Shown here: positions 1 to 64,000 of the stretch, one piece after another
Position numbering within the stretch: position 1 is the stretch's first letter
How the letters are laid out: each line of letters starts with the position of its first letter
Assembly: GCF_003611475.1 (NCBI RefSeq)
Contig: NZ_RAXT01000008.1
Location: forward strand, 1-64,000
Length of the DNA stretch: 64,000 nucleotides
Direction of reading: 5' to 3'
Source of the DNA: Acinetobacter rongchengensis
GTDB taxonomy: Bacteria; Pseudomonadota; Gammaproteobacteria; Pseudomonadales; Moraxellaceae
Made by a program: the position numbers and the translations under genes
Notes under the pieces: generated by a model
The model's input: the letters and a program-made list of their open reading frames with translations, nothing else
Database searches by the model: none
What the model was told of the DNA's origin: nothing

Positions 1-304
1 CTCTTAATAGACCTTTTTTAATGGGTACACCAAACTGACGCACAGCGTCTAATTCAAGCGCATCTGCACGTTTTCGAATCTCGGTATATGGAATGTCTTC
101 TGCATATTCTTGCTGTGCCAGTTTAAGCGCACTCGTTGCACTTAGCCCCAAACAAGCCATAAGATAAGCGTCTGAAAACTCAACCCCAATCAGCTCTTTC
201 GATGCTTGTTTGAGTGTTTGAAAACGCAATCGTTCGGTATCAAACATTGTGCCATCCATATCAAAAATTGCACCATGAACAATATTGTTTTTAAACTTGA
301 GCAT
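1..304 (-). CDS. HAD-superfamily phosphatase, N-terminal part (gene runs off the left edge)
   Basis: The reverse strand opens with ATG at 304 and reads about 101 codons to the window edge without a stop. Near residue 20 it has the HAD motif I sequence DMDGTMFDTERL, where the first Asp is the nucleophile and the second the acid/base. The cap-region start that follows resembles the beta-phosphoglucomutase/phosphoglycolate phosphatase group (subfamily I). The substrate cannot be predicted from this fragment. The gene is transcribed away from the window centre. Confidence 0.85.
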   Translation of the reverse strand, partial: MLKFKNNIVHGAIFDMDGTMFDTERLRFQTLKQASKELIGVEFSDAYLMACLGLSATSALKLAQQEYAEDIPYTEIRKRADALELDAVRQFGVPIKKGLLR

Positions 305-690
305 TGAAAATCCTATGTTATTAATGTTTGGCATAAGCCTATACAAAAATAAAACTAAATTACGAAATGTTAACTTATGAAACAATTTTGATTAAATATT
401 AAGCACAAAAGAATCTTTTTAACTCTTATTTGTATCAAATGAATGTTGTTATGTAACTGAACTGTAATTATTGGCAGAATATTGAGACCTATTACACATT
501 TAGATCGAATCAAAATCATGTTACCGAGAACATTAAACTGGAGACATTTCTTTATTTAAACTGCAATCAGGTATAGCTCATTGAAATAAATATCGGTGAG
601 GTGAAGTATGAAAATAAATCAAAATTAGGTTTTAAAACCTATAAAAAAACCTGTCATTTGACAGGTTTTAATGCGCTGATCCAGTAAAAA
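305..690. other. Intergenic region between the HAD gene and the TerC-family gene
   Basis: AT-rich spacer with no convincing coding sequence. It should hold the promoter of the leftward HAD gene, but I see no clean -35/-10 pair. The only clear element is the reverse-strand terminator at 643-670. Confidence 0.6.
643..670 (-). terminator. Intrinsic terminator of the TerC-family gene
   Basis: Inverted repeat AAACCTGTC / GACAGGTTT (647-655 and 660-668) with a 4-base loop. On the reverse strand it is followed by a run of seven T. It lies just after the stop of the TerC-family gene. Confidence 0.85.
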
Positions 691-2280
691 TTATTCTTTA
701 TCATCAAATTTTTTTATTTCGACAATATGTACTTTTTCAATTTTATGACCATCCATCGTGACCACTTCAAACTCATAACCATCGGCTTGGAGTTTTTGAC
801 CATTTTCAGGTAAATGACCTAAATGGAACAGAATATAACCCGATAATGTTGAATATTGTTCAGAATCATCGACCAAATCACGCCCTAATAATAATGAAAC
901 ATGGCGAATATCGGTTGAACCTTCAAGAATAAGTGAACCATCTTCTAGACTTTCTGCGGCTGCTTCAAGTTCATCCTCATCAGGGAATTCACCAGCAATC
1001 GCTTCCAATACATCAATAGGTGTGGCAATCCCTTCAATTGAACCATATTCATTTAAGACAATCGCCATTTGTAGCGGTGCTTGACGAAGCTGTTCCATCA
1101 CCATGAGTACTTGCGCGTTTTCATGCACAATCACAGGTTCACGCAAATGCTTTTCAAAATCTAAAATGCCTGTTTCAATATAGTCATTCAAAACCTTATG
1201 GGTCAGAACCACACCTGCAATATTGTCTAATTCACCTCGTGCAACAATTAAGCGAGAATGCGTCATTGCCATTAAATGTTCTTTGATCGAAACAGCATCA
1301 TCATCTAAATCAATCCATTCCAGCTCAGGTCTTGGTGTCATAACGGACTTCACAGGACGCTCTGATAGGCCTAAAACCCCCTGAACCATAACACTATGAT
1401 AGACGCCATTTTCAGGGTCAAACATCTCATCTGCCAATGCTTGAGTTGCAAGAACATTGTCTGGTTTATGGTTTTGACTATCTGTTGCACTCAGACTTTT
1501 ACCGCCTAACATTCTCATCACAGCAGAGGCTGTGCGGAAGCGCAAATCGGTTGTAGTCACGGTCTTTTCTTGGTTTTTACGCATGGTTTGGTTAAAGAAC
1601 TCAATCATGACGGAGAAACCAATCGCAGCGTATAAATAGCCTTTTGGAATATGATAACCAAAGCCTTCTACAATGAGAGAGAAACCAATCATCATCAAGA
1701 AACATAAGCATAAAATTACAATGGTCGGATGCTTATTCACAAATTCCATGAGCGGCTTAGAAGCCCATAACATTACAGCGACAGCAATCACGACAGCAAT
1801 CATCATCACGGAAAGTTGCTTCACCATACCCACAGCGGTGATAACACTATCTAAGGAGAAAACTGCATCTAAAACTACAATTTGAACAATCACCATCCAA
1901 AATGCAGCATGTACTGGATTTTCTTCTTTGATCGGCCCTTGCCCTTCTAATTGTTCACGAAGTTCCATTGTCCCTTTGAACAATAAGAATACTCCACCAA
2001 ACAGTAATATAAGGTCACGCCCAGAAAATGCATGGTCAATGATATAAAATAACGGCTGCGTGAGGGTAATCACCCATGCGATGGATGCCAATAACACCAT
2101 CCGCATACACAATGCTAAGAGAAGCCCGATAATACGTGCTTTATTACGCTGCTCAGGCGGTAATTTTTCCGCAAGAATGGCAATAAATACGAGGTTATCT
2201 ATGCCTAAAACAATTTCTAAAATGACCAAAGTCGCAAGACCAACCCATGCAGATGGATCAGACATCCATTCGAGTATCAT
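691..2280 (-). CDS. TerC-family integral membrane protein with CBS pair and CorC/HlyC domain
   Basis: A 529-residue protein with the architecture of E. coli YoaE/YegH. Residues 1-240 form a TerC-like membrane domain with about seven hydrophobic segments and conserved acidic residues in the membrane (GIDNLVF near residue 26, [10 protein letters not shown] near 137). A linker and a CBS-domain pair follow (about 305-425, containing SVMTPRPEL), then a C-terminal CorC/HlyC domain (about 440-525). TerC proteins are linked to metal-ion (Mn) handling and CorC domains to Mg/Co efflux, so inner-membrane metal transport is the likely role but unproven. GGAG lies 8 bases before the ATG at 2280. It has its own terminator, and there is no yybP-ykoY riboswitch upstream, unlike the GDT1-family gene at 47518. 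Confidence 0.9.
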
Positions 2281-2634
2281 TGATCTAACTCCATTGCATT
2301 TAATTCTGTTTTTGCTTTAAAAATAGAAGATGTGAAGTTGGACTTCAGCAGATTTTGTACTTTTATTATGTCGAAAAATTGAGCACGTTCTAAGCGACTA
2401 CAACCACTACCCATGTTGATTCATTTGTTGATAAACAAGCGTTCAGTATAGGCAATTCAAATAAAAAATTCATCTTTTTTATGTTGATTTATATGACCGA
2501 ACGGAAGCTGAAACGATACAAAAATTTGCATATTTAAACTGTAATGACCTGCTATTGTCATATTGTTGTCTTAGATCAACCTTAGAGTAGTGTCAAATAA
2601 AAGAACATGATAAGTTAAGGTGAAAAAATAATTT
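2281..2634. other. Divergent intergenic region, TerC-family gene / LOG-family gene
   Basis: AT-rich region between divergent starts, so both promoters must lie here. I could not single out a convincing -35/-10 pair for either gene. No small gene, long repeat or riboswitch signature (no GGGGAGTAGC) was seen on either strand. Confidence 0.5.
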
Positions 2635-3267
2635 ATGAATAGTGTATTGCCTGTAATGATGAATGAATCTATTGAACTCAACCAACCTACTCAAAAAACA
2701 ACACAGACCCTCATCGCGCTTTATTGTGGTTCACGATTTGGCAATAAACCCATTTATAAAGAAAAAGCGATTCATCTTGCACGAAGTCTTGCAGAGCAAG
2801 GTTTTGGTATCGTCTATGGTGGCGCAAGTATTGGTTTAATGGGACAAGTCGCTGATACCGTGACTGAGTACGGTGGCGAAGTGGTCGGTGTTATTCCTGA
2901 GTTTATGTTGGACTATGAAATTGCCCATAACACATTGACTGAACTTCACATTGTACAAACCATGCATGAACGTAAAGCCATGATGGCAGAACGTGCCAGT
3001 GCTTTTGTCGCATTGCCAGGTGGTCTAGGTACTTTCGAAGAAATTTTAGAAGTTGCGACATGGGGGCAATTAAATCAGCATCAAAAACCGATGATGCTTT
3101 ATAACGTTAATGGTTTTTATGACGCGATGATTGCACAACTTGATCACGCTGTAGCAGAAGGTTTTTTACCTCCACAACATCGTGCCAAGCTGATTGTCTG
3201 TAACCATGCAGATCAAATTATCAATGCAATTAAAAACTTAGCTTCCCCGAAACAGTTTATTGCATAA
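2635..3267 (+). CDS. LOG-family protein (TIGR00730; nucleoside 5'-monophosphate phosphoribohydrolase)
   Basis: A 210-residue Rossmann-fold protein. The family hallmark PGGLGTFEE is near residue 128, and the preceding R-K pair (HERKAMM, near residue 120) matches the catalytic region of LOG (Lonely guy) proteins. The N-terminal strand ALYCGSRFGNKPIY is also typical. LOG proteins release free base and ribose 5-phosphate from nucleoside monophosphates such as cytokinin ribotides or AMP; the bacterial physiological substrate is often unknown. AAGGTG lies about 11 bases before the ATG at 2635, but the first 20-25 residues are weakly conserved in character and a start at ATG 2656 or 2659 is possible. 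A terminator follows at 3300. Confidence 0.9.
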   Translation: MNSVLPVMMNESIELNQPTQKTTQTLIALYCGSRFGNKPIYKEKAIHLARSLAEQGFGIVYGGASIGLMGQVADTVTEYGGEVVGVIPEFMLDYEIAHNTLTELHIVQTMHERKAMMAERASAFVALPGGLGTFEEILEVATWGQLNQHQKPMMLYNVNGFYDAMIAQLDHAVAEGFLPPQHRAKLIVCNHADQIINAIKNLASPKQFIA

Positions 3268-3298
3268 GTATTTTTGAATTCTATTTTTTTGCTTAGAA

Positions 3299-3323
3299 TG
3301 CCCTTATAAAAAGGGCTTTTTTA
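3299..3323 (+). terminator. Intrinsic terminator after the LOG-family gene
   Basis: GCCCTT / AAGGGC hairpin (3300-3316) followed by TTTTTTA. Confidence 0.8.
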
Positions 3324-3407
3324 TTTCTAAATCAATATTTTATCATTATCAAAGATCACTACATTCGATTTTTTCTAAATGCGTTCACGCCAATGATCGA
3401 CTGTCAG

Positions 3408-3749
3408 TTAATGTTGAAACATTTGCCAACCATAAATCAAAGCTGCTGCTGCAACACCCCAACACGCTGTTGCAACACTTAAACAAGACCATATAGAGAG
3501 TTTTGTTGCTAACAAATACACCAATAGCAAATAAATAAAATAAGGAATTAAAGACCATAAACCAAATAATGCTGTTTGTTTTAAGGCCTCAGCACCTCTT
3601 TCTTGTGCAACAATAACATGGGCAATTAAAGCAAAAGTAGGAAATAAAGGCACCAAACCTGCGATGTAAAATGCCTTACTTTTTGAAAGTATTGAAATCA
3701 GTAAAACAACCGCAGCACCTAAAACACATTTCAAAAATAACGACAGCAT
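3408..3749 (-). CDS. glpM: GlpM-family small membrane protein
   Basis: 113 residues, almost wholly hydrophobic, with about four membrane segments. The stretch YIAGLVPLFPTFALIAH is the diagnostic sequence of the GlpM family. In Pseudomonas the family was named for a locus near glp genes and linked to alginate production; its molecular function is unknown. It stands alone here between the LOG gene (convergent) and an unknown secreted protein gene. The assignment rests on recognising this motif and the length. Confidence 0.85.
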   Translation of the reverse strand: MLSLFLKCVLGAAVVLLISILSKSKAFYIAGLVPLFPTFALIAHVIVAQERGAEALKQTALFGLWSLIPYFIYLLLVYLLATKLSIWSCLSVATACWGVAAAALIYGWQMFQH

Positions 3750-3848
3750 TCACAAACTCTGTACTGGTAGAAGTAACAGAGTTTACGCCAACTCTAAAAA
3801 ATTAAAATCAAATTCAATCGAAACTTACTGCAATTTAAACGGTAATCA

Positions 3849-4604
3849 TTAAAAACGATGACGCAGTTTATTACGATAGATAAATGCAAAACAAGCAAAT
3901 ACAAATGCAATACCCAAAGCCCAAATCAGTTTTAAATTGGAACGGGTCATACTCATATCTGAGCGGTAGGTACTTTCAGAAATCATCGGTTTGACTGAGT
4001 TTGTATGGTCTGTAATCAGAACCCGATTAAAATCTAACTCATTCAATTGCGCAGGTTTTTCACCTTTACCTACCAAGACATAAGCCGCAACAATATTAAA
4101 ATCAATCGGATTCTGAACAGCTATTTTTACTTTAGTCGCTTCATAACTATTGTACTCAGGAATCCAATCATTCACTTGGCTATAAATACGAATCGTGTCT
4201 TCATCTTCCAAAATTGGATCTTCAATTTTTTGTTCTGTTTCTTTTTCAATAAATTGTCTTAATTGTTTAAATTGGTTAAGTGAATAATAATGTGTCTCAG
4301 GTAAATCTTCTGCGACCAATTGTTTGCTAATCGTATGCTCACTGGCATTGGCTTTGTTTAATAAACCTTGATTTTCAATTAAGAAATCAACTTTAGAAGT
4401 CGGCCCTGGGTAATTCTGCTTCCCAATCAAATACACTGCTGTCCAAATTTGGTCGCTCGCTTGGACATTATCCAAAACAACTTCGTAACGTTGCTCAGGT
4501 TTTATTTTTAGAATTTGTTGAAATACGACTTGTGAGGTTTCATCAGCCAGCACATAGCTAGAAAATGTACAACAAATCACCACAATGATTTTCCGTATAT
4601 CCAT
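3849..4604 (-). CDS. Uncharacterised exported protein with C-terminal membrane anchor
   Basis: I do not recognise the family. The reading frame extends upstream to 4664, but the better start is the ATG at 4604 (251 residues): it is preceded by a G-rich stretch (GGGGTGGG) and gives a proper signal peptide (MDIRKIIVVICCTFSS, cleavage after about VLA). The mature part is soluble and acidic, with a lysine/glutamate-rich helical stretch near the middle. One transmembrane helix (LIWALGIAFVFACFAFIY) sits just before a basic tail (RNKLRHRF). This topology puts the bulk of the protein in the periplasm, anchored by its C-terminus. The layout resembles periplasmic membrane-anchored proteins of the CsiV type, which is only a guess. 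Confidence 0.7.
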   Translation of the reverse strand: MDIRKIIVVICCTFSSYVLADETSQVVFQQILKIKPEQRYEVVLDNVQASDQIWTAVYLIGKQNYPGPTSKVDFLIENQGLLNKANASEHTISKQLVAEDLPETHYYSLNQFKQLRQFIEKETEQKIEDPILEDEDTIRIYSQVNDWIPEYNSYEATKVKIAVQNPIDFNIVAAYVLVGKGEKPAQLNELDFNRVLITDHTNSVKPMISESTYRSDMSMTRSNLKLIWALGIAFVFACFAFIYRNKLRHRF

Positions 4605-4664
4605 TTCCCACCCCACAAATGTGATTTTATTGACATATTTTACACAACTAACACCCTGTATCAC

Positions 4665-5326
4665 AACAAAATTGTCTAACGATTATGCTTTTTTACATGA
4701 ATAATGAATTGAAACCTCTAAAAAAAATTTTTGACAATACAACAACATTGCTCAAGGAGCCAATATTTATATTTAACAGGCGAATCAATTCACTTCATAT
4801 CTATGAATAAATTTACATAATCCAAGATGCAATAGACTAATTTAATTAGAGTTTCTAACAGTAATTTAATCTAATAGACTTACTATTGATGATTACTGAA
4901 AAGTTGTATATCCCTATTTTTAAGTATTTTATTTTCAATTTAAGTCAATATATGCGTCATAAAATTGATAGAAAATGCACTCAAATATCTAAAACCCCTC
5001 GTGGAGTGTTAAAAGTAATAAGTATTGATCATCATCCCTGAAGACCTTAGCTCTACTCGAACGGATAACTTGGTGCTGTCTATTTTAATGAATAAATGTT
5101 TGTTCTCATTCATTAAAAGAAAGGAGAAAATATCAACAGGTAAAATTGTTTAAATTTTAAATAAAACTTTAATTAACAAATTGTTATAATCAATGATCAT
5201 TAGAGTCATGTGTTTTTCGTCATTGAAGAGACACAAATTGTCGCGAAAAAAATATTTTTTACAGCTTGAACAAAATTAAAGCGCTATCATATACCCCCAT
5301 AATTTGTACAATTTCGAGAAAGTTTT
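4665..5326. other. Long AT-rich divergent intergenic region upstream of uvrA
   Basis: No convincing gene in 660 bases. A 9-bp inverted repeat TTAATGAAT / ATTCATTAA (5085-5093 and 5108-5116, 14-base loop) sits beside a purine stretch AAAGAAAGGAGAAA. A 21-codon frame (ATG 5088) overlaps it but has no ribosome-binding site. TTGAAC near 5267, followed 18 bases later by TATACC, is a weak candidate uvrA promoter. The stretch 4990-5080 is less AT-rich than its surroundings and might be a decayed gene or RNA, but I cannot identify it. Confidence 0.4.
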
Positions 5327-8158
5327 ATGAGCCAAAGCCATATCCGTATTCGAGGCGCACGAACCCATAATTTAAAAAACGTGTCACTCGATATTCCACG
5401 CGACAAGTTTGTGGTAATTACGGGACTATCAGGCTCAGGAAAGTCGTCACTGGCTTTCGATACTTTATATGCAGAAGGTCAACGTCGTTATGTAGAATCT
5501 TTGTCGGCCTATGCACGTCAGTTCCTATCACAAATGGAAAAACCCGAAGTTGATTCGATTGAAGGTTTAAGTCCTGCAATTGCAATCGAACAGAAGTCAA
5601 CAAGCCATAATCCACGCTCAACCGTGGGAACCATCACAGAAATTTACGATTATCTACGTTTACTTTATGCACGTGTGGGTACACCGTATTGCCCTGAGCA
5701 TGATTTGCCGATGGTCGCGCAAACGATTTCTGAAATGGTCGATGCCGTTAAATCCCTTGAAGAAGGGACTGCACTCATGTTACTCGCCCCTGTCGTACGT
5801 GAGCGTAAAGGTGAGTACAGTAATCTATTTGAACAATTACAGAGTCAAGGTTTTGTACGTGCACGTGTCGATGGCGAAGTGATTGATATTGATACACCAC
5901 CTGAATTGGATAAAAAGAAAAAACACACCATTGAAGTGGTGGTCGATCGCTTTAAAGTCCGTGATGATTTAGGTAATCGTATTGCAGAATCTTTTGAGAC
6001 TGCACTGCGCTTAGGTGGTGATATTGCTATTTTATCTTGGATGAACGGTGAACATCCTGAGCGTGTTTTTTCAGCAAAACATTCTTGTCCTCAATGTGAC
6101 CGTGCAGTTGCAGAATTAGAGCCTCGTCTATTTTCATTCAATAATCCTTTTGGTGCCTGCCCTGTCTGTGATGGTTTAGGAACACGCAGTCATTTTAGCG
6201 CTGAAAAATTGATTCCAAGTCCTGATGTATCGATTAGCCAAGGTGCAATCCGAGGTTGGGACAGACAACGTCCATATTATTACAGCATGATTCAAAAGGT
6301 AGCTGAGCACTTCGGCTTTTCTTTAGACACACCTTGGAATGAATTGGACGCAGATACCAAGAAAAAATTTCTATACGGTACAGGCAAAGAAAAAGTTGAT
6401 TTAAGTTATATCGATGAACGTGGTCGTAAGCATAATCGTGTACAACCTTTTGAAGGGATTTTGCCACATTTAGAGCGTCGTTATCGTGAAACAGAGTCAA
6501 ATTATGTCCGTGACGATTTGGCACAGTATTTGTCTAATGCGGCTTGTGATGCCTGCGGTGGATCTCGTCTGAATGAAATTTCACGTCATGTTCGGGTTAA
6601 AGACAAAACCATTGCCCAAATTACCAAAATGTCGATTGGTGATGCAGAAAGTTATTATCAAGATTTAAATCTTGATGGTGCAAAAGGTGAAATCGCCGAT
6701 AAGATTTTTAAAGAAATTCGTGAGCGTTTACATTTCTTAGTTTCTGTTGGTTTGAATTATTTAAGTCTTTCTCGTTCAGCCGAAACCTTGTCTGGTGGTG
6801 AAGCACAACGTATTCGTTTGGCTTCGCAAATCGGTGCAGGCTTGATGGGTGTGATGTATGTACTTGATGAACCATCGATTGGTCTGCATCAACGTGATAA
6901 TGATCGCTTGCTTGATACCTTAGTTCGTTTACGTGATTTGGGTAATACTGTTTTAGTCGTTGAACATGATGAAGATGCGATTCGTGCAGCAGATCATATT
7001 ATCGATATTGGCCCGGGTGCAGGTATTCATGGTGGTCATGTGATTGCTGAAGGGACATATGATGAAATCCTTGCCAATAATGAGTCACTTACGGGTCAGT
7101 ATTTATCAGGCAAACTGAAAATCGAAGTCCCGAAAAAGCGTACTGAACCACCAAAACCTGAAGAACAAATTAAACTCATGGGTGCTGCGGGTCATAACCT
7201 ACAAAATGTAGATTTGGTCATTCCTTTAGGTGTGATGACCTGTGTTACGGGTGTCTCGGGTTCTGGAAAATCAACACTGATTAACCGTACTCTATTGCCT
7301 TTGGCTGCTACACAGTTGAATGGTGCAACCACTTTAACTGCTGAAAAGTTTGACTCAATTGATGGTCTACAATTCCTTGATAAAGTGGTTGATATTGACC
7401 AAAGTCCGATTGGGCGTACACCTCGCTCTAACCCTGCCACTTATACGGGTTTATTTACCCCGATTCGTGAATTATTTGCGCAAACACCTGAAGCCAAAGC
7501 ACGTGGTTATGCTGCGGGACGTTTCTCATTTAACGTGAAAGGTGGTCGTTGTGAAGCCTGTGAAGGTGACGGCATGATCAAAGTCGCGATGCACTTTTTA
7601 CCTGATATGTATGTCCCATGCGATGCATGTCATGGTGAACGTTATAACCGTGAAACTTTAGAAGTGGGTTATAAGGGTAAGAATATTTCTGATGTGCTAA
7701 ATATGACAGTTGAAGATGCTATGCATTTCTTTGATGCGATTCCTGTGATTCACCGTCGTTTAGAAACCTTGAATCAAGTCGGTTTAGGCTATATTCGTTT
7801 AGGTCAGTCTGCAACGACACTATCTGGTGGTGAAGCACAGCGTGTGAAATTGGCACGTGAATTGGCCAAACGTGATACGGGTAAAACGCTGTACATTTTG
7901 GATGAGCCAACCACAGGTCTACATTTCCACGATATTGCAAAACTTTTAGATATCCTGCATGAGCTACGCAATAAGGGCAATACCATTGTAGTCATTGAGC
8001 ATAATTTGGATGTGATCAAGACTGCGGACTGGGTGATTGATTTGGGCCCTGAAGGGGGTGCAGGTGGCGGAATGATTATTGCGGAAGGCACACCTGAGCA
8101 TGTGGTGAAATCTAAAATTTCGCATACGGCAAAGTTTTTGAAGCCGTTGTTGAAGTAA
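5327..8158 (+). CDS. uvrA: UvrABC system protein A (excinuclease ATPase subunit)
   Basis: 943 residues, full length for UvrA. This ABC-type ATPase dimer loads UvrB at bulky DNA lesions in nucleotide excision repair. Both Walker A loops are present (GLSGSGKSS at 33-41, GVSGSGKST near 641), as are both ABC signatures ([22 protein letters not shown]) with LDEP Walker B motifs. The two zinc modules are intact: CPQC...CPVC near 255-285, and CEAC...CDAC near 743-768. GAGAAAG lies before the ATG at 5327. It is monocistronic: a repeat element follows directly after the stop. Confidence 0.98.
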
Positions 8159-8163
8159 TACGA

Positions 8164-8312
8164 TTAATCCTCCCCTTGCGGAGCATATCCTCACCTTTAA
8201 AAAAGAGGGATGAGCAACACTGCTGCGCAAGGAATCTAAAACAATTTTAGATTCTCAATTGTTCCCCCTCTTTTCCTTGCGCCATATATGGCTCAGGGTT
8301 AGGGGAGATTAA
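8164..8312. repeat. MITE-like inverted-repeat element, full copy (149 bp)
   Basis: The ends are imperfect inverted repeats: TTAATCCTCCCCT at 8164-8176 and the complement of TTAATCTCCCCT at 8301-8312 (12 of 13 with one gap). The centre is a perfect 9-bp inverted repeat AATCTAAAA / TTTTAGATT (8233-8253). The right half recurs in opposite orientation at 49171-49240, with 41 identical bases (8265-8305 versus 49180-49220). No transposase is encoded. The size, ends and mobility fit a miniature inverted-repeat element; which transposase moves it is unknown. Confidence 0.75.
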
Positions 8313-8348
8313 AAATCATGAGTAAAATTGAATTTATTAGGGGATAAA

Positions 8349-9191
8349 ATGCGCTTTTCAGAAAGAAATGGCTATAAGCCTATTCGTGAAATAATTCAGA
8401 AGAACTCAATAAATATGGATTTAAAAAATGCTTTGTGGAATACGATTATAGTATGTATTTTTAACAAGTACTCTTACCATTTTGGTGCCCGAAGTCGTCC
8501 TATTATTGGAAGTAATTTAGAATCTTTTTTTCAATTACTATTTCATAGTTTTTTCAAGAAAAGAATTGACCAAATTCCTTATTCTATAGAAGCTACTATT
8601 GATGATATCGATACTCTATTTTTCAAAAAATACCAATGGTATGAAATTTATGATTTTATTGAGGCTTGCATTGAATACTTTCCTTTTCAAGATGATAAGG
8701 ACTCATTTAATACTCTTCTCAATGATTGCCTACAAATAGAAAATTCAGCTTATCGAATTATCAACAATAAAGTCACAGAAATCACTTCAGAGCAAGAAAT
8801 AAAATCCATTGAGGAAGCTTTACAAAATACAAATCCATATTCAGGCGTACAACAACATCTAAATCAATCATTAAAATTGATGTCAGATCGTCAAAATCCT
8901 GACTATCGAAACTCAATTAAAGAATCGATTAGTGCTGTTGAATCCATTTGCAAAATCGTAACTCAAGATGAGAAAACTACGTTAGGTCAAGCTTTAAAAA
9001 TCATTGAAAATAAATATGGATTACATGAAGCTCTAAAGAAAAGTTTAAGTCAACTTTATGGTTATACATCAGATGCTGATGGTATCCGCCATGCTATGCT
9101 CGAAGAATCTAATTTAAGTTATATCGATGCCAAATTCATGTTAGTAGCATGTACCAATTTCATTAATTATTTGATTGAGAAAACAAAATAA
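8349..9191 (+). CDS. AbiJ_NTD4-domain protein with HEPN-like C-terminus (putative abortive-infection protein)
   Basis: 280 residues from the ATG at 8349, chosen over the in-frame TTG at 8328 because AGGGGA sits 6 bases before it. The N-terminal third (MRFSERNGYKPIREIIQ..., LKNALWN) matches my recollection of the AbiJ N-terminal domain 4 family. The C-terminus (about 195-280), with YGYTSDADGIRHAMLEE and a hydrophobic final helix, resembles HEPN/Abi C-terminal modules in which Arg-His forms the RNase centre. Related architectures occur in antiphage abortive-infection genes. It is rich in A+T, Lys, Asn and Ile compared with uvrA, lies directly after a mobile-element-like repeat, and stands alone, which suggests acquisition. 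Function is inferred from domains only. Confidence 0.7.
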   Translation: MRFSERNGYKPIREIIQKNSINMDLKNALWNTIIVCIFNKYSYHFGARSRPIIGSNLESFFQLLFHSFFKKRIDQIPYSIEATIDDIDTLFFKKYQWYEIYDFIEACIEYFPFQDDKDSFNTLLNDCLQIENSAYRIINNKVTEITSEQEIKSIEEALQNTNPYSGVQQHLNQSLKLMSDRQNPDYRNSIKESISAVESICKIVTQDEKTTLGQALKIIENKYGLHEALKKSLSQLYGYTSDADGIRHAMLEESNLSYIDAKFMLVACTNFINYLIEKTK

Positions 9192-9241
9192 TACTTAGGG
9201 GTAAAACGACTTACTCCTTATTAACCTAAAATTATTCAGTT

Positions 9242-9282
9242 ACTCTTATCATTTTAAAGACGTAACATCGGTTACTAAGAGT
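9242..9282. promoter_or_regulatory. Nested inverted repeats upstream of the solitary antitoxin
   Basis: ACTCTTA (9242-9248) pairs with TAAGAGT (9276-9282) and encloses a perfect GTAAC-ATCG-GTTAC hairpin (9262-9275). No T-run follows on either strand, so it is not an ordinary terminator. It could be an autoregulatory operator or a leftover structure. Confidence 0.35.
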
Positions 9283-9337
9283 TCCATTCAATAAATCATC
9301 AACATCTAAAAAATGCCTCCCCCACCTTTACAACAAA

Positions 9338-9365
9338 TTGCATTTTAAAAATTATTTAATAATAT
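9338..9365 (+). promoter_or_regulatory. Candidate promoter of the antitoxin-like gene
   Basis: TTGCAT (9338-9343), 16-base spacer, TAATAT (9360-9365), about 30 bases before the start codon at 9396. Confidence 0.5.
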
Positions 9366-9395
9366 GGTGATCTACACTAAAATAAGAGAGTAGAA

Positions 9396-9626
9396 ATGAA
9401 AATCACTAAAATTTTTCAAACAAGTCAAAAACAAGTTATTAGATTGCCTAAAGCTTTTCGTTTTAATGACATTGAAGTCGCGATTAAAAGTTTTGGCCGT
9501 GGTGTGTTACTAATGCCTATCGAAAATCCTTGGGACATTATGTTAGAAGCAGTGAATGAGTTTGAAACTGGATTTCAACTTGAACGAGCTGATCAAGGTG
9601 AACAAGTCCGTGAGGATTTCAAATAA
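9396..9626 (+). CDS. VapB-type antitoxin (AbrB/MazE fold) without a partner toxin
   Basis: 76 residues. The N-terminal half (MKITKIFQTSQKQVIRLPKAFRF...) is a swapped-hairpin AbrB/MazE DNA-binding domain of the VapB group. The C-terminal half (PWDIMLEAVNEFETGFQLER) looks like the toxin-binding tail of chromosomal VapB antitoxins. AAGAGAG lies before the ATG at 9396. VapB is normally followed, often overlapping, by a PIN-domain VapC ribonuclease. Here the stop is followed by about 50 bases and then the convergent end of the HIT gene, and neither strand encodes a PIN domain. It is therefore an orphan that may regulate itself or neutralise a toxin encoded elsewhere. Confidence 0.75.
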   Translation: MKITKIFQTSQKQVIRLPKAFRFNDIEVAIKSFGRGVLLMPIENPWDIMLEAVNEFETGFQLERADQGEQVREDFK

Positions 9627-9677
9627 TTTAAGTACAGCCCTTAAAAAACAAATACAAATTTCTCAGTTGAAACCAAA

Positions 9678-10145
9678 TTATTCAGCCTCTCTAATCCTTT
9701 CAGCCAACTTCGCCAACGCTTCATCATCCGCTCGCTGAAAATCATGCGAAGAAATATAACCCTCGTACTGCTCAAAATATTTATCAACATTCGAGTTCAC
9801 AGCTTGCCAATTTTCATGTACTTGTTTAGTACCATGCATGGGAAATAATTTGGCATGCACATGATCTACACCAAAACCTTCAAACACCATCGCAGTGCGC
9901 CCAACATCGTCAAAAAAGCTATCTAATTTTTTGGCAACTTTCTTTGAATACAAAACCAAATCGCTCAATACATCATCGTCCAAATCAAATGCATAACTTG
10001 AATAATGCTGTTTCGGAATCACCACAGTTGCGCCTAAAGTATTGGGAAATATGGTGAGGAATGCCATAAAATTATCATTACTATCAATCAGATGGTGTGG
10101 CAATTCATTTTTTATAATTTTGCAAAATATACAAGACTCACTCAT
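9678..10145 (-). CDS. HIT-family nucleotide hydrolase/transferase
   Basis: 155 residues. The N-terminal CIFCKIIKNELPHH segment and the C-terminal active-site stretch GVDHVHAKLFPMHG define a histidine-triad protein; the family hydrolyses dinucleoside polyphosphates or nucleoside phosphoramidates. The first two histidines of the triad, including the middle nucleophile, are present, but the third position is Lys (H-V-H-A-K), so this is a variant branch and the exact substrate is open. It converges on the orphan antitoxin gene and lies close downstream of the GGDEF gene in the same direction (57 bases). Confidence 0.88.
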   Translation of the reverse strand: MSESCIFCKIIKNELPHHLIDSNDNFMAFLTIFPNTLGATVVIPKQHYSSYAFDLDDDVLSDLVLYSKKVAKKLDSFFDDVGRTAMVFEGFGVDHVHAKLFPMHGTKQVHENWQAVNSNVDKYFEQYEGYISSHDFQRADDEALAKLAERIREAE

Positions 10146-10202
10146 TTTTTATCCTATACCAATAGAAAAAATTCTAATTACTCAAACCATATAAATTAGC
10201 TG

Positions 10203-11915
10203 TCATCCGACAACTTTATTTCTACCCTGCGTTTTTGCTTTGAATAAAGAAGCATCAGCGCGACTAAACAAAGCTTCCCAATTCTCAGCTCCTGTCGCCA
10301 CCCCAATGCTGACAGAAACTTTTAATTTTTCAGATGATGCAGGCAAAGCAATCTGTAACCGAGAAACATCGGCCAAAATGCTTTCTGCAATTTGTAAAAT
10401 CCAATTGCGTTCAGAATTAGCAATTAAAATTAAGAACTCATCACCACCAAAACGCACAATTAAATCTGTTTGAGAAATATTAGCCTTTAAACATTGCGCA
10501 ATTTCAACAATAACCAAATCACCTAAAATATGTCCAAATTGATCATTCACACGCTTAAAATTATCAATATCGACAATAATTAAACTGAGTTTTTGAAACT
10601 GATTGGGCTTGGCTTGTGCATTTTTGAGATAAGCTTCTAATCCCAAACGATTAGAAACACCACTTAAACTGTCTGTATTGGCAATATTTTTTAACTGAAA
10701 CTCAAGAATATCTCTTTGTCTCAACATTTCTTTTAACTTATCAATCGCATCGGTTAAATTATATGCTTCTTTATTTTGCGAAACGACAATATCAGCTTGA
10801 TCACGCTCATAGATTTGAAATAATTCTTCAATCATATGTTGAGCCTGAATTAAAGGCTCAAATAATTTTCTCCGTGTATACAGCATGGTAAAAAATGCGA
10901 CAGTGAGCAATAAAATAGAAATAAGCAAAATAAGAAAGAACTGGTGTTGTGCTGACTGCATTTGTCGCTGAGCTTCTAAACTATGCATTTCCAGTAAATA
11001 AGCTTGTAAATCGATAATTGAAGTAAATTTATCCACCATTGCATCAGTAACTTGATTGGCATTTAATGAATAAGCTTGCTTATTTTCACTTTGTAGTATG
11101 AGTTGATTGACGATCGGAAGTGCTTGATCAATAAAACGAAGTTTTACTTGTTCATGTAATTCAAGATATTTTGTTGTTTTCAATGATTCTGGCTGTATGG
11201 TATCCATTAATCGCCATAAATATTTCACTTGTTCCTGTGTTTGTAATGAACGAATTTTATTAAACTCTGGAATAGGTTCTGCAAAGCTCAAAGGCGCCAT
11301 AATATTAGACGCTACCCGACCAGCTTGGTCTCGCAAATCCGCTAAAATCAGGACAATAGAAGCATAGTCCGTCACTTCACTATTTTTTTGTTTTGAGTCA
11401 ATAATGAGTTGTTGCAATATAGCTCTACAACCATCCCAAGCATGGAACATATCACGAATAGCGTGATCCATGACTATGGATTTACGTGCATCTTTTGGTG
11501 TGGCAATATAGCTATCCACCTGTTTACGTGCAAAATTTAAATCATTTCTGAGTTGCACATCAACTTGTTTTGCCAATGCAGGAAAACCTGCTTGCTGCAA
11601 AGTGTGCACAGTTAAATCTATCTGCTTATTCACCCCCTCACGATACTCTTTTAATTCTTTGATTCGGATTGGCAATTCTTCCCTACTACTTGCCATGGCT
11701 TTATTAGAAGGTGCCCTTTCACGAGATATTTTATTCGATGTTTCGGCAAATATACGCAAATTCTGAATATCGACCAATGATCGATGTAATTTCACGTATT
11801 CTTGATAACTTTGAACAATTTGAGGAATAGCAATTAATAACACAGACAAAATAATAACGAACATGAAAATGAGCAGGCGTGCGCTAATCTGTTCTGAACG
11901 TAATTTCTGCTCCAT
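10203..11915 (-). CDS. Membrane diguanylate cyclase (GGDEF domain)
   Basis: The frame extends to a GTG at 11966. I prefer the ATG at 11915 (570 residues, MEQKLRSEQ), which puts a short basic tail before the first membrane helix (LLIFMFVIILSVLLIAI). A helical sensor region of about 300 residues, probably periplasmic, follows, then a second helix (FFLILLISILLLTVAFF), a coiled-coil linker and a C-terminal GGDEF domain with intact RFGGDEF. It should make cyclic di-GMP from two GTP. The product-inhibition I-site (RxxD just before GGDEF) reads SQTD, so allosteric feedback is probably absent. The ligand is unknown. Neither candidate start has a strong ribosome-binding site. Confidence 0.9.
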   Translation of the reverse strand: MEQKLRSEQISARLLIFMFVIILSVLLIAIPQIVQSYQEYVKLHRSLVDIQNLRIFAETSNKISRERAPSNKAMASSREELPIRIKELKEYREGVNKQIDLTVHTLQQAGFPALAKQVDVQLRNDLNFARKQVDSYIATPKDARKSIVMDHAIRDMFHAWDGCRAILQQLIIDSKQKNSEVTDYASIVLILADLRDQAGRVASNIMAPLSFAEPIPEFNKIRSLQTQEQVKYLWRLMDTIQPESLKTTKYLELHEQVKLRFIDQALPIVNQLILQSENKQAYSLNANQVTDAMVDKFTSIIDLQAYLLEMHSLEAQRQMQSAQHQFFLILLISILLLTVAFFTMLYTRRKLFEPLIQAQHMIEELFQIYERDQADIVVSQNKEAYNLTDAIDKLKEMLRQRDILEFQLKNIANTDSLSGVSNRLGLEAYLKNAQAKPNQFQKLSLIIVDIDNFKRVNDQFGHILGDLVIVEIAQCLKANISQTDLIVRFGGDEFLILIANSERNWILQIAESILADVSRLQIALPASSEKLKVSVSIGVATGAENWEALFSRADASLFKAKTQGRNKVVG

Positions 11916-12197
11916 CTTCACGGTTCCATTGGAAGCTGTATTTTTGATCAACAAAAAACTTATCACCTTAATCTTACAAGATATTTAGACAGATGTTGAC
12001 TAAAATTTTTAAAATTAAAAAGAATGACTATTCACTTGATGACCCAACCAACAATTGAATGAAAAATATACATTCAAACCATAATATTTTTTCTAAATTT
12101 TCACACTAAACTTAAAAAAAAAGCCTGCTTTCATCCACTTATTTAGTGTTTCAAATTAGAATCGTTTTTTCAGATAACAAATATAAGAAATTAACAT

Positions 12198-12226
12198 TTT
12201 ACATATAAGTAGAATGTACATAGAAT
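12198..12226 (+). promoter_or_regulatory. Candidate promoter of small RNA A
   Basis: TTTACA (12198-12203), 17-base spacer, TAGAAT (12221-12226). Predicted start near 12233, just before a 7-bp inverted repeat. Confidence 0.5.
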
Positions 12227-12232
12227 GGAAAA

Positions 12233-12320
12233 ACAAATAGAGATACAAACGAAATATCACTATTTGAAAATACACACCTTTTTATGCCCAGTTAACCCCC
12301 AATAAACTGGGCATTTTTTT
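12233..12320 (+). ncRNA. Candidate small RNA A (about 88 nt), between the GGDEF and beta-lactamase genes
   Basis: A stand-alone transcription unit in a gap that contains no gene on this strand: a promoter with optimal spacing, a 5' stem CAAATAG / CTATTTG (12234-12240 and 12260-12266), a single-stranded stretch with ACACCTTTTT (able to pair with purine-rich ribosome-binding sites), and a strong terminator (12285-12320). Both neighbouring genes run leftward, so the rightward terminator has no other obvious client. No significant reading frame. I do not recognise it as a known RNA family. Confidence 0.45.
12285..12320 (+). terminator. Rightward intrinsic terminator with no upstream gene
   Basis: TGCCCAGTT (12285-12293) / AACTGGGCA (12305-12313) followed by seven T. 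The reverse direction lacks a T-run, so it does not suit the leftward beta-lactamase gene. Confidence 0.8.
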
Positions 12321-12330
12321 AATTTTAAAT

Positions 12331-13173
<843 letters not shown>

Positions 13174-13269
13174 TTACTCTGATGAATAAGGACTTATATT
13201 CTTATCTTACTCTCAAATATTAATTCGATATTTTGTATTTTTTTAAATTGTATATCATTCCACATTTAC

Positions 13270-13292
13270 TTTTGCATCATTATGATGCAAAA
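13270..13292. promoter_or_regulatory. Perfect 11-bp palindrome overlapping a -10-like hexamer
   Basis: TTTTGCATCAT, one T, then ATGATGCAAAA. The rightward TATGAT at 13281-13286 inside it could be the -10 of small RNA C, but a good -35 is not evident. The shape fits a dimeric regulator site between the divergent bla and downstream transcripts. Confidence 0.45.
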
Positions 13293-13398
13293 TGCACTCA
13301 ATTAGGGCGATTTAGTTTTATTTATCAGCAAAAATAGCTAAATCTTCCTCAGGTTTTGGCGAAAAATCCCAAATTTGAATAAAATTTGGGATTTTTTT
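13293..13398 (+). ncRNA. Candidate small RNA C (about 105 nt), upstream of the beta-lactamase gene
   Basis: Rightward unit with no coding frame: a hairpin GATTTAG / CTAAATC (13309-13315 and 13338-13344), a single-stranded segment containing TTCCTC, and a very stable terminator (13364-13398). The start is placed just after TATGAT in the palindrome at 13270-13292 and is uncertain. The nearest rightward gene, omp33-36, begins over 600 bases beyond the terminator, so this is not its leader. Confidence 0.35.
13364..13398 (+). terminator. Strong intrinsic terminator in the bla-omp33 gap
   Basis: Perfect 13-bp stem AAATCCCAAATTT (13364-13376) / AAATTTGGGATTT (13382-13394), 5-base loop, then a T-run. 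Five A precede it, so it may also work weakly leftward. Confidence 0.85.
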
Positions 13399-13510
13399 AT
13401 GATAAAAATCATACAATTATTAGCATCATAAAAATTCTAAATATATTCAAAACATGACATTCAAAATGATTATTTTGCTTTTATTTATCTATTAAGTATC
13501 AATTTTTAGA

Positions 13511-13592
13511 CAAAAAAAACTCAACTTTGGGGAAAGTTGAGCATATAAACTTTAAAACTGGGAGAAAATTCTTTTAAACCAGTGAACTTTCT
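13511..13592 (-). ncRNA. Candidate small RNA B (about 80 nt), reverse strand of the bla-omp33 gap
   Basis: Complete small transcription unit on the reverse strand: promoter (13599-13627) with exact 17-base spacing, predicted start near 13592, a first hairpin ACTGG / CCAGT with an inner AAAA/TTTT stem (13557-13583), a CU-rich stretch TTTTCTCCCAG, and a terminator with eight T. No gene precedes it on this strand for 450 bases. The TTTTCTCC stretch could pair with ribosome-binding sites, which is typical of regulatory RNAs. I do not recognise a known family. Confidence 0.5.
13512..13541 (-). terminator. Reverse-strand intrinsic terminator of small RNA B
   Basis: CTCAACTTT (13520-13528) / AAAGTTGAG (13533-13541), GGGG loop. 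Read leftward it ends in eight T (the A-run at 13512-13519). Confidence 0.85.
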
Positions 13593-13598
13593 TGATCA

Positions 13599-13627
13599 AT
13601 TATGTGAAATATATCTAACATTGTAAA
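13599..13627 (-). promoter_or_regulatory. Candidate promoter of small RNA B
   Basis: On the reverse strand TTTACA (13627-13622), 17-base spacer, CATAAT (13604-13599). Confidence 0.5.
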
Positions 13628-13997
13628 GATGATTAAACAAATAAATACCGAATGAATTATCGAGATTTTATATTATTTAGATTTAATTATCATTTTTGTA
13701 TTTTTATATAGAATAACTCACTTATTGTGCCTAAAATAGGCGAAAGCATCATAAATAATGATCATTAAATAACAGCCTCAATTGTTAATACCAATTAATA
13801 AACACAAAAACAACAATAAAACCAATCTTAAAATTTTATTTTTTGTCATCATTTTTTAACAAAATGTATTTTAGAACGATTTTATTTAGTTGTTATGATT
13901 CATTTTTTTATGGGTTGACTTTAAATGATTCGAATGCCTATTTTTCAACCACAATTTTTCTGAGTATTTCTCAAGTCTTCAATGTCCTTAAACATCA

Positions 13998-14025
13998 TTG
14001 ACTTAATATTTTGTTACAATACAAT
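13998..14025 (+). promoter_or_regulatory. Promoter of omp33-36
   Basis: TTGACT (13998-14003), 16-base spacer, TACAAT (14020-14025). This would give a leader of about 30 bases before the ATG at 14064. Confidence 0.7.
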
Positions 14026-14063
14026 GCCGTGTGTTTCACCAATTTATCCTCTTGGAAAAGATT

Positions 14064-14960
14064 ATGAAAAAACTCGGTTTAGCCACTGCTCTATTATTAG
14101 CCATGACCGGCGCTCAAGCATACCAATTCGAAGTTCAAGGTCAATCAGAGTACATCGATACGACTGTAAATGACAAAGACTTTACTGGTGGTCTTCAAGG
14201 TACTTTCTACTTCAAAGATGTTGACTCTTCAAAAGGTCCATTGGCTGAAGCGGCGTTCTTAAACCAAGCATCTAACCTATCTTTAGCGTATAACTACGGT
14301 GAATTAGGTTCAAATGGTATCGACGTTATTGCACATAACTACGGTGCAAAAGCAGAAGCTTACCTTCCTACACCATACGTACCTGTATACGCTAGTGCTT
14401 CTTATAGCCATACTATCCTTGACAGCAAGAACGACAATGCTTCTGATGATCAAGGCGATCGTTATGCATTAGAAGTTGGTGCTTTAGCAACAAACAACTT
14501 CTTAGTTGCTGTTGGTTATACAAGTGCTGCTGACCAAGCTGCTATTGATGCATTCAACGTTATGGGTAACGGCGTTGCTAAAGCAACTGCTGAAGCTGTA
14601 ACGATTGGCGAAGACCAAGATGCGATCACTGCACGTACTAAATACGTTGGTGGTATCGATGGTACAAACATGGCTGTTGGTTTTGAATCTGGCATTATCT
14701 ATGGTGATGCTACTGCATACCAATTGAAAACAGATTTGTATTTAAATCCTAAACTAAGCGTTGGTGCTTCTTATGCTGCTTCTAGCTACGAAGGTACACC
14801 TGATTCAGCTTGGGGTGCAAATGTAAACTACTTCATCACACCTGCAATTGCTGTAGGCGCAAGCTATGTAAATGCGAACTACCAAGCAAATAAAGGCGAA
14901 GCTGTTGATTTTGCTGGCGATACGCAAACTGTTGGCGTAAATGCTAAATTCCGTTTCTAA
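14064..14960 (+). CDS. omp33-36: Omp33-36-type outer-membrane porin
   Basis: 298 residues from the ATG at 14064; the frame opens upstream at 14031, but only this ATG has GGAAAAG in place and a clean signal peptide (MKKLGLATALLLAMTGAQA, cleaved before YQFEV). The sequence closely matches my recollection of A. baumannii Omp33-36 (GTFYFKDVDSSKGPLAEAAFLNQASN). The alternating beta-strand pattern and terminal Phe (KFRF) mark a beta-barrel. The A. baumannii protein is a water channel and virulence factor linked to carbapenem susceptibility. It has its own promoter and terminator. Two diverged paralogues lie at 38541 and 39720. Confidence 0.92.
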   Translation: MKKLGLATALLLAMTGAQAYQFEVQGQSEYIDTTVNDKDFTGGLQGTFYFKDVDSSKGPLAEAAFLNQASNLSLAYNYGELGSNGIDVIAHNYGAKAEAYLPTPYVPVYASASYSHTILDSKNDNASDDQGDRYALEVGALATNNFLVAVGYTSAADQAAIDAFNVMGNGVAKATAEAVTIGEDQDAITARTKYVGGIDGTNMAVGFESGIIYGDATAYQLKTDLYLNPKLSVGASYAASSYEGTPDSAWGANVNYFITPAIAVGASYVNANYQANKGEAVDFAGDTQTVGVNAKFRF

Positions 14961-15058
14961 GCGATTAGAAATTGAAGAAAAATTTGTTATCAATCTTTTT
15001 GAACACTATAAAACTCGATTGAGATCATCAATAGTTTTATATTTACAATAGATTGATA

Positions 15059-15094
15059 AAAAAGCCCCAACTGAATTCAGTTGGGGCTTTTTTT
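15059..15094. terminator. Bidirectional terminator, omp33-36 / BCCT transporter
   Basis: GCCCCAACTGAA / TTCAGTTGGGGC palindrome (15064-15087) with an A-run before and T-run after. It serves omp33-36 and may also act for the leftward transporter gene. Confidence 0.9.
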
Positions 15095-15321
15095 ATGCTC
15101 ATCTCAAAAAATACATTTCATACATGAACATTTAAAATATATTTAAAAAAAATATTCCCGTATTTAATCAATCTTATTTCTTGACCTGACTGCTGAAATG
15201 AAATCATTAATTAGAAAGAATGCATCGCTTGCAGATGGATAGAGCGCCTCAAATTATTCAATCACCAAAAGCAAAGAAGAGATACTGTACTTTTGAAGAT
15301 TGAATATTCTATAAAATGAAT

Positions 15322-17289
15322 TTAATTTCTCACGATATTTAAGAAATATAAATGACGTTCGTATTGATCGATAATATCCTGTAGTAAGTCTTCCTGTGTC
15401 CACTCCATGACATCGTAATTCTGCCCACCCTCTTTTAAAAAGACTTCTGCTTGATAAAAATCATCACTCACTTGATGTTGCTCATTTATCATAAAACTAG
15501 GTGCCACCGTTTTTCGGGCAATCACTTTGTAAATAAAATTAAACTCATCATGGTGATCTACACTCAATTGAACACCATCTTCTACAGGGTTAATGAGGAC
15601 ATTCAAATTACGGCGTTTAAATTCAAAACGTACACTTTCAAAAGCTTGAATCACATCATGTTGAATATAGTGCTGCACTTCGACCAAACTATGTGGGTAA
15701 TGCATGATCAAGCCTAAACGCTGTTGCCAACTGCGTGGATTTTGCACAGCTCGCGGTGTGATCCTTGCTTCTTGCAAAGCCTGCATTTTGGTCACATCTA
15801 AGCGTAAAGCTTTGAGTAATCCCCAACACAATAACAACATGATCAGTGTAAATGGTAAAGCACTCATCATCGTAGCGGATTGCAGTGCGCCCAAACCACC
15901 GACCATCAAAAGAATGATGGATAATACAGCCATTAATGCTGTCCAAAACAAACGTTGCCATATCGGTGAGTGTTCAGTTTTAGCGGTTAAATAATCTGCA
16001 ACCAAAGCACCAGAGTCAGCAGATGTGACAAAAAATAGAATCACCAAAACTGTCGCAATCAGGCTGGAAATAGTTGCAAATGGTAAATGAGTTAAAAACT
16101 CAAATAATGCAACTGATGAATCTTTTTGTACTGCGTCGATTAGCCCGACTTGCCCTTGTTCAAGGATACTGAATAATGCGGCATTGCCCATGAAACCCAT
16201 CCAAATCAGGGTAAAACCTGTAGGAATAAGTAACACACCAACAATAAACTCACGAATCGTACGCCCTTTAGAAACTCGAGCGATAAACATACCCACAAAT
16301 GGTGACCAAGAAATCCACCATGCCCAATACATGATCGTCCAACCACCAATCCAACCATTTGATTGATAGGCATATAAATTAAAGGTCATTGTGAAAAGAT
16401 TGGAAATATATTGCCCAGCACTTTGAATGGTGGCTTGCAGAATATAAATACTTGAACTGGCTAAGAATACAAAACCCAATAGTAACAATGCCAATATCAA
16501 GTTGAGCTCAGAAAGGCGTTTAATGCCTTTATCTAAACCTAGAAAAACCGATAACGATGCTAAAATACTGACAAAAATAATCAATAAAATTTGACTAGAA
16601 ATACTATTTTCCCAGCCAAATAAATAATTTAAGCCTGAATTAATTTGAGTTACACCAAAGCCTAAAGTCGTGGCCACACCGAAAACCGTACCAATCGTGG
16701 CAAAGGTATCAACAGCATCGCCAATAGGGCCATAAATGCGTTGACCAATAATTGGGTATAAGCCCGAACGAACTTTGAGTGGTAAGTGATAACGAAACGT
16801 AAAATAAGCCAAAGTCAAACCGACGATGGCATAAATTGCCCAAGCATGCAGCCCCCAGTGAAAAAAGGTAATCCGCATCGCTTGTTGAGCAGATTGAATG
16901 GTTTGTGGATCACCTGTAGGCGGATTTACATAATGCATAACGGGTTCAGCCACCCCGAAAAACATTAACCCGATTCCCATACCCGCGGTAAAGAGCATCG
17001 CAAACCATGACGCATTACTATATTCAGGTTGACTATGATCAGGACCAAGTTTGATCTTACCCATATCAGATAAAGCGATCACAACCAAGACAATCAGAAA
17101 CACAGCGACTGATAATACATAAAACCAACTAAATGATGTGGTAATCCACTGGTTCATTTGCTGAGTGATCAGCTCAAACGCATTCGGCGCAAAAATAACA
17201 ATTGCTAGAAAAAGTGCAATAATTCCAACAGTACTTAAGAAAACATTTGGATTGGCATTCGCAAACCAAGTTGTTTTTTTGGAAGGCAT
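15322..17289 (-). CDS. BCCT-family (BetT-like) choline/betaine transporter
   Basis: 655 residues from the ATG at 17289, which has a strong GGGGGA five bases upstream; the longer frame (to 17313) lacks this. Twelve membrane helices fit the betaine/carnitine/choline transporter family, with the MGIGLMFFGVAEPVMHY and MYWAWWISWSPFVGMFIARVSKGRT stretches that carry the Trp box and sodium site. The long C-terminal cytoplasmic tail (about 130 residues) is typical of BetT and used in osmosensing. Choline is the most likely substrate, for glycine betaine synthesis; no bet genes are in the window, so this is by similarity only. Confidence 0.88.
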   Translation of the reverse strand: MPSKKTTWFANANPNVFLSTVGIIALFLAIVIFAPNAFELITQQMNQWITTSFSWFYVLSVAVFLIVLVVIALSDMGKIKLGPDHSQPEYSNASWFAMLFTAGMGIGLMFFGVAEPVMHYVNPPTGDPQTIQSAQQAMRITFFHWGLHAWAIYAIVGLTLAYFTFRYHLPLKVRSGLYPIIGQRIYGPIGDAVDTFATIGTVFGVATTLGFGVTQINSGLNYLFGWENSISSQILLIIFVSILASLSVFLGLDKGIKRLSELNLILALLLLGFVFLASSSIYILQATIQSAGQYISNLFTMTFNLYAYQSNGWIGGWTIMYWAWWISWSPFVGMFIARVSKGRTIREFIVGVLLIPTGFTLIWMGFMGNAALFSILEQGQVGLIDAVQKDSSVALFEFLTHLPFATISSLIATVLVILFFVTSADSGALVADYLTAKTEHSPIWQRLFWTALMAVLSIILLMVGGLGALQSATMMSALPFTLIMLLLCWGLLKALRLDVTKMQALQEARITPRAVQNPRSWQQRLGLIMHYPHSLVEVQHYIQHDVIQAFESVRFEFKRRNLNVLINPVEDGVQLSVDHHDEFNFIYKVIARKTVAPSFMINEQHQVSDDFYQAEVFLKEGGQNYDVMEWTQEDLLQDIIDQYERHLYFLNIVRN

Positions 17290-17351
17290 ATTTCCCCCAG
17301 TTTTTATATTCAACGGACAGACTTGTTAAAGTCGAAAAGGCATTCACAAAA

Positions 17352-17391
17352 GTGAAAAAAGACGAACCCTGTAGAACAACAATTGGGTTCG
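17352..17391 (-). terminator. Reverse-strand terminator after the ion-channel gene
   Basis: CGAACCC (17363-17369) / GGGTTCG (17385-17391). Read leftward it is followed by TCTTTTTTC. It separates the channel gene from the transporter gene in the same direction. Confidence 0.7.
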
Positions 17392-17452
17392 GGTCTATTA
17401 TAATTTAGATGACAATTTTCAGCAGTTTAGTAAGTGTAACAAGATTGCAACA

Positions 17453-18133
17453 CTATTCTTTAGGTCGAATTTTTATATATTGCAATGCGACTAGTCGCGA
17501 GACAATCAACGCAAAATACATTACACCACAAAACATTTGTAGCATCGCAATCACTCGTGCCGCAGGTGCAACAGGCATTAAATCTGACAACCCTGTTGCA
17601 GATTGCAAACTGAAACTTAGGAATAGAAGATCTAACCATGTTTGATAATCAGCAACATGATTGGGATTTTGGAAGCTTTGCGGAACAAGTAATTGGCAAA
17701 TGCTGTATAGAAAAGCAAATCCCCATGAAATTAATGTAAAAACGGCACCCGCAGCAAACAGCTCATCTTTGGTTAGATAACGATCTGCAAACATATAACG
17801 GATCAAACCATAAGCTGCACAAAAATAAGCTGCCGCTTCAAAGCAGTGCGTAAAGACCTGTAACGTAATTGAATGAAATCCAATTAACATTAAAAAAGAT
17901 AATAAAAAAGCACCTGTCACAAAGGTTAAACCTAACACCGTATATGTTGGGGTTTGGCGAATCACTTTGGCAATAATTAATAAGGCCAAGACCCCCAATA
18001 ACCATGTGAAAATTTGATAGCTTATACTGTCGTTGATATAGACAGATAAGATTAAGATAAACAATTGCACCAGCAGTAGCCATGCTGAGGGTAGTAATTT
18101 AAAGCCTTTCCAAAATTCGATCACTGAACGCAT
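17453..18133 (-). CDS. Two-pore-domain-type ion channel protein with atypical filter
   Basis: 226 residues with five or six hydrophobic helices. The last third reads as pore helix, filter and inner helix (LFLSFSLQSATGLSDLMPVAPAARVIAMLQMFCGVMY), which matches the Ion_trans_2 potassium-channel pore layout. The filter is TGLSD instead of the potassium signature TxGYGD, so selectivity may differ. There is no cytoplasmic regulatory (RCK) domain. The gene lies upstream of the BCCT transporter in the same direction but is separated by a terminator, so co-transcription is doubtful. An osmotic or membrane-potential role is only a guess. Confidence 0.75.
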   Translation of the reverse strand: MRSVIEFWKGFKLLPSAWLLLVQLFILILSVYINDSISYQIFTWLLGVLALLIIAKVIRQTPTYTVLGLTFVTGAFLLSFLMLIGFHSITLQVFTHCFEAAAYFCAAYGLIRYMFADRYLTKDELFAAGAVFTLISWGFAFLYSICQLLVPQSFQNPNHVADYQTWLDLLFLSFSLQSATGLSDLMPVAPAARVIAMLQMFCGVMYFALIVSRLVALQYIKIRPKE

Positions 18134-18328
18134 ATTTCTAGATTCTGTTTGTTTTTATCGTTTAAGAAGCTAACACATTTGGCAAGCGACATGAATCATT
18201 TTAAATATGGTTGGTGATCAAAATAATGAATAACTTAGTCGATGCTCATACACGAGCATCTATAATAAATACCCGAATAAATTTCTCAACGCCTTTCCAT
18301 TCAACACTTATGACTAACCTACATGCAT

Positions 18329-18352
18329 AAAAAAACACCTCCGAAGAGGTGC
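18329..18352 (-). terminator. Terminator of the yjcH-actP operon
   Basis: CACCTC (18336-18341) / GAGGTG (18346-18351) with a CGAA loop; read leftward it is followed by seven T. Confidence 0.85.
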
Positions 18353-18381
18353 TTTTAGGGGTTGATATTGTGATATTTCAA

Positions 18382-20097
18382 TTAGTGATCTGAAGCACCA
18401 GAGATACCAATACCTGTTTGTGAACGAACATATTGTGCATCAAATGCTTTGCGCTCAGCTTCAGCACGTGCTGATTTATCAGTCACAGAGAAGAACCAGC
18501 AGCAAAGGAATGCAAGTGGCATAGCGAAGATCGCAGGACCATTGAACGGGTTAACTGGTGTATCAGAGATTTTTAATGTATCTACCCAAACGGCTTTTGA
18601 TAAGATAATTAAAGTGACTGCTGTTAATAGACCAACTAGACCACCAATCACTGCACCACGAGTCGTTAAACCTTTCCAGAACATTGAAAGTACAAGGACT
18701 GGGAAGTTTGCACATGCAGCAACAGAGAACGCTAAACCAACCATGAATGCAACGTTTTGCTTTTCGAACAAGATACCCAAGATCATTGCAAAAATAGCTA
18801 AACCTAAAGTTGCAATCTTAGACATACGTAATTCAGATTCAGGCGTCGTTTGACCTTTCTTAAATACGTTTGCATACAAGTCATGCGAAATTGCTGAAGC
18901 ACCTGACAATGTCAAACCTGCAACAACCGCAAGAATTGTCGCGAATGCAACTGCAGAAATGAAGCCCATGAACAAATCACCGCCAACAGCATCAGACAAG
19001 TGAACTGCAGCCATGTTATTACCACCAACAAGTTCTAACTTGCCAGTCACTGCCATTTTAGCAACATCGATAAATTGTGGGTTGTTTGATACGAAAAGGA
19101 TCGCACCGAAACCAATAATGAAGGTTAATAAGTAGAAGTAACCGATGAAACCTGTTGCAACAACCACTGATTTACGTGCTTCTTTCGCATCTTTTACTGT
19201 GAAGAAACGCATAAGAATATGTGGTAAACCTGCTGTACCGAACATCAACGCAAGACCTAAAGATAATGCATCTAATGGATTGGCAGCTAATTTACCTGGG
19301 CCCATGATATGACTTGCTTCTTCAACGCTAATCTCATGTACTTTGGCAAAAACATCAATAGACTGCTTGAACATTTCAGAGAAGCTATAGCCAACTGAAT
19401 GCATCACCATGAACGCCATGAATGTCGCACCTGAAAGCAACATCACTGCTTTGATGATCTGTACCCAAGTGGTCGCTAACATACCACCAAACATAACGTA
19501 AGCCATCATTAGAAGGCCGACAATCACAACGGCGATGTTATAGTTCAAACCAAATAATAATTTGATTAACTGACCTGCACCAACCATCTGTGCAATCAGA
19601 TAGAAAGCAACCACAACCAGTGAACTGATTGCTGCAAGTGTACGTACTGGTTTTTCTTCCAAGCGGAATGAAACCACGTCTGATAAGTTATATTTACCTA
19701 AGTTACGTAAACGTTCAGCAACCAAGAATAATACGATTGGCCAACCAACCATGAAACCAAGTGAATAAAGCAAGCCATCGAAGCCTGAGCTAAACACCAT
19801 TGCAGAAATACCGAGGAACGATGCTGCTGACATATAGTCACCCGCAATCGCTAAACCATTTTGGAAACCTGAAATACCACCACCAGCAGTATAAAAGTCC
19901 TGAGTACTCGTGGTTTGTTTTGCTGCCCACTTGGTGATAAATAATGTTAAACCAACAAAGATGGCAAACATGATAATCGCATGCCAGTTGGTTGCTTGTT
20001 GCTCTGCCGCACCTAAATCTGGCCCTGCTTGAGCAAGTGTAGATAGCAGCGCAGTAGACGCTAGAGCTGCTTTAGTTTTTAAAGAGTTCCATTTCAT
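18382..20097 (-). CDS. actP: Cation/acetate symporter ActP
   Basis: 571 residues from the ATG at 20097, one base after the yjcH stop; AGGA inside the yjcH end serves as ribosome-binding site. An N-terminal signal-like segment is followed by about 13 membrane helices of the sodium:solute symporter family ([28 protein letters not shown] is the characteristic first-helix region). ActP takes up acetate and other short-chain acids with a cation. Translational coupling with yjcH, the shared promoter motif with acs (29714) and the neighbouring CrbS-like kinase all support acetate as the substrate. Confidence 0.95.
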
Positions 20098-20098
20098 C

Positions 20099-20434
20099 TT
20101 AGTGCAGTCCTTTTTCATGTGCGATCGCTTCGACTTCTGCCATTGCATCTTCTGTCAATTGATCCAATGTATTGTTAGCTATGTATGAATACACACCACA
20201 TAACACGAAAGAAAGAACAATAATCCCTAAACCTAAAGGAATCCCCCAAGTGGTCACACCACCTGCAGAAACTGTTGTTAATAAAAATTCTTTGTTATAG
20301 CCAACTAAAAGCATAAATCCAACATAAACAAACAACATTATTGCAGTTAGTGTCCAGCTTAATTTACTTTTCTTAGCAACCATTTCTTTGAATTTTGGAT
20401 TGCGTAGAATCGCATCTACCTGTCTCTCATCCAT
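20099..20434 (-). CDS. yjcH: DUF485 membrane protein YjcH
   Basis: 111 residues, two transmembrane helices, DUF485 family. It is nearly always encoded just before actP and is thought to be an accessory to acetate uptake; its molecular role is not established. The start is taken as the ATG at 20434 (MDERQ): AAGGAGA lies six bases before it, whereas the ATG at 20440 directly abuts that sequence. First gene of the yjcH-actP operon. Confidence 0.92.
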
Positions 20435-20498
20435 AACCATTCTCCTTGATAAGCGACCAGAACGCTGGTTGCTTTTTTAATCATTTTTTACAAGGCTA

Positions 20499-20527
20499 AA
20501 AGTAACAATGTTGTAGGGTTCTCGTAA
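20499..20527 (-). promoter_or_regulatory. Promoter of yjcH-actP
   Basis: Reverse strand TTACGA (20527-20522), 17-base spacer, TACTTT (20504-20499); predicted start near 20492. A weak match to consensus, as expected for an activated promoter. Confidence 0.5.
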
Positions 20528-20533
20528 CTTAGA

Positions 20534-20543
20534 CTTTGGTCGT
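20534..20543. promoter_or_regulatory. Candidate activator site shared with acs
   Basis: CTTTGGTCGT on the + strand, six bases upstream of the yjcH -35 hexamer. The identical 10-mer sits five bases upstream of the acs -35 (31769-31778). Probably bound by the CrbR-like regulator (inference). Confidence 0.55.
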
Positions 20544-20546
20544 TAA

Positions 20547-20560
20547 ATTTTGATCAAAAT
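20547..20560. promoter_or_regulatory. Perfect 14-bp palindrome in the actP/crbS divergent region
   Basis: ATTTTGATCAAAAT, just upstream of the shared activator motif and 26 bases before the kinase start. It could be an operator for either promoter. Confidence 0.35.
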
Positions 20561-20585
20561 GAATGAGTCAGTTACTTGATGCGTT

Positions 20586-23500
20586 ATGATAGAGCCAGAT
20601 CTTTATACGCTCGTTCTTATGAATAGTTGGTTAATTATAGGGGTTTTGGCCCTTTACATCTTAATTCTCTTCGTTTGCGCCTTCTTTGGGGAAAAGCATG
20701 CAAGTCGATTAGGTACACGCGGAAGAATGCTTCTCTTTAGTCTAACATTAGGGGTTTATTGCTCATCTTGGACATTTTATGGAGCAACTGGTGCCGCAGT
20801 CCGTGAAGGAATTATTTTTCTTCCGATTTATTTAGGCCCCTTATTATTCGTTTGGCTTGGCTATGATATTTGGCGACGTTTAGGACGAGTGCGTCAGCAT
20901 CATGCAATTTCATCAATTGCCGACTTTGTTGCTGCTCGCTATGGTAAAAGCGGAACACTAGCCTCTTTAGTGACCATCCTTGCTGTTGTTGCCATCATTC
21001 CCTATCTTGCCTTGCAACTCCGTGCCATTGCACTGAGTGCAACGGTCATGCTTGATCACAACACTCAAGTACTATCGACCACAACCAATGGTGTGCTGGC
21101 ATTAACTGCTGTTCTCGCCATTTTAGCGATGATCTTTGGCACACGACAAATTGCCAATACTGAGCAACATGGCGGTTTGATGCTCGCTGTGGCATTTGAA
21201 TCTTTTGTGAAATTATTTGCCTTACTCTGTGTCGCATTTTTCTTTATTTTTGATCATCCTAAAAATATTATTCAAATTTCACACGATGTACAAAAAACAT
21301 TCCATGAAGTTCAATTGTTCGGTGTACCTGATACTTTTTGGATTCAAACACTTTTGGCCGCACTTGCCATTATTTGTTTACCACGACAGTTCCATGTCGC
21401 AGTGGTTGAGTTACGCGATGAAAAACATATTCGTGGCGCACGACGTTGGTTTGCAGCCTATTTGATTTTAACCATTATCGCCATTATTCCCATTGCCAGT
21501 TGGGCTTTGCATGCTGCACCCAAATATTTAACCATTCCAGATGTTGCAGTTTTATCATTACCGATCAGTTATAACCAAAATTGGCTGTCCCTTCTCGCCT
21601 TTCTTGGCGGTTTTTCAGCTTCAACAGGGATGTTACTGGTTTCATCAGTTGCGTTATCGATCATGCTCAGTAATGACTTGATCATGCCTGCTCTATGGAA
21701 ATTTAGACTGTTATCTCGGCACGATAAACGTTTACCTCAGGTGCTGAAATTTACACGTCGAGTGTGTATCTTAGCCGTCATGTTACTGGGCTTTTTATTC
21801 TTCCATTTCTTTAATGATATCGACCAGTTATCGACTTTTGGTTTGTTAGCATTTAGTGCTGTTGCACAATTTTCACCTGCCTTAATAGGAGGTTTATATT
21901 GGCGTGGTGGTAGTCGTCAGGGGGTCTATGCAGGTTTAGTGGTCGGTTATATTGTTTGGACCTACACGCTGTTACTGCCCACTATTTTACGCAGTTTACC
22001 TCTCGAATATGGTCAATTCTCCCATGAATTTTTGATGTATGGCCCACTTGGAATTGAATGGCTCAGACCCGAAGCCTTATTAGGTTTTGAATCTTTTGCA
22101 CCACTCACTCATGGCGTGATATGGGCATTAGGTTTAAATATCATGCTTTATATTTGGGTTTCTCGGATTTACCGACCAAGTATCGCGGAACAAATCCAAG
22201 CTGAAAGTTTCTTCTACTATGAAACAAAGCCTTTACCTGCACAAAGTACATCGACAGATATTAATTATTTACACCATGATGTAGCCAAACTCAAAGTAGG
22301 CGATCTGATTGCACTGGCAAAACGCATTACAGGTGAAGGGCCAACCACCCATGCATTTCGACAATTTTGCACCATGAACAATGTGGTGATGAATGAAAAT
22401 AGCAGTGCCAATGGCATGTGGTGGCGATTTACAGAACAATATTTGGCTGGAACTATTGGTGCAGCCTCTGCACGGACCTTACTCACCACGGCAATGGTCA
22501 ATAACGGTTTGGCTTTAGGACAAGTCGCTAATATTCTCGACCAAGCGTCACAATGGCAACGTTTTAACCAAAACCTGATTATGACCATGATTGACCACAT
22601 GACTCAGGGGGTCAGCGTGGTTGATGAAAATATGTGTTTGGTTGCATGGAATAATCAATATCTAAAACTTTTTGATTATCCTAAAGACTTAGTTTATGTC
22701 GGTTGTCCAATCGCAGACTTAATTCGTTATAACGCTGAACGTGGTGAATGTGGTCCAGGTTCTGTTGAAGAACATGTGCGTAAACGGATTCACTGGATGA
22801 AAGTGGGTAGCGCGCACGAGTTTGAGCGTATTCGTAAAGACGGTCGAGTGATTCAAATGCGCGGCAACCCCATTGAAGGTGGTGGTTTTGTTACGACTTT
22901 TGCAGATATTACGGCATTCCGTGAAAATGAAGCCATCCTTGAAGCACGAGTGTCGGATCGTACTCAACAGCTTGCTAATGCCTTGACTGAACAGCAACTG
23001 GCACGTGAACAGGCAGACAAAGCCAATATGTCGAAAAGCCGCTTTATTGCTGCGGCAAGTCACGATTTATTACAGCCTATGCATGCTGCACGTTTATTCA
23101 GTACAGCCTTGGAACAAAGTGTTCAATCAGATGAAGATCGTAAAACACTACAACAACTTGATCGTGCACTATATGGTGCAGAGAGTATGCTTTCTGCACT
23201 ATTGGATATTGCGCGTTTAGAAGGCGGTTCAATCCAACCAAAGCGCCAAGCGTATCCTTTACACGACTTATTGAGTGATTTGGAATTACAATTTAAATCA
23301 ATTGCAGCACAACGAGATATCCAATTGCATGTGCATGATGCTCAATTTTGGATCGATACAGATCCACAATGGATTCGTCGTATTATTCAAAACTTTGTTA
23401 GCAATGCCTTACGCTATACTGCACGTGGTCGCGTTATTGTCGGAGTTTTGCGTCATGCAACTCGTCCAGACCACATCCGTATAGGCGTGTGGGATACTGG

Positions 23501-24110
23501 ACCAGGAATTGCCGAAGAGCAACGGATTAAACTGTTTCAAGAGTTTGAACGTTGTGGGCATACCTCGCCTTGGGGTGAACAAGGTTTGGGGCTTGGCTTG
23601 GCGATTGTTCAACGCATGACCAGCTTATTGGATTATCCTGTTCATGTTTATTCTGAACTGGGTAAAGGTTCCTGCTTCATGATTGAAGTGCCTATCGTTG
23701 AAGCACCTAAAATCGTAAGTACACCTGTACAAGCTGTACCGCTCAAAACCAAAGCTTATAAAATTTTGTGTTTGGACAATGATGAAACCATTTTAGAAGG
23801 CATGGCAACACTGCTCACGAAATGGGGCTATCAGGTCTTTAAAGCCACTGAACCTGAGCAAGCCTTTGAAATTATTCAGCAAGAAAATATTCAAGTGTGG
23901 CTGGTTGATCAGCACTTAAATGATGGAAAAGCAGGTTTAGACTTTATGATCAATCATCGTCAGGAAAATGTACCTATGGCACTGATTACTGCTGACTCAG
24001 ATCCTGAATTGCCGCAACGTGTAAAAGAGCTCAATATTGTTCTGCTGAAAAAACCACTTAAACCTGCATCATTACGTGCTTGGTTATCAGGTTTAAAAAT
24101 TTCTAAGTAA
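20586..24110 (+). CDS. crbS: CrbS-like hybrid sensor histidine kinase with solute-symporter sensor domain
   Basis: 1174 residues. Residues 1 to about 530 form a sodium:solute-symporter-like membrane domain (12-13 helices). A linker is followed by a PAS-type domain (about 665-785, DHMTQGVSVVDENMCLVAWN), a coiled coil, HisKA with phospho-His826 (AAASHDLLQP), a HATPase domain (NFVSNALRY; GLGLGLAIVQRM) and a C-terminal receiver with phospho-Asp near 1108. This is the architecture of CrbS (MxtR/ErcS'-like) kinases, which with CrbR turn on acs and actP in Pseudomonas and Vibrio. Position, divergent from yjcH-actP and near a LuxR-type regulator and acs, supports the assignment. CbrA-type kinases share the symporter domain, so the name is by context. 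Confidence 0.88.
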   Translation: MIEPDLYTLVLMNSWLIIGVLALYILILFVCAFFGEKHASRLGTRGRMLLFSLTLGVYCSSWTFYGATGAAVREGIIFLPIYLGPLLFVWLGYDIWRRLGRVRQHHAISSIADFVAARYGKSGTLASLVTILAVVAIIPYLALQLRAIALSATVMLDHNTQVLSTTTNGVLALTAVLAILAMIFGTRQIANTEQHGGLMLAVAFESFVKLFALLCVAFFFIFDHPKNIIQISHDVQKTFHEVQLFGVPDTFWIQTLLAALAIICLPRQFHVAVVELRDEKHIRGARRWFAAYLILTIIAIIPIASWALHAAPKYLTIPDVAVLSLPISYNQNWLSLLAFLGGFSASTGMLLVSSVALSIMLSNDLIMPALWKFRLLSRHDKRLPQVLKFTRRVCILAVMLLGFLFFHFFNDIDQLSTFGLLAFSAVAQFSPALIGGLYWRGGSRQGVYAGLVVGYIVWTYTLLLPTILRSLPLEYGQFSHEFLMYGPLGIEWLRPEALLGFESFAPLTHGVIWALGLNIMLYIWVSRIYRPSIAEQIQAESFFYYETKPLPAQSTSTDINYLHHDVAKLKVGDLIALAKRITGEGPTTHAFRQFCTMNNVVMNENSSANGMWWRFTEQYLAGTIGAASARTLLTTAMVNNGLALGQVANILDQASQWQRFNQNLIMTMIDHMTQGVSVVDENMCLVAWNNQYLKLFDYPKDLVYVGCPIADLIRYNAERGECGPGSVEEHVRKRIHWMKVGSAHEFERIRKDGRVIQMRGNPIEGGGFVTTFADITAFRENEAILEARVSDRTQQLANALTEQQLAREQADKANMSKSRFIAAASHDLLQPMHAARLFSTALEQSVQSDEDRKTLQQLDRALYGAESMLSALLDIARLEGGSIQPKRQAYPLHDLLSDLELQFKSIAAQRDIQLHVHDAQFWIDTDPQWIRRIIQNFVSNALRYTARGRVIVGVLRHATRPDHIRIGVWDTGPGIAEEQRIKLFQEFERCGHTSPWGEQGLGLGLAIVQRMTSLLDYPVHVYSELGKGSCFMIEVPIVEAPKIVSTPVQAVPLKTKAYKILCLDNDETILEGMATLLTKWGYQVFKATEPEQAFEIIQQENIQVWLVDQHLNDGKAGLDFMINHRQENVPMALITADSDPELPQRVKELNIVLLKKPLKPASLRAWLSGLKISK

Positions 24111-24163
24111 ATCCGAGTAAATTTTTAGCAGATACAAATTTATATAATGTTTTGAAACATTTA

Positions 24164-24199
24164 CAACCTCTATAAAAACTTTTTATGGAGGTTTTTTTT
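24164..24199 (+). terminator. Terminator after crbS
   Basis: AACCTC (24165-24170) and GAGGTT enclose an ATAAAAA / TTTTTAT inner stem; T-run from 24192. Confidence 0.85.
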
Positions 24200-24525
24200 A
24201 AGTGAAATAGCAATTTTTTTCCTACACTATGCAAAAGTATTCAAAAAGCACTCTGAATTTAAGAAAATGATTGACTAAAAATTTCAAAAGTCGGTTTTCT
24301 ATGGCAAAGAAGATCAAAATAGTAACTATACACTTGTATACTTGGTTACAAATTTACAATTAATTGATTTATATAAATAAAAATATCTATTTTACCACGC
24401 ATACAACTTTAGTCGTATTCATATTGCATCTTAAATAATTCAAGAATTGAAACAACATAAAACCACGCTTTGATGTGCAGGGATGCAATGTTGATGCGTC
24501 ATCAATTTTTAATAGGATTTAAATC
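24200..24525. other. Intergenic region upstream of the 255-residue unknown gene
   Basis: AT-rich. The only notable structure is nested inverted repeats at 24322-24349: GTAAC / GTTAC around TATAC / GTATA. This is likely regulatory for the gene at 24526. No other gene seen. Confidence 0.4.
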
Positions 24526-25293
24526 ATGAATATTTCAGAATCTGTTCCACATGGCATTCATCAAACTCAACAATTCCATCGCCAATATGGTGCAAATGCA
24601 ATGCTCCCTATGATCGATTGGCAAGATATTTTCAAACAAACCAAATTACAAGATGCTCAACTACAAGCTTTAAATACCATTTATCAAAGTGCTGTTCCTT
24701 TGGCACTGCAAGTGTTTGATGAATTAAAATTTGATGTCTTTGCACCAGCTGCATTTCATCCACAAGGTTTAGGGCTTTTTGACAAGTTAGCACAACAAGA
24801 AGAAAAATTTGTACAACGCTTAGAAGATGAGTGTGATTGCTTAAACAACGAAGTCCGTCATCAAATGTGGAGTATGTTGCTGCGTGGTGGGGCTGTACTG
24901 GTGTTTAAAGCATGGTTAGGTAAAGTAAAATCTGGTCAAGACACACTAGACATGACACAGTTTGATGAACTATCTGACTTACTCTTCATTAAAACATCAC
25001 CAACAACCTTGGCACATCGTTTAGGAGTAAATCCGCAAGCAGACTATGATCATATCTTTTTGATGTATGGCAATGATGTGTTCCTAGATCGTTTCAACAG
25101 CTTAGAAACTGCAGCTTTATTTGTAGATTTAGGCGTATATGATGCAGCTTTTTTAAGTTTGCGTGATGACCGTGTTGCAGATTATTTAAAATCAAAAGGT
25201 TATGTCACCCAAGACCAAATTGATGACTTAAAATGTGCATTAAACCCATTGGGTTGCCCTGATCTTGTGTCTAAACAAGATTGTTTGGCTTAA
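24526..25293 (+). CDS. Conserved-looking protein of unknown function between the CrbS- and CrbR-like genes
   Basis: 255 residues, soluble, acidic, no signal peptide or membrane helix. I do not recognise the family. It is largely alpha-helical in composition, has a pair of short hydrophobic stretches (MLLRGGAVLVFKAWLG) and a Cys-containing segment (DECDCLNNE) plus Cys residues at the end (LKCALNPLGCPDLVSKQDC). AGGA lies eight bases before the ATG. Codon use looks like that of its neighbours, so it is not obviously foreign. It has its own regulatory-looking upstream region and terminator. Its place inside the acetate cluster suggests, but does not show, a linked role. Confidence 0.75.
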   Translation: MNISESVPHGIHQTQQFHRQYGANAMLPMIDWQDIFKQTKLQDAQLQALNTIYQSAVPLALQVFDELKFDVFAPAAFHPQGLGLFDKLAQQEEKFVQRLEDECDCLNNEVRHQMWSMLLRGGAVLVFKAWLGKVKSGQDTLDMTQFDELSDLLFIKTSPTTLAHRLGVNPQADYDHIFLMYGNDVFLDRFNSLETAALFVDLGVYDAAFLSLRDDRVADYLKSKGYVTQDQIDDLKCALNPLGCPDLVSKQDCLA

Positions 25294-25311
25294 CACTCAA
25301 TAAAAGCGTAC

Positions 25312-25348
25312 TAGAAAAAAAGACCGCCATTTTGATGGCGGTCTTTTA
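25312..25348. terminator. Bidirectional terminator between convergent genes
   Basis: AGACCGCCAT / ATGGCGGTCT (25321-25344) with TTTG loop; A-run before, T-run after. Serves the unknown gene and the leftward regulator gene. Confidence 0.9.
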
Positions 25349-25374
25349 TGTCACTGAATTTTTAGATTTAAAAA

Positions 25375-26028
25375 TTAAACTTTCTTTTCTTCAATATTTA
25401 AGGCATTGATCGCCAATACCGCTTGAGTACGATTTTGTACGCCAAGTTTACGGAAAATTGCCGTCACATGTGCTTTGATGGTCGCTTCGGAAACTTCTAA
25501 CTCGTATGCAATCTGTTTATTGAGCAAACCTTCTGCAACCATCATCAATACACGGAATTGTTGTGGTGTCAGTGATTGAATACGTTCTGCCAAAGCCGTT
25601 TCATCCGCAGCACGTGGATCAAAATTCATATTGGCAGTCGGCAAATTCGGTGGTAACCAAATATCACCATCTAAAACTTGACGAATCGCTTCACCAATAT
25701 GACTTGGATGTGCTGATTTAGGGATATAGCCCATTGCACCATGTGCAATCGCACGCTGAATAATCGACGCATCTTCATGCGCTGAAACCACAATAATGGG
25801 CAGCGAAGGATATTGCGCACGAACATGTACCAATGCAGAAAAACCTGATGCACCTGGCAGATTTAAATCCAATAAGACGAGGTCTGGTTCTGGACCATTT
25901 TCCAAGCGTTCATAAAATTCATTTACAGCCGCAGTTTCACTAATTTGAGCCTGTGGCAAACTATAACGAACCGCCTGAATTAATGCATGGCGAAACAGTG
26001 GATGATCATCAACGATTAAAATATTCAT
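25375..26028 (-). CDS. crbR: CrbR-like LuxR/NarL-family response regulator
   Basis: 217 residues. The receiver domain (1-120) has acidic pocket D7/D8, phospho-Asp54 (VLLDLNLPG), the switch Ser in VVSAHED and Lys in GYIPKS. A LuxR-type helix-turn-helix (about 147-205, LTPQQFRVLMMVAEGL; SEATIKAHVTAIFRKL) follows. It most likely pairs with the CrbS-like kinase at 20586 and activates acs and yjcH-actP, in keeping with known CrbS/CrbR systems and the shared promoter motif. The name is by context and similarity, not proof. The kinase and regulator are separated by an unrelated convergent gene. Confidence 0.85.
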   Translation of the reverse strand: MNILIVDDHPLFRHALIQAVRYSLPQAQISETAAVNEFYERLENGPEPDLVLLDLNLPGASGFSALVHVRAQYPSLPIIVVSAHEDASIIQRAIAHGAMGYIPKSAHPSHIGEAIRQVLDGDIWLPPNLPTANMNFDPRAADETALAERIQSLTPQQFRVLMMVAEGLLNKQIAYELEVSEATIKAHVTAIFRKLGVQNRTQAVLAINALNIEEKKV

Positions 26029-26406
26029 AAGCGAAGCGAGAGATCTCTAGCACAGTTCTTTCATTCTAACCGCACTATTGCTATTTAGGATACGTTAATA
26101 TTAACGATTTTTAGAATATTTTGTTTGCTTTAATTAAAATTCCATAAACTTTTTAAGTTTTTTATTCAATTTAAGATTTAAATATCATTTTTTAATATAA
26201 AATAAAGATATAAAAATGAATTACTTATTTAATTTAATAATATATTTTAGCTTCAAATACTTAAAACATTTATATCCCCATTATTTCATCTCATTTTGAT
26301 TTATATAAAAAACTGATAACCAATCTGTTTTTGCTTATTTTACAGCATATCCTTGAATGTAGATTAATAAATGGTATTCCGAGATTAACTTGATTAGGTT
26401 GCCAAT
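26029..26406. other. Divergent intergenic region, crbR-like / FMN reductase
   Basis: AT-rich. It contains a perfect 14-bp palindrome CGTTAATATTAACG (26093-26106) about 65 bases upstream of the regulator start. A sigma-54 promoter (GG-N10-GC), used for sfn genes in Pseudomonas, was looked for before 26407 and not found. Confidence 0.5.
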
Positions 26407-27144
26407 ATGTCTATTTTCACACAACAAAAACCATTGAATATCGTTGCTGTTTCAGGCGGTTTAAATCATCCATCCAAAACAGAAAGTCTGGTTCAAGCGA
26501 TTATTGATGAGCTTGGTCAAGCCACGCCAATCCATGTGCATTTTATTAAATTCAGTGAAATTGGACAGCTTTTGGGAGGAGCAATTTACCGCAATCAACT
26601 TCCACAACGTGTGCAAGACGATTTAGCTGCAGTTGAGGCGGCAGATGCCCTCATCGTAGGCACACCTGTGTATCGTGCTTCATTTACAGGACTATTTAAG
26701 CATTTCTTTGACTTTGTTGAACAAACAGCCTTGGTTGATGTTCCTGTACTGCTTGCGGCTTCTGGTGGTAGTGACCGCCATGCCTTGGTTCTAGAGCATC
26801 AATTGCGTCCGTTATTTAGCTTCTTCCAAGCACAGACTTTACCGATTGGCGTTTATGCAACCGATCGTGACTTCACGCCTGAATACACCATTAAAAGTGA
26901 ACATATTCAAGACCGTATTACTTTAGCTGTTGCACGTGCTTTACCCATTTTAGAATGGGCACCTGCTAAAGGACTTCGTGCTGAAGTTGTAAAAGCCAAA
27001 ACTGAACAAGCCAATCAAAACTTAGGTATTAACAAACAGATTGAACAAGATGAAGTCCTTCCTTCTGCAGCGGTACCTAGCTTAGATGCTGCTGAAAGTC
27101 GCTTACATGGCAAAGTCAAAACGCCACAGTCTCAGGTTGCCTAG
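26407..27144 (+). CDS. msuE: NAD(P)H-dependent FMN reductase (MsuE-like)
   Basis: 245 residues with a flavodoxin-like fold. An N-terminal phosphate-binding loop (VAVSGGLNHPSKTESL) and the GTPVYRASFTGLFKHFFDF segment are typical of MsuE/SsuE-type reductases. It supplies reduced FMN to a two-component flavin monooxygenase, here evidently the SfnG-like enzyme encoded 45 bases downstream. A C-terminal extension of about 55 residues beyond the catalytic core is low-complexity and charged. MsuE versus SsuE cannot be settled without a search. Confidence 0.82.
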   Translation: MSIFTQQKPLNIVAVSGGLNHPSKTESLVQAIIDELGQATPIHVHFIKFSEIGQLLGGAIYRNQLPQRVQDDLAAVEAADALIVGTPVYRASFTGLFKHFFDFVEQTALVDVPVLLAASGGSDRHALVLEHQLRPLFSFFQAQTLPIGVYATDRDFTPEYTIKSEHIQDRITLAVARALPILEWAPAKGLRAEVVKAKTEQANQNLGINKQIEQDEVLPSAAVPSLDAAESRLHGKVKTPQSQVA

Positions 27145-27188
27145 TGGCAACTGGTCATAAATTCAGAATAAAAATAGAGGATTTGAGT

Positions 27189-28310
27189 ATGTCGCAATAT
27201 CAAATAACAGAAAACGATGAAGCAATTAAATTTGCATATTGGGTTCCCAATGTCAGCGGTGGTTTAGTCGTGAGTCATGTCGAACAACGTACAGATTGGA
27301 GCTATGACTATAATATGCGTTTAGCACAAACTGCCGAAAATAATGGTTTTGAATATGCACTCACTCAAATCCGTTTTACAGCGGGTTATGGTGCTGAAAA
27401 TCAGCATGAATCGGTGAGTTTTAGTCATGCACTTTTGGCAAAGACTGAAAAATTAAAAGTCATCGCTGCAATCCTGCCTGGTCCGTGGAAACCTGCACTG
27501 GCTGCGAAGCAATTGGCGACGATTGACTATTTAACTCAGGGTCGAGTTGCAATTAACGTGGTCAGTGGTTGGTTTCGTGGTGAATTTGATGCCATTGGTG
27601 AGCCGTGGCCTGAGCACGATGAACGATATGTCCGTTCAGAAGAATTTATTCGCACCTTAAAAGGGATTTGGACAACAGACAATTACAGCTTTGATGGAAA
27701 ATATTATCAATTTAAAGATTACACCTTAAAACCAAAACCTATTCAAAAACCACATATTGAGATATTTCAGGGTGGTAGCTCTCGTGCCGCACGAGATATG
27801 GCCTCTCGTGTTTCGGACTGGTACTTCACCAATGGCAATACGCCTGATGAACTCAAAAAACAGATCGATGACATCCGTGAGAAAGCCACAGCCAATGGTC
27901 ATACTGTAAAAATTGGTGTCAATGCATTCATTATCGCCCGTGATACAGAACAAGAAGCCCAACAGGTGTTACAAGCCATTATTGATGGTGCAAATGTAGA
28001 AGCGGTCAATGCTTTTGGTGATGCAACACGTGAAGCAGGCGCCGCATCTAAAGAAGGTGAAGGCAACTGGGCAAAATCGACATTTGAAGACTTGGTGCAA
28101 TATAACGATGGCTTTAAAACCAATTTGATTGGCACTCCCTTACAAATCGCTGAACGTATTGTTGAATTAAAAAATGTCGGTGTAGATTTAATCCTTTCAG
28201 GTTTTTTACATTTTATTGAAGAAGTTGAATATTTTGGTGAAAAAGTATTGCCTTTGGTCCGTGAATTAGAAGCGGCTCAGCAGAACCCAATAACCGCTAA
28301 ATCTGCTTAA
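27189..28310 (+). CDS. sfnG: FMNH2-dependent dimethylsulfone monooxygenase SfnG
   Basis: 373 residues from the ATG at 27189 (AGAGGA seven bases upstream); the frame opens earlier at a GTG overlapping the previous stop, but without a ribosome-binding site. A luciferase-like TIM barrel: FAYWVPNVSGGLVVSHVEQRTDW, AAILPGPWKPALAAKQ and NVVSGWFRGEFDAIGEPW are hallmarks of the SfnG group. SfnG oxidises dimethyl sulfone to methanesulfinate and formaldehyde using FMNH2, as part of sulfur scavenging. It forms an operon with the FMN reductase. No SfnR-type activator is in the window. Confidence 0.9.
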   Translation: MSQYQITENDEAIKFAYWVPNVSGGLVVSHVEQRTDWSYDYNMRLAQTAENNGFEYALTQIRFTAGYGAENQHESVSFSHALLAKTEKLKVIAAILPGPWKPALAAKQLATIDYLTQGRVAINVVSGWFRGEFDAIGEPWPEHDERYVRSEEFIRTLKGIWTTDNYSFDGKYYQFKDYTLKPKPIQKPHIEIFQGGSSRAARDMASRVSDWYFTNGNTPDELKKQIDDIREKATANGHTVKIGVNAFIIARDTEQEAQQVLQAIIDGANVEAVNAFGDATREAGAASKEGEGNWAKSTFEDLVQYNDGFKTNLIGTPLQIAERIVELKNVGVDLILSGFLHFIEEVEYFGEKVLPLVRELEAAQQNPITAKSA

Positions 28311-28360
28311 TCTATGACATCAACCAAAACAACAATAAATAATTAAAATGCTTTGGAACT

Positions 28361-28395
28361 TTCCCTCTAGACTCGGCTTGAGGGATTTTTTTTTT
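28361..28395 (+). terminator. Terminator of the msuE-sfnG operon
   Basis: TCCCTC (28362-28367) / GAGGGA (28380-28385), then ten T. Confidence 0.85.
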
Positions 28396-28585
28396 GAAGA
28401 TTTCAACATAATTAAACTGCTGGTTTTTACATCTTTCTTTGGTTTATCTTAAACTTAGAATAGAGCGCTTAACTTTCTAATTTTTATTGTATTGATTACT
28501 CGGAGCTACTCGATCAATCCTTTCTAATCGTTCTTGATGAAGAACTGCTTGAAAACATTAAAATGAAAAAGGTTGAAAAGAAAAT

Positions 28586-29623
28586 ATGCATATACGTTTC
28601 CCTTCCAAGTTAGTTGCAGGTGATTTAATTGCGATCACAGCACCATCCACGGGTGTTCCACCCTCATTACACCCTCGTTTAGATCTTGTCATCAAAATGC
28701 TTGAAGCAAGAGGCTTCCGAGTTATCGAAGGACATTGCTTGCGTACGGTATATAAAAATAAAAGTGCCGATAAAATATTACGTGCAGAAGAATTAAAAAA
28801 CTTTCTGACCAATCCAGAGATCAAAGCCATTTTGCCACCATGGGGTGGTGAATTGGCCATGGAATTACTAACACTCATTAACTTTGCTGAACTCGCCAAA
28901 CTTGAACCAAAATGGTTTTCAGGATTTTCTGACCTCAGTACTTTACATGTCCCCATAACAACCCTTTCAGGTTGGGCGACTTTACATGGGCCAAACTTAA
29001 TGGAACTTGCTGCTGAACTACTAGATCCAATGACGCAGAAAATATGGGAAGTCCTAACCAGCGATAGAGAAATGGTGATCACCCAACAATCTTCATCGTT
29101 TTATCAAAAAGATCACAGTGATTGGATCGCTAATCCAAAAGCAGGTTTGAATCTCACAGAACCTACACAATGGAAACGTCTAGATGGTAAAAGCACTGCT
29201 ATAGATTTTAAAGGTCGTTTAATTGGTGGATGTTTAGAAACGATTTCAAGACTGGCTGGAACCCAATTTGCCAATCTTCCCCAATTTTATCAACAGCATG
29301 CAAAAGATGGCGTCATTCTGTATTTTGAAAGTTCAGAATTAAAACCTTGTGAACTTACCAGAGCCCTACTCAGTCTGAAAATGCATGGCTGGTTTAATCA
29401 CATTTCTGGCCTACTTATAGGCAGAAATATGGAACAACAAGTTGCTCATTCGACTCAACAAAACGCTTTTGATGCTATTCATTCAGTGTTAAGTGATCTC
29501 GCTATACCTATTTTGTATGATGTGGATATCGGCCATGTTGCTCCACAATTATCCTTAGTGAATGGCGCTCTTGCACATGTTTTCTTTAATGAAAATGGCA
29601 GTACGATTTCGCAATATTTATAA
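28586..29623 (+). CDS. S66-family peptidase (LD-carboxypeptidase / MccF-like)
   Basis: 345 residues. The catalytic Ser lies in WFSGFSDLSTL (near residue 114). The Glu (YFESSE) and His (DIGHVAPQ) of the Ser-Glu-His set are present in the C-terminal domain. The family includes LD-carboxypeptidases that trim murein tetrapeptides in recycling and MccF, which cleaves microcin C; the WGGELAMELL segment and length lean toward the MccF-like branch, but this is not decisive. No signal peptide, so it is cytoplasmic. Monocistronic, between two terminators. Confidence 0.85.
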   Translation: MHIRFPSKLVAGDLIAITAPSTGVPPSLHPRLDLVIKMLEARGFRVIEGHCLRTVYKNKSADKILRAEELKNFLTNPEIKAILPPWGGELAMELLTLINFAELAKLEPKWFSGFSDLSTLHVPITTLSGWATLHGPNLMELAAELLDPMTQKIWEVLTSDREMVITQQSSSFYQKDHSDWIANPKAGLNLTEPTQWKRLDGKSTAIDFKGRLIGGCLETISRLAGTQFANLPQFYQQHAKDGVILYFESSELKPCELTRALLSLKMHGWFNHISGLLIGRNMEQQVAHSTQQNAFDAIHSVLSDLAIPILYDVDIGHVAPQLSLVNGALAHVFFNENGSTISQYL

Positions 29624-29661
29624 ACTTTATGCACAAAAAACCAACTGTTTTTCACTTATGC

Positions 29662-29690
29662 AAAACCCAATCAAATTTGATTGGGTTTTA
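29662..29690. terminator. Bidirectional terminator, S66 peptidase / acs
   Basis: AAAACCCAATCAAA / TTTGATTGGGTTTT perfect palindrome (29662-29689), between convergent genes. Confidence 0.85.
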
Positions 29691-29713
29691 ACTCGATCAT
29701 TCAATGCATTGGC

Positions 29714-31657
29714 TTAGCTATTTGCTTTAACTTCAGCAATCAGTTGATCTACCACACTTGGATCTGCCAATGTAGACGTATCGCCTAAGCTGTCCAATTC
29801 AGCTGCCGCAATCTTTCTTAAAATACGACGCATGATTTTCCCTGAACGGGTTTTCGGTAAAGCAGGTGCCCAATAGATTGCATCAGGTGTAGCAACAGGA
29901 CCGAGTACTTTACGCACCCAAGCGACTAATTCCTTACGCAACTCTTCAGTTTCAGCCTCACCCGCTTGTAAAGTGACATAAGCAGCGATACCTTGTCCTT
30001 TAATCTCATGCGGCATACCGACCACAGCAGATTCAGCAACTTTCTCATGGGCGACCAAAGCACTTTCAATCTCAGCCGTACCTAAACGGTGCCCTGAAAC
30101 ATTCAGAACATCATCTACACGTCCTGTAATCCAGTAATATCCATCTTTATCTCGTCGTGCACCATCACCTGTAAAATACGTTCCCGGATAAGTCGAAAAA
30201 TAAGCTTCAATAAACCGCTCAGGATCTCCCCAAATGGTACGCATTTGCCCCGGCCAAGAATCTTTAATAATTAGATTTCCTTCTGCAACACCGTCCAACT
30301 CTTTACCATCAGCATCGACTAAAGCAGGCTGAATACCAAAGAATGGACGGGTTGCCGAACCCGGTTTCAAAGGTGTTGCACCTGGCAATGGGGAAATAAG
30401 AATACCGCCAGTTTCCGTTTGCCACCATGTATCTACAATTGGACAACGACTTTCACCCACCACGGTATAGTACCAATTCCACGCTTCAGGGTTAATCGGC
30501 TCACCCACTGAACCCAATAAACGCAAACTACTGCGGTCACTTTCTCGCACAAAAGCATCACCTTCTCGCATCATCGCGCGAATTGCTGTTGGTGCAGTAT
30601 AGAGAATAGTCACATTATGTTTATCAACAATATGCCCTGTACGTGCCCATGTTGGATACTGCGGAATACCTTCAGACATCACCGTTGTTGTACCATTTGA
30701 TAATGGCCCATACAGAACATAGGAATGTCCTGTGATCCAACCGACATCTGCCGTACACCAGAACACATCATTTTGTTTAATATCAAATACTTCTCGGAAT
30801 GTTGTATTGACATAAGTCAAATAACCGCCTGTGGTATGTAAAACCCCTTTTGGCTTACCTGTAGAGCCTGATGTATAGAGAATGAATAATGGATCTTCCG
30901 CATTCATCGCTTCAGGTGGACAAATGTCAGTCACCGTCATGATTTCCATGTGGTACCACAAATCACGACCATCTTTCATCGTAATTGGATACCCTGTACG
31001 GTGTACTACAATCATTTTCTCAACAGAAGAGGTTCCATCAAGTGCCAAAGCCGCATCCACATTTTCTTTGAGTGGAATGGTTTTTCCACCACGCATCCCC
31101 TGATCCGCAGTAATCACCAACTTCGCTTGGCTGTCATCTATTCTGCTTGCCAAAGAATCTGGTGAAAATCCCCCAAAAACCACACAATGCACAGCGCCTA
31201 TACGTGTACATGCCAACATTGCGATTGCTGCTTCTGGAATCATTGGCATATACAAAATAACGCGATCACCTTTTCCAATTCCATTCTTTTTCAAAACATT
31301 GGCAAAACGGCAAACTTCATCATGTAATTCTTCAAATGAAATGATCTTGTGTCGTGATGGATGATCACCTTCCCAAATAATTGCAGGTTTGAGTGGATGT
31401 TCTTTTAAATGACGATCTAAACAGTTGGCACTGACATTGAGCTCACCATCTGCGAACCATTCTATTTTAAAGTTGTCTTTGTCATAGTTTGTATTTTTGA
31501 CTTGAGTGAATGGTTTAATCCACTCCAACTTTTGTGCAGCTTCCGCCCAAAACGCATCTGGATCATCGACTGACTGTTGGTAACGCTCAAAGTACTCTTG
31601 TTCATTGGTCCTTGCTGTTTTTACAAATTGTTCAGGAACTGGATAAATTTCATTCAT
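29714..31657 (-). CDS. acs: Acetyl-coenzyme A synthetase
   Basis: 647 residues, full length. AMP-forming: acetate plus ATP gives acetyl-AMP, then acetyl-CoA. The P-loop-like [11 protein letters not shown], the TWWQTETGG motif, the [20 protein letters not shown] hinge region and the C-terminal [11 protein letters not shown] are all present; the Lys in SGK (about residue 606) is the site whose acetylation inactivates Acs in other bacteria. With ActP, it completes acetate uptake and activation. Its promoter shares a 10-base motif and spacing with yjcH-actP, so the two are probably co-activated. Confidence 0.97.
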
Positions 31658-31734
31658 AGTTCTACTTCCTTGATTTGCTATCTCATCACGAGATATATGC
31701 CTACGTTATTGATTTTATTACTTGCATGTACGCA

Positions 31735-31763
31735 GTATTACGATAGCGCATTTTGTATCACAA
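31735..31763 (-). promoter_or_regulatory. Promoter of acs
   Basis: Reverse strand TTGTGA (31763-31758), 17-base spacer, TAATAC (31740-31735); predicted start near 31728, leader about 70 bases. Confidence 0.6.
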
Positions 31764-31768
31764 TTGTG

Positions 31769-31778
31769 CTTTGGTCGT
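31769..31778. promoter_or_regulatory. Candidate activator site upstream of acs, shared with actP
   Basis: CTTTGGTCGT on the + strand, five bases beyond the -35 hexamer, centred near -46. Identical to the site at 20534-20543, with the same promoter geometry. Proposed CrbR-like site. Confidence 0.55.
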
Positions 31779-32145
31779 AGACGCAAAGTTCACTTTTGCT
31801 GTCATAATCTATTGAGTCATTTGCAAAAACATCCGATTTTTCAATATTTATGCCGTTTTTTTGATCTTATAATGACTACAAGAAAGTGCCTATGACTTTT
31901 TTCAGAAAAAAACATTTTCTTACTGAATGCTTCAAACTGGCTTAGCGCACCACACAAACTTAAGAATTGCCAATATTCTTGTAAGTCCCTCTATTTATAA
32001 TTTTTTTATTTTGATTTATCCATCTTATCTAGATCCTACTGGAGATTAGATAGGCGAGTTTTATCATTTTATATCTAGACTAAGAAAATCTGTAAACAAA
32101 GCTTAACTTCTTTAAAATTTCAGGCAAAATACGCAAATCATTTCA
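31779..32145. other. Rest of the divergent intergenic region, acs / mscS
   Basis: AT-rich with several T-runs but no gene. An imperfect inverted repeat TATCTA / TAGATA lies near 32027-32051, about 100 bases before the mscS start. No convincing promoter or ribosome-binding site for mscS was found. Confidence 0.4.
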
Positions 32146-33129
32146 TTGGATATTGCTGTGGCTGAAGAAGCAAATAAACTAAGTGAAGTCGCTCAAGATA
32201 CGACTCAGTTGCTCCATACTGCAGGTGAGAAAACTGCCAAAACAGTCATTGAACATACTGCAAAATATAACGATGCTTATACCACCATCGACAAAATTAT
32301 GGATGGGTTTTGGGAACGTGTTCCTTATTTCTGCATTGCTCTGGTTGTATTGCTGATCTTTTGGTTATTGTCTAAAGTATTTAAATTCTTTATCCGTAAA
32401 ACATTAGAAAACCGCTCATATACTCGTCAAAATTTGGTTTTGGTGTTAAACCGTGTCGGCAGTAGTTTTATTATCTTTTTTGGTTTTCTGATTGCAATGG
32501 TTATCGCGATCCCTGGTTTTACGCCAGGTCAGTTGATGAGTGCTTTAGGGATTGGCTCCGTCGCTATCGGTTTTGCATTCAAAGATATTTTCCAAAATAT
32601 GCTTTCAGGTGTGCTGATTCTTCTAGGCGAACCCTTCAAAATTGGCGATGACATCATTGTCAATAATATGGAAGGCACGGTTGAAGACATTCAAATTCGA
32701 GCAACATTCCTACGCTCACCTGATGGCCGTCGTATAGTGATTCCAAATGCAACGGTTTATACCAGCGCAGTGACTGTCAATACTGCTTATCAACGTCGTC
32801 GTTGTGAGTTTATCGTCGGCATAGGCTATGAAGATGATGTGCAAAAAGCGAAAAATATTATTTTAGAACTACTCGATAAAGATAGTAGCATTCTCAGCCA
32901 ACCGGGTTTTAGCGTGAATGTCACTGCTTTAGCCGATTTCTCAGTGAATTTAAAAGTGCAATGGTGGGTCAATACCACTGAAACTTCAACGTCTGCGTCA
33001 ATCAGCAAAATTCAAGAGATGGTTGTGCATTCATTTGCTGAAAATAATGTGTCAATTCCTTATCCTGTACAAGAAGTTAAAATTTATCGTGGTGAAAGTG
33101 CTGAAGAAGAATCAGCCCGCGCTAAATAA
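32146..33129 (+). CDS. MscS-family small-conductance mechanosensitive channel
   Basis: 327 residues. A short helical N-terminus and three membrane helices lead into the pore-lining stretch LGIGSVAIGFAFKDIFQNMLSGVLILLGEPFKIGD, the MscS hallmark, followed by the beta domain (EGTVEDIQIRATFLRSPDGRRIVIPNATVY) and the alpha/beta C-terminal domain. The channel releases solutes on hypo-osmotic shock. No in-frame ATG exists near the start: translation must begin at TTG 32146 or GTG 32158, neither with a clear ribosome-binding site. The last 18 bases overlap the end of rsmE on the other strand. Confidence 0.92.
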   Translation: MDIAVAEEANKLSEVAQDTTQLLHTAGEKTAKTVIEHTAKYNDAYTTIDKIMDGFWERVPYFCIALVVLLIFWLLSKVFKFFIRKTLENRSYTRQNLVLVLNRVGSSFIIFFGFLIAMVIAIPGFTPGQLMSALGIGSVAIGFAFKDIFQNMLSGVLILLGEPFKIGDDIIVNNMEGTVEDIQIRATFLRSPDGRRIVIPNATVYTSAVTVNTAYQRRRCEFIVGIGYEDDVQKAKNIILELLDKDSSILSQPGFSVNVTALADFSVNLKVQWWVNTTETSTSASISKIQEMVVHSFAENNVSIPYPVQEVKIYRGESAEEESARAK

Positions 33130-33825
33130 CCGTCCAAGCACATAAGGAATCACGGTTTCAGTACGAATAATACGGTTGCCTAAGCTCACAGCTTGGCAGC
33201 CGTTTTTAATAAGTAAATCAACCTCATAAGGAATAAAGCCGCCTTCTGGTCCAATCATAATCGTACACGGATGATCAATCGCAGAAGGCATTTTTTGTTC
33301 AACATAAGGGTGCGCTACATAAGCTGGCGATTGTGCTGTAATTAAAGCTGGAAGAATGTCTTCGGTAAACGGTTTAAAGCGTTTATACAGCTCAATTTTA
33401 GGCGCGATTGTATCGCCTGCCTGCTCTAAACCTAAAGTGACATAATGATCAAGCTGTTGCAAAAAAGGCGTTTGCCAATAACTTTTATCGACTCGATAAC
33501 TGTGGATAAGAATTAACTTATCCACACCCAAAGTTATAGCATCCATCACTAAACGACGTAAAACCTTGGGGCGAGGCAATGCCACCACTAAGGTTACAGG
33601 TAGCTTTTTAGGAACAAGCTCTTCTTGAATCGGTTTGATTTGGATAGAGTTTTCTGTAATGCTAATAATTTCGGTGAGATAACGTTTTCCATCACGAATA
33701 CCGACTCTAAGTGTATCGCCCACTTGAATATCAACATGGGTTTTTAAATGCTCGATTGGTCTTTTGGCACTAATCGTCCAAATTTCGGATAAGGTTTGAC
33801 GTGAATCGAGCAAGACAATATTCAT
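33112..33825 (-). CDS. rsmE: 16S rRNA m3U1498 methyltransferase RsmE
   Basis: 237 residues, usual length. An N-terminal PUA-like domain (1-70) is followed by a SPOUT methyltransferase domain with the knot motifs MIGPEGGF and LGNRIIRTETV. It methylates U1498 of 16S rRNA on the assembled 30S subunit. It overlaps the mscS gene tail to tail by 18 bases, and no terminator separates them, so antisense interference between the transcripts is possible. Confidence 0.95.
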   Translation of the reverse strand: MNIVLLDSRQTLSEIWTISAKRPIEHLKTHVDIQVGDTLRVGIRDGKRYLTEIISITENSIQIKPIQEELVPKKLPVTLVVALPRPKVLRRLVMDAITLGVDKLILIHSYRVDKSYWQTPFLQQLDHYVTLGLEQAGDTIAPKIELYKRFKPFTEDILPALITAQSPAYVAHPYVEQKMPSAIDHPCTIMIGPEGGFIPYEVDLLIKNGCQAVSLGNRIIRTETVIPYVLGRLFSAG

Positions 33826-33906
33826 AAGAAAATTTTATATTCCTGTTTTATGTACAATAAATAGGCGAATGAAGTTAGAAATTTTGATGAACGTGCTATC
33901 GCGTTA

Positions 33907-33998
33907 GGCGACATGGATGTCGCCGTTGGACAAGGACGATAAGGATATCCCCTTTGTCCAACAAAGGATTTTTGTTACTTTTCATCTCTGAAAAGTAA
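33907..33998. repeat. Cluster of three palindromic repeats (REP-like)
   Basis: GGCGACATGGATGTCGCC is a perfect 8-bp-arm palindrome (33907-33924). TTGGACAAGG (33926-33935) pairs with CTTTGTCCAA (33952-33961) with one G-T position. TTACTTTTCA / TGAAAAGTAA (33975-33998) is a perfect 10-bp hairpin with TCTC loop. No T-run follows, and no gene is encoded. The shape resembles dispersed extragenic palindromic elements; I see no second copy in this window. Confidence 0.6.
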
Positions 33999-34107
33999 GA
34001 CATTGCCTACACAAATAACTTAAAACACTTCAATATAAATTGTGGCTGTGTTAATCAATTAAATTTATCATTGCTTTATATTTAATCTTATAAAATCACA
34101 TACGAAA

Positions 34108-35388
34108 TTATAAATACCCATCAATCACAGCGATATGCTTCTGCACAGAACCCTTATTGCGATTCAAAACTTCAATTGCATGCTGACTCAACTGCTGTGC
34201 AAAAGTTGCATCTTGCAAACAACGCACCAATAACTCAGCAACCTCATCTGCGGTTGATCCAACCTTTACAGCATCCGCTTGTAAAAACTCATCAACAATG
34301 ACTTGGAAATTAAAATAATTTGGGCCAATAATGGTTGGCACATCTAAAACCATCGGTTCTAAAATATTATGCCCGCCACCCGGTTCATTTAATGAACCAC
34401 CGACAAAACAGGCTTGGCTAAGCGCATACCAAAGCCACATTTCCCCCATACTATCTGCCAAATAAACTTGAGTATCTGATTGAATCGATTGGTTTAAACT
34501 ACGTCTTTGAGTATTTAAATTCAAACTTTGTGCAACATGAAATACTTCATCAAAGCGTTCAGGGTGACGAGGGACAACAATACAGAGCCTATCTGGATGC
34601 TGATCTAAATAAGGCTTTAAGCTAGTTAATAACTTTTCTTCTTCTGGAGAATGAGTACTGGCAATGGTGATAATTTTACGTGAACTTAAATGCCAAGCTT
34701 GTTTTAACTGTTCAGCAGTTTGAATAAATTGCTCAGGTGCAGCAATATCAAACTTAATACTACCCACCACTTCTGTACGATTACCTTCAATCCCAAGGTC
34801 GATAAAACGTTGTTGCGTCGCTAAATCTTGTGCCAATAACCGATCTAAATTTTGCAACATTGGACGTGTCAAACTTGGTACTTTTGCATAACCTTTGGCT
34901 GATTTCTCTGAAAGACGTGCATTGACCAAAAGACATGGCACATTGAGTTTTTTGGCTTGATCTATTAAATTTGGCCAAAGCTCAGTTTCAACCAATATCA
35001 ACAACTTAGGTTGATATTTTTGATAAAAATCTGCAATTAAATCATGCTGATCCGCAGGTAAATAGACCGCTTGAAACAATGCCTCATAAGGTGCTTTGAG
35101 AAAGAGGGATTTGGAACGTGCTTGCCCAGTCTTGGTGGTATTGGTAACGAGAACACGATGACCTAATTTTAAATAATGCTCAATCAGCGGCTGTGCTGCA
35201 TTGGTTTCACCAAAAGAAACACAATGGAACCAAATGGTTTGTATATTCTTAGGTGTTTGAAATGGGCCAAAGCGTTCTAGGCATTCTTGTTGATATTGCT
35301 GCATATTCTGCGCACGTTTTTTTATCCGCCATTTATACAAAGGTTTGACGATTGCAAGCGCTGCGTTATACCAAAAAGGAGTAGCCAA
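34108..35388 (-). CDS. waaA: 3-deoxy-D-manno-octulosonic acid (Kdo) transferase
   Basis: 426 residues, full length GT30-family enzyme with an N-terminal membrane-associated helix, the acceptor-site motif HCVSFGETNAAQPLI (the SxGE glutamate) and a C-terminal donor domain with GGSLNEPGGGHNILEP and the VPTIIGPNYFNF stretch. It adds Kdo from CMP-Kdo to lipid IVA in lipooligosaccharide core synthesis at the inner-membrane inner face. Monocistronic here. Confidence 0.95.
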   Translation of the reverse strand: MATPFWYNAALAIVKPLYKWRIKKRAQNMQQYQQECLERFGPFQTPKNIQTIWFHCVSFGETNAAQPLIEHYLKLGHRVLVTNTTKTGQARSKSLFLKAPYEALFQAVYLPADQHDLIADFYQKYQPKLLILVETELWPNLIDQAKKLNVPCLLVNARLSEKSAKGYAKVPSLTRPMLQNLDRLLAQDLATQQRFIDLGIEGNRTEVVGSIKFDIAAPEQFIQTAEQLKQAWHLSSRKIITIASTHSPEEEKLLTSLKPYLDQHPDRLCIVVPRHPERFDEVFHVAQSLNLNTQRRSLNQSIQSDTQVYLADSMGEMWLWYALSQACFVGGSLNEPGGGHNILEPMVLDVPTIIGPNYFNFQVIVDEFLQADAVKVGSTADEVAELLVRCLQDATFAQQLSQHAIEVLNRNKGSVQKHIAVIDGYL

Positions 35389-35590
35389 ACAAAATGCCCC
35401 AAAATGAATTCAATCGGCAAATATAACAGAGCTGTATTCAGTTGTTAATGAATAATGTTGTGAATAAATCATATTGAATGATTTTTGCCGTACTCAAAAC
35501 AACCACACTGTTTCTTAATAATTCAACCCATATCGATATCTAGCCGTTCTCATCTGATTGCTTCGCAATACTTTTAAAATCAGTCCATCA

Positions 35591-35630
35591 AAAAATAAAG
35601 CTGTATTCATTCTTAAACAAATACAGCTTT
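35591..35630 (-). terminator. Terminator of the arsR-OYE operon
   Basis: AAAGCTGTATT (35597-35607) / AATACAGCTTT (35620-35630). Read leftward it is followed by ATTTTTT. Confidence 0.75.
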
Positions 35631-35680
35631 TACATCACAGAAAAATATTCAATCAAAACAGTAAAATGGAATATTAAATA

Positions 35681-36766
35681 TTAAGCAGATAGCTCACTTT
35701 CAGATGTTTCCGCCAAAGTTGGATAATCGATATAGCCTTCCGCTGTCTGCGAACCGATCATATTTTCAAACACCAATTCATTTAAAGGTGCATCAGCAAC
35801 TAAACGCTCAAACAAATCAGGATTGGCAATATAAGCCTTACCAAAAGACACTGCATCTGCATGACCCGTAGCCAATAGATTAATCGCCTCTTCACGGCTT
35901 AAACGCATATTGGCAATATAAGGTACACCACCAGAGCGAGCTTTCATATAGTCACTAATGCTGTCATCTGCTAAATATTCACGGGTAAAGAAGAAAGCAA
36001 TTTTACGTTTACCTAATTCTTCCAAAACATAACCAAAGGTTTCACGTGGATCAGCATCACCCATATCATGCTCATCACCACGTGGTGCCAAATGGACACC
36101 AACGCGCCCTGCACCCCAAACTTCGATCAATGCATCAACCACTTCAAGCAGAAAACGTGCACGGTTTTCAACTGAACCACCATACTTATCTTCACGCTGA
36201 TTGGTTGAACTTTGTAAGAATTGATCGATTAAATAACCATTGGCAGCATGCAGTTCTACACCATCAAATCCCGCCAATTTAGCGTTAATCGCAGCTTGTT
36301 TAAACTGTTGAGTAATCTGATGAATTTCAGTGATTTCTAATGGGCGAGGTACCACATATTCACGTTTAGGACGAAGTAAACTCACATGACCAGCTTGTTG
36401 AACAGCACTTGCAGAAACAGGGGTTTCTCCGCCAAGTAAATCAGGGTGTGAAACACGACCGACATGCCATAACTGTGCGACGATTAAGCCTTGTTTTTCA
36501 TGCACTGCTTGAGTGACGTCTTTCCACCCCTCAACTTGTGCATCGCTAAACAGTCCCGGTGTATTTAAATAACCATTGGCTTCTTCAGAAACCACAGTCG
36601 CTTCAGAAATAATTAAACCTGCACTGGCACGTTGCGCATAGTATTCAGCCATCATTGCTGTTGGAACACGATCGTCGGTTGCACGACTACGTGTTAAAGG
36701 CGCCATCACTACACGATTTTTAAGTTTTAAATCACCAAGTACCAAGGGAGAATTGAGTTCAGCCAT
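35681..36766 (-). CDS. Old Yellow Enzyme-family ene-reductase (NemA-like)
   Basis: 361 residues. FMN-binding TIM barrel with the OYE signatures APLTRSRA near the start, QLWHVGRVSHP, the substrate-anchoring HAANGYLIDQFLQSSTNQREDKYGGS and the GVHLAP strand. NADPH-dependent reduction of activated alkenes, quinones, N-ethylmaleimide or nitrate esters is expected. It is preceded by an ArsR-type regulator gene 37 bases upstream, so it is likely induced by electrophiles or a related signal. Exact substrate unknown. Confidence 0.92.
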   Translation of the reverse strand: MAELNSPLVLGDLKLKNRVVMAPLTRSRATDDRVPTAMMAEYYAQRASAGLIISEATVVSEEANGYLNTPGLFSDAQVEGWKDVTQAVHEKQGLIVAQLWHVGRVSHPDLLGGETPVSASAVQQAGHVSLLRPKREYVVPRPLEITEIHQITQQFKQAAINAKLAGFDGVELHAANGYLIDQFLQSSTNQREDKYGGSVENRARFLLEVVDALIEVWGAGRVGVHLAPRGDEHDMGDADPRETFGYVLEELGKRKIAFFFTREYLADDSISDYMKARSGGVPYIANMRLSREEAINLLATGHADAVSFGKAYIANPDLFERLVADAPLNELVFENMIGSQTAEGYIDYPTLAETSESELSA

Positions 36767-36803
36767 ATTTGCCTCATCACTTGCTTTTCCATGATTTAAG
36801 GAA

Positions 36804-37103
36804 TCAAAGCGAGTTTTTTAGATAATCAATATATTGCTGAATTAAAGCTTCATTGCGAGAAAAATATGACCATTGACCATATTTTTCTGCCTGAATTAAA
36901 CCTGCCTGTTGTAATACAGATAAATGATTAGACATCGTTGACTGAGAGACATTACCGAGTTTTTCGATATTCCCTGCACAGACACCACGATTAAAGCCAC
37001 CGCATTGCTCTTCCGATAAAAACTGTTGTGGATTTTTCAGCCACTCTAGTATTTGTCGTCGAGTCGGATTTGCCAATGCTTTAAAAATTAAATCAATATC
37101 CAT
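36804..37103 (-). CDS. ArsR-family transcriptional regulator with two cysteines
   Basis: 99 residues from the ATG at 37103; the frame can extend to a TTG at 37118, but neither start has a good ribosome-binding site. A winged helix-turn-helix of ArsR type (IFKALANPTRRQILEWL; VSQSTMSNHLSVLQQAGLI). An insertion between helices carries two Cys eight residues apart (EQCGGFNRGVCAGN), which could sense metal, thiol oxidation or electrophiles. It is first in an apparent operon with the OYE gene. An inverted repeat TTCGAT-N6-ATCGAA upstream (37170-37187) is a probable operator, so autorepression is likely. Confidence 0.88.
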   Translation of the reverse strand: MDIDLIFKALANPTRRQILEWLKNPQQFLSEEQCGGFNRGVCAGNIEKLGNVSQSTMSNHLSVLQQAGLIQAEKYGQWSYFSRNEALIQQYIDYLKNSL

Positions 37104-37169
37104 CTTAGACACATTCAATAAAAGTGCAAAGCTCTGTTCAGCATCTTGAATATTACTATATCGTATTTT

Positions 37170-37187
37170 TTCGATTATTATATCGAA
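37170..37187. promoter_or_regulatory. Candidate operator of the ArsR-OYE operon
   Basis: TTCGAT, six bases, ATCGAA, within an AT-rich region with a further ATATCG copy at 37158-37163, about 70 bases upstream of the regulator start. Shape and position fit an ArsR dimer site. Confidence 0.5.
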
Positions 37188-37259
37188 TATTTTAGATATT
37201 AATACAATTTACTGTTAAAGCTTTGCTTTTGTTCAGTATTTAATTTACAAACTTAAGGC

Positions 37260-38355
37260 TTATAGGCCTTGTTTTAAGCTTGCTTCAATAAACTTATCTA
37301 AGTCACCGTCCAATACAGCACCTGTATTTGAACTTTCTACACTGGTACGTAAGTCTTTGATGCGAGAGTCATCCAAAACATATGAGCGAATTTGACTGCC
37401 CCAACCAATATCAGACTTACTGTCTTCAAGTGCTTTGGCCGCATCATTACGTTTTTGCATTTCTAATTCATAGAGTTTTGCACGTAACTGCTTCCAAGCA
37501 TGGTCACGGTTCGCATGTTGTGAACGCTGGTTCTGACAAGCCACCACAATACCTGTTGGTGCATGCGTTAAACGCACTGCTGAATCGGTTTTGTTGATGT
37601 GCTGACCACCTGCACCAGATGCACGATAAGTATCGGTACGTACATCCGCAGGATTGATATCAATTTCAATGTTGTCATCTACTTCTGGTGAAACAAATAC
37701 AGCAGAGAAAGAGGTATGACGGCGGTTACCTGAGTCAAATGGTGACTTACGAACAAGGCGATGTACACCTGATTCTGTACGTAACCAACCATAAGCATAC
37801 TCACCTTCTACACGAATGGTCGCAGATTTAATGCCTGCGACATCACCATCTGACTCTTCCATCAATTCAGCTTTGAAACCATGACGTTCAATCCAGCGCA
37901 TATACATACGCAGCAACATTGAAGCCCAATCTTGTGCTTCTGTACCACCTGAACCGGCTTGAATTTCGACATAGCATGGGTTGGGATCCATCGGGTTACT
38001 AAACATACGACGGAATTCAAGTTTTGCTAATTCTTCTTCACTTGAATCAAGTTCAGCTTGTACATCTGCGAGCAAACTTTCATCATCAGCTTCAACTGCC
38101 AAATCAAGCATTGCTTTGGCATCTTCAAGTTGATTGGCTAAGCCTTCTAAAACATTGATCACATTTTCAAGCTCGCCCTTTTCTTTTGCCATTGCCTGTG
38201 CACGACTTTGGTCATTCCAAATGGCAGGGTCTTCTAACTCGCGGAGAACCTCTTCTAAACGCTCTTTCTTCAGATCGTAGTCAAAGATACCCCCGTAGTG
38301 TTAGACCACGGTCATTTAAGTCTTTTAGCTGGTTTAAATAAGGATTAATTTCCAC
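37260..38355 (-). CDS. prfB: Peptide chain release factor 2, with +1 programmed frameshift
   Basis: Reads from GTG at 38355 through 24 codons to CTT (38286-38284), meets TGA (38283-38281), shifts +1 by skipping T38283 and continues with GAC to 37260, giving 364 residues, the usual RF2 length. The shift site has the classic elements: GGGGG just upstream as internal Shine-Dalgarno, then TATCTTTGAC. The start encodes [13 protein letters not shown], as in other RF2 proteins. The SPF stop-codon recognition motif (RKSPFDSG) and catalytic GGQ ([15 protein letters not shown]) are intact. RF2 releases peptides at UGA and UAA; low RF2 increases the shift, so synthesis is self-regulated. A plain gene finder would miss the first 24 codons. 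Confidence 0.97.
38281..38292 (-). promoter_or_regulatory. prfB programmed +1 frameshift site
   Basis: Reverse strand GGGTATCTTTGA: internal Shine-Dalgarno, slippery CTT, in-frame TGA followed by C. Confidence 0.95.
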
Positions 38356-38540
38356 GAGTTTTAATCTCACATTTGACGTCTTTTAATTCGGCAATATTCT
38401 ACCACAGTGCAGAAAAAGTTGAGATATTGCATTTTTATTTAACAAAACATTTGACCGAACTGTATTTTTTGTGAACAATAGCACATTATTTAGAAAAAAT
38501 ATTAAACAATAGACAACAACAACCCTTCCAAGAGGATTCT

Positions 38541-39398
38541 ATGAAACGTTCTTTTCTTGCCTTGCTTTTAACAGCAATGACCAGTTCTAGTTTTGCCTAC
38601 ATTGCACAAATTGATGCAGGCTATACTTATACAAATCACGATGATGACTATACCGATTCTGACAACCGACTTAATTTACTCGGTACATTTTATTTCGAGC
38701 CCGTACCATCCAGTAAAGGGCCTTTAAATGAAGGGGCTTTTTTAAACCATGCCAGCAATGTTTATGGGGCATACGATTACACACAGCTTAAAAGTGATCG
38801 TTACAGCATCACAGACCAAACGGGATTGACCGGAACTCAAAAAGATGAGTTTCAAAATCATAATTTTGTCGTCGGTGTAGAATATTTTTATCAGCAATTC
38901 TATTTCAATGCTGACATTGGAATGAATCATGAAAAATATCAACAGAAAGAGCAATTCTCTTATGGCTCTGACTACAATAAAGATGAATATGATCGTACCA
39001 ATTATCGTGCTTTAGTCGGCTACATGCCGATGAGCAATTTATTGATTGCTGCTGGTGTAGACGGTTATAACGGCGATGATGAAGACGATGAAGATAATGC
39101 TGTTGCACTGAAAGCGAAATACGTCTTCCCAGTGGGTAATGCTGACCAATATATCAATCTCGAAGCTGATGGTGCATTTGGTGATGAAGATAATATCACT
39201 GTAGGCGGAGATTACTATTTCAATAAAGCTTTTAGCTTGGGTGCGGCTTATAACTTTGAAGACAATGGCGATGACGATATCGATTATTTTTCAATTCGTA
39301 GCAAATATTTCTTAAACGACATGTTTGCAGTCGGTGGTGCTGTTGGTTTTGGCGACGATGTACAAGCATTTAATGTCAATGGAACATTACGTTTCTAA
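38541..39398 (+). CDS. Omp33-like putative porin, Asp-rich paralogue
   Basis: 285 residues. Signal peptide MKRSFLALLLTAMTSSSFA, then a beta-barrel sequence ending in Phe (LRF). It shares with omp33-36 the segment LGTFYFEPVPSSKGPLNEGAFLNHASN, so it is a paralogue. Unusual for its Asp/Glu runs (HDDDYTDSDN, NGDDEDDEDNA, NGDDDID), probably surface loops; these could bind cations or shape selectivity. AAGAGGA precedes the ATG. Its terminator separates it from the next paralogue 320 bases downstream. Channel function is inferred. Confidence 0.82.
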   Translation: MKRSFLALLLTAMTSSSFAYIAQIDAGYTYTNHDDDYTDSDNRLNLLGTFYFEPVPSSKGPLNEGAFLNHASNVYGAYDYTQLKSDRYSITDQTGLTGTQKDEFQNHNFVVGVEYFYQQFYFNADIGMNHEKYQQKEQFSYGSDYNKDEYDRTNYRALVGYMPMSNLLIAAGVDGYNGDDEDDEDNAVALKAKYVFPVGNADQYINLEADGAFGDEDNITVGGDYYFNKAFSLGAAYNFEDNGDDDIDYFSIRSKYFLNDMFAVGGAVGFGDDVQAFNVNGTLRF

Positions 39399-39427
39399 TT
39401 TTTTGACACTTAAATAGCATAACTTCT

Positions 39428-39458
39428 AAAAAGGTATTTTCTTAAAAATACCTTTTTT
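39428..39458 (+). terminator. Terminator after the Asp-rich porin gene
   Basis: AAAAAGGTATTTT / AAAATACCTTTTTT with CTTA loop. Confidence 0.85.
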
Positions 39459-39719
39459 ATTACAAAATATATTTATTATTCACTTAACTACTATCATTCT
39501 CCACACTATCTACACAGTTTTAATAAAATTAAACATAGATTATTTTTAATATTTATCAACAAGTTAATTATAAAAAATTACATAAACCTCTAATAATTAC
39601 AATTCTGTTACGTTGCTAATGTTGACGAGTTTTTTATTCAAACTAGACTCAAGATGTAACAAAAGATTTAAAAAACTTTTTAGCCTAATCATTTCCAAAT
39701 CCAAATGGGGGAAGAATCC

Positions 39720-40490
39720 ATGAAAAAGTTAGCAATTGCATCAGCACTTCTATCTACTATCGCAATGACAGGTACTGCAGCACATGCCTATCAAGCAGAA
39801 GTGGGCGGTTCTTATACCTATGCTGATTGGGACGATTATGACGCAACCCATAATTTCGGTGTAGATGGCACTTATTACTTTAACCCTGTTCAAATTCGTA
39901 ATTCACCACTGAATGAAGCCGCTTTCCTTGATCGTGCCAGTAATGTAAAAGCCAATGTGGAATATGCAGATAACGATGGCATCAAAGATACACAATATGG
40001 TGCAGGTCTTGAATACTATATCCCTAACAGTGATTTTTACGTGAGTGGTCGTGTAGCCCGTAACGAGCTCGAAGTGGATAACACCTCTGTCGATGCTAAA
40101 GTTACAACATACGGCGCAGAAGTCGGTTATTTACCGGCGCCAGGCTTATTACTTGCTTTAGGTGTCACAGGTTATGATGAAAAAGATGGTGATGATGGCG
40201 CAGACCCAACAGTACGTGCCAAATATGTAACCAAAGTCGGTCAATACGATGCCAACTTTGAAGCTTATGGCGCTTTCGGTGATTTAGATGAATACAAAGT
40301 ACGTACAGACTTGTATTTAGATAAAACTTTAAGTGTTGGTGCAGATTACTATAACAACGATTTAACTGAACGTGATGAATTTGGTATTTCTGCGAAGAAA
40401 TTCTTCAATCAACAAGTCAGCCTTGAAGGTCGTGTTGGTTTCGGTGATGACTACAACACTTATGGTGTACGTGCTGGTTATCGCTTCTAA
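39720..40490 (+). CDS. Omp33-like putative porin, second tandem paralogue
   Basis: 256 residues from the ATG at 39720; an upstream in-frame ATG (39705) would place the GGGGGAAGA ribosome-binding site inside the gene. Signal peptide MKKLAIASALLSTIAMTGTAAHA, then YQAEVGGSYTYAD and the family segment GTYYFNPVQIRNSPLNEAAFLDRASN, ending in GYRF. Beta-barrel outer-membrane protein, smaller than omp33-36. It lies in tandem with the paralogue at 38541 but has its own 230-base upstream region, so is probably separately expressed. Confidence 0.82.
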   Translation: MKKLAIASALLSTIAMTGTAAHAYQAEVGGSYTYADWDDYDATHNFGVDGTYYFNPVQIRNSPLNEAAFLDRASNVKANVEYADNDGIKDTQYGAGLEYYIPNSDFYVSGRVARNELEVDNTSVDAKVTTYGAEVGYLPAPGLLLALGVTGYDEKDGDDGADPTVRAKYVTKVGQYDANFEAYGAFGDLDEYKVRTDLYLDKTLSVGADYYNNDLTERDEFGISAKKFFNQQVSLEGRVGFGDDYNTYGVRAGYRF

Positions 40491-40503
40491 TTCACAAAGT
40501 TCT

Positions 40504-40532
40504 AAAAAACCGCTCAATCTGAGCGGTTTTTT
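40504..40532. terminator. Bidirectional terminator, porin / recJ
   Basis: AACCGCTCA (40508-40516) / TGAGCGGTT (40520-40528) flanked by A-run and T-run; between convergent genes. Confidence 0.9.
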
Positions 40533-40560
40533 ATTCAATTTCGTTATTTATCATTCATTG

Positions 40561-42264
40561 TTAATGCTCTAAATGCAGCATCCTTAATTGCAAACTCACA
40601 TTACCATTAAACTGATTTTTATCTAACTCATAAACAATACGAACAGTCTTTTGCATAGGATCAAAATTAAATTTATTCAATGCATTAAAAGCAATCGCAT
40701 CCACAGATTGACCATTCTCCAAAGCCAATTTTAATTTGAGATGTACCTCTTTTAGCCAACGATAATCCAAGATTTGAAATTGCCCTTCAAACACAGGCGA
40801 AGGAAATTTTTGTCCCCACGGTCCTAAAGCTTCAATAGTATCAACCGTTTGAATTTGAAATGCCTGACTCGGTAATTCACCATCTGTCCATAAAGTGGCT
40901 TGAAACAATTCATCTTCCGATTGTGCAATCAGTTGAGTAAATATCTGTTTAAATTCCTCAAAATGTTGTTTTTGAATGGTTAAACCTGCTGCAGCTGCAT
41001 GCCCACCAAAATGACTAACCAAATGCGGATACTGCTCAGCAACTTTTTCAATACTGTCTCGAATATGAATCCCATCGATTGAACGCGCTGAACCTTTGAT
41101 ATGAATACCGTCTTTGTCTGCTGCAAAGATAATACTTGGACGGTGAAACTGTTCCTTTAATCGTCCTGCGACAATCCCAATCACGCCTTGATGCCAATGT
41201 TCTTCAAACATCACCAATGCAGCAGGCAAATTGTCCTGATCAAGTTGCAATCCCTCAAGTGCAAGCAATGCCTCTTGTTTCATTTGAGATTCAACTTGAC
41301 GACGCTCTAGATTCAAATCATTCAACTGTCGAGCCAGCGCATAAGCCGTTTGCATATCTGCCGCCAAAAGACATTCGATTCCAATATCCATGGTTTCCAT
41401 ACGCCCAGCAGCATTGATCCGAGGGCCTAATACAAAACCTAAATCAGAAGCTTTCAGTTCTGCTGGATCACGCCCTGCTATGTCCAATAATGCACTAATC
41501 CCTGCACGGCATTGGTTCTGCTGAATACGTTTCACTCCCGCATCAACCAAAATCCGATTGTTATAATCTAGACTCGCAACATCGGCATAGGTTCCTAATG
41601 CCACCAAATCTAAATACTGTGGCATTTTTGCAGTCAATTTCCCTAATTTACCACGATGGCTACTTAAGTTTGCCAGTACATAAAAAGCAACCCCAACACC
41701 TGCCAAAGCTTTACTTGGAAATGTACAACCTAATTGATTTGGGTTGACTACAGCTTCGGCTTTGGGCGTTTCTTTAGTGGTTAAATGATGATCAGTAATA
41801 ATCACTTGTATGCCATGCGCTTGAGCTTGCTCAACACCTGCATGGCTGGAAATACCATTATCCACAGTAATCAGTAAATCTGGTTGATAACGCTCAAAGG
41901 CTAAATCTGCAATTTTGAGAGTTAAGCCATAACCATACTTAAAACGATCGGGTACTAAATAGTGTACATTGGCACCCATCTCTCGCAGCGCCAAAATCAT
42001 CAGTGAAGTACTGGTTGCACCATCTGCATCATAATCCCCAACAATGACGATTTTTTTATGTTCATCAATCGCTTGGTCAATGATTTGGATGGCTTGATCC
42101 AAACCTTTCATTTTTGGTGCAAGTAAATATTTTAATTTTAAATCAAGCTCTTGCTCAGATTGCACACCACGACGTGCCAAAATTTCAGCAATAAAGGGAG
42201 ACACGCCCTGAAACTGTTCAGGGCGTGTTAGAAATGGTCTTTGTTTGATTTGAATATTTTGCAT
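40561..42264 (-). CDS. recJ: Single-stranded-DNA-specific 5'-3' exonuclease RecJ
   Basis: 567 residues. DHH-family phosphoesterase: VGDYDADGATS (motif I), TVDNGISS, ITDHHLTT (DHH motif III) and the DHHA1-type SHFGGHAAAAGLTI are all present, followed by the OB-type C-terminal domain. It degrades 5' single strands in RecF-pathway recombination, mismatch and base-excision repair. Its ATG directly follows the pdxH stop (TAAATG), so it is translationally coupled, last gene of glmM-pdxH-recJ. Confidence 0.96.
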   Translation of the reverse strand: MQNIQIKQRPFLTRPEQFQGVSPFIAEILARRGVQSEQELDLKLKYLLAPKMKGLDQAIQIIDQAIDEHKKIVIVGDYDADGATSTSLMILALREMGANVHYLVPDRFKYGYGLTLKIADLAFERYQPDLLITVDNGISSHAGVEQAQAHGIQVIITDHHLTTKETPKAEAVVNPNQLGCTFPSKALAGVGVAFYVLANLSSHRGKLGKLTAKMPQYLDLVALGTYADVASLDYNNRILVDAGVKRIQQNQCRAGISALLDIAGRDPAELKASDLGFVLGPRINAAGRMETMDIGIECLLAADMQTAYALARQLNDLNLERRQVESQMKQEALLALEGLQLDQDNLPAALVMFEEHWHQGVIGIVAGRLKEQFHRPSIIFAADKDGIHIKGSARSIDGIHIRDSIEKVAEQYPHLVSHFGGHAAAAGLTIQKQHFEEFKQIFTQLIAQSEDELFQATLWTDGELPSQAFQIQTVDTIEALGPWGQKFPSPVFEGQFQILDYRWLKEVHLKLKLALENGQSVDAIAFNALNKFNFDPMQKTVRIVYELDKNQFNGNVSLQLRMLHLEH

Positions 42265-42921
42265 TTATGGCATCAGGCGTTGCAGTTTCCACACATGGTC
42301 AACACGTTCATAACTCAAACGGTCATGTAAGCGATTTGGACGTCCTTGCCAAAACTCATAGTAATCTGGTTCTAAACGATAGCCACCCCAAAACTCAGGC
42401 TTAGCTAATTCTTGCTGCTCATCCACTTGATCATGCAGTGCTTGAAAGCGTTGTTGCAACAACTCACGGCTTTCAATTACGCCACTTTGTGGTGTACTGA
42501 TATGTGCCGCAATTTGGCTGTCACGCGGTCGTTTATGATAATAATCTATTGATTCTTCATCAGAAATTTTCACTACATGTCCAGCAACACGGATTTGACG
42601 CTCAAGCTCAGGCCAATAGAACAATAATTCGGCATAAGGGTTTTCAGCTAAATCTAAACCCTTTTGGCTGTCATAATTGGTATAAAAATCATAACCTGCT
42701 TCTGTTGCTCCACGTAATAGAACCGTGCGTACATGCGGACGACCTTGTGCATTTGCTGTCGCCAATGACATGGCATAAGGTTCATGTAACTTTGCTTCTA
42801 AAGCCAGATTGAACCAATTGAGAAATTGCTCATGTGGCTGTGCATCCACCTGTTCCTCATGCAGTTCACCCTTTTGATAAGTCAGTCTTAACTCACTCAA
42901 ATCTTTAATCACATCGTTCAT
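42265..42921 (-). CDS. pdxH: Pyridoxamine 5'-phosphate oxidase
   Basis: 218 residues, standard length. FMN enzyme forming pyridoxal 5'-phosphate. The N-terminal DLSELRLTYQKGEL, the PHVRTVLLRG strand, YDFYTNYDSQKG and the C-terminal FWQGRPNRLHDRLSY are family signatures that contact FMN and substrate. 21 bases downstream of glmM and abutting recJ; the three genes form one operon without an obvious functional link. Confidence 0.96.
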   Translation of the reverse strand: MNDVIKDLSELRLTYQKGELHEEQVDAQPHEQFLNWFNLALEAKLHEPYAMSLATANAQGRPHVRTVLLRGATEAGYDFYTNYDSQKGLDLAENPYAELLFYWPELERQIRVAGHVVKISDEESIDYYHKRPRDSQIAAHISTPQSGVIESRELLQQRFQALHDQVDEQQELAKPEFWGGYRLEPDYYEFWQGRPNRLHDRLSYERVDHVWKLQRLMP

Positions 42922-42942
42922 AAACCTTACCTTTTTTAAAGA

Positions 42943-44277
42943 CTAAGCATTGGCATGCTGGCGTACAGAATCTGCTAAATGATTTGCGAATCCAGTGACT
43001 TCTTGCAGATTATCACCTTCAACCATAACACGAATCACTGGCTCTGTACCTGATTTACGAATCAGGATACGACCACGACCTTTGAGTTTTTCTTCAACCT
43101 GATTAAATTCACTCACCAACGCAGGAATTGCAAATGGGTCAATCATCTGTTCAAGTCGAACATTGACCAATACATTTGGAAAAACTTTAAAATCTGCAAC
43201 CAATTCATCTAAAGACTTATTTTGCTCAACCATTACGGTCAACACTTGTAATGCTGCAATAATCGCATCACCTGTCGTGCTCTTGTCTAAAGTCAAGATA
43301 TGCCCAGATGGCTCACCACCCACTGCCCAATTATTTTCTTCCAAATTCTGAAGCACATAACGATCGCCTACATTGGCACGTACAAAAGGCACACCCGCCT
43401 TTTCCAGTGCCAATTCAAGCGCCATATTACTCATCACTGTGCCCACAATTCCTGTTGGCTTAGCGCTTGCCTGAGTCGCAAGAATATAAAGAATATGATC
43501 ACCATCGACCAACTTACCATAACGGTCAACCAAAACCACACGGTCAGCATCGCCATCAAAAGCAATACCAAGGTCAGCTTGATGTTCAACCACGGCTTTT
43601 TGTAAGCATTCAGGATGAGTCGAACCACAATCTTTATTGATATTTAAACCATCGGGCTCATTGTAAAGTGCGATGACTTTTGCCCCCAATTCACGGAATA
43701 CGGCAGGTCCTACGCTATACGCTGCACCATTCGCACAATCCACCACAATTTTTAAATGACGTAAATTATAATGGTATGGGAATGTCGATTTACAGAATTC
43801 GATATAACGACCATTGGCATCTTTAACACGTACACTCTTACCTAAGTTTGCGTTATCTTCAATCACGATTTCTTTTTCAAGTTCTTTATTAATCGCTTCT
43901 TGAATTAAATCAGGTAGTTTTTTTCCCTCATCTGAAAAGAATTTAATACCATTATCAAAATATGGGTTGTGCGATGCTGAAATCACAATACCCAAGTTGG
44001 CATGCAATGCACGAGTTAAATGTGCGATTGCAGGTGTAGGCAAAGGTCCTAACAGATGTACATAGACACCCGCGGCATTTAAGCCTGCTTGTAAAGCTGC
44101 TTCTAAGATATATCCCGATAGTCGCGTATCTTTACCCAAAACCACAATCGGCTTAGATTTTGGGCTAATTTGTTTTAATACTTTTCCTGCAGCAAAGCCT
44201 AATTTAAGTGCAAATTCAGGGGTAATTGGGAGCTGTCCAAATTGTCCACGAATACCATCTGTTCCAAAATAACTCAT
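42943..44277 (-). CDS. glmM: Phosphoglucosamine mutase
   Basis: 444 residues. Converts glucosamine 6-phosphate to glucosamine 1-phosphate for UDP-GlcNAc, hence peptidoglycan and lipid A. The phosphoserine loop [16 protein letters not shown], the metal-binding DGDADR and the substrate loop GGEPSGHIL are present. First gene of glmM-pdxH-recJ. Confidence 0.97.
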
Positions 44278-44343
44278 TTTTTACCCATTTATTATGTGTT
44301 GTATAACAATCAATTTTTCAATTGCATCACTTTACACCAAAAT

Positions 44344-44374
44344 AAAAAAGCCGTCATAAATTGACGGCTTTTTT
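44344..44374. terminator. Terminator after guaB
   Basis: AAAAAAGCCGTCA / TGACGGCTTTTTT, 5-base loop; T-rich in both directions. Placed to end leftward guaB transcription. Confidence 0.85.
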
Positions 44375-44395
44375 CAATAAAAAAATTACTAAAGA

Positions 44396-45889
<1,494 letters not shown>

Positions 45890-46034
45890 CTATTATAAAC
45901 AAATTTAGAGGTAAATTTCATTTTTATTGTAGAAATAATCGTAAATCATTATACAAAGTTATAAAAACTAAAAAGCGAAAGCTCCCCTCCGCCTTTTAAT
46001 ACTCAATTTATCGTTTTTAAAATCAAACCATGGA

Positions 46035-46436
46035 TTAGCAAACTTGATCAAAATTCTCATTATTACTGGGCTGTATTATGTCTACATCGATCAAAGGAAT
46101 CAGTCCATGTGCATGTCGTGCCTTTGCGCATTGGCTATCACCTGCTTGTACCTCTTTGCATGATGAACTGCGTGATTCATACATACTGCAACTAACCTGT
46201 TGCCCAACAATCCCGTCTAATGCAATACAACGCGGTTGTTGCTGATTGGTGCCTTTCATACAAGAATAAACTGCGGTTAAGGGTTCTACATAGTCAGAAG
46301 GCATGACTTCACCTTCAGCCCAATAAAAGGAAACTCGAAAAAAAGCGCAACATGCACCACAGGTTAAGCACGCATCCTGTGCAGAAATTTGAGACAACAT
46401 TTTTTTAAAATTCTCGAAGTCAAAAGCCTCCTCCAT
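46035..46436 (-). CDS. YkgJ-family cysteine-cluster protein
   Basis: 133 residues. An N-terminal CLTCGACCAFF cluster plus further Cys (SCMKG, SCSMYE, SSCKEV, SQCAKA) define the CxxCxxCC (YkgJ) family, predicted to bind Zn or an Fe-S cluster. Biochemical role not established. It sits just upstream of the di-iron MBL protein on the other side of guaB, without clear operon links (86-base gap to the preceding gene). Confidence 0.85.
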   Translation of the reverse strand: MEEAFDFENFKKMLSQISAQDACLTCGACCAFFRVSFYWAEGEVMPSDYVEPLTAVYSCMKGTNQQQPRCIALDGIVGQQVSCSMYESRSSSCKEVQAGDSQCAKARHAHGLIPLIDVDIIQPSNNENFDQVC

Positions 46437-46522
46437 TTTAACTAAATAGAGGAGATTTGCAGTAGATTTTAGTCGAGTACAATTAAAAAATATGTCGAAT
46501 TTAAAGCAACATTTTATTGCGT

Positions 46523-47320
46523 TTATTCAGGACAAGTGAACACGGATTCATCCATCAAATCGACGCCACATTGTAAATTTTCAATCCAATCCAAAAACTG
46601 ATGAATCATCTCTTTACCCACAAATGGTTTACCATGCTGTGGCACGATCATATCAATATCCATTTGGCGAACCATTTTGACCCATAAGCGAATAATGCGA
46701 TTGCTACACATATAACGCTGATGAAAACCACGCATTGTTGGAATATGCAAAGCAAAATTCTCAATCGGTGTAGAAGCATCATCCACAATCGATGCCCCCA
46801 TATCACCTGAAAATAAGATCTTTGAAATTGGATCGTAGAATTGGAAATTACCCACTGAATGTAAAAAATGAGCAGGAACCACAATAATCCGTGTTTCGCC
46901 TAACGGAATCACCCCGCCTTGGTCAGGCAATTCAATTAATCGCTCTAGCCATCCCCCTTTCATACGATCACTCATAAAAGCGGAGTTTAAATGCGGTAAA
47001 AAACGTGCCCATAATTTTGAGGCAACAACTTTTGCATCTGTATATACCAACCAACGCGGCATAGACGTGATAATGTCAGGATCTTGATGCGACGCCATCA
47101 CATAATCTAAGTTTTGTAGTCGCGTGTATTTATTCAATTCCATCGTCAATGGTACATAGGTTAAATCTCCTCCTGGATCTAAAACTGCTGCACGTTCATT
47201 ATTGAGAATTAAAAATTGATTGGCTTGTACGCCTTCCCCTTTAACTAAACTGGTAAAACTGATGCATTTATGTGTCCCATTATCAAACAATACTTGTGAC
47301 GTGGTACGATCTAAAGCCAT
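46523..47320 (-). CDS. MBL-fold di-iron (FprA/ODP-type) protein
   Basis: 265 residues. Metallo-beta-lactamase fold of the oxygen-binding di-iron kind: SHQDPDI (in place of HxHxDH), VPAHFLHSVGNF, LFSGDMGAS and VPQHGKPF supply the metal ligands. Unlike full FprA flavodiiron proteins it has no flavodoxin domain, so electrons must come from a partner. In related stand-alone proteins, O2 or NO reduction or sensing is assumed. The same strand order with the YkgJ-type gene may be fortuitous. Confidence 0.85.
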   Translation of the reverse strand: MALDRTTSQVLFDNGTHKCISFTSLVKGEGVQANQFLILNNERAAVLDPGGDLTYVPLTMELNKYTRLQNLDYVMASHQDPDIITSMPRWLVYTDAKVVASKLWARFLPHLNSAFMSDRMKGGWLERLIELPDQGGVIPLGETRIIVVPAHFLHSVGNFQFYDPISKILFSGDMGASIVDDASTPIENFALHIPTMRGFHQRYMCSNRIIRLWVKMVRQMDIDMIVPQHGKPFVGKEMIHQFLDWIENLQCGVDLMDESVFTCPE

Positions 47321-47468
47321 AACAAAACCCCAAAAAAATCTTTTAAAATAAATCTTTAATTATTCCCATACAAGATATAAGGTTTTATCCAAACTGACAA
47401 TAAATATACAACCGAAGTTTAGTAATTATTTTCGTGATTTTTAAATAAATTTTTCACTCATTAATAAA

Positions 47469-47490
47469 AAACCCAACAATACGTTGGGTT
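47469..47490 (-). terminator. Terminator of the GDT1-family gene
   Basis: ACCCAAC (47471-47477) / GTTGGGT (47483-47489); read leftward followed by TTTTTTA. Confidence 0.8.
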
Positions 47491-47517
47491 CACTAAAAGT
47501 CAAAATTGAGACTGGTT

Positions 47518-48096
47518 TTATAGAAAATAATGTTGCACCAATGCCGCAACACCGATCAAAAAGAAAATCGCTGCGCCAATTTTGTGAATCAGTGAGATGG
47601 GTAATTTATCTGCCAATTTATTACCAATAAATACCGCAGGTGCATTCACAAGCATAATACCCAATGTCGTACCTACAGTGACCCAACCAACACTGTCAAA
47701 TCGAGCTGCTAAAGCAACGGTAGCAATTTGCGTCTTATCTCCAATTTCAGCAAGAAAGAACAACACAAAGGTTGCCCCAAATACACCATATTTCTGCCAC
47801 TTATTGATACTTTCAGACTCGTCATCTAACTCATCTGGAATCAACATCCAACCTGCCATTGCAATAAAGCCGAGCGAAACGATCCATAATAGAACGGTAG
47901 GGCTGAGAACAGTAGTGATCCATTGCCCTAATATGGCAGATACACCATGATTGACTAAGGTTGCTAATAAAATTGCGAAGAGAATTGGAATAGGTTTTCT
48001 AAATTTTGCAGCTAGAAGCAATGCGAGAAGTTGGGTTTTGTCGCCCATTTCAGATAAGGCAACAACCACTAAAGAGATGAGGAAAGCATTTAACAT
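47518..48096 (-). CDS. GDT1/TMEM165-family (UPF0016) manganese exporter
   Basis: 192 residues, six membrane helices in two homologous halves, each with the family motif E-x-G-D-K-T-Q (SEMGDKTQLLAL at 14-25 and AEIGDKTQIATVAL near 115). The family includes MneA, an Mn2+ exporter in Vibrio, and eukaryotic Ca/Mn transporters. The leader carries a yybP-ykoY Mn2+ riboswitch (48187-48333), which makes Mn export the best-supported role. The start has only a weak ribosome-binding site, consistent with translation controlled by the leader. Confidence 0.93.
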   Translation of the reverse strand: MLNAFLISLVVVALSEMGDKTQLLALLLAAKFRKPIPILFAILLATLVNHGVSAILGQWITTVLSPTVLLWIVSLGFIAMAGWMLIPDELDDESESINKWQKYGVFGATFVLFFLAEIGDKTQIATVALAARFDSVGWVTVGTTLGIMLVNAPAVFIGNKLADKLPISLIHKIGAAIFFLIGVAALVQHYFL

Positions 48097-48186
48097 ATCT
48101 TAGTCTCTGGCTAGCAATATTTACCGATGACTTACCCCTCCCGCTAGCCTTATGGATAGTCACCTATCCGATGTGGAGTGATAAAT
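48097..48186 (-). promoter_or_regulatory. Expression platform between riboswitch and GDT1-family start
   Basis: Two hairpins on the reverse strand: GGATAG-GTGA-CTATCC (48154-48169) and a longer GGCTAGC / GCTAGCC stem (48111-48117 and 48143-48149) ending 14 bases before the ATG. No T-run follows, so control of translation rather than termination is suggested. Confidence 0.55.
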
Positions 48187-48333
48187 CAAAGGTCTTGCCA
48201 ACAAAAAATAACTGACTAAGTAAATCAGCTAAATTGGTTCTTTGCTATGATGGCCATGTTCTGTTGAACAATTATGTTGACCATCACCTATTCACTTATC
48301 CAAAGATTGTAAATAGCGGCTACTCCCCAATGA
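48187..48333 (-). ncRNA. yybP-ykoY manganese riboswitch
   Basis: On the reverse strand the 5' conserved TTGGGGAGTAGCC (plus 48318-48330), an internal GGTCAACATAATT segment within a GATGG / CCATC helix (48249-48285) that has a GTTC / GAAC hairpin inside, and the 3' conserved GGCAAGACCTTTG (48187-48199) occur in the right order. These are the invariant parts of the yybP-ykoY class, which binds Mn2+ and turns on Mn exporter genes. It lies directly upstream of the GDT1-family gene, a typical client. Confidence 0.88.
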
Positions 48334-48414
48334 AGTGCTTCTAGTTTACAATGCATTGAAACTTTTTTCACCTTTTTATCAAAAAAATCATTCTAACTTT
48401 ATAACTATGTGTCT

Positions 48415-49086
48415 ATGAACCAAAACTTTCATCAATATATTCAACACCATAAGTTTATAAATACAATTTTCATTATTGGTGGTGGACCGTCTATAAAAAC
48501 CCTAGATTTAAGCGGATTAGATACGTCTAAACATTTGATTATCTGTTGCAACCAAGCTTTTGAACTATTTCCAAATGCACAAATTACCCATCATAGCGAT
48601 TACAGTTGGTGGGAAAAATATCAATCATCATTAGAAATACAGTTCAAGGGGCATTTTATAACAGGATGCGGTTTAGGAAATACCCGAGCTTATCCTGAAA
48701 TGGTCACACATATGCAATTTATTCATCACGCCAATCAAGATCAACTTTTTAGATCAAGCAACCATGTCTATGGAAATAATTGTGGCCTACAAGCCTTATC
48801 TATTGCACATCTATTTCAACCAAAGAATATTGTTTTAATTGGCTTTGATTTTAAATCTCTTCATGGGAAAACCCATGGTTATGCTCAATCAAACACTCAT
48901 CCAAACCTAGATTACGCACATCTTTGGGCTTTATTTTTAAAAAGTTTTAAAGCATTTGAACAACTCAAAACAACACAATGGCAAACTGTTTATCCTACAC
49001 GCCATCCACCACAAATTTGGAATTTGAATCCAGATTCAGCTTTAGCCTTATATAATAAAACTAAGGCCTTAGAAGATTTTTTATGA
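48415..49086 (+). CDS. DUF115-like / putative sugar-transfer-related protein
   Basis: 223 residues from the ATG at 48415 (GTG at 48409 is also possible; neither has a ribosome-binding site). The N-terminal IFIIGGGPSIKTLDLSGLD, then CNQAFELFPNAQITHHSD, resembles the nucleotide-binding start of DUF115 and related 6-hydroxymethylpterin/CMP-sialic-acid-type families, with NIVLIGFDF as a central strand. Such proteins occur near surface-glycan genes and in phages. The A+T-rich codon use and isolated position, opposite a riboswitch and next to a repeat, hint at acquisition. Function is not established; the family call is tentative. Confidence 0.6.
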   Translation: MNQNFHQYIQHHKFINTIFIIGGGPSIKTLDLSGLDTSKHLIICCNQAFELFPNAQITHHSDYSWWEKYQSSLEIQFKGHFITGCGLGNTRAYPEMVTHMQFIHHANQDQLFRSSNHVYGNNCGLQALSIAHLFQPKNIVLIGFDFKSLHGKTHGYAQSNTHPNLDYAHLWALFLKSFKAFEQLKTTQWQTVYPTRHPPQIWNLNPDSALALYNKTKALEDFL

Positions 49087-49170
49087 AGTCATTTCTAAAA
49101 AATAAGCAATAAAAAAACCTCGCCAAAGCAATAATGCCAGTCGGTTAAGAGTAATTTAAATTTCTCATTT

Positions 49171-49240
49171 AATAATCCCCCCCTAACCCTGAGCCATATA
49201 TGGCGCAAGGAAAAGAGGGGAACTATTGAGAATTTAAAAA
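49171..49240. repeat. Half copy of the MITE-like element at 8164
   Basis: Bases 49180-49220 are identical (41 of 41) to the complement of 8265-8305, with a further near-match through GAGAAT. The left half of the full element is missing. It lies between the DUF115-like gene and the end of aceF. Confidence 0.75.
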
Positions 49241-49293
49241 ACTTAACTGATCAACATTACCCCGAAGCGAGGTCATTAGTTCTAGCGAATCAC

Positions 49294-51273
49294 TTAAAGC
49301 AAAATATTACGAATATCTGCTAAAAGTTTTGTCAGTTTATTGGTGAAGCGAGCCGCATCCGCACCATTAATCACTCGATGATCATAAGACAATGACAATG
49401 GCAACATGAGCTTAGGATCAAAACCTGAACCATTCCAAACAGGTTGCATCGTTGCTGGTGAAATACCTAAAATTGCCACTTGAGGCCAATTCACCAACGG
49501 TGTAAATGCCGTACCACCAATTGAACCTAAACTGGTAATGGTAAAGTTTGCACCTTGTAAGTCTTTCGGAGAAAGTTTCTTATCACGTGCTTTTTTACTT
49601 AATTCACCCAGTTCAATGGCAATTTGCTTAATTGATTTTTGGTCTGGATTACGCAATACAGGAACCGTGAGTCCATCTGGTGTCGCAACTGCAATTCCCA
49701 TATGGATTTCATTACGCAACAAAACACCTTTTTGATCATCCGCCAAATGACCTGCAAAATACGGTTCTTCTTTCAACAAAAACGCAACTGCTTTGGCAAT
49801 AAAAGCAAGGATCGTTAAGCTAATACCTTCTTGCTTAAACTTACCTTTTAACTCACCACGCCAAGCTTCTAGTTCTGTAATGTCCGCAAGATCAAACTGA
49901 GTCACTTGTGGAATAAAGTTATTTAAAGACAACTGTGGAACAGACACTTGCTGTAAGCGTGTCATCGCCGCAATTTCACCACCACCAAATGCACTGAAGT
50001 CTGGTAATGCAGGTAAACCTGACGCAACTGCCGCTGCAACAACTGGCGCAGTTTTTTGCGGTGCCGTTAAACGTGCTTTCACATAAGCAAACACATCTTC
50101 TTTAATTATACGTTGGTGTGGTCCAGAAGATTCAACCTGTGCAAGTAAAACACCAAGCTCACGTGCAAGTTTACGCACAGCAGGACCTGCATAAACTTTG
50201 GCATTTTCAGCTTGCTGTTCTTTGCTTAACTTGTCTGATGAATCTGCAACATGAGCTTTTGGCTCAACAACGGTTTCAGCCTGAGCTACAGGTTTTGACT
50301 CAGCTTTAACAGGTTGCGCAGCTGCTTTCTCTTGGGCTTGTTCAGAAGGCTGTACATCAGCAATGCCATCAATCGTGACCAATGGCATGCCTTGTTTCAC
50401 TTCTTGATTTTCACCAACATGAATCGCTTTGATTGTACCTGACACTGTACTTGGTACTTCTACAGAAGCTTTATCAGACTCAACAACAACTAAGCTTTGA
50501 TCTTTTTCAACACGATCACCCACGCTGACTAAGATCTCAGAAACATTGGCCTTGTCCACACCTAAATCAGGTACAGCAATTTCAACTGGACCAGACTGAG
50601 TTGCTTGTGGCGCTGGTGCAGTTCTTGCTGGTTCAGCTGCCGCTACAGGATTAGAGGTCGTCGTTGGTGCCGATGGAGCTGTCGTTACAGAACCTGCAGT
50701 TTTAACCGTAATTAAAACCACACCTTCTTGAACGCTATCGCCTTCTTTCACGACAACACTTTCAACTGTACCTGCAACGACACTTGGAACTTCTACCGTT
50801 GCTTTATCTGACTCAACCACAACGATGCTGTCATCCACTGCAATTTCATCGCCAACTTTAACTAAGATTTCACCCACTAAAGCTTTTTCAACGCCAATAT
50901 CTGGAACTTTAACATCGACAATTTGAGTTGAACTCGAAGTCGCTGGCGCAGAGGCTGTAACTGTAGTTTGAACTTCAGGTTTTGCTTGTGGTTTAGCCTC
51001 AGCAACAGGTTCAGCTTTTACATCGGGTTGAGCAGAAGCAGATGCATCCGCCGACTCAACTTCAATCAACACTGCACCTTCTGAAACCTCATCACCTTCT
51101 GAAACTGCAATACTTTTGACCACGCCTGCTGAAGTGCTTGGCACTTCAACAGAGGCTTTATCCGACTCAAGTAAAACGATACTGTCATCGACTGCAATCG
51201 TATCGCCAACTTTCACTAAAATTTCTGCAACCGTGGCTTTATCTACACCAATATCAGGAGTCTTAATTTGCAT
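49294..51273 (-). CDS. aceF: Pyruvate dehydrogenase E2, dihydrolipoamide acetyltransferase
   Basis: 659 residues. Three lipoyl domains in tandem with modified lysines at 39, 157 and 268 (each in ESDKA), joined by Ala/Pro-rich linkers. A peripheral-subunit-binding domain follows (about 358-395, AGPAVRKLARELGV), then the catalytic domain ending in SYDHRVINGADAARF with the active-site His. E2 core of the complex making acetyl-CoA from pyruvate. It starts two bases after aceE; no lpd (E3) gene follows here, so E3 must be elsewhere. Confidence 0.97.
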   Translation of the reverse strand: MQIKTPDIGVDKATVAEILVKVGDTIAVDDSIVLLESDKASVEVPSTSAGVVKSIAVSEGDEVSEGAVLIEVESADASASAQPDVKAEPVAEAKPQAKPEVQTTVTASAPATSSSTQIVDVKVPDIGVEKALVGEILVKVGDEIAVDDSIVVVESDKATVEVPSVVAGTVESVVVKEGDSVQEGVVLITVKTAGSVTTAPSAPTTTSNPVAAAEPARTAPAPQATQSGPVEIAVPDLGVDKANVSEILVSVGDRVEKDQSLVVVESDKASVEVPSTVSGTIKAIHVGENQEVKQGMPLVTIDGIADVQPSEQAQEKAAAQPVKAESKPVAQAETVVEPKAHVADSSDKLSKEQQAENAKVYAGPAVRKLARELGVLLAQVESSGPHQRIIKEDVFAYVKARLTAPQKTAPVVAAAVASGLPALPDFSAFGGGEIAAMTRLQQVSVPQLSLNNFIPQVTQFDLADITELEAWRGELKGKFKQEGISLTILAFIAKAVAFLLKEEPYFAGHLADDQKGVLLRNEIHMGIAVATPDGLTVPVLRNPDQKSIKQIAIELGELSKKARDKKLSPKDLQGANFTITSLGSIGGTAFTPLVNWPQVAILGISPATMQPVWNGSGFDPKLMLPLSLSYDHRVINGADAARFTNKLTKLLADIRNILL

Positions 51274-51275
51274 GA

Positions 51276-53975
51276 TTATTTCTCCTCAGTATAAGCCGCA
51301 ACTTCTTGTGTCGTTGGATGAGCTTGTGGTAACCACGCGACAGGGCGATCAACATCAAGTTCAAATGTAGAGATCGCATCTTTCACCAAACGTGCATCCA
51401 CTTCGCCTTCGTCTGCTAACTTTTTCAATGTTGCGACAACGATATGCGCAGCATCCACACCAAAATAGCTACGTAAGTTTGCACGAGTATCTGAACGACC
51501 ATAACCATCTGTACCCAAAGTCACATAAGGACGGTTGTCTGGGAGATAAGCACGGATCTGTTCACTATAAGCGCGCATATGATCTGTTGCAGAAACCACA
51601 ATACCATTGGTATCGCGTAATTGCTGAGATACCCAAGACTCTTTACCATCTTCCAATGGGTGTAAACGATTAAATTCTTCAACCGCCATACCATCACGAG
51701 CCAACTCATTGAAGCTTGTTACACTCCAAACATTTGCGTGGATTTGGTATTCATCACGTAAAATCTGTGCAGCTTTAATCACTTCACGCAAAATCACACC
51801 AGAACCAAGCAACTGAACAGTCGCTTTATCATCTTTTTCAAATAGATACATACCACGCTTAATCCCCTCAATCGCATCTTGAGGTAAAGCAGGTTGATCA
51901 TAGTTTTCATTCATTAACGTCAAGTAATAGAACACACGCTCTTGGTTCACATACATACGCTCTAAACCATCATGAATGATCACCGCTAACTCATAACCAA
52001 AACAAGGATCATAAGAGATACAGTTTGGAATGGTATTGGCTAAAATATGAGAATGGCCATCCTGATGTTGTAGACCTTCACCATTCAGTGTCGTACGGCC
52101 TGCTGTTGCACCGAACAAGAAACCTTGAGCTTGAGCATCACCTGCAGCCCATGCAAGATCACCAATACGTTGGAAACCGAACATAGAGTAATACATATAC
52201 ATCGGAATCATTGGCAAGTTATTGGTTGAATAACTGGTACCCAATGCAGCCCAAGCACTCATCGCACCTGCTTCATTGATCCCTTCATTCAGCATATGAC
52301 CATCTTTTGCTTCACGATAGTTCATCAACTGTTCTTGGTCTTCAGGAGTATAGTTCTGTCCATGCGCAGCATAAATACCCAACTGACGGAACATACCTTC
52401 TAAACCAAAAGTTCGAGCTTCATCAGGAACAATGGGTACAACACGGTCTTTAATAGCTTTATCTTTGAGTAAAGCAGCGATTAAACGTACCATCACCATC
52501 GTGGTAGATTGTTCTTTACCACCACTGCCTTTGAGAACGCTATCAAAAATTGATAATTCTGGAATTTCTAAAGCCACGCTGTCTTTACGGCGAGCAGGTA
52601 AATAACCACCTAATGCTTCACGACGTGCTTTTAAATATTTTAATTCAGGTGAATTTTCACTTGGGCGATAAAAAGGAAGTTCTTCCAACTCATCATCGGT
52701 GAATGGAAGGTTAAAACGATTACGGAAATACTTTAACGACTCCAAATGCATTTTTTTGATTTGGTGTGTCTTATTTACCGCTTCAATTTCATCTGATAAA
52801 CCGTAGCCTTTTACTGTTTTCGCCAAGATCACTGTAGGCTGACCATTACTGGTCATTGCAGCAGCATAAGCAGCATAAACTTTGTATGGATCGTGACCAC
52901 CACGGTTCAAGTTATCAATATCTTCATCACTTAACGTTTTGACTAACTCTTCAGCTTCAGGATATTTGCCAAAGAAGTGCTCACGTGTATATGCACCACC
53001 TTTCACTTGATAACGCTGGAAATCACCATCTAATGCTTCATCCATACGCGCTTTCAAAGCGCCAGAGGTGTCTTTGTCCAATAATGGATCCCAATGACGT
53101 CCCCATACCACTTTAATCACACGCCAACCTGCACCACGGAACAATGATTCAAGCTCTTGGATAATTTTACCATTACCACGCACTGGACCATCTAAACGTT
53201 GCAAGTTACAGTTCACAACCCAAATCAGATTGTCTAACTTTTCACGACCTGCAAGAGAAATCGCACCTAAACTTTCTGGCTCATCCATCTCACCATCACC
53301 GAGATAAGCCCAAATTTTGCGATTTTCATCTTTGATTAAGCCACGATTGGTCAGGTACTTTTGAATATGCGCTTGATAAATAGACATAATCGGACCAAGA
53401 CCCATCGATACTGTTGGGAACTGCCAATAATCAGGCATCAAATAAGGATGCGGGTAGCTCGAAAGCCCTTGACCACCGACTTCACGACGAAAATTGTTAA
53501 GTTGATCTTCAGTTAAACGCCCTTCCAAATACGAACGTGCATAAATACCAGGCGCACAATGTCCTTGGTAATAAATCATATCACCGCCAAAGTTATCACT
53601 ATTGGCACGGAAGAAATGGTTGAAACCAACATCATATAACGTTGCCGAAGATGCAAAACTTGCCAAGTGACCACCTAAATCATCACCTGTTTTATTGGCA
53701 CGGAGCACCATTGCTAGAGCATTCCAACGAATCAATGCACGAATACGACGTTCCATATCTTGATCGCCTGGCATCGCAGGAGATTCTTCAACCGTAATCG
53801 TATTTAAGTAAGGTGTATTTAAACGCTGAATAGGAACATGTTTTGAGATTGCTTGTTGATATAGTTTTTCTAATAAAAAAGCAGCACGCTCAGTTCCCAT
53901 GTGCTGTAACACTGAATCAAAGGCATCTTGCCACTCTTTGGTTTCTTGAGCGTCGCTATCACCATAATACGCCAT
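51276..53975 (-). CDS. aceE: Pyruvate dehydrogenase E1 component (homodimeric type)
   Basis: 899 residues, full length. Thiamine diphosphate-dependent decarboxylation of pyruvate and acetyl transfer to E2. The TPP motif GDGEMDEPES, the YYQGHCAPGIYARSYLEGR segment and the conserved GRTTLNGEGLQHQDGHS are present. First gene of the aceEF operon. Confidence 0.97.
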   Translation of the reverse strand: MAYYGDSDAQETKEWQDAFDSVLQHMGTERAAFLLEKLYQQAISKHVPIQRLNTPYLNTITVEESPAMPGDQDMERRIRALIRWNALAMVLRANKTGDDLGGHLASFASSATLYDVGFNHFFRANSDNFGGDMIYYQGHCAPGIYARSYLEGRLTEDQLNNFRREVGGQGLSSYPHPYLMPDYWQFPTVSMGLGPIMSIYQAHIQKYLTNRGLIKDENRKIWAYLGDGEMDEPESLGAISLAGREKLDNLIWVVNCNLQRLDGPVRGNGKIIQELESLFRGAGWRVIKVVWGRHWDPLLDKDTSGALKARMDEALDGDFQRYQVKGGAYTREHFFGKYPEAEELVKTLSDEDIDNLNRGGHDPYKVYAAYAAAMTSNGQPTVILAKTVKGYGLSDEIEAVNKTHQIKKMHLESLKYFRNRFNLPFTDDELEELPFYRPSENSPELKYLKARREALGGYLPARRKDSVALEIPELSIFDSVLKGSGGKEQSTTMVMVRLIAALLKDKAIKDRVVPIVPDEARTFGLEGMFRQLGIYAAHGQNYTPEDQEQLMNYREAKDGHMLNEGINEAGAMSAWAALGTSYSTNNLPMIPMYMYYSMFGFQRIGDLAWAAGDAQAQGFLFGATAGRTTLNGEGLQHQDGHSHILANTIPNCISYDPCFGYELAVIIHDGLERMYVNQERVFYYLTLMNENYDQPALPQDAIEGIKRGMYLFEKDDKATVQLLGSGVILREVIKAAQILRDEYQIHANVWSVTSFNELARDGMAVEEFNRLHPLEDGKESWVSQQLRDTNGIVVSATDHMRAYSEQIRAYLPDNRPYVTLGTDGYGRSDTRANLRSYFGVDAAHIVVATLKKLADEGEVDARLVKDAISTFELDVDRPVAWLPQAHPTTQEVAAYTEEK

Positions 53976-54117
53976 TTGCCACTTACTCCATGAACTGTTT
54001 TCTATATGTTATATGTATCATGTTTTAGGCTTGTTAAGTTATCGTTACAGCTGAATGTGGATTGTCACTATTATTTAGCAACTAAATAGTCATTGACCAA
54101 ACGTTACATGAAACAAC

Positions 54118-54146
54118 AAAAAACCGCCAATTTAGGCGGTTTTTTA
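54118..54146. terminator. Terminator after the M23 peptidase gene (bidirectional)
   Basis: AACCGCC (54122-54128) / GGCGGTT (54135-54141) with A-run before and T-run after. Confidence 0.85.
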
Positions 54147-54250
54147 TACAAACAGAATTTTATTTGATGATAATGTAAATACTCAATCCAATTCATTGCG
54201 ACAGATGTTTTAGATTTAGTGCTATCTACACTCAAATGCCGAATAAGGAC

Positions 54251-54952
54251 TTAAGGCAACATTGCCAAGTACGAACTTGGATTTTTACGCTGACCATCTT
54301 TTACAACTTCATAGTGTAAATGAGGACCCGTACAACGACCCGTACAACCTACATTGGCAATATGCTCACCTGCTTTCACTTGATCACCCACACGTGCAAT
54401 TAAACGTGAAGCATGCGCATAACGTGTGATATAACCATTCCCGTGGTTAATTTCAACATATTGACCATAACCTGTGCCCCAACCTGATTTGGTAACAATA
54501 CCAGGGCCAGTTGCATAAATAGGCGTACCGCTCGGCGCTGAAAGATCTAAACCTGAATGGTGTTCTGCACGACCACCCATAGTACGACCACCAAAATCAG
54601 AGCTTACACGCTTCATATCTGGAAGCGGATGCGTCACTAACCACGAATATGGAGAATTTGCTGAATAGCGATTGGTTGAAGCCGTGCTCGAACCGTATTT
54701 CTTAGCAATCGTTGCATTATTCAGTTCAATTGGCTTGTCCTGACTACGCAAAGTAATATTTACTTTTGCACTTGCAGGAAGATCAAGATCATCTGGATGG
54801 CTATAAGAACCTTGAGATAATGTTTTTGATAATTGTTCTAAACGATCAGGTGTTTGAGAATAACTTGAATCAACTTGTACCAAATCTGCGAATGCAACCG
54901 AAGCAGCAGAGGCTGCCAAAGTAAAAGCTAATAAAATACGTCGCGTATGCAT
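54251..54952 (-). CDS. M23-family (LytM) metallopeptidase, exported
   Basis: 233 residues. Signal peptide MHTRRILLAFTLAASAASVAFA, an uncharacterised spacer of about 100 residues, then an LytM domain with all zinc/catalytic motifs: HSGLDLSAP (HxxxD), HASR and HLHYE. It should cut peptidoglycan cross-links in the periplasm. No LysM or coiled-coil domain. It lies upstream of the dciA gene, divergent, near the division cluster. Confidence 0.9.
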   Translation of the reverse strand: MHTRRILLAFTLAASAASVAFADLVQVDSSYSQTPDRLEQLSKTLSQGSYSHPDDLDLPASAKVNITLRSQDKPIELNNATIAKKYGSSTASTNRYSANSPYSWLVTHPLPDMKRVSSDFGGRTMGGRAEHHSGLDLSAPSGTPIYATGPGIVTKSGWGTGYGQYVEINHGNGYITRYAHASRLIARVGDQVKAGEHIANVGCTGRCTGPHLHYEVVKDGQRKNPSSYLAMLP

Positions 54953-55058
54953 AAAAAACCTCTTAAACTGCTCTTAATCAAGTTTCTTGTGTGATCTCAT
55001 CCTTGATATCAACCGAAATGAGCGCTTAAGATAAGACATGGTCATGTAGGAACAATGT

Positions 55059-55508
55059 ATGTCTGAACCAAAAAACGTCTTTCAACCAACAAGACAGCAC
55101 ATAAAAACAGGAAACTTATCGTTTCTTACAAAGCAAGTAACCGAATGGCAAAAACTTACTAAATTAATTCAACCGCTCTTACCTCAACCTGAAGTATGGC
55201 AAGTTGTCTGTTATCAATACGGTATTTTGACCATTACCGGTGAAAATCAAGCCATGATTAGTCAACTCGGTTATCTTCAAAAACAGTATATTTCTCAATT
55301 ATCACAAATAAACGAGTTACGTGACTTACAGAAATTACAACTGCGTTTACGTACTCCAAACAATAATATCGGAAAAAACCAACAATCCAATAAAACTGCA
55401 AAAAGCATCGAACCAGCAACCTCTGAAATGTTACAAAATGCTGCTAGTTTTGTGACCGACCCTAAGCTTAGCCAAGCTTTACTACGTTTGGCAAGCAATA
55501 AAAAGTAA
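55059..55508 (+). CDS. dciA: DciA-like (DUF721) helicase-loader protein
   Basis: 149 residues. The central region (WQVVCYQYGILTITGENQAMISQLGYLQKQYISQLSQ) fits the DUF721 fold of DciA, which loads replicative helicase DnaB in bacteria lacking DnaC. Pseudomonas has the same gene next to lpxC, and here it converges on lpxC, which supports the call. A Lys/Gln/Asn-rich low-complexity segment precedes the C-terminal helix. The sequence match is modest, so the name rests partly on gene order. Confidence 0.72.
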   Translation: MSEPKNVFQPTRQHIKTGNLSFLTKQVTEWQKLTKLIQPLLPQPEVWQVVCYQYGILTITGENQAMISQLGYLQKQYISQLSQINELRDLQKLQLRLRTPNNNIGKNQQSNKTAKSIEPATSEMLQNAASFVTDPKLSQALLRLASNKK

Positions 55509-55605
55509 ACAAAATAGCTGTATTTATAATTAAGCCCCATAAAAATAAGCGTTTCATCACATTTTTATTTGTTACAATATAACATAGCTCCTAAAAGACA
55601 ATGAC

Positions 55606-56508
55606 TTATATCACATTCACAAAATGAATCGGACACAATTTCTCGTCATCAAATGTTACAATTTCGTAGCTACTTGGATCATTTTTCACATTGCGTAAAA
55701 GTTGATTATTCAGTGCATGGCCAGATTTGTAACCATCAAATTTTGCAATAATTTGGTGTCCTAATAAATATAAGTCACCTACTGCATCTAAAATTTTATG
55801 CCGTACAAACTCATCGGCAAAGCGGAGTCCTTCCTCATTCACCACACCTGTATCATCCAAACCCACGGCATTATCTAAACTTGCACCTAAGGCTAAATTA
55901 TTGGCTTTGAGATAATCTAAATCCTTCATAAAACCAAAGGTACGCGCACCACTAACTTCATAAACAAAAGTTTCTGTAGAAAAATCAATGGTTGCAGACT
56001 GGTATTCTTTAGCAAATGCAGGATGATCAAAATCAATGGTGAAATTAATTTGAAACCCATCATGTGGTGAAAAAACTGCACGTTTATCGTCAATCAACGC
56101 TTCAACAGGCTTTAAAATACGAATAAATTTCTTCGGTGCATCCTGTTCAACCAACTCACCTTGCATGAGTAAGTAAATAAACGGCCCTGCACTGCCATCC
56201 ATGATCGGGATTTCTGAGGCAGACACTTCTATAATGAGGTTATCAATCCCCAAACCAGCAATCGCACTGGTCACATGCTCAATGGTTCCGACTTTGGTTT
56301 CTTGATTGACCAAATTTGAACACATGAATGCTTCTTGGATTAGCATCGCATCCGCTGGAATATCCACAGGTGGATTTAAATCTATACGACGAAAAACAAT
56401 ACCCCCATCCGCCACATGCGGTAAAAAGTTAATCATGACTTTTTGTCCGCTATGTAGTCCGATGCCACTCGCTTTAACGACTCGCTTCAGGGTACGTTGT
56501 TTCAACAT
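55606..56508 (-). CDS. lpxC: UDP-3-O-acyl-N-acetylglucosamine deacetylase
   Basis: 300 residues from the ATG at 56508 ([21 protein letters not shown]), the usual LpxC start; the frame extends to 56592 but that part overlaps the ftsZ terminator. Zinc enzyme, committed step of lipid A synthesis. The signature [13 protein letters not shown] and [14 protein letters not shown] (zinc His and catalytic residues) are present. Separated from ftsZ by a terminator, so it probably has its own promoter. Confidence 0.97.
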
Positions 56509-56571
56509 GCTGGTTAGGTCTTCATTCTTAAATCTGCTATACGTTAGCACATTTAGCCATTGATAAAAAAC

Positions 56572-56602
56572 AAAAAAGGTAATGAATCTCACTACCTTTT
56601 TT
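56572..56602. terminator. Terminator between ftsZ and lpxC
   Basis: AAAAAAGGTA (56572-56581) / TACCTTTTTT (56593-56602), perfect stem, works in both directions. Confidence 0.8.
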
Positions 56603-56633
56603 GATGATATTTCTTCTTTTTAAGAATTATCAG

Positions 56634-57824
56634 TTATTTACGTTGTTGATTTTTCAAATAATCTTGAATACTCATTGGCGTAGAACGTGCGCCAGTGCTT
56701 GGTGCAGCAGCTGGAGTTATACCTTCTTGGCGCTTATTGATCGCAGGAATATCATCCTCATCGACAACAGTATTTTGTGCAGCTTGTTGGAAATGCGCAC
56801 TTGTATTGCTCACATGCGTTCTACGTTTAGCATCATTTGCATCTGTTGCATTACGTGTTAAACCTGTTGCAATCACAGTCACACGAATTTCATCACGTGC
56901 ATCTGGGTCAAATACTGTACCAAAGAATACTTCACCTTCTTCAAGGTCAACAATTTGGTTCACAACATCTGTAATCACTTCTGTTTCACGTAAAGTGACA
57001 TCTGCACCACCAGTGATGTTAATTAACACCCCTTTGGCATTCATAATGTTGACATTGTCCAATAGAGGGCTACGAATCGCCAAACGTGCAGCTTCTTCAG
57101 CACGATCAGGGCCACTGCTTTTGCCTTCACCCATCATGGCATAGCCACGTGTACTCATTGCCGTTTTTAAATCTGCGAAGTCAAGGTTAATGTGACCTGG
57201 ACGTACCACTAAATCAAAAATGCTTCGTACTGCGTTCAATAATACATCATCGGCTTTACGGTAAGCATCTTGCATAGAGATGTCACCGTAAACACTGAGC
57301 AAACGCTGATTTGGAATGATAATTAAAGAATCTACATGTTGTTCTAAAGCTTCAATGCCTTTTTCAGCCGAACGTTGACGACGACGACCTTCAAAGTTAA
57401 ATGGTGTTGTTACCACACCAACGGTAAGAATACCCATTTCTTGAGCAATTTCAGCAACAACGGGCGCAGCACCCGTACCTGTACCACCGCCCATACCCGC
57501 GGTTACAAATACCATATCCGCACCTTCAAGGTGTTGACGAATTTGCTCACGACTTTCTTCAGCAGCAATTTGACCTACATCTGGATTTGCACCCGCACCC
57601 AAACCGCGCGTACTTTGCTCACCCAATTGCATTTTGAAGGGTGCATTCATACGATCAAGCGCTTGCTTATCCGTATTTGCACAAACAAATTTCACACCTT
57701 TGATATCAGATTGCACCATGTGTTGTACGGCATTACCACCACCACCACCAACACCAAACACTGTAAAACGGGCTTGACCGTTGTTATCGGTTTGTTCATC
57801 GTCTAAAAATTCAAATGAAGCCAT
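56634..57824 (-). CDS. ftsZ: Cell division protein FtsZ
   Basis: 396 residues. Tubulin-like GTPase forming the division ring. The [16 protein letters not shown] nucleotide signature and T7-loop [11 protein letters not shown] are intact. A variable linker leads to the C-terminal conserved peptide ([12 protein letters not shown]) that binds FtsA. Downstream of ftsA by 163 bases, which may hold a further promoter (TTGACA at 57934-57929, but no good -10). Confidence 0.98.
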
Positions 57825-57987
57825 GACCTATAAATTTCCTAATATATTTGGCAGTCACTTTAAGCCCGTATACTGCCTTGATCTTCAATAATAAAAATTG
57901 CTTTTAGGATGCTGTTCATTGCGGAGCTTGTCAAGCGTAGAACGGCTAGCTTACAACTTCCTAACAATATTCCCCAAAGAATTACAC

Positions 57988-59250
57988 CTAAAAAATACCC
58001 TTTAATTTGTTATTTAAGGCATTCCAACCACTTACAACTCGATCAGCAAATGATCGACGGCCTGCAACTTCTGGTTCTTCAACAGCCTCTTGCATATCGC
58101 TTTGACTGAATAATAATAATCCTGCTGCTGTAGCATACATCGAACGACGTAATGATGGTAAGTGCTGATCATCGGCAACAACTTGCAGCGGTGGATTGCC
58201 TAAATGTGCAGAAACACCAAGTATACGACGAGCCAAGGTCACCATACCTTCAATTTGACAAACATCACCAGTCAATACAACACCATGATACAAACTTTGT
58301 AATGCACCACGTTGCTCTAACTCGTGACGTACCATCGTTAAAATTTCTTCATGGCGTGCAATAATAATTTCAGATAGCTCAATACGACTAATGGTTTGTG
58401 GGCCGTCAATTGCCTCAAACTGAATCATATGATCAGGTTTAACTTGATGAATATCGACACAACCATGCAAAAGCTTAATGCGCTCCGCTTCCTCTGTGGT
58501 GGTTTGCAGCACAGATGCAATATCTCGTGTTACATTTTCACCGCCACGCTGAATCGTATGCGCGAGAACAAGATGTCCTTCTATATATACAGCAATATTG
58601 GTTGTACCTGCACCAATATCAACCAGGCAAACACCATACTCTTTTTCATCTTTCAACAGACTTGCTTCAGCCGTCGCTAGACATGACACCACCATTTTTT
58701 CTACAGAAATATTGGCGCCTTTCATAGCACGGTCTAAGTTCTGCATCGTGCTAATTGGCATCATCATCAATTGATAATGCGCAGTCATACTGTTTGCAGA
58801 CAAATTAATTGGATTCTGTACCCATTCAGGTGAATCATCTAGCTCAAAACCCAATGGTACAGCACTTGCTAAATAATGGTCGGCAGTCATATGACTGGCC
58901 TTGGCAAGCTCTAAAGCACGAACCACTTCCGTTGTCGTAATCGTATGTTCAGCATTCGAAATTGGAGTACGACCGATTGCATAATGGCTTTGTAATTCAG
59001 TACTCGGAATCGAAACCCATGCCGAATGTATACGACATTCTGCCATATCTTCAGCTTCTTGAACGGCTTGTTTAATTGCATTTGTCACTTTATCAAGGCT
59101 AACAATTTTGCCTTTATTCATTCCCTTATTGCGCGCACTAGCCATGCCAATAACCTGAATATGATCAGGGGCATGTACTTTTCCAATCAGTACTGAAACT
59201 TTATGTGTCCCAATGTCAATTGCAACAACTGAGGGAACAGCTTCATTCAT
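57988..59250 (-). CDS. ftsA: Cell division protein FtsA
   Basis: 420 residues from the ATG at 59250 (MNEAVPSVVAIDIGTHKVSVLIG), the usual FtsA start; the frame is open to 59313 but those extra residues are not family-like. Actin-fold ATPase tethering FtsZ to the membrane. Phosphate motifs AIDIGTHKVSV and CLVDIGAGTTNIAV are present, and the C-terminal amphipathic helix (FADRVVSGWNALNNKLKGIF) is the membrane anchor. Confidence 0.97.
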   Translation of the reverse strand: MNEAVPSVVAIDIGTHKVSVLIGKVHAPDHIQVIGMASARNKGMNKGKIVSLDKVTNAIKQAVQEAEDMAECRIHSAWVSIPSTELQSHYAIGRTPISNAEHTITTTEVVRALELAKASHMTADHYLASAVPLGFELDDSPEWVQNPINLSANSMTAHYQLMMMPISTMQNLDRAMKGANISVEKMVVSCLATAEASLLKDEKEYGVCLVDIGAGTTNIAVYIEGHLVLAHTIQRGGENVTRDIASVLQTTTEEAERIKLLHGCVDIHQVKPDHMIQFEAIDGPQTISRIELSEIIIARHEEILTMVRHELEQRGALQSLYHGVVLTGDVCQIEGMVTLARRILGVSAHLGNPPLQVVADDQHLPSLRRSMYATAAGLLLFSQSDMQEAVEEPEVAGRRSFADRVVSGWNALNNKLKGIF

Positions 59251-59315
59251 CACATCACTACCATTATCTTGATTGTTTATGTTTTGGCTTAATGCCTCTT
59301 TTTCCAAGCCCACTA

Positions 59316-60170
59316 TTATGGCTTCGCAGTCATCCCACCTGCAACGCCTATGTCATTACTCGTTACAACAAATTGACCATTCACAATTTTTGGTGAAACT
59401 GAATTTCTCCACTGAATTGCTAAACCATTTCGGTAACGCAAATCAATTGCAGAAATATTTGACCAAATCGGCTTGAGGTCTGTTTGTGCTAAATGACTTA
59501 AGCGTTGAAGCTTACTCATCGTCTGATCTTGATCGACAATAACACGTAGACCTGAATCAAACTGCATAAACCAAGTCATTCGTTCAGTGAGATATAACTC
59601 TTTTAAACGTATATTAACTGGGTGAAATAATTGATTAATTTCATTATAGCGACGCATCATGACTTTGGATTGGCTGAGCGGTCCGTGGAGCAATGGCAAA
59701 TTTGAATGATTTTTCGCCGTCGCTTCTGTATAGACATCTCCAGCATCACTTAATAATCGCCCTGTTCCCCAACGAGCAATCGCATGACGTGGCATAACAC
59801 GTACTCGAATTCCATTTGGCCATGCCCGTGATACCACAACACGGTCCACCCATGATACTTCAAGTGCTTTATCTCGAATTTGCTCTAAATCCGAAGTAAA
59901 ATAATTCGCCTTCACAACAGGTGCTAAATGTTGTGACATCAATTGGGTTTCTGCCGTTGAATTTGTTCCAACTACTTCTAAGGTTGCAACTCTTGCATCG
60001 GTAACAACTTTATAAAATCCATATATTCCTGCAAGTAATACAACAACAGCAACCAACATGAGCAACCAACTCCCCACGTTCAGAAGCTTATCCTTACGTG
60101 TAGGAGGTTTATCATGAATCGATGTAATCGCAGCACGTTTACGGCGCATTGAAGCAGGAAGTTGAGCCAT
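59316..60170 (-). CDS. ftsQ: Cell division protein FtsQ
   Basis: 284 residues. A short cytoplasmic tail rich in Arg/Lys, one membrane helix (about 33-55, VGSWLLMLVAVVVLLAGIYGF), a POTRA domain (about 60-130) and the beta domain with VDRVVVSRAWPNGIRVRV, typical of FtsQ. It bridges FtsB/FtsL and the divisome. Four bases after ddl, probably co-transcribed with murC-ddl-ftsQ-ftsA. Confidence 0.95.
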   Translation of the reverse strand: MAQLPASMRRKRAAITSIHDKPPTRKDKLLNVGSWLLMLVAVVVLLAGIYGFYKVVTDARVATLEVVGTNSTAETQLMSQHLAPVVKANYFTSDLEQIRDKALEVSWVDRVVVSRAWPNGIRVRVMPRHAIARWGTGRLLSDAGDVYTEATAKNHSNLPLLHGPLSQSKVMMRRYNEINQLFHPVNIRLKELYLTERMTWFMQFDSGLRVIVDQDQTMSKLQRLSHLAQTDLKPIWSNISAIDLRYRNGLAIQWRNSVSPKIVNGQFVVTSNDIGVAGGMTAKP

Positions 60171-60174
60171 AAAC

Positions 60175-61104
60175 TTAGTGTGCTTGTTCCGTTAAAGTTT
60201 GCTCTAGAATAGCAACACACAATTCATCAAAGCTATAACCCACGGCTTTCGCTGCTTTTGGCACGAGGGAATGACTGGTCATACCCGGAACAGTGTTCAC
60301 TTCCAATAGCCAAAATTGACCTTGCTCATCAAGCATTGCATCGATACGCCCCCAACCACTTGCACCTACAGCCTGAAAAGCACGCAAACACAATGCTTGT
60401 AGACGTTTCTCTTCAGACTCACTCAAACCACATGGAATACCATATTCCACGTCATTACGGTTATATTTTGCTTCATAGTCATAGAAAGCAACATCTGCAG
60501 GTGGTTGTAAACGAATGACAGGTAAGGGCTGACCATTGAGGAATGAAATCGTATATTCACGACCTGTAATCCATTTTTCAGCCATCACAACGGCATCATG
60601 CACAGTCGCTTTATCAATCGCTGCAACAAGATCTTCAGCCTTTTCAACCTTACTCATACCGACACTTGAGCCTTCGTGTACAGGTTTAATAATCAAAGGC
60701 AAACCAAGACTGTCGATCACTTCTGTTAAATCTGAATCTTTACTAATAATACGATACGGTGCTGTTGGTAAATCAGAACCTTGCCAAATTTGCTTGGTTT
60801 TAACTTTGTCCATACCAATCGCAGAACCTTGCACACCCGTACCTGTATAAGGCACATTCATCCATTCCAATGTGCCTTGAATTTGACCATCTTCACCACC
60901 ACGGCCATGCAAAACAATAAATGCACGATCGTAGTTTACAAGTTCTGTCACACTACGCTCTTTCGGATCGAAGCCTTCAGCATTCACCCCCGAACGTAAT
61001 AATGCTTCTAGTACAGCTTTACCACTATCTAATGACACCTCACGCTCAGCAGATTTACCACCAAGCAATACCGCTACTTTGCCGAATTTAGAAGCATTTG
61101 ACAC
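60175..61104 (-). CDS. ddlB: D-alanine--D-alanine ligase
   Basis: 309 residues. ATP-grasp enzyme joining two D-Ala for the peptidoglycan stem. GGKSAEREVSLDSG, HGRGGEDGQIQG, the Lys-containing IIKPVHEGSSVGMSKV and EVNTVPGMTSHSLVPKAA are family signatures. Within the cell-wall cluster between murC and ftsQ. Confidence 0.97.
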   Translation of the reverse strand: MSNASKFGKVAVLLGGKSAEREVSLDSGKAVLEALLRSGVNAEGFDPKERSVTELVNYDRAFIVLHGRGGEDGQIQGTLEWMNVPYTGTGVQGSAIGMDKVKTKQIWQGSDLPTAPYRIISKDSDLTEVIDSLGLPLIIKPVHEGSSVGMSKVEKAEDLVAAIDKATVHDAVVMAEKWITGREYTISFLNGQPLPVIRLQPPADVAFYDYEAKYNRNDVEYGIPCGLSESEEKRLQALCLRAFQAVGASGWGRIDAMLDEQGQFWLLEVNTVPGMTSHSLVPKAAKAVGYSFDELCVAILEQTLTEQAH

Positions 61105-61183
61105 GTTTAAATCCTTAAACTTATAAGTTAGTCAATTCAAATTACGAGATTAAGCTCATGATTTATGCGCTCAACCGAATTCA

Positions 61184-62632
61184 TTATTTTAAATAAAGTT
61201 GGTTCTGCGCTAATTCTAGCGAAATCGCTCCAACGTTACCCGCACCTTGTGTTAATAACAAGTCATTTGCTTGTAACACTTTTTGTATCACGTGCTGCAA
61301 ATTACCTTCTACAGGATCAATCAAAATCGGTTCAACTTCTCCACGCAAGCGAATACTACGTGCTAATGAACGGCTATCTGCTCCAACAATCGGTTTCTCA
61401 CCTGCAGCATAAACCTCTAACAATAATAATTGATCAACTTGTGACAACACATCTACAAAATCATCAAAACAATCACGTGTACGGCTATAACGATGCGGTT
61501 GGAACAGCATTACCAAACGGCGATCAGGGTGGCTGGCACGTGCTGCTTTAATTGTCGCTTCCACTTCTTTTGGATGATGACCATAATCATCTACCAACTT
61601 GACATTACCTTCCCCCAGTTCAAACTCACCTTGAACTTGGAAACGGCGTCCAACACCACTAAAGCTTTCCAATGCACGTGCAATTGCAGCATCAGATACA
61701 CCCTCATCTGTCGCGATACCAATTGCAGCCAATGCATTTAAAATATTATGTAGACCTGGCAGGTTAATCGTTAAACGTAGTGGTTCACGACCTTTACGCA
61801 ATACGGTAAAGCTTGATTGCATACCTGTTTGGTCAATATCTACAGCACGAATATCGTTATCTTCATTAAATCCGTAAGTCACCAATGGACGACCAATACG
61901 TGGCATGATTTCACGAATATTTGCATCATCACCACAAACGACCGCCAAACCATAAAACGGCATTTTCTGTAAGAATTTAACAAAAGTATCTTTCAAAACA
62001 TCAAAACTACCGCCATAGGTATCCATATGATCTGCATCAATATTGGTCACAATGGCAGCCATAGGCTCTAAGTATAAGAATGAAGCATCAGACTCATCCG
62101 CTTCTGCAACAATAAAACGACTCGCACCCAATGCAGCATTCACACCCGTACGGTTCAACAACCCACCAATTACGTAAGTTGGATCCATATTTTCTTCTGC
62201 CAACATACAAGTCACTAAACTTGTTGTAGTGGTTTTCCCATGTGTACCCGCAACAGCGATCCCATGACGGTAGCGCATAAGCTCACCGAGCATTTCAGCA
62301 CGGCGTACCACAGGAATACGGTTTTCAATCGCCGCTTTGACTTCCAAGTTTTCAGGGTCAATCGCTGTTGAAACAACTAAAACGTTTGCATCTTTAATAT
62401 TTTCAGCGGCATGACCGATAAATACTCGAATCCCGTTTTCTTCAAGTTTTGCGGTTGTTTTAGATGCTTTAATGTCTGAACCCGAAACTTTATAGCCTTG
62501 GTTTTTCAACACTTCTGCGATACCACACATCCCTGCGCCACCGATACCCACAAAATGGATATGTTTAATACGACGCATTTCAGGAATTTTAATCAGGCTT
62601 TTTGCTTTATCAGCTGGGCTTGTTGGAGACAT
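61184..62632 (-). CDS. murC: UDP-N-acetylmuramate--L-alanine ligase
   Basis: 482 residues from the ATG at 62632 (an in-frame TTG lies two codons upstream). [17 protein letters not shown] at the N-terminus and the ATP loop [12 protein letters not shown] identify MurC, adding L-Ala to UDP-MurNAc. It follows murG by 13 bases in the same direction. Confidence 0.97.
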
Positions 62633-62645
62633 AATCAACTCTAAC

Positions 62646-63743
62646 TTACAAATCTTGAATTAAACCAACCACGCGCTCTGTTGCGTCTGGTTGAGCTTGT
62701 TGACGAGCTTTTACCGCCATTTCCATCAGTAATTGACGGTTCATTAATGGGGTTAATAAATCTTTTAACGACTCTGGCGTCATGCTACTTTGCGGACAAA
62801 TTTTCGCTGCGCCTGTTTTCTCTAGAAATTTTGCATTGGCAGTCTGATGATCGTCCACAGCGCTTGGCAAGGGAACAAAAATCGCAGCTACACCTGCTGT
62901 TGCCACTTCAGTGACGGTTAACGCACCTGCACGGCAAATAATTAAATCTGCATTGCTATAAGCTTGTGCCATATTTTCAATAAATGGCTGCACTTCAACC
63001 TGTAAAGTTTCAGGTGCATCACTATATAAAGCTTGGGTTGTTTCTTGCTTGTTTTGCCCACACTGATGAAACACTTTCAATGGTACATTGAGCTGTTTTA
63101 AAGCTTGTGGCACACACTCATTCAGCGCTTGTGCACCCAAAGAACCACCAACGATAAGTATATGCAAAGGTTCTGCTACATTTTCACGTTCTTTATAACG
63201 AAAAGATGGATTATAAATTGCCGTAATTTCTGCGCGTACAGGATTACCCGTCGTCACAATTTTTTCACTTGTAGGAAATGTATTTGGAAAGGCTTCGCAC
63301 ACAATTTTTGCTACGCGAGAAAGTTGTGTATTGGTAAACCCAGCCACGGCATTTTGCTCATGGATAATCACGGGAATACCCAATAAGCGTGCAGCTAAGC
63401 CACCTGGTCCTGCAACATAGCCACCAAAGCCTGCAACAGCATCGACTTTGAGTTGTTTCATATAACGCATTGCGCTAAAAGTCGCTTTTAAAATTTTAAA
63501 CGGCGCACCTAGCTTTCGAATAATACCGTTACCGCGAACACCTTGAATATCAATTTGGTAAATTGGGATATCGTGTTGTTGTAATAATCGATTTTCCATA
63601 CCCGTTGGTGTTGCCAACCAAGACACTTGACAGCCTTGTTGTTGCAATTCTTTTGCAACTGCAAGCGCTGGGAATACATGTCCACCTGTTCCTGCTGCCA
63701 TCATCATGACGTGTTTTGGTGTGCTTTGTTGAGGTTTGGTCAC
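62646..63743 (-). CDS. murG: Undecaprenyl-PP-MurNAc-pentapeptide GlcNAc transferase (lipid II synthase)
   Basis: 365 residues from a GTG at 63743; ATG at 63707 gives an abrupt start at the first strand, so the GTG is preferred although its ribosome-binding site is weak. GT28 family: G-loop [13 protein letters not shown], second G-loop [10 protein letters not shown] and the [11 protein letters not shown]-type [16 protein letters not shown]. It makes lipid II at the inner-membrane inner face. First gene of the murG-murC-ddl-ftsQ-ftsA-ftsZ run; ftsW is not adjacent. Confidence 0.96.
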
Positions 63744-63968
63744 GGTCTAATTCTTCAATTCAAAAATAAATGTTAACGAATATTTAAAAAACCAATTGTA
63801 ATCACAAACAGCTATAGGGGAAAAGTTTATTTACTTTTTTTCACCAAGCGTTTCATTGTTTTTTTCTACTGTTTTGAGAGTTTAAACTACTTTTATCATT
63901 AATCTGCTAAAAATTGTTTAACTATTCGTTATTTTTTATATTTCTTACTCATTTAACACCTTGATAAC

Positions 63969-63997
63969 AAGACCACGCCTTGCAATGGCGTGGTCTT
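63969..63997. terminator. Hairpin at the right edge, probable terminator
   Basis: AAGACCACGCC (63969-63979) / GGCGTGGTCTT (63987-63997). A T-run may lie beyond the window. It implies a break in transcription upstream of murG. Confidence 0.6.
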
Positions 63998-64000
63998 GTT

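Follow-up and report, generated by a model that had tools for sequence, protein, structure and literature searches.

A conserved small RNA gene beside omp33-36 in Acinetobacter whose body, in roughly half of the species, contains a box complementary to the pilA Shine-Dalgarno sequence

The minus strand divergently upstream of omp33-36 almost certainly carries a small RNA (sRNA) gene that is conserved in, and specific to, Acinetobacter; we identified it in the window (the whole 64,000-nucleotide stretch of Acinetobacter rongchengensis DNA analyzed here) and followed it through the genus. We found it in 145 of 175 genomes, with few exceptions at the same locus; even if the target is set aside, it is a strong candidate for a genus-wide regulator. 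We observed a conserved promoter-terminator unit, a terminator hairpin whose stem covaries, and complementarity between the body of the RNA and the start region of pilA, the gene for the major type IV pilin. On these sequence features, we give about an even chance to the reading that the product is an Hfq-type trans-acting sRNA, made from its own promoter, that would block the ribosome-binding regions of mRNAs, with pilA as the best target. Base-pairing sRNAs are a known kind of regulator; this member, its constant terminator loop, and the link to pilA look new as far as we searched. Among the literature matches listed, there was no Acinetobacter sRNA beside omp33-36 or acting on pilA, and A. 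baumannii sRNA catalogues may contain it. A conserved sRNA complementary to the pilA ribosome-binding region would make a layer of pilus control directly testable.

RESULTS

A promoter-terminator unit on the minus strand

The features of the locus are as follows.

13628 to 13649, minus strand: partly conserved block, approximately AAA..C..A....TTTAAT..GC, upstream of the -35
13622 to 13627, minus strand: -35 hexamer TTTACA, read from the sequence
13599 to 13604, minus strand: -10 hexamer CATAAT, 17-nt spacer from the -35
13512 to 13592, minus strand: predicted sRNA of ~81 nt, 5' end placed from the -10
13563 to 13592, minus strand: 5' hairpin AGAAAGUUC / GAAUUUUCU, predicted fold
13561 to 13568, minus strand: CU-rich box TTTTCTCC, from the alignment of species
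13512 to 13542, minus strand: intrinsic terminator with 10-bp stem, CCCC loop, and T8; U run 5 to 7 nt before the stem
13525 to 13536, minus strand: terminator apex CUUUCCCCAAAG with core UCCCCAA, from 108 copies compared
14064 to 14960, plus strand: omp33-36 porin gene (NCBIfam OMP_33_36, 518 bits, cut-off 400)
12331 to 13164, minus strand: class D beta-lactamase gene, downstream of the sRNA on the same strand

A first-pass annotation of this DNA had described a TTTACA-17-CATAAT promoter, which is present at 13627-13622 and 13604-13599, and had placed a start 7 nt past the -10; together with the eight-T terminator, this gives the ~81-nt RNA running from 13592 to 13512. The terminator arms lie at 13542-13533 and 13528-13519 around the CCCC loop, the eight T at 13519-13512, and the terminator with its preceding U run presumably resembles an Hfq module. 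The predicted fold of the 81-nt RNA has an energy of -16.6 kcal/mol (z = -2.96), equalled by 2 of 200 shuffles. The annotation had also called the CU-rich TTTTCTCC single-stranded, which does not hold for its UUUUCU, as this part is paired within the predicted 5' hairpin, on its 3' side; its statement that no gene lies nearby on this strand was mistaken, since the beta-lactamase gene starts at 13164, ~350 nt downstream. Between 12000 and 15500 there are 20 promoter-like sites where 17.0 ± 3.7 would be expected, and the single terminator compares with an expectation of 1.6 ± 1.4; promoter and terminator by themselves are at chance level in this region, and it is conservation that makes the unit convincing.

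Where the window carries the sRNA, no Rfam 15 family exceeded its gathering threshold, and a search of six orthologous loci at E 10 gave only two chance-level matches on the strand and at the position of the sRNA: RF02278 in locus L014 (20.9 bits against a cut-off of 50, E 2.7) and RF00558 in L028 (22.4 bits against 58.7, E 1.6). The sole Rfam match in the window is a Mn riboswitch (yybP-ykoY, RF00080) at 48184-48340 on the minus strand, with 60.8 bits against a cut-off of 45.

The unit is conserved across, and confined to, Acinetobacter

A DNA search with 141 bases gave matches in 75 of the 175 genus genomes, many confined to the terminator part and some at other places. Among 80 omp33-36-upstream stretches from genomes lacking such a match, 70 (counted by eye) carry, at about the same distance, a hairpin and T tail whose apex is CTTTCCCCAAGG or nearly so. 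A covariance model built on the 3' part of the unit, with its hairpin, gave a score of at least 50.8 bits (the lowest among the matches listed) in 145 of the 175 Acinetobacter genomes. The hairpin lies divergently upstream of omp33-36 in at least 138 of these 145 genomes, at a median distance of 574 nt (138 genomes), so that omp33-36 is the divergent neighbor marking the sRNA locus across the genus; the count was made among the omp33-36 places listed and is a lower bound, for the loci of genomes G161 and G114 also show omp33-36 beside the unit. Five further strong matches sit elsewhere in their genomes. When 293 genomes of the order were searched with strict filters, none outside Acinetobacter exceeded 37 bits; two Acinetobacter genomes in that set scored 60 and 57 bits, and the 11 others with any match at the E 0.01 limit scored no more than 37 bits. 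The first-pass annotation had named lack of conservation of the promoter-terminator pair as evidence against its proposal of a self-standing sRNA gene; we made this comparison, the pair is conserved across the genus, and the genus-wide conservation of the unit supports the proposal.

Thirty of the 175 genomes have no match of 50.8 bits or more; 15 of them are smaller than 3.0 Mb, and one, G026, carries the unit with a shorter stem. Locus L129, with a similar hairpin and the loop CCCU, was left out of the counts. As for paralogues, nine secondary loci (L036-L038, L041-L043, L045, L047, and L048) share terminator-like sequence only. Genome G086 has two tandem sRNA units (L004, 1533-1629 and 1840-1938, plus strand); it has 17 Omp33-36-like matches (best E 1.5e-15), none of which was found beside the sRNA unit.

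A constant terminator loop under a drifting body

For comparison of the anatomy, we used 118 loci, leaving out L044, the duplicate loci L051-L062, and those where omp33-36 was not found (e.g., L004 and L017). The terminator was found in 108 of these; L110 and L137, among the 10 without a match, end at contig ends. A strict promoter match, under a rule that itself fixed TTTAC and ATAAT, was present in 100 of the 108 copies, and all but one of these (99) have a 17-nt spacer; the eight copies without it include the A. baumannii-type copy L122 (-10 CACAAT). Upstream of the -35, positions -22, -21, -15, -7, -6, -5, and -1 of the block carry 1.2 to 1.8 bits (100 genomes), its other positions 0.3 to 1.0 bits, and positions further out mostly 0.2 to 0.6 bits (-34, 0.9; -27, 0.8); the block is possibly an activator or repressor site.

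The apex UCCCCAA is identical in all 108 copies, the match rule having required CCCC. The T tail, for which the rule required six T, mostly has eight, and T stands at 95 to 100% at three positions 5 to 7 nt before the stem. The terminator stem covaries: both sides have changed in 5 of 10 pairs, and the covariation score was unreached by 500 shuffles, with two of the five covariation measures weak (double-change pairs, 9/500 shuffles; pair types, 93/500). On another set of 33 sequences, RNAalifold saw double changes at 2 of the 10 pairs and proposed no helix besides this one; that alignment also had no consensus 5' hairpin. That the stem can vary beneath an apex that stays the same suggests that the loop is used for its sequence.

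The body of the sRNA drifts between species, with TTCTCCA in 46 and CTCC in 57 of 100 copies. In the window, TTTTCTCC occupies the place of the box GATTCTCCAYAA that is predicted to pair with pilA in other species, and it is degenerate in the window's nearest relatives. The anti-Shine-Dalgarno role that the first-pass annotation had suggested for the CU-rich box is supported in part by the copies with CTCC, but the box is poorly kept in the relatives closest to the DNA for which it was proposed.

We also considered whether the loop is a generic Acinetobacter terminator motif, and rejected this: the pattern TTTCCCCAARG is not common, yet not unique, with 35 occurrences over 5 genomes, 4 to 12 in each. 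Among 30 such loci examined, 3 are the sRNA unit and 2 are other terminators (L163 and L165), while L152 and L156 only carry T runs. At ~1440-1520 (plus strand) of L163, in genome G006, there is another short promoter-terminator-like unit with the same apex, CUUUCCCCAAGG, surrounded by genes that we read as phage-like.

Neither adjacent gene is likely to account for the unit

The first-pass annotation had proposed omp33-36 as a target, on a partial match of its ribosome-binding site to the CU-rich box. Repression of this neighbor through the box would suit the fixed neighborhood and the window's purine-rich omp33-36 Shine-Dalgarno sequence, TTGGAAAAG, but pairing is no better than with shuffled leaders: duplex energies gave a mean z of +0.37 over 100 genomes, the helix ranking placed omp33-36 in the top 5% in 2 of 104 genomes, and the apex test did so in 0 of 119. 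We therefore regard this reading as very unlikely. The strand and the ~350-nt distance would also allow the unit to be a leader or attenuator of the beta-lactamase gene instead of a free sRNA; however, the unit is kept in many other species where a GGDEF-type gene, not blaOXA, stands downstream. Because the downstream gene differs between species, we rejected an attenuator, and this reading must be called extremely improbable. The window's beta-lactamase itself falls under every OXA subfamily cut-off among the 25 best (top, OXA-229-like, 515.9 bits of 625); since no cut-off was reached, it looks like an unnamed intrinsic subfamily.

Complementarity between the sRNA body and pilA in many species

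In about half of the species, the body box AUUCUCCAYAA, in the form AUUCUCCACAA or AUUCUCCAUAA, is complementary to the pilA Shine-Dalgarno sequence UUGUGGAGAAU. From 80 pilin loci, a start was found in 75, and the sRNA body was in our set for 60; of the other 15 genomes, 11 have no strong sRNA match and G028, G046, G086, and G114 lie outside the omp33-36-anchored set. Seven of the 60 (G164, G101, G134, G172, G158, G108, and G166) were dropped because the pilin was found without a Shine-Dalgarno-like pilA start. In 32 of the 53 genomes tested, pilA ranked among the best 5% when set against 290 decoy start regions with a Shine-Dalgarno-like stretch, and the number was again 32 with 314 decoys. 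The same ranking of own-genome control genes against 314 decoys gave 0 of 17 for pilT, 2 of 13 for tfpB, 1 of 42 for blaOXA, and 1 of 33 for the GGDEF gene, besides the value for omp33-36 above. Single-genome tests against shuffled pilA starts gave p ≤0.05 in 31 of 53 genomes, and against random genomic 39-mers in 35 of 53. The per-genome rank of pilA has a median p of ~0.024, so tens of other genes could pair equally well within a single genome.

Among the 29 genomes with a TTCTCC box, 21 form a contiguous helix of 11 to 17 nt with pilA (G-U allowed), the longest in G168. Ten of the 24 genomes without this box still place pilA in the top 5%, via other helices; alternative pairings with the pilA start are UCAUAACAUUUU:GAAAUGUUAUGA in G037, G074, G032, and G098, UUCAUAACAUU:AAUGUUAUGAA in G154 and G155, and UGAAUUGUGUA:UACACAAUUCG in G038. 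The pilA Shine-Dalgarno sequence is predicted to lie in the loop of a small hairpin in 5 of the 6 leaders folded (G037 being the exception). The pilA leader (A)CATTTGTGGAGAATGTTATG is nearly identical in many species (L389, L390, L394, L413, and others), and an ATGTT context before or at the pilA start occurs in 48 of 53 sRNA-bearing genomes versus 0 of 11 without a strong sRNA match.

Twenty-one of the 53 genomes miss the top 5% for pilA (G006, G000, G066, G099, G031, G024, G112, G174, G151, G145, G169, G035, G115, G092, G093, G104, G020, G064, G119, G079, and G059), including the window's own species and all 5 of its body cluster. In the window's species, the p value for pilA is 0.21 and the box matches pilA over only 7 nt; here the pairing may be lost or replaced. 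Lineage tests do not support covariation of sRNA and pilA: when bodies were clustered at 60% identity by average linkage, there were 3 groups, one of them holding 46 genomes (Fisher p 0.11), and in a swap test with these groups, own pilA paired no better than the pilA of other groups (mean quantile 0.49). pilA was chosen after several genes had been looked at, and the genomes of the set are related. Given this post hoc choice, the relatedness, and the 21 genomes that fail, we put pilA as a target for the genus at a little under an even chance, and at less than that for the window's own species.

The terminator apex and GGGG ribosome-binding sites

In G006 and G066, both A. baumannii type, the apex UUUCCCCAA is complementary to the pilA start UUGGGGAAA over 9 nt (G006 is called A. 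baumannii on its OXA-51-family gene only). An alternative to the pilA reading is that the main job of the RNA is done by this constant apex on GGGG Shine-Dalgarno sequences of pilT, tfpB, and other genes, the body match to pilA being incidental. That the apex core does not vary while the body drifts would fit such a role, as does apex-pilT pairing, which ranks within the best 5% of 144 decoys for 15 of 29 genomes, whereas omp33-36 does so in none; the decoys include loci fetched with the loop pattern, so the test is conservative. Against it, the apex brings pilA into the top 5% for just 3 of 53 genomes, and the pilT ribosome-binding site (L328-L357) has kept its GGGG core in 28 of 29 genomes, all but G129, whether or not the genome has a strong sRNA match (G013 and G003 are among those that lack one). 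GGGGAAA before ATG is, moreover, a common arrangement, with 41 to 70 sites per genome in 5 genomes, and 52 in G000 where a backwards control gave 26. On balance, we consider a main role for the apex quite unlikely. A further alternative keeps the trans-acting sRNA but places its real targets outside the type IV pilus genes. In the median genome, pairing as good as that of pilA is reached by ~2% of decoy start regions, which leaves space for such targets, but pilA is consistent across genomes when set against the five other gene families tested, and we hold this alternative to be unlikely.

We examined all 54 GGGGAAA sites of G006 and part of those of G037. Of the 26 G006 genes with an open frame of at least 60 codons, 6 are of type IV pilus or competence type, counting a PilZ-domain gene; they are pilin, pilT (named after its orthologue in the window's genome, L341), tfpB for the pilus ATPase, and PilX-type, PilZ-domain, and comEA-type genes. 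A GGGGAAA site is also kept across genomes in a gene that we take to be nuoM, where it probably reflects coding constraint. For the GATTCTCCA box, targets were sought with the pattern TGGAGAATC...ATG in 8 genomes (30 loci) and dropped; repeated occurrences were tRNA-Asn gene ends (7 loci, ARAGORN) and the interior of a coding gene (3 loci), and a small gene with the pattern in 2 of the 8 genomes is presumably rubredoxin.

DISCUSSION

The evenly weighted reading of a trans-acting sRNA with pilA as its best target would work as follows. The sRNA would be transcribed independently from its own sigma-70-type promoter and would most likely pair with the ribosome-binding regions of mRNAs, blocking translation. 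In about half of the species, the body box would cover the pilA Shine-Dalgarno sequence; in other species, different body segments would pair with the pilA start, and in G006 and G066 the terminator apex would do so. Transcription, Hfq binding, repression, and an effect on pili and DNA uptake are what we infer from the conserved unit and its complementarity. A broader version, in which the sRNA controls type IV pili and natural transformation, its body tracking pilA and its loop pairing with GGGG sites of further pilus genes (in A. baumannii, tfpB, pilT, pilX-type, PilZ-domain, and comEA-type genes), is conceivable but improbable.

C-rich terminator loops serve as the seed in RepG of Helicobacter, CyaR of enterobacteria, and LhrC of Listeria. 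The likeness is that a C-rich loop could pair with G-rich or Shine-Dalgarno sequence, and no sequence relation is claimed; the present RNA differs in that the loop is its most conserved part, and its loop targets are candidates only.

In A. baumannii AB5075, Hfq RIL-seq reported 13 type IV pilus targets in exponential phase (PMC12802169); these fit the pilus reading, and their sRNA partners are not named in the available part of that text. According to another study, pil transcripts peak with growth phase and the pilA transcript depends on PilS/PilR (PMC8088505), so the growth-phase control published there needs no sRNA. A close counterpart is Aar (sRNA21) of A. baumannii and A. baylyi, which is an independently transcribed RNA of ~100 nt whose CUCC-type seed, at nt 14 to 17 near the 5' end, blocks Shine-Dalgarno sequences (PMC11472050); in contrast, the A. 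baumannii-type copy L122 of G006 has no CTCC and lacks an Aar-like CUCC seed near its 5' end. PtaZ, HemZ, and OmpZ are Hfq-associated sRNAs of A. baumannii, of which PtaZ and HemZ repress at start regions (PMC12802169); all three appear to derive from the 3' ends of longer transcripts, whereas the present RNA has its own conserved promoter.
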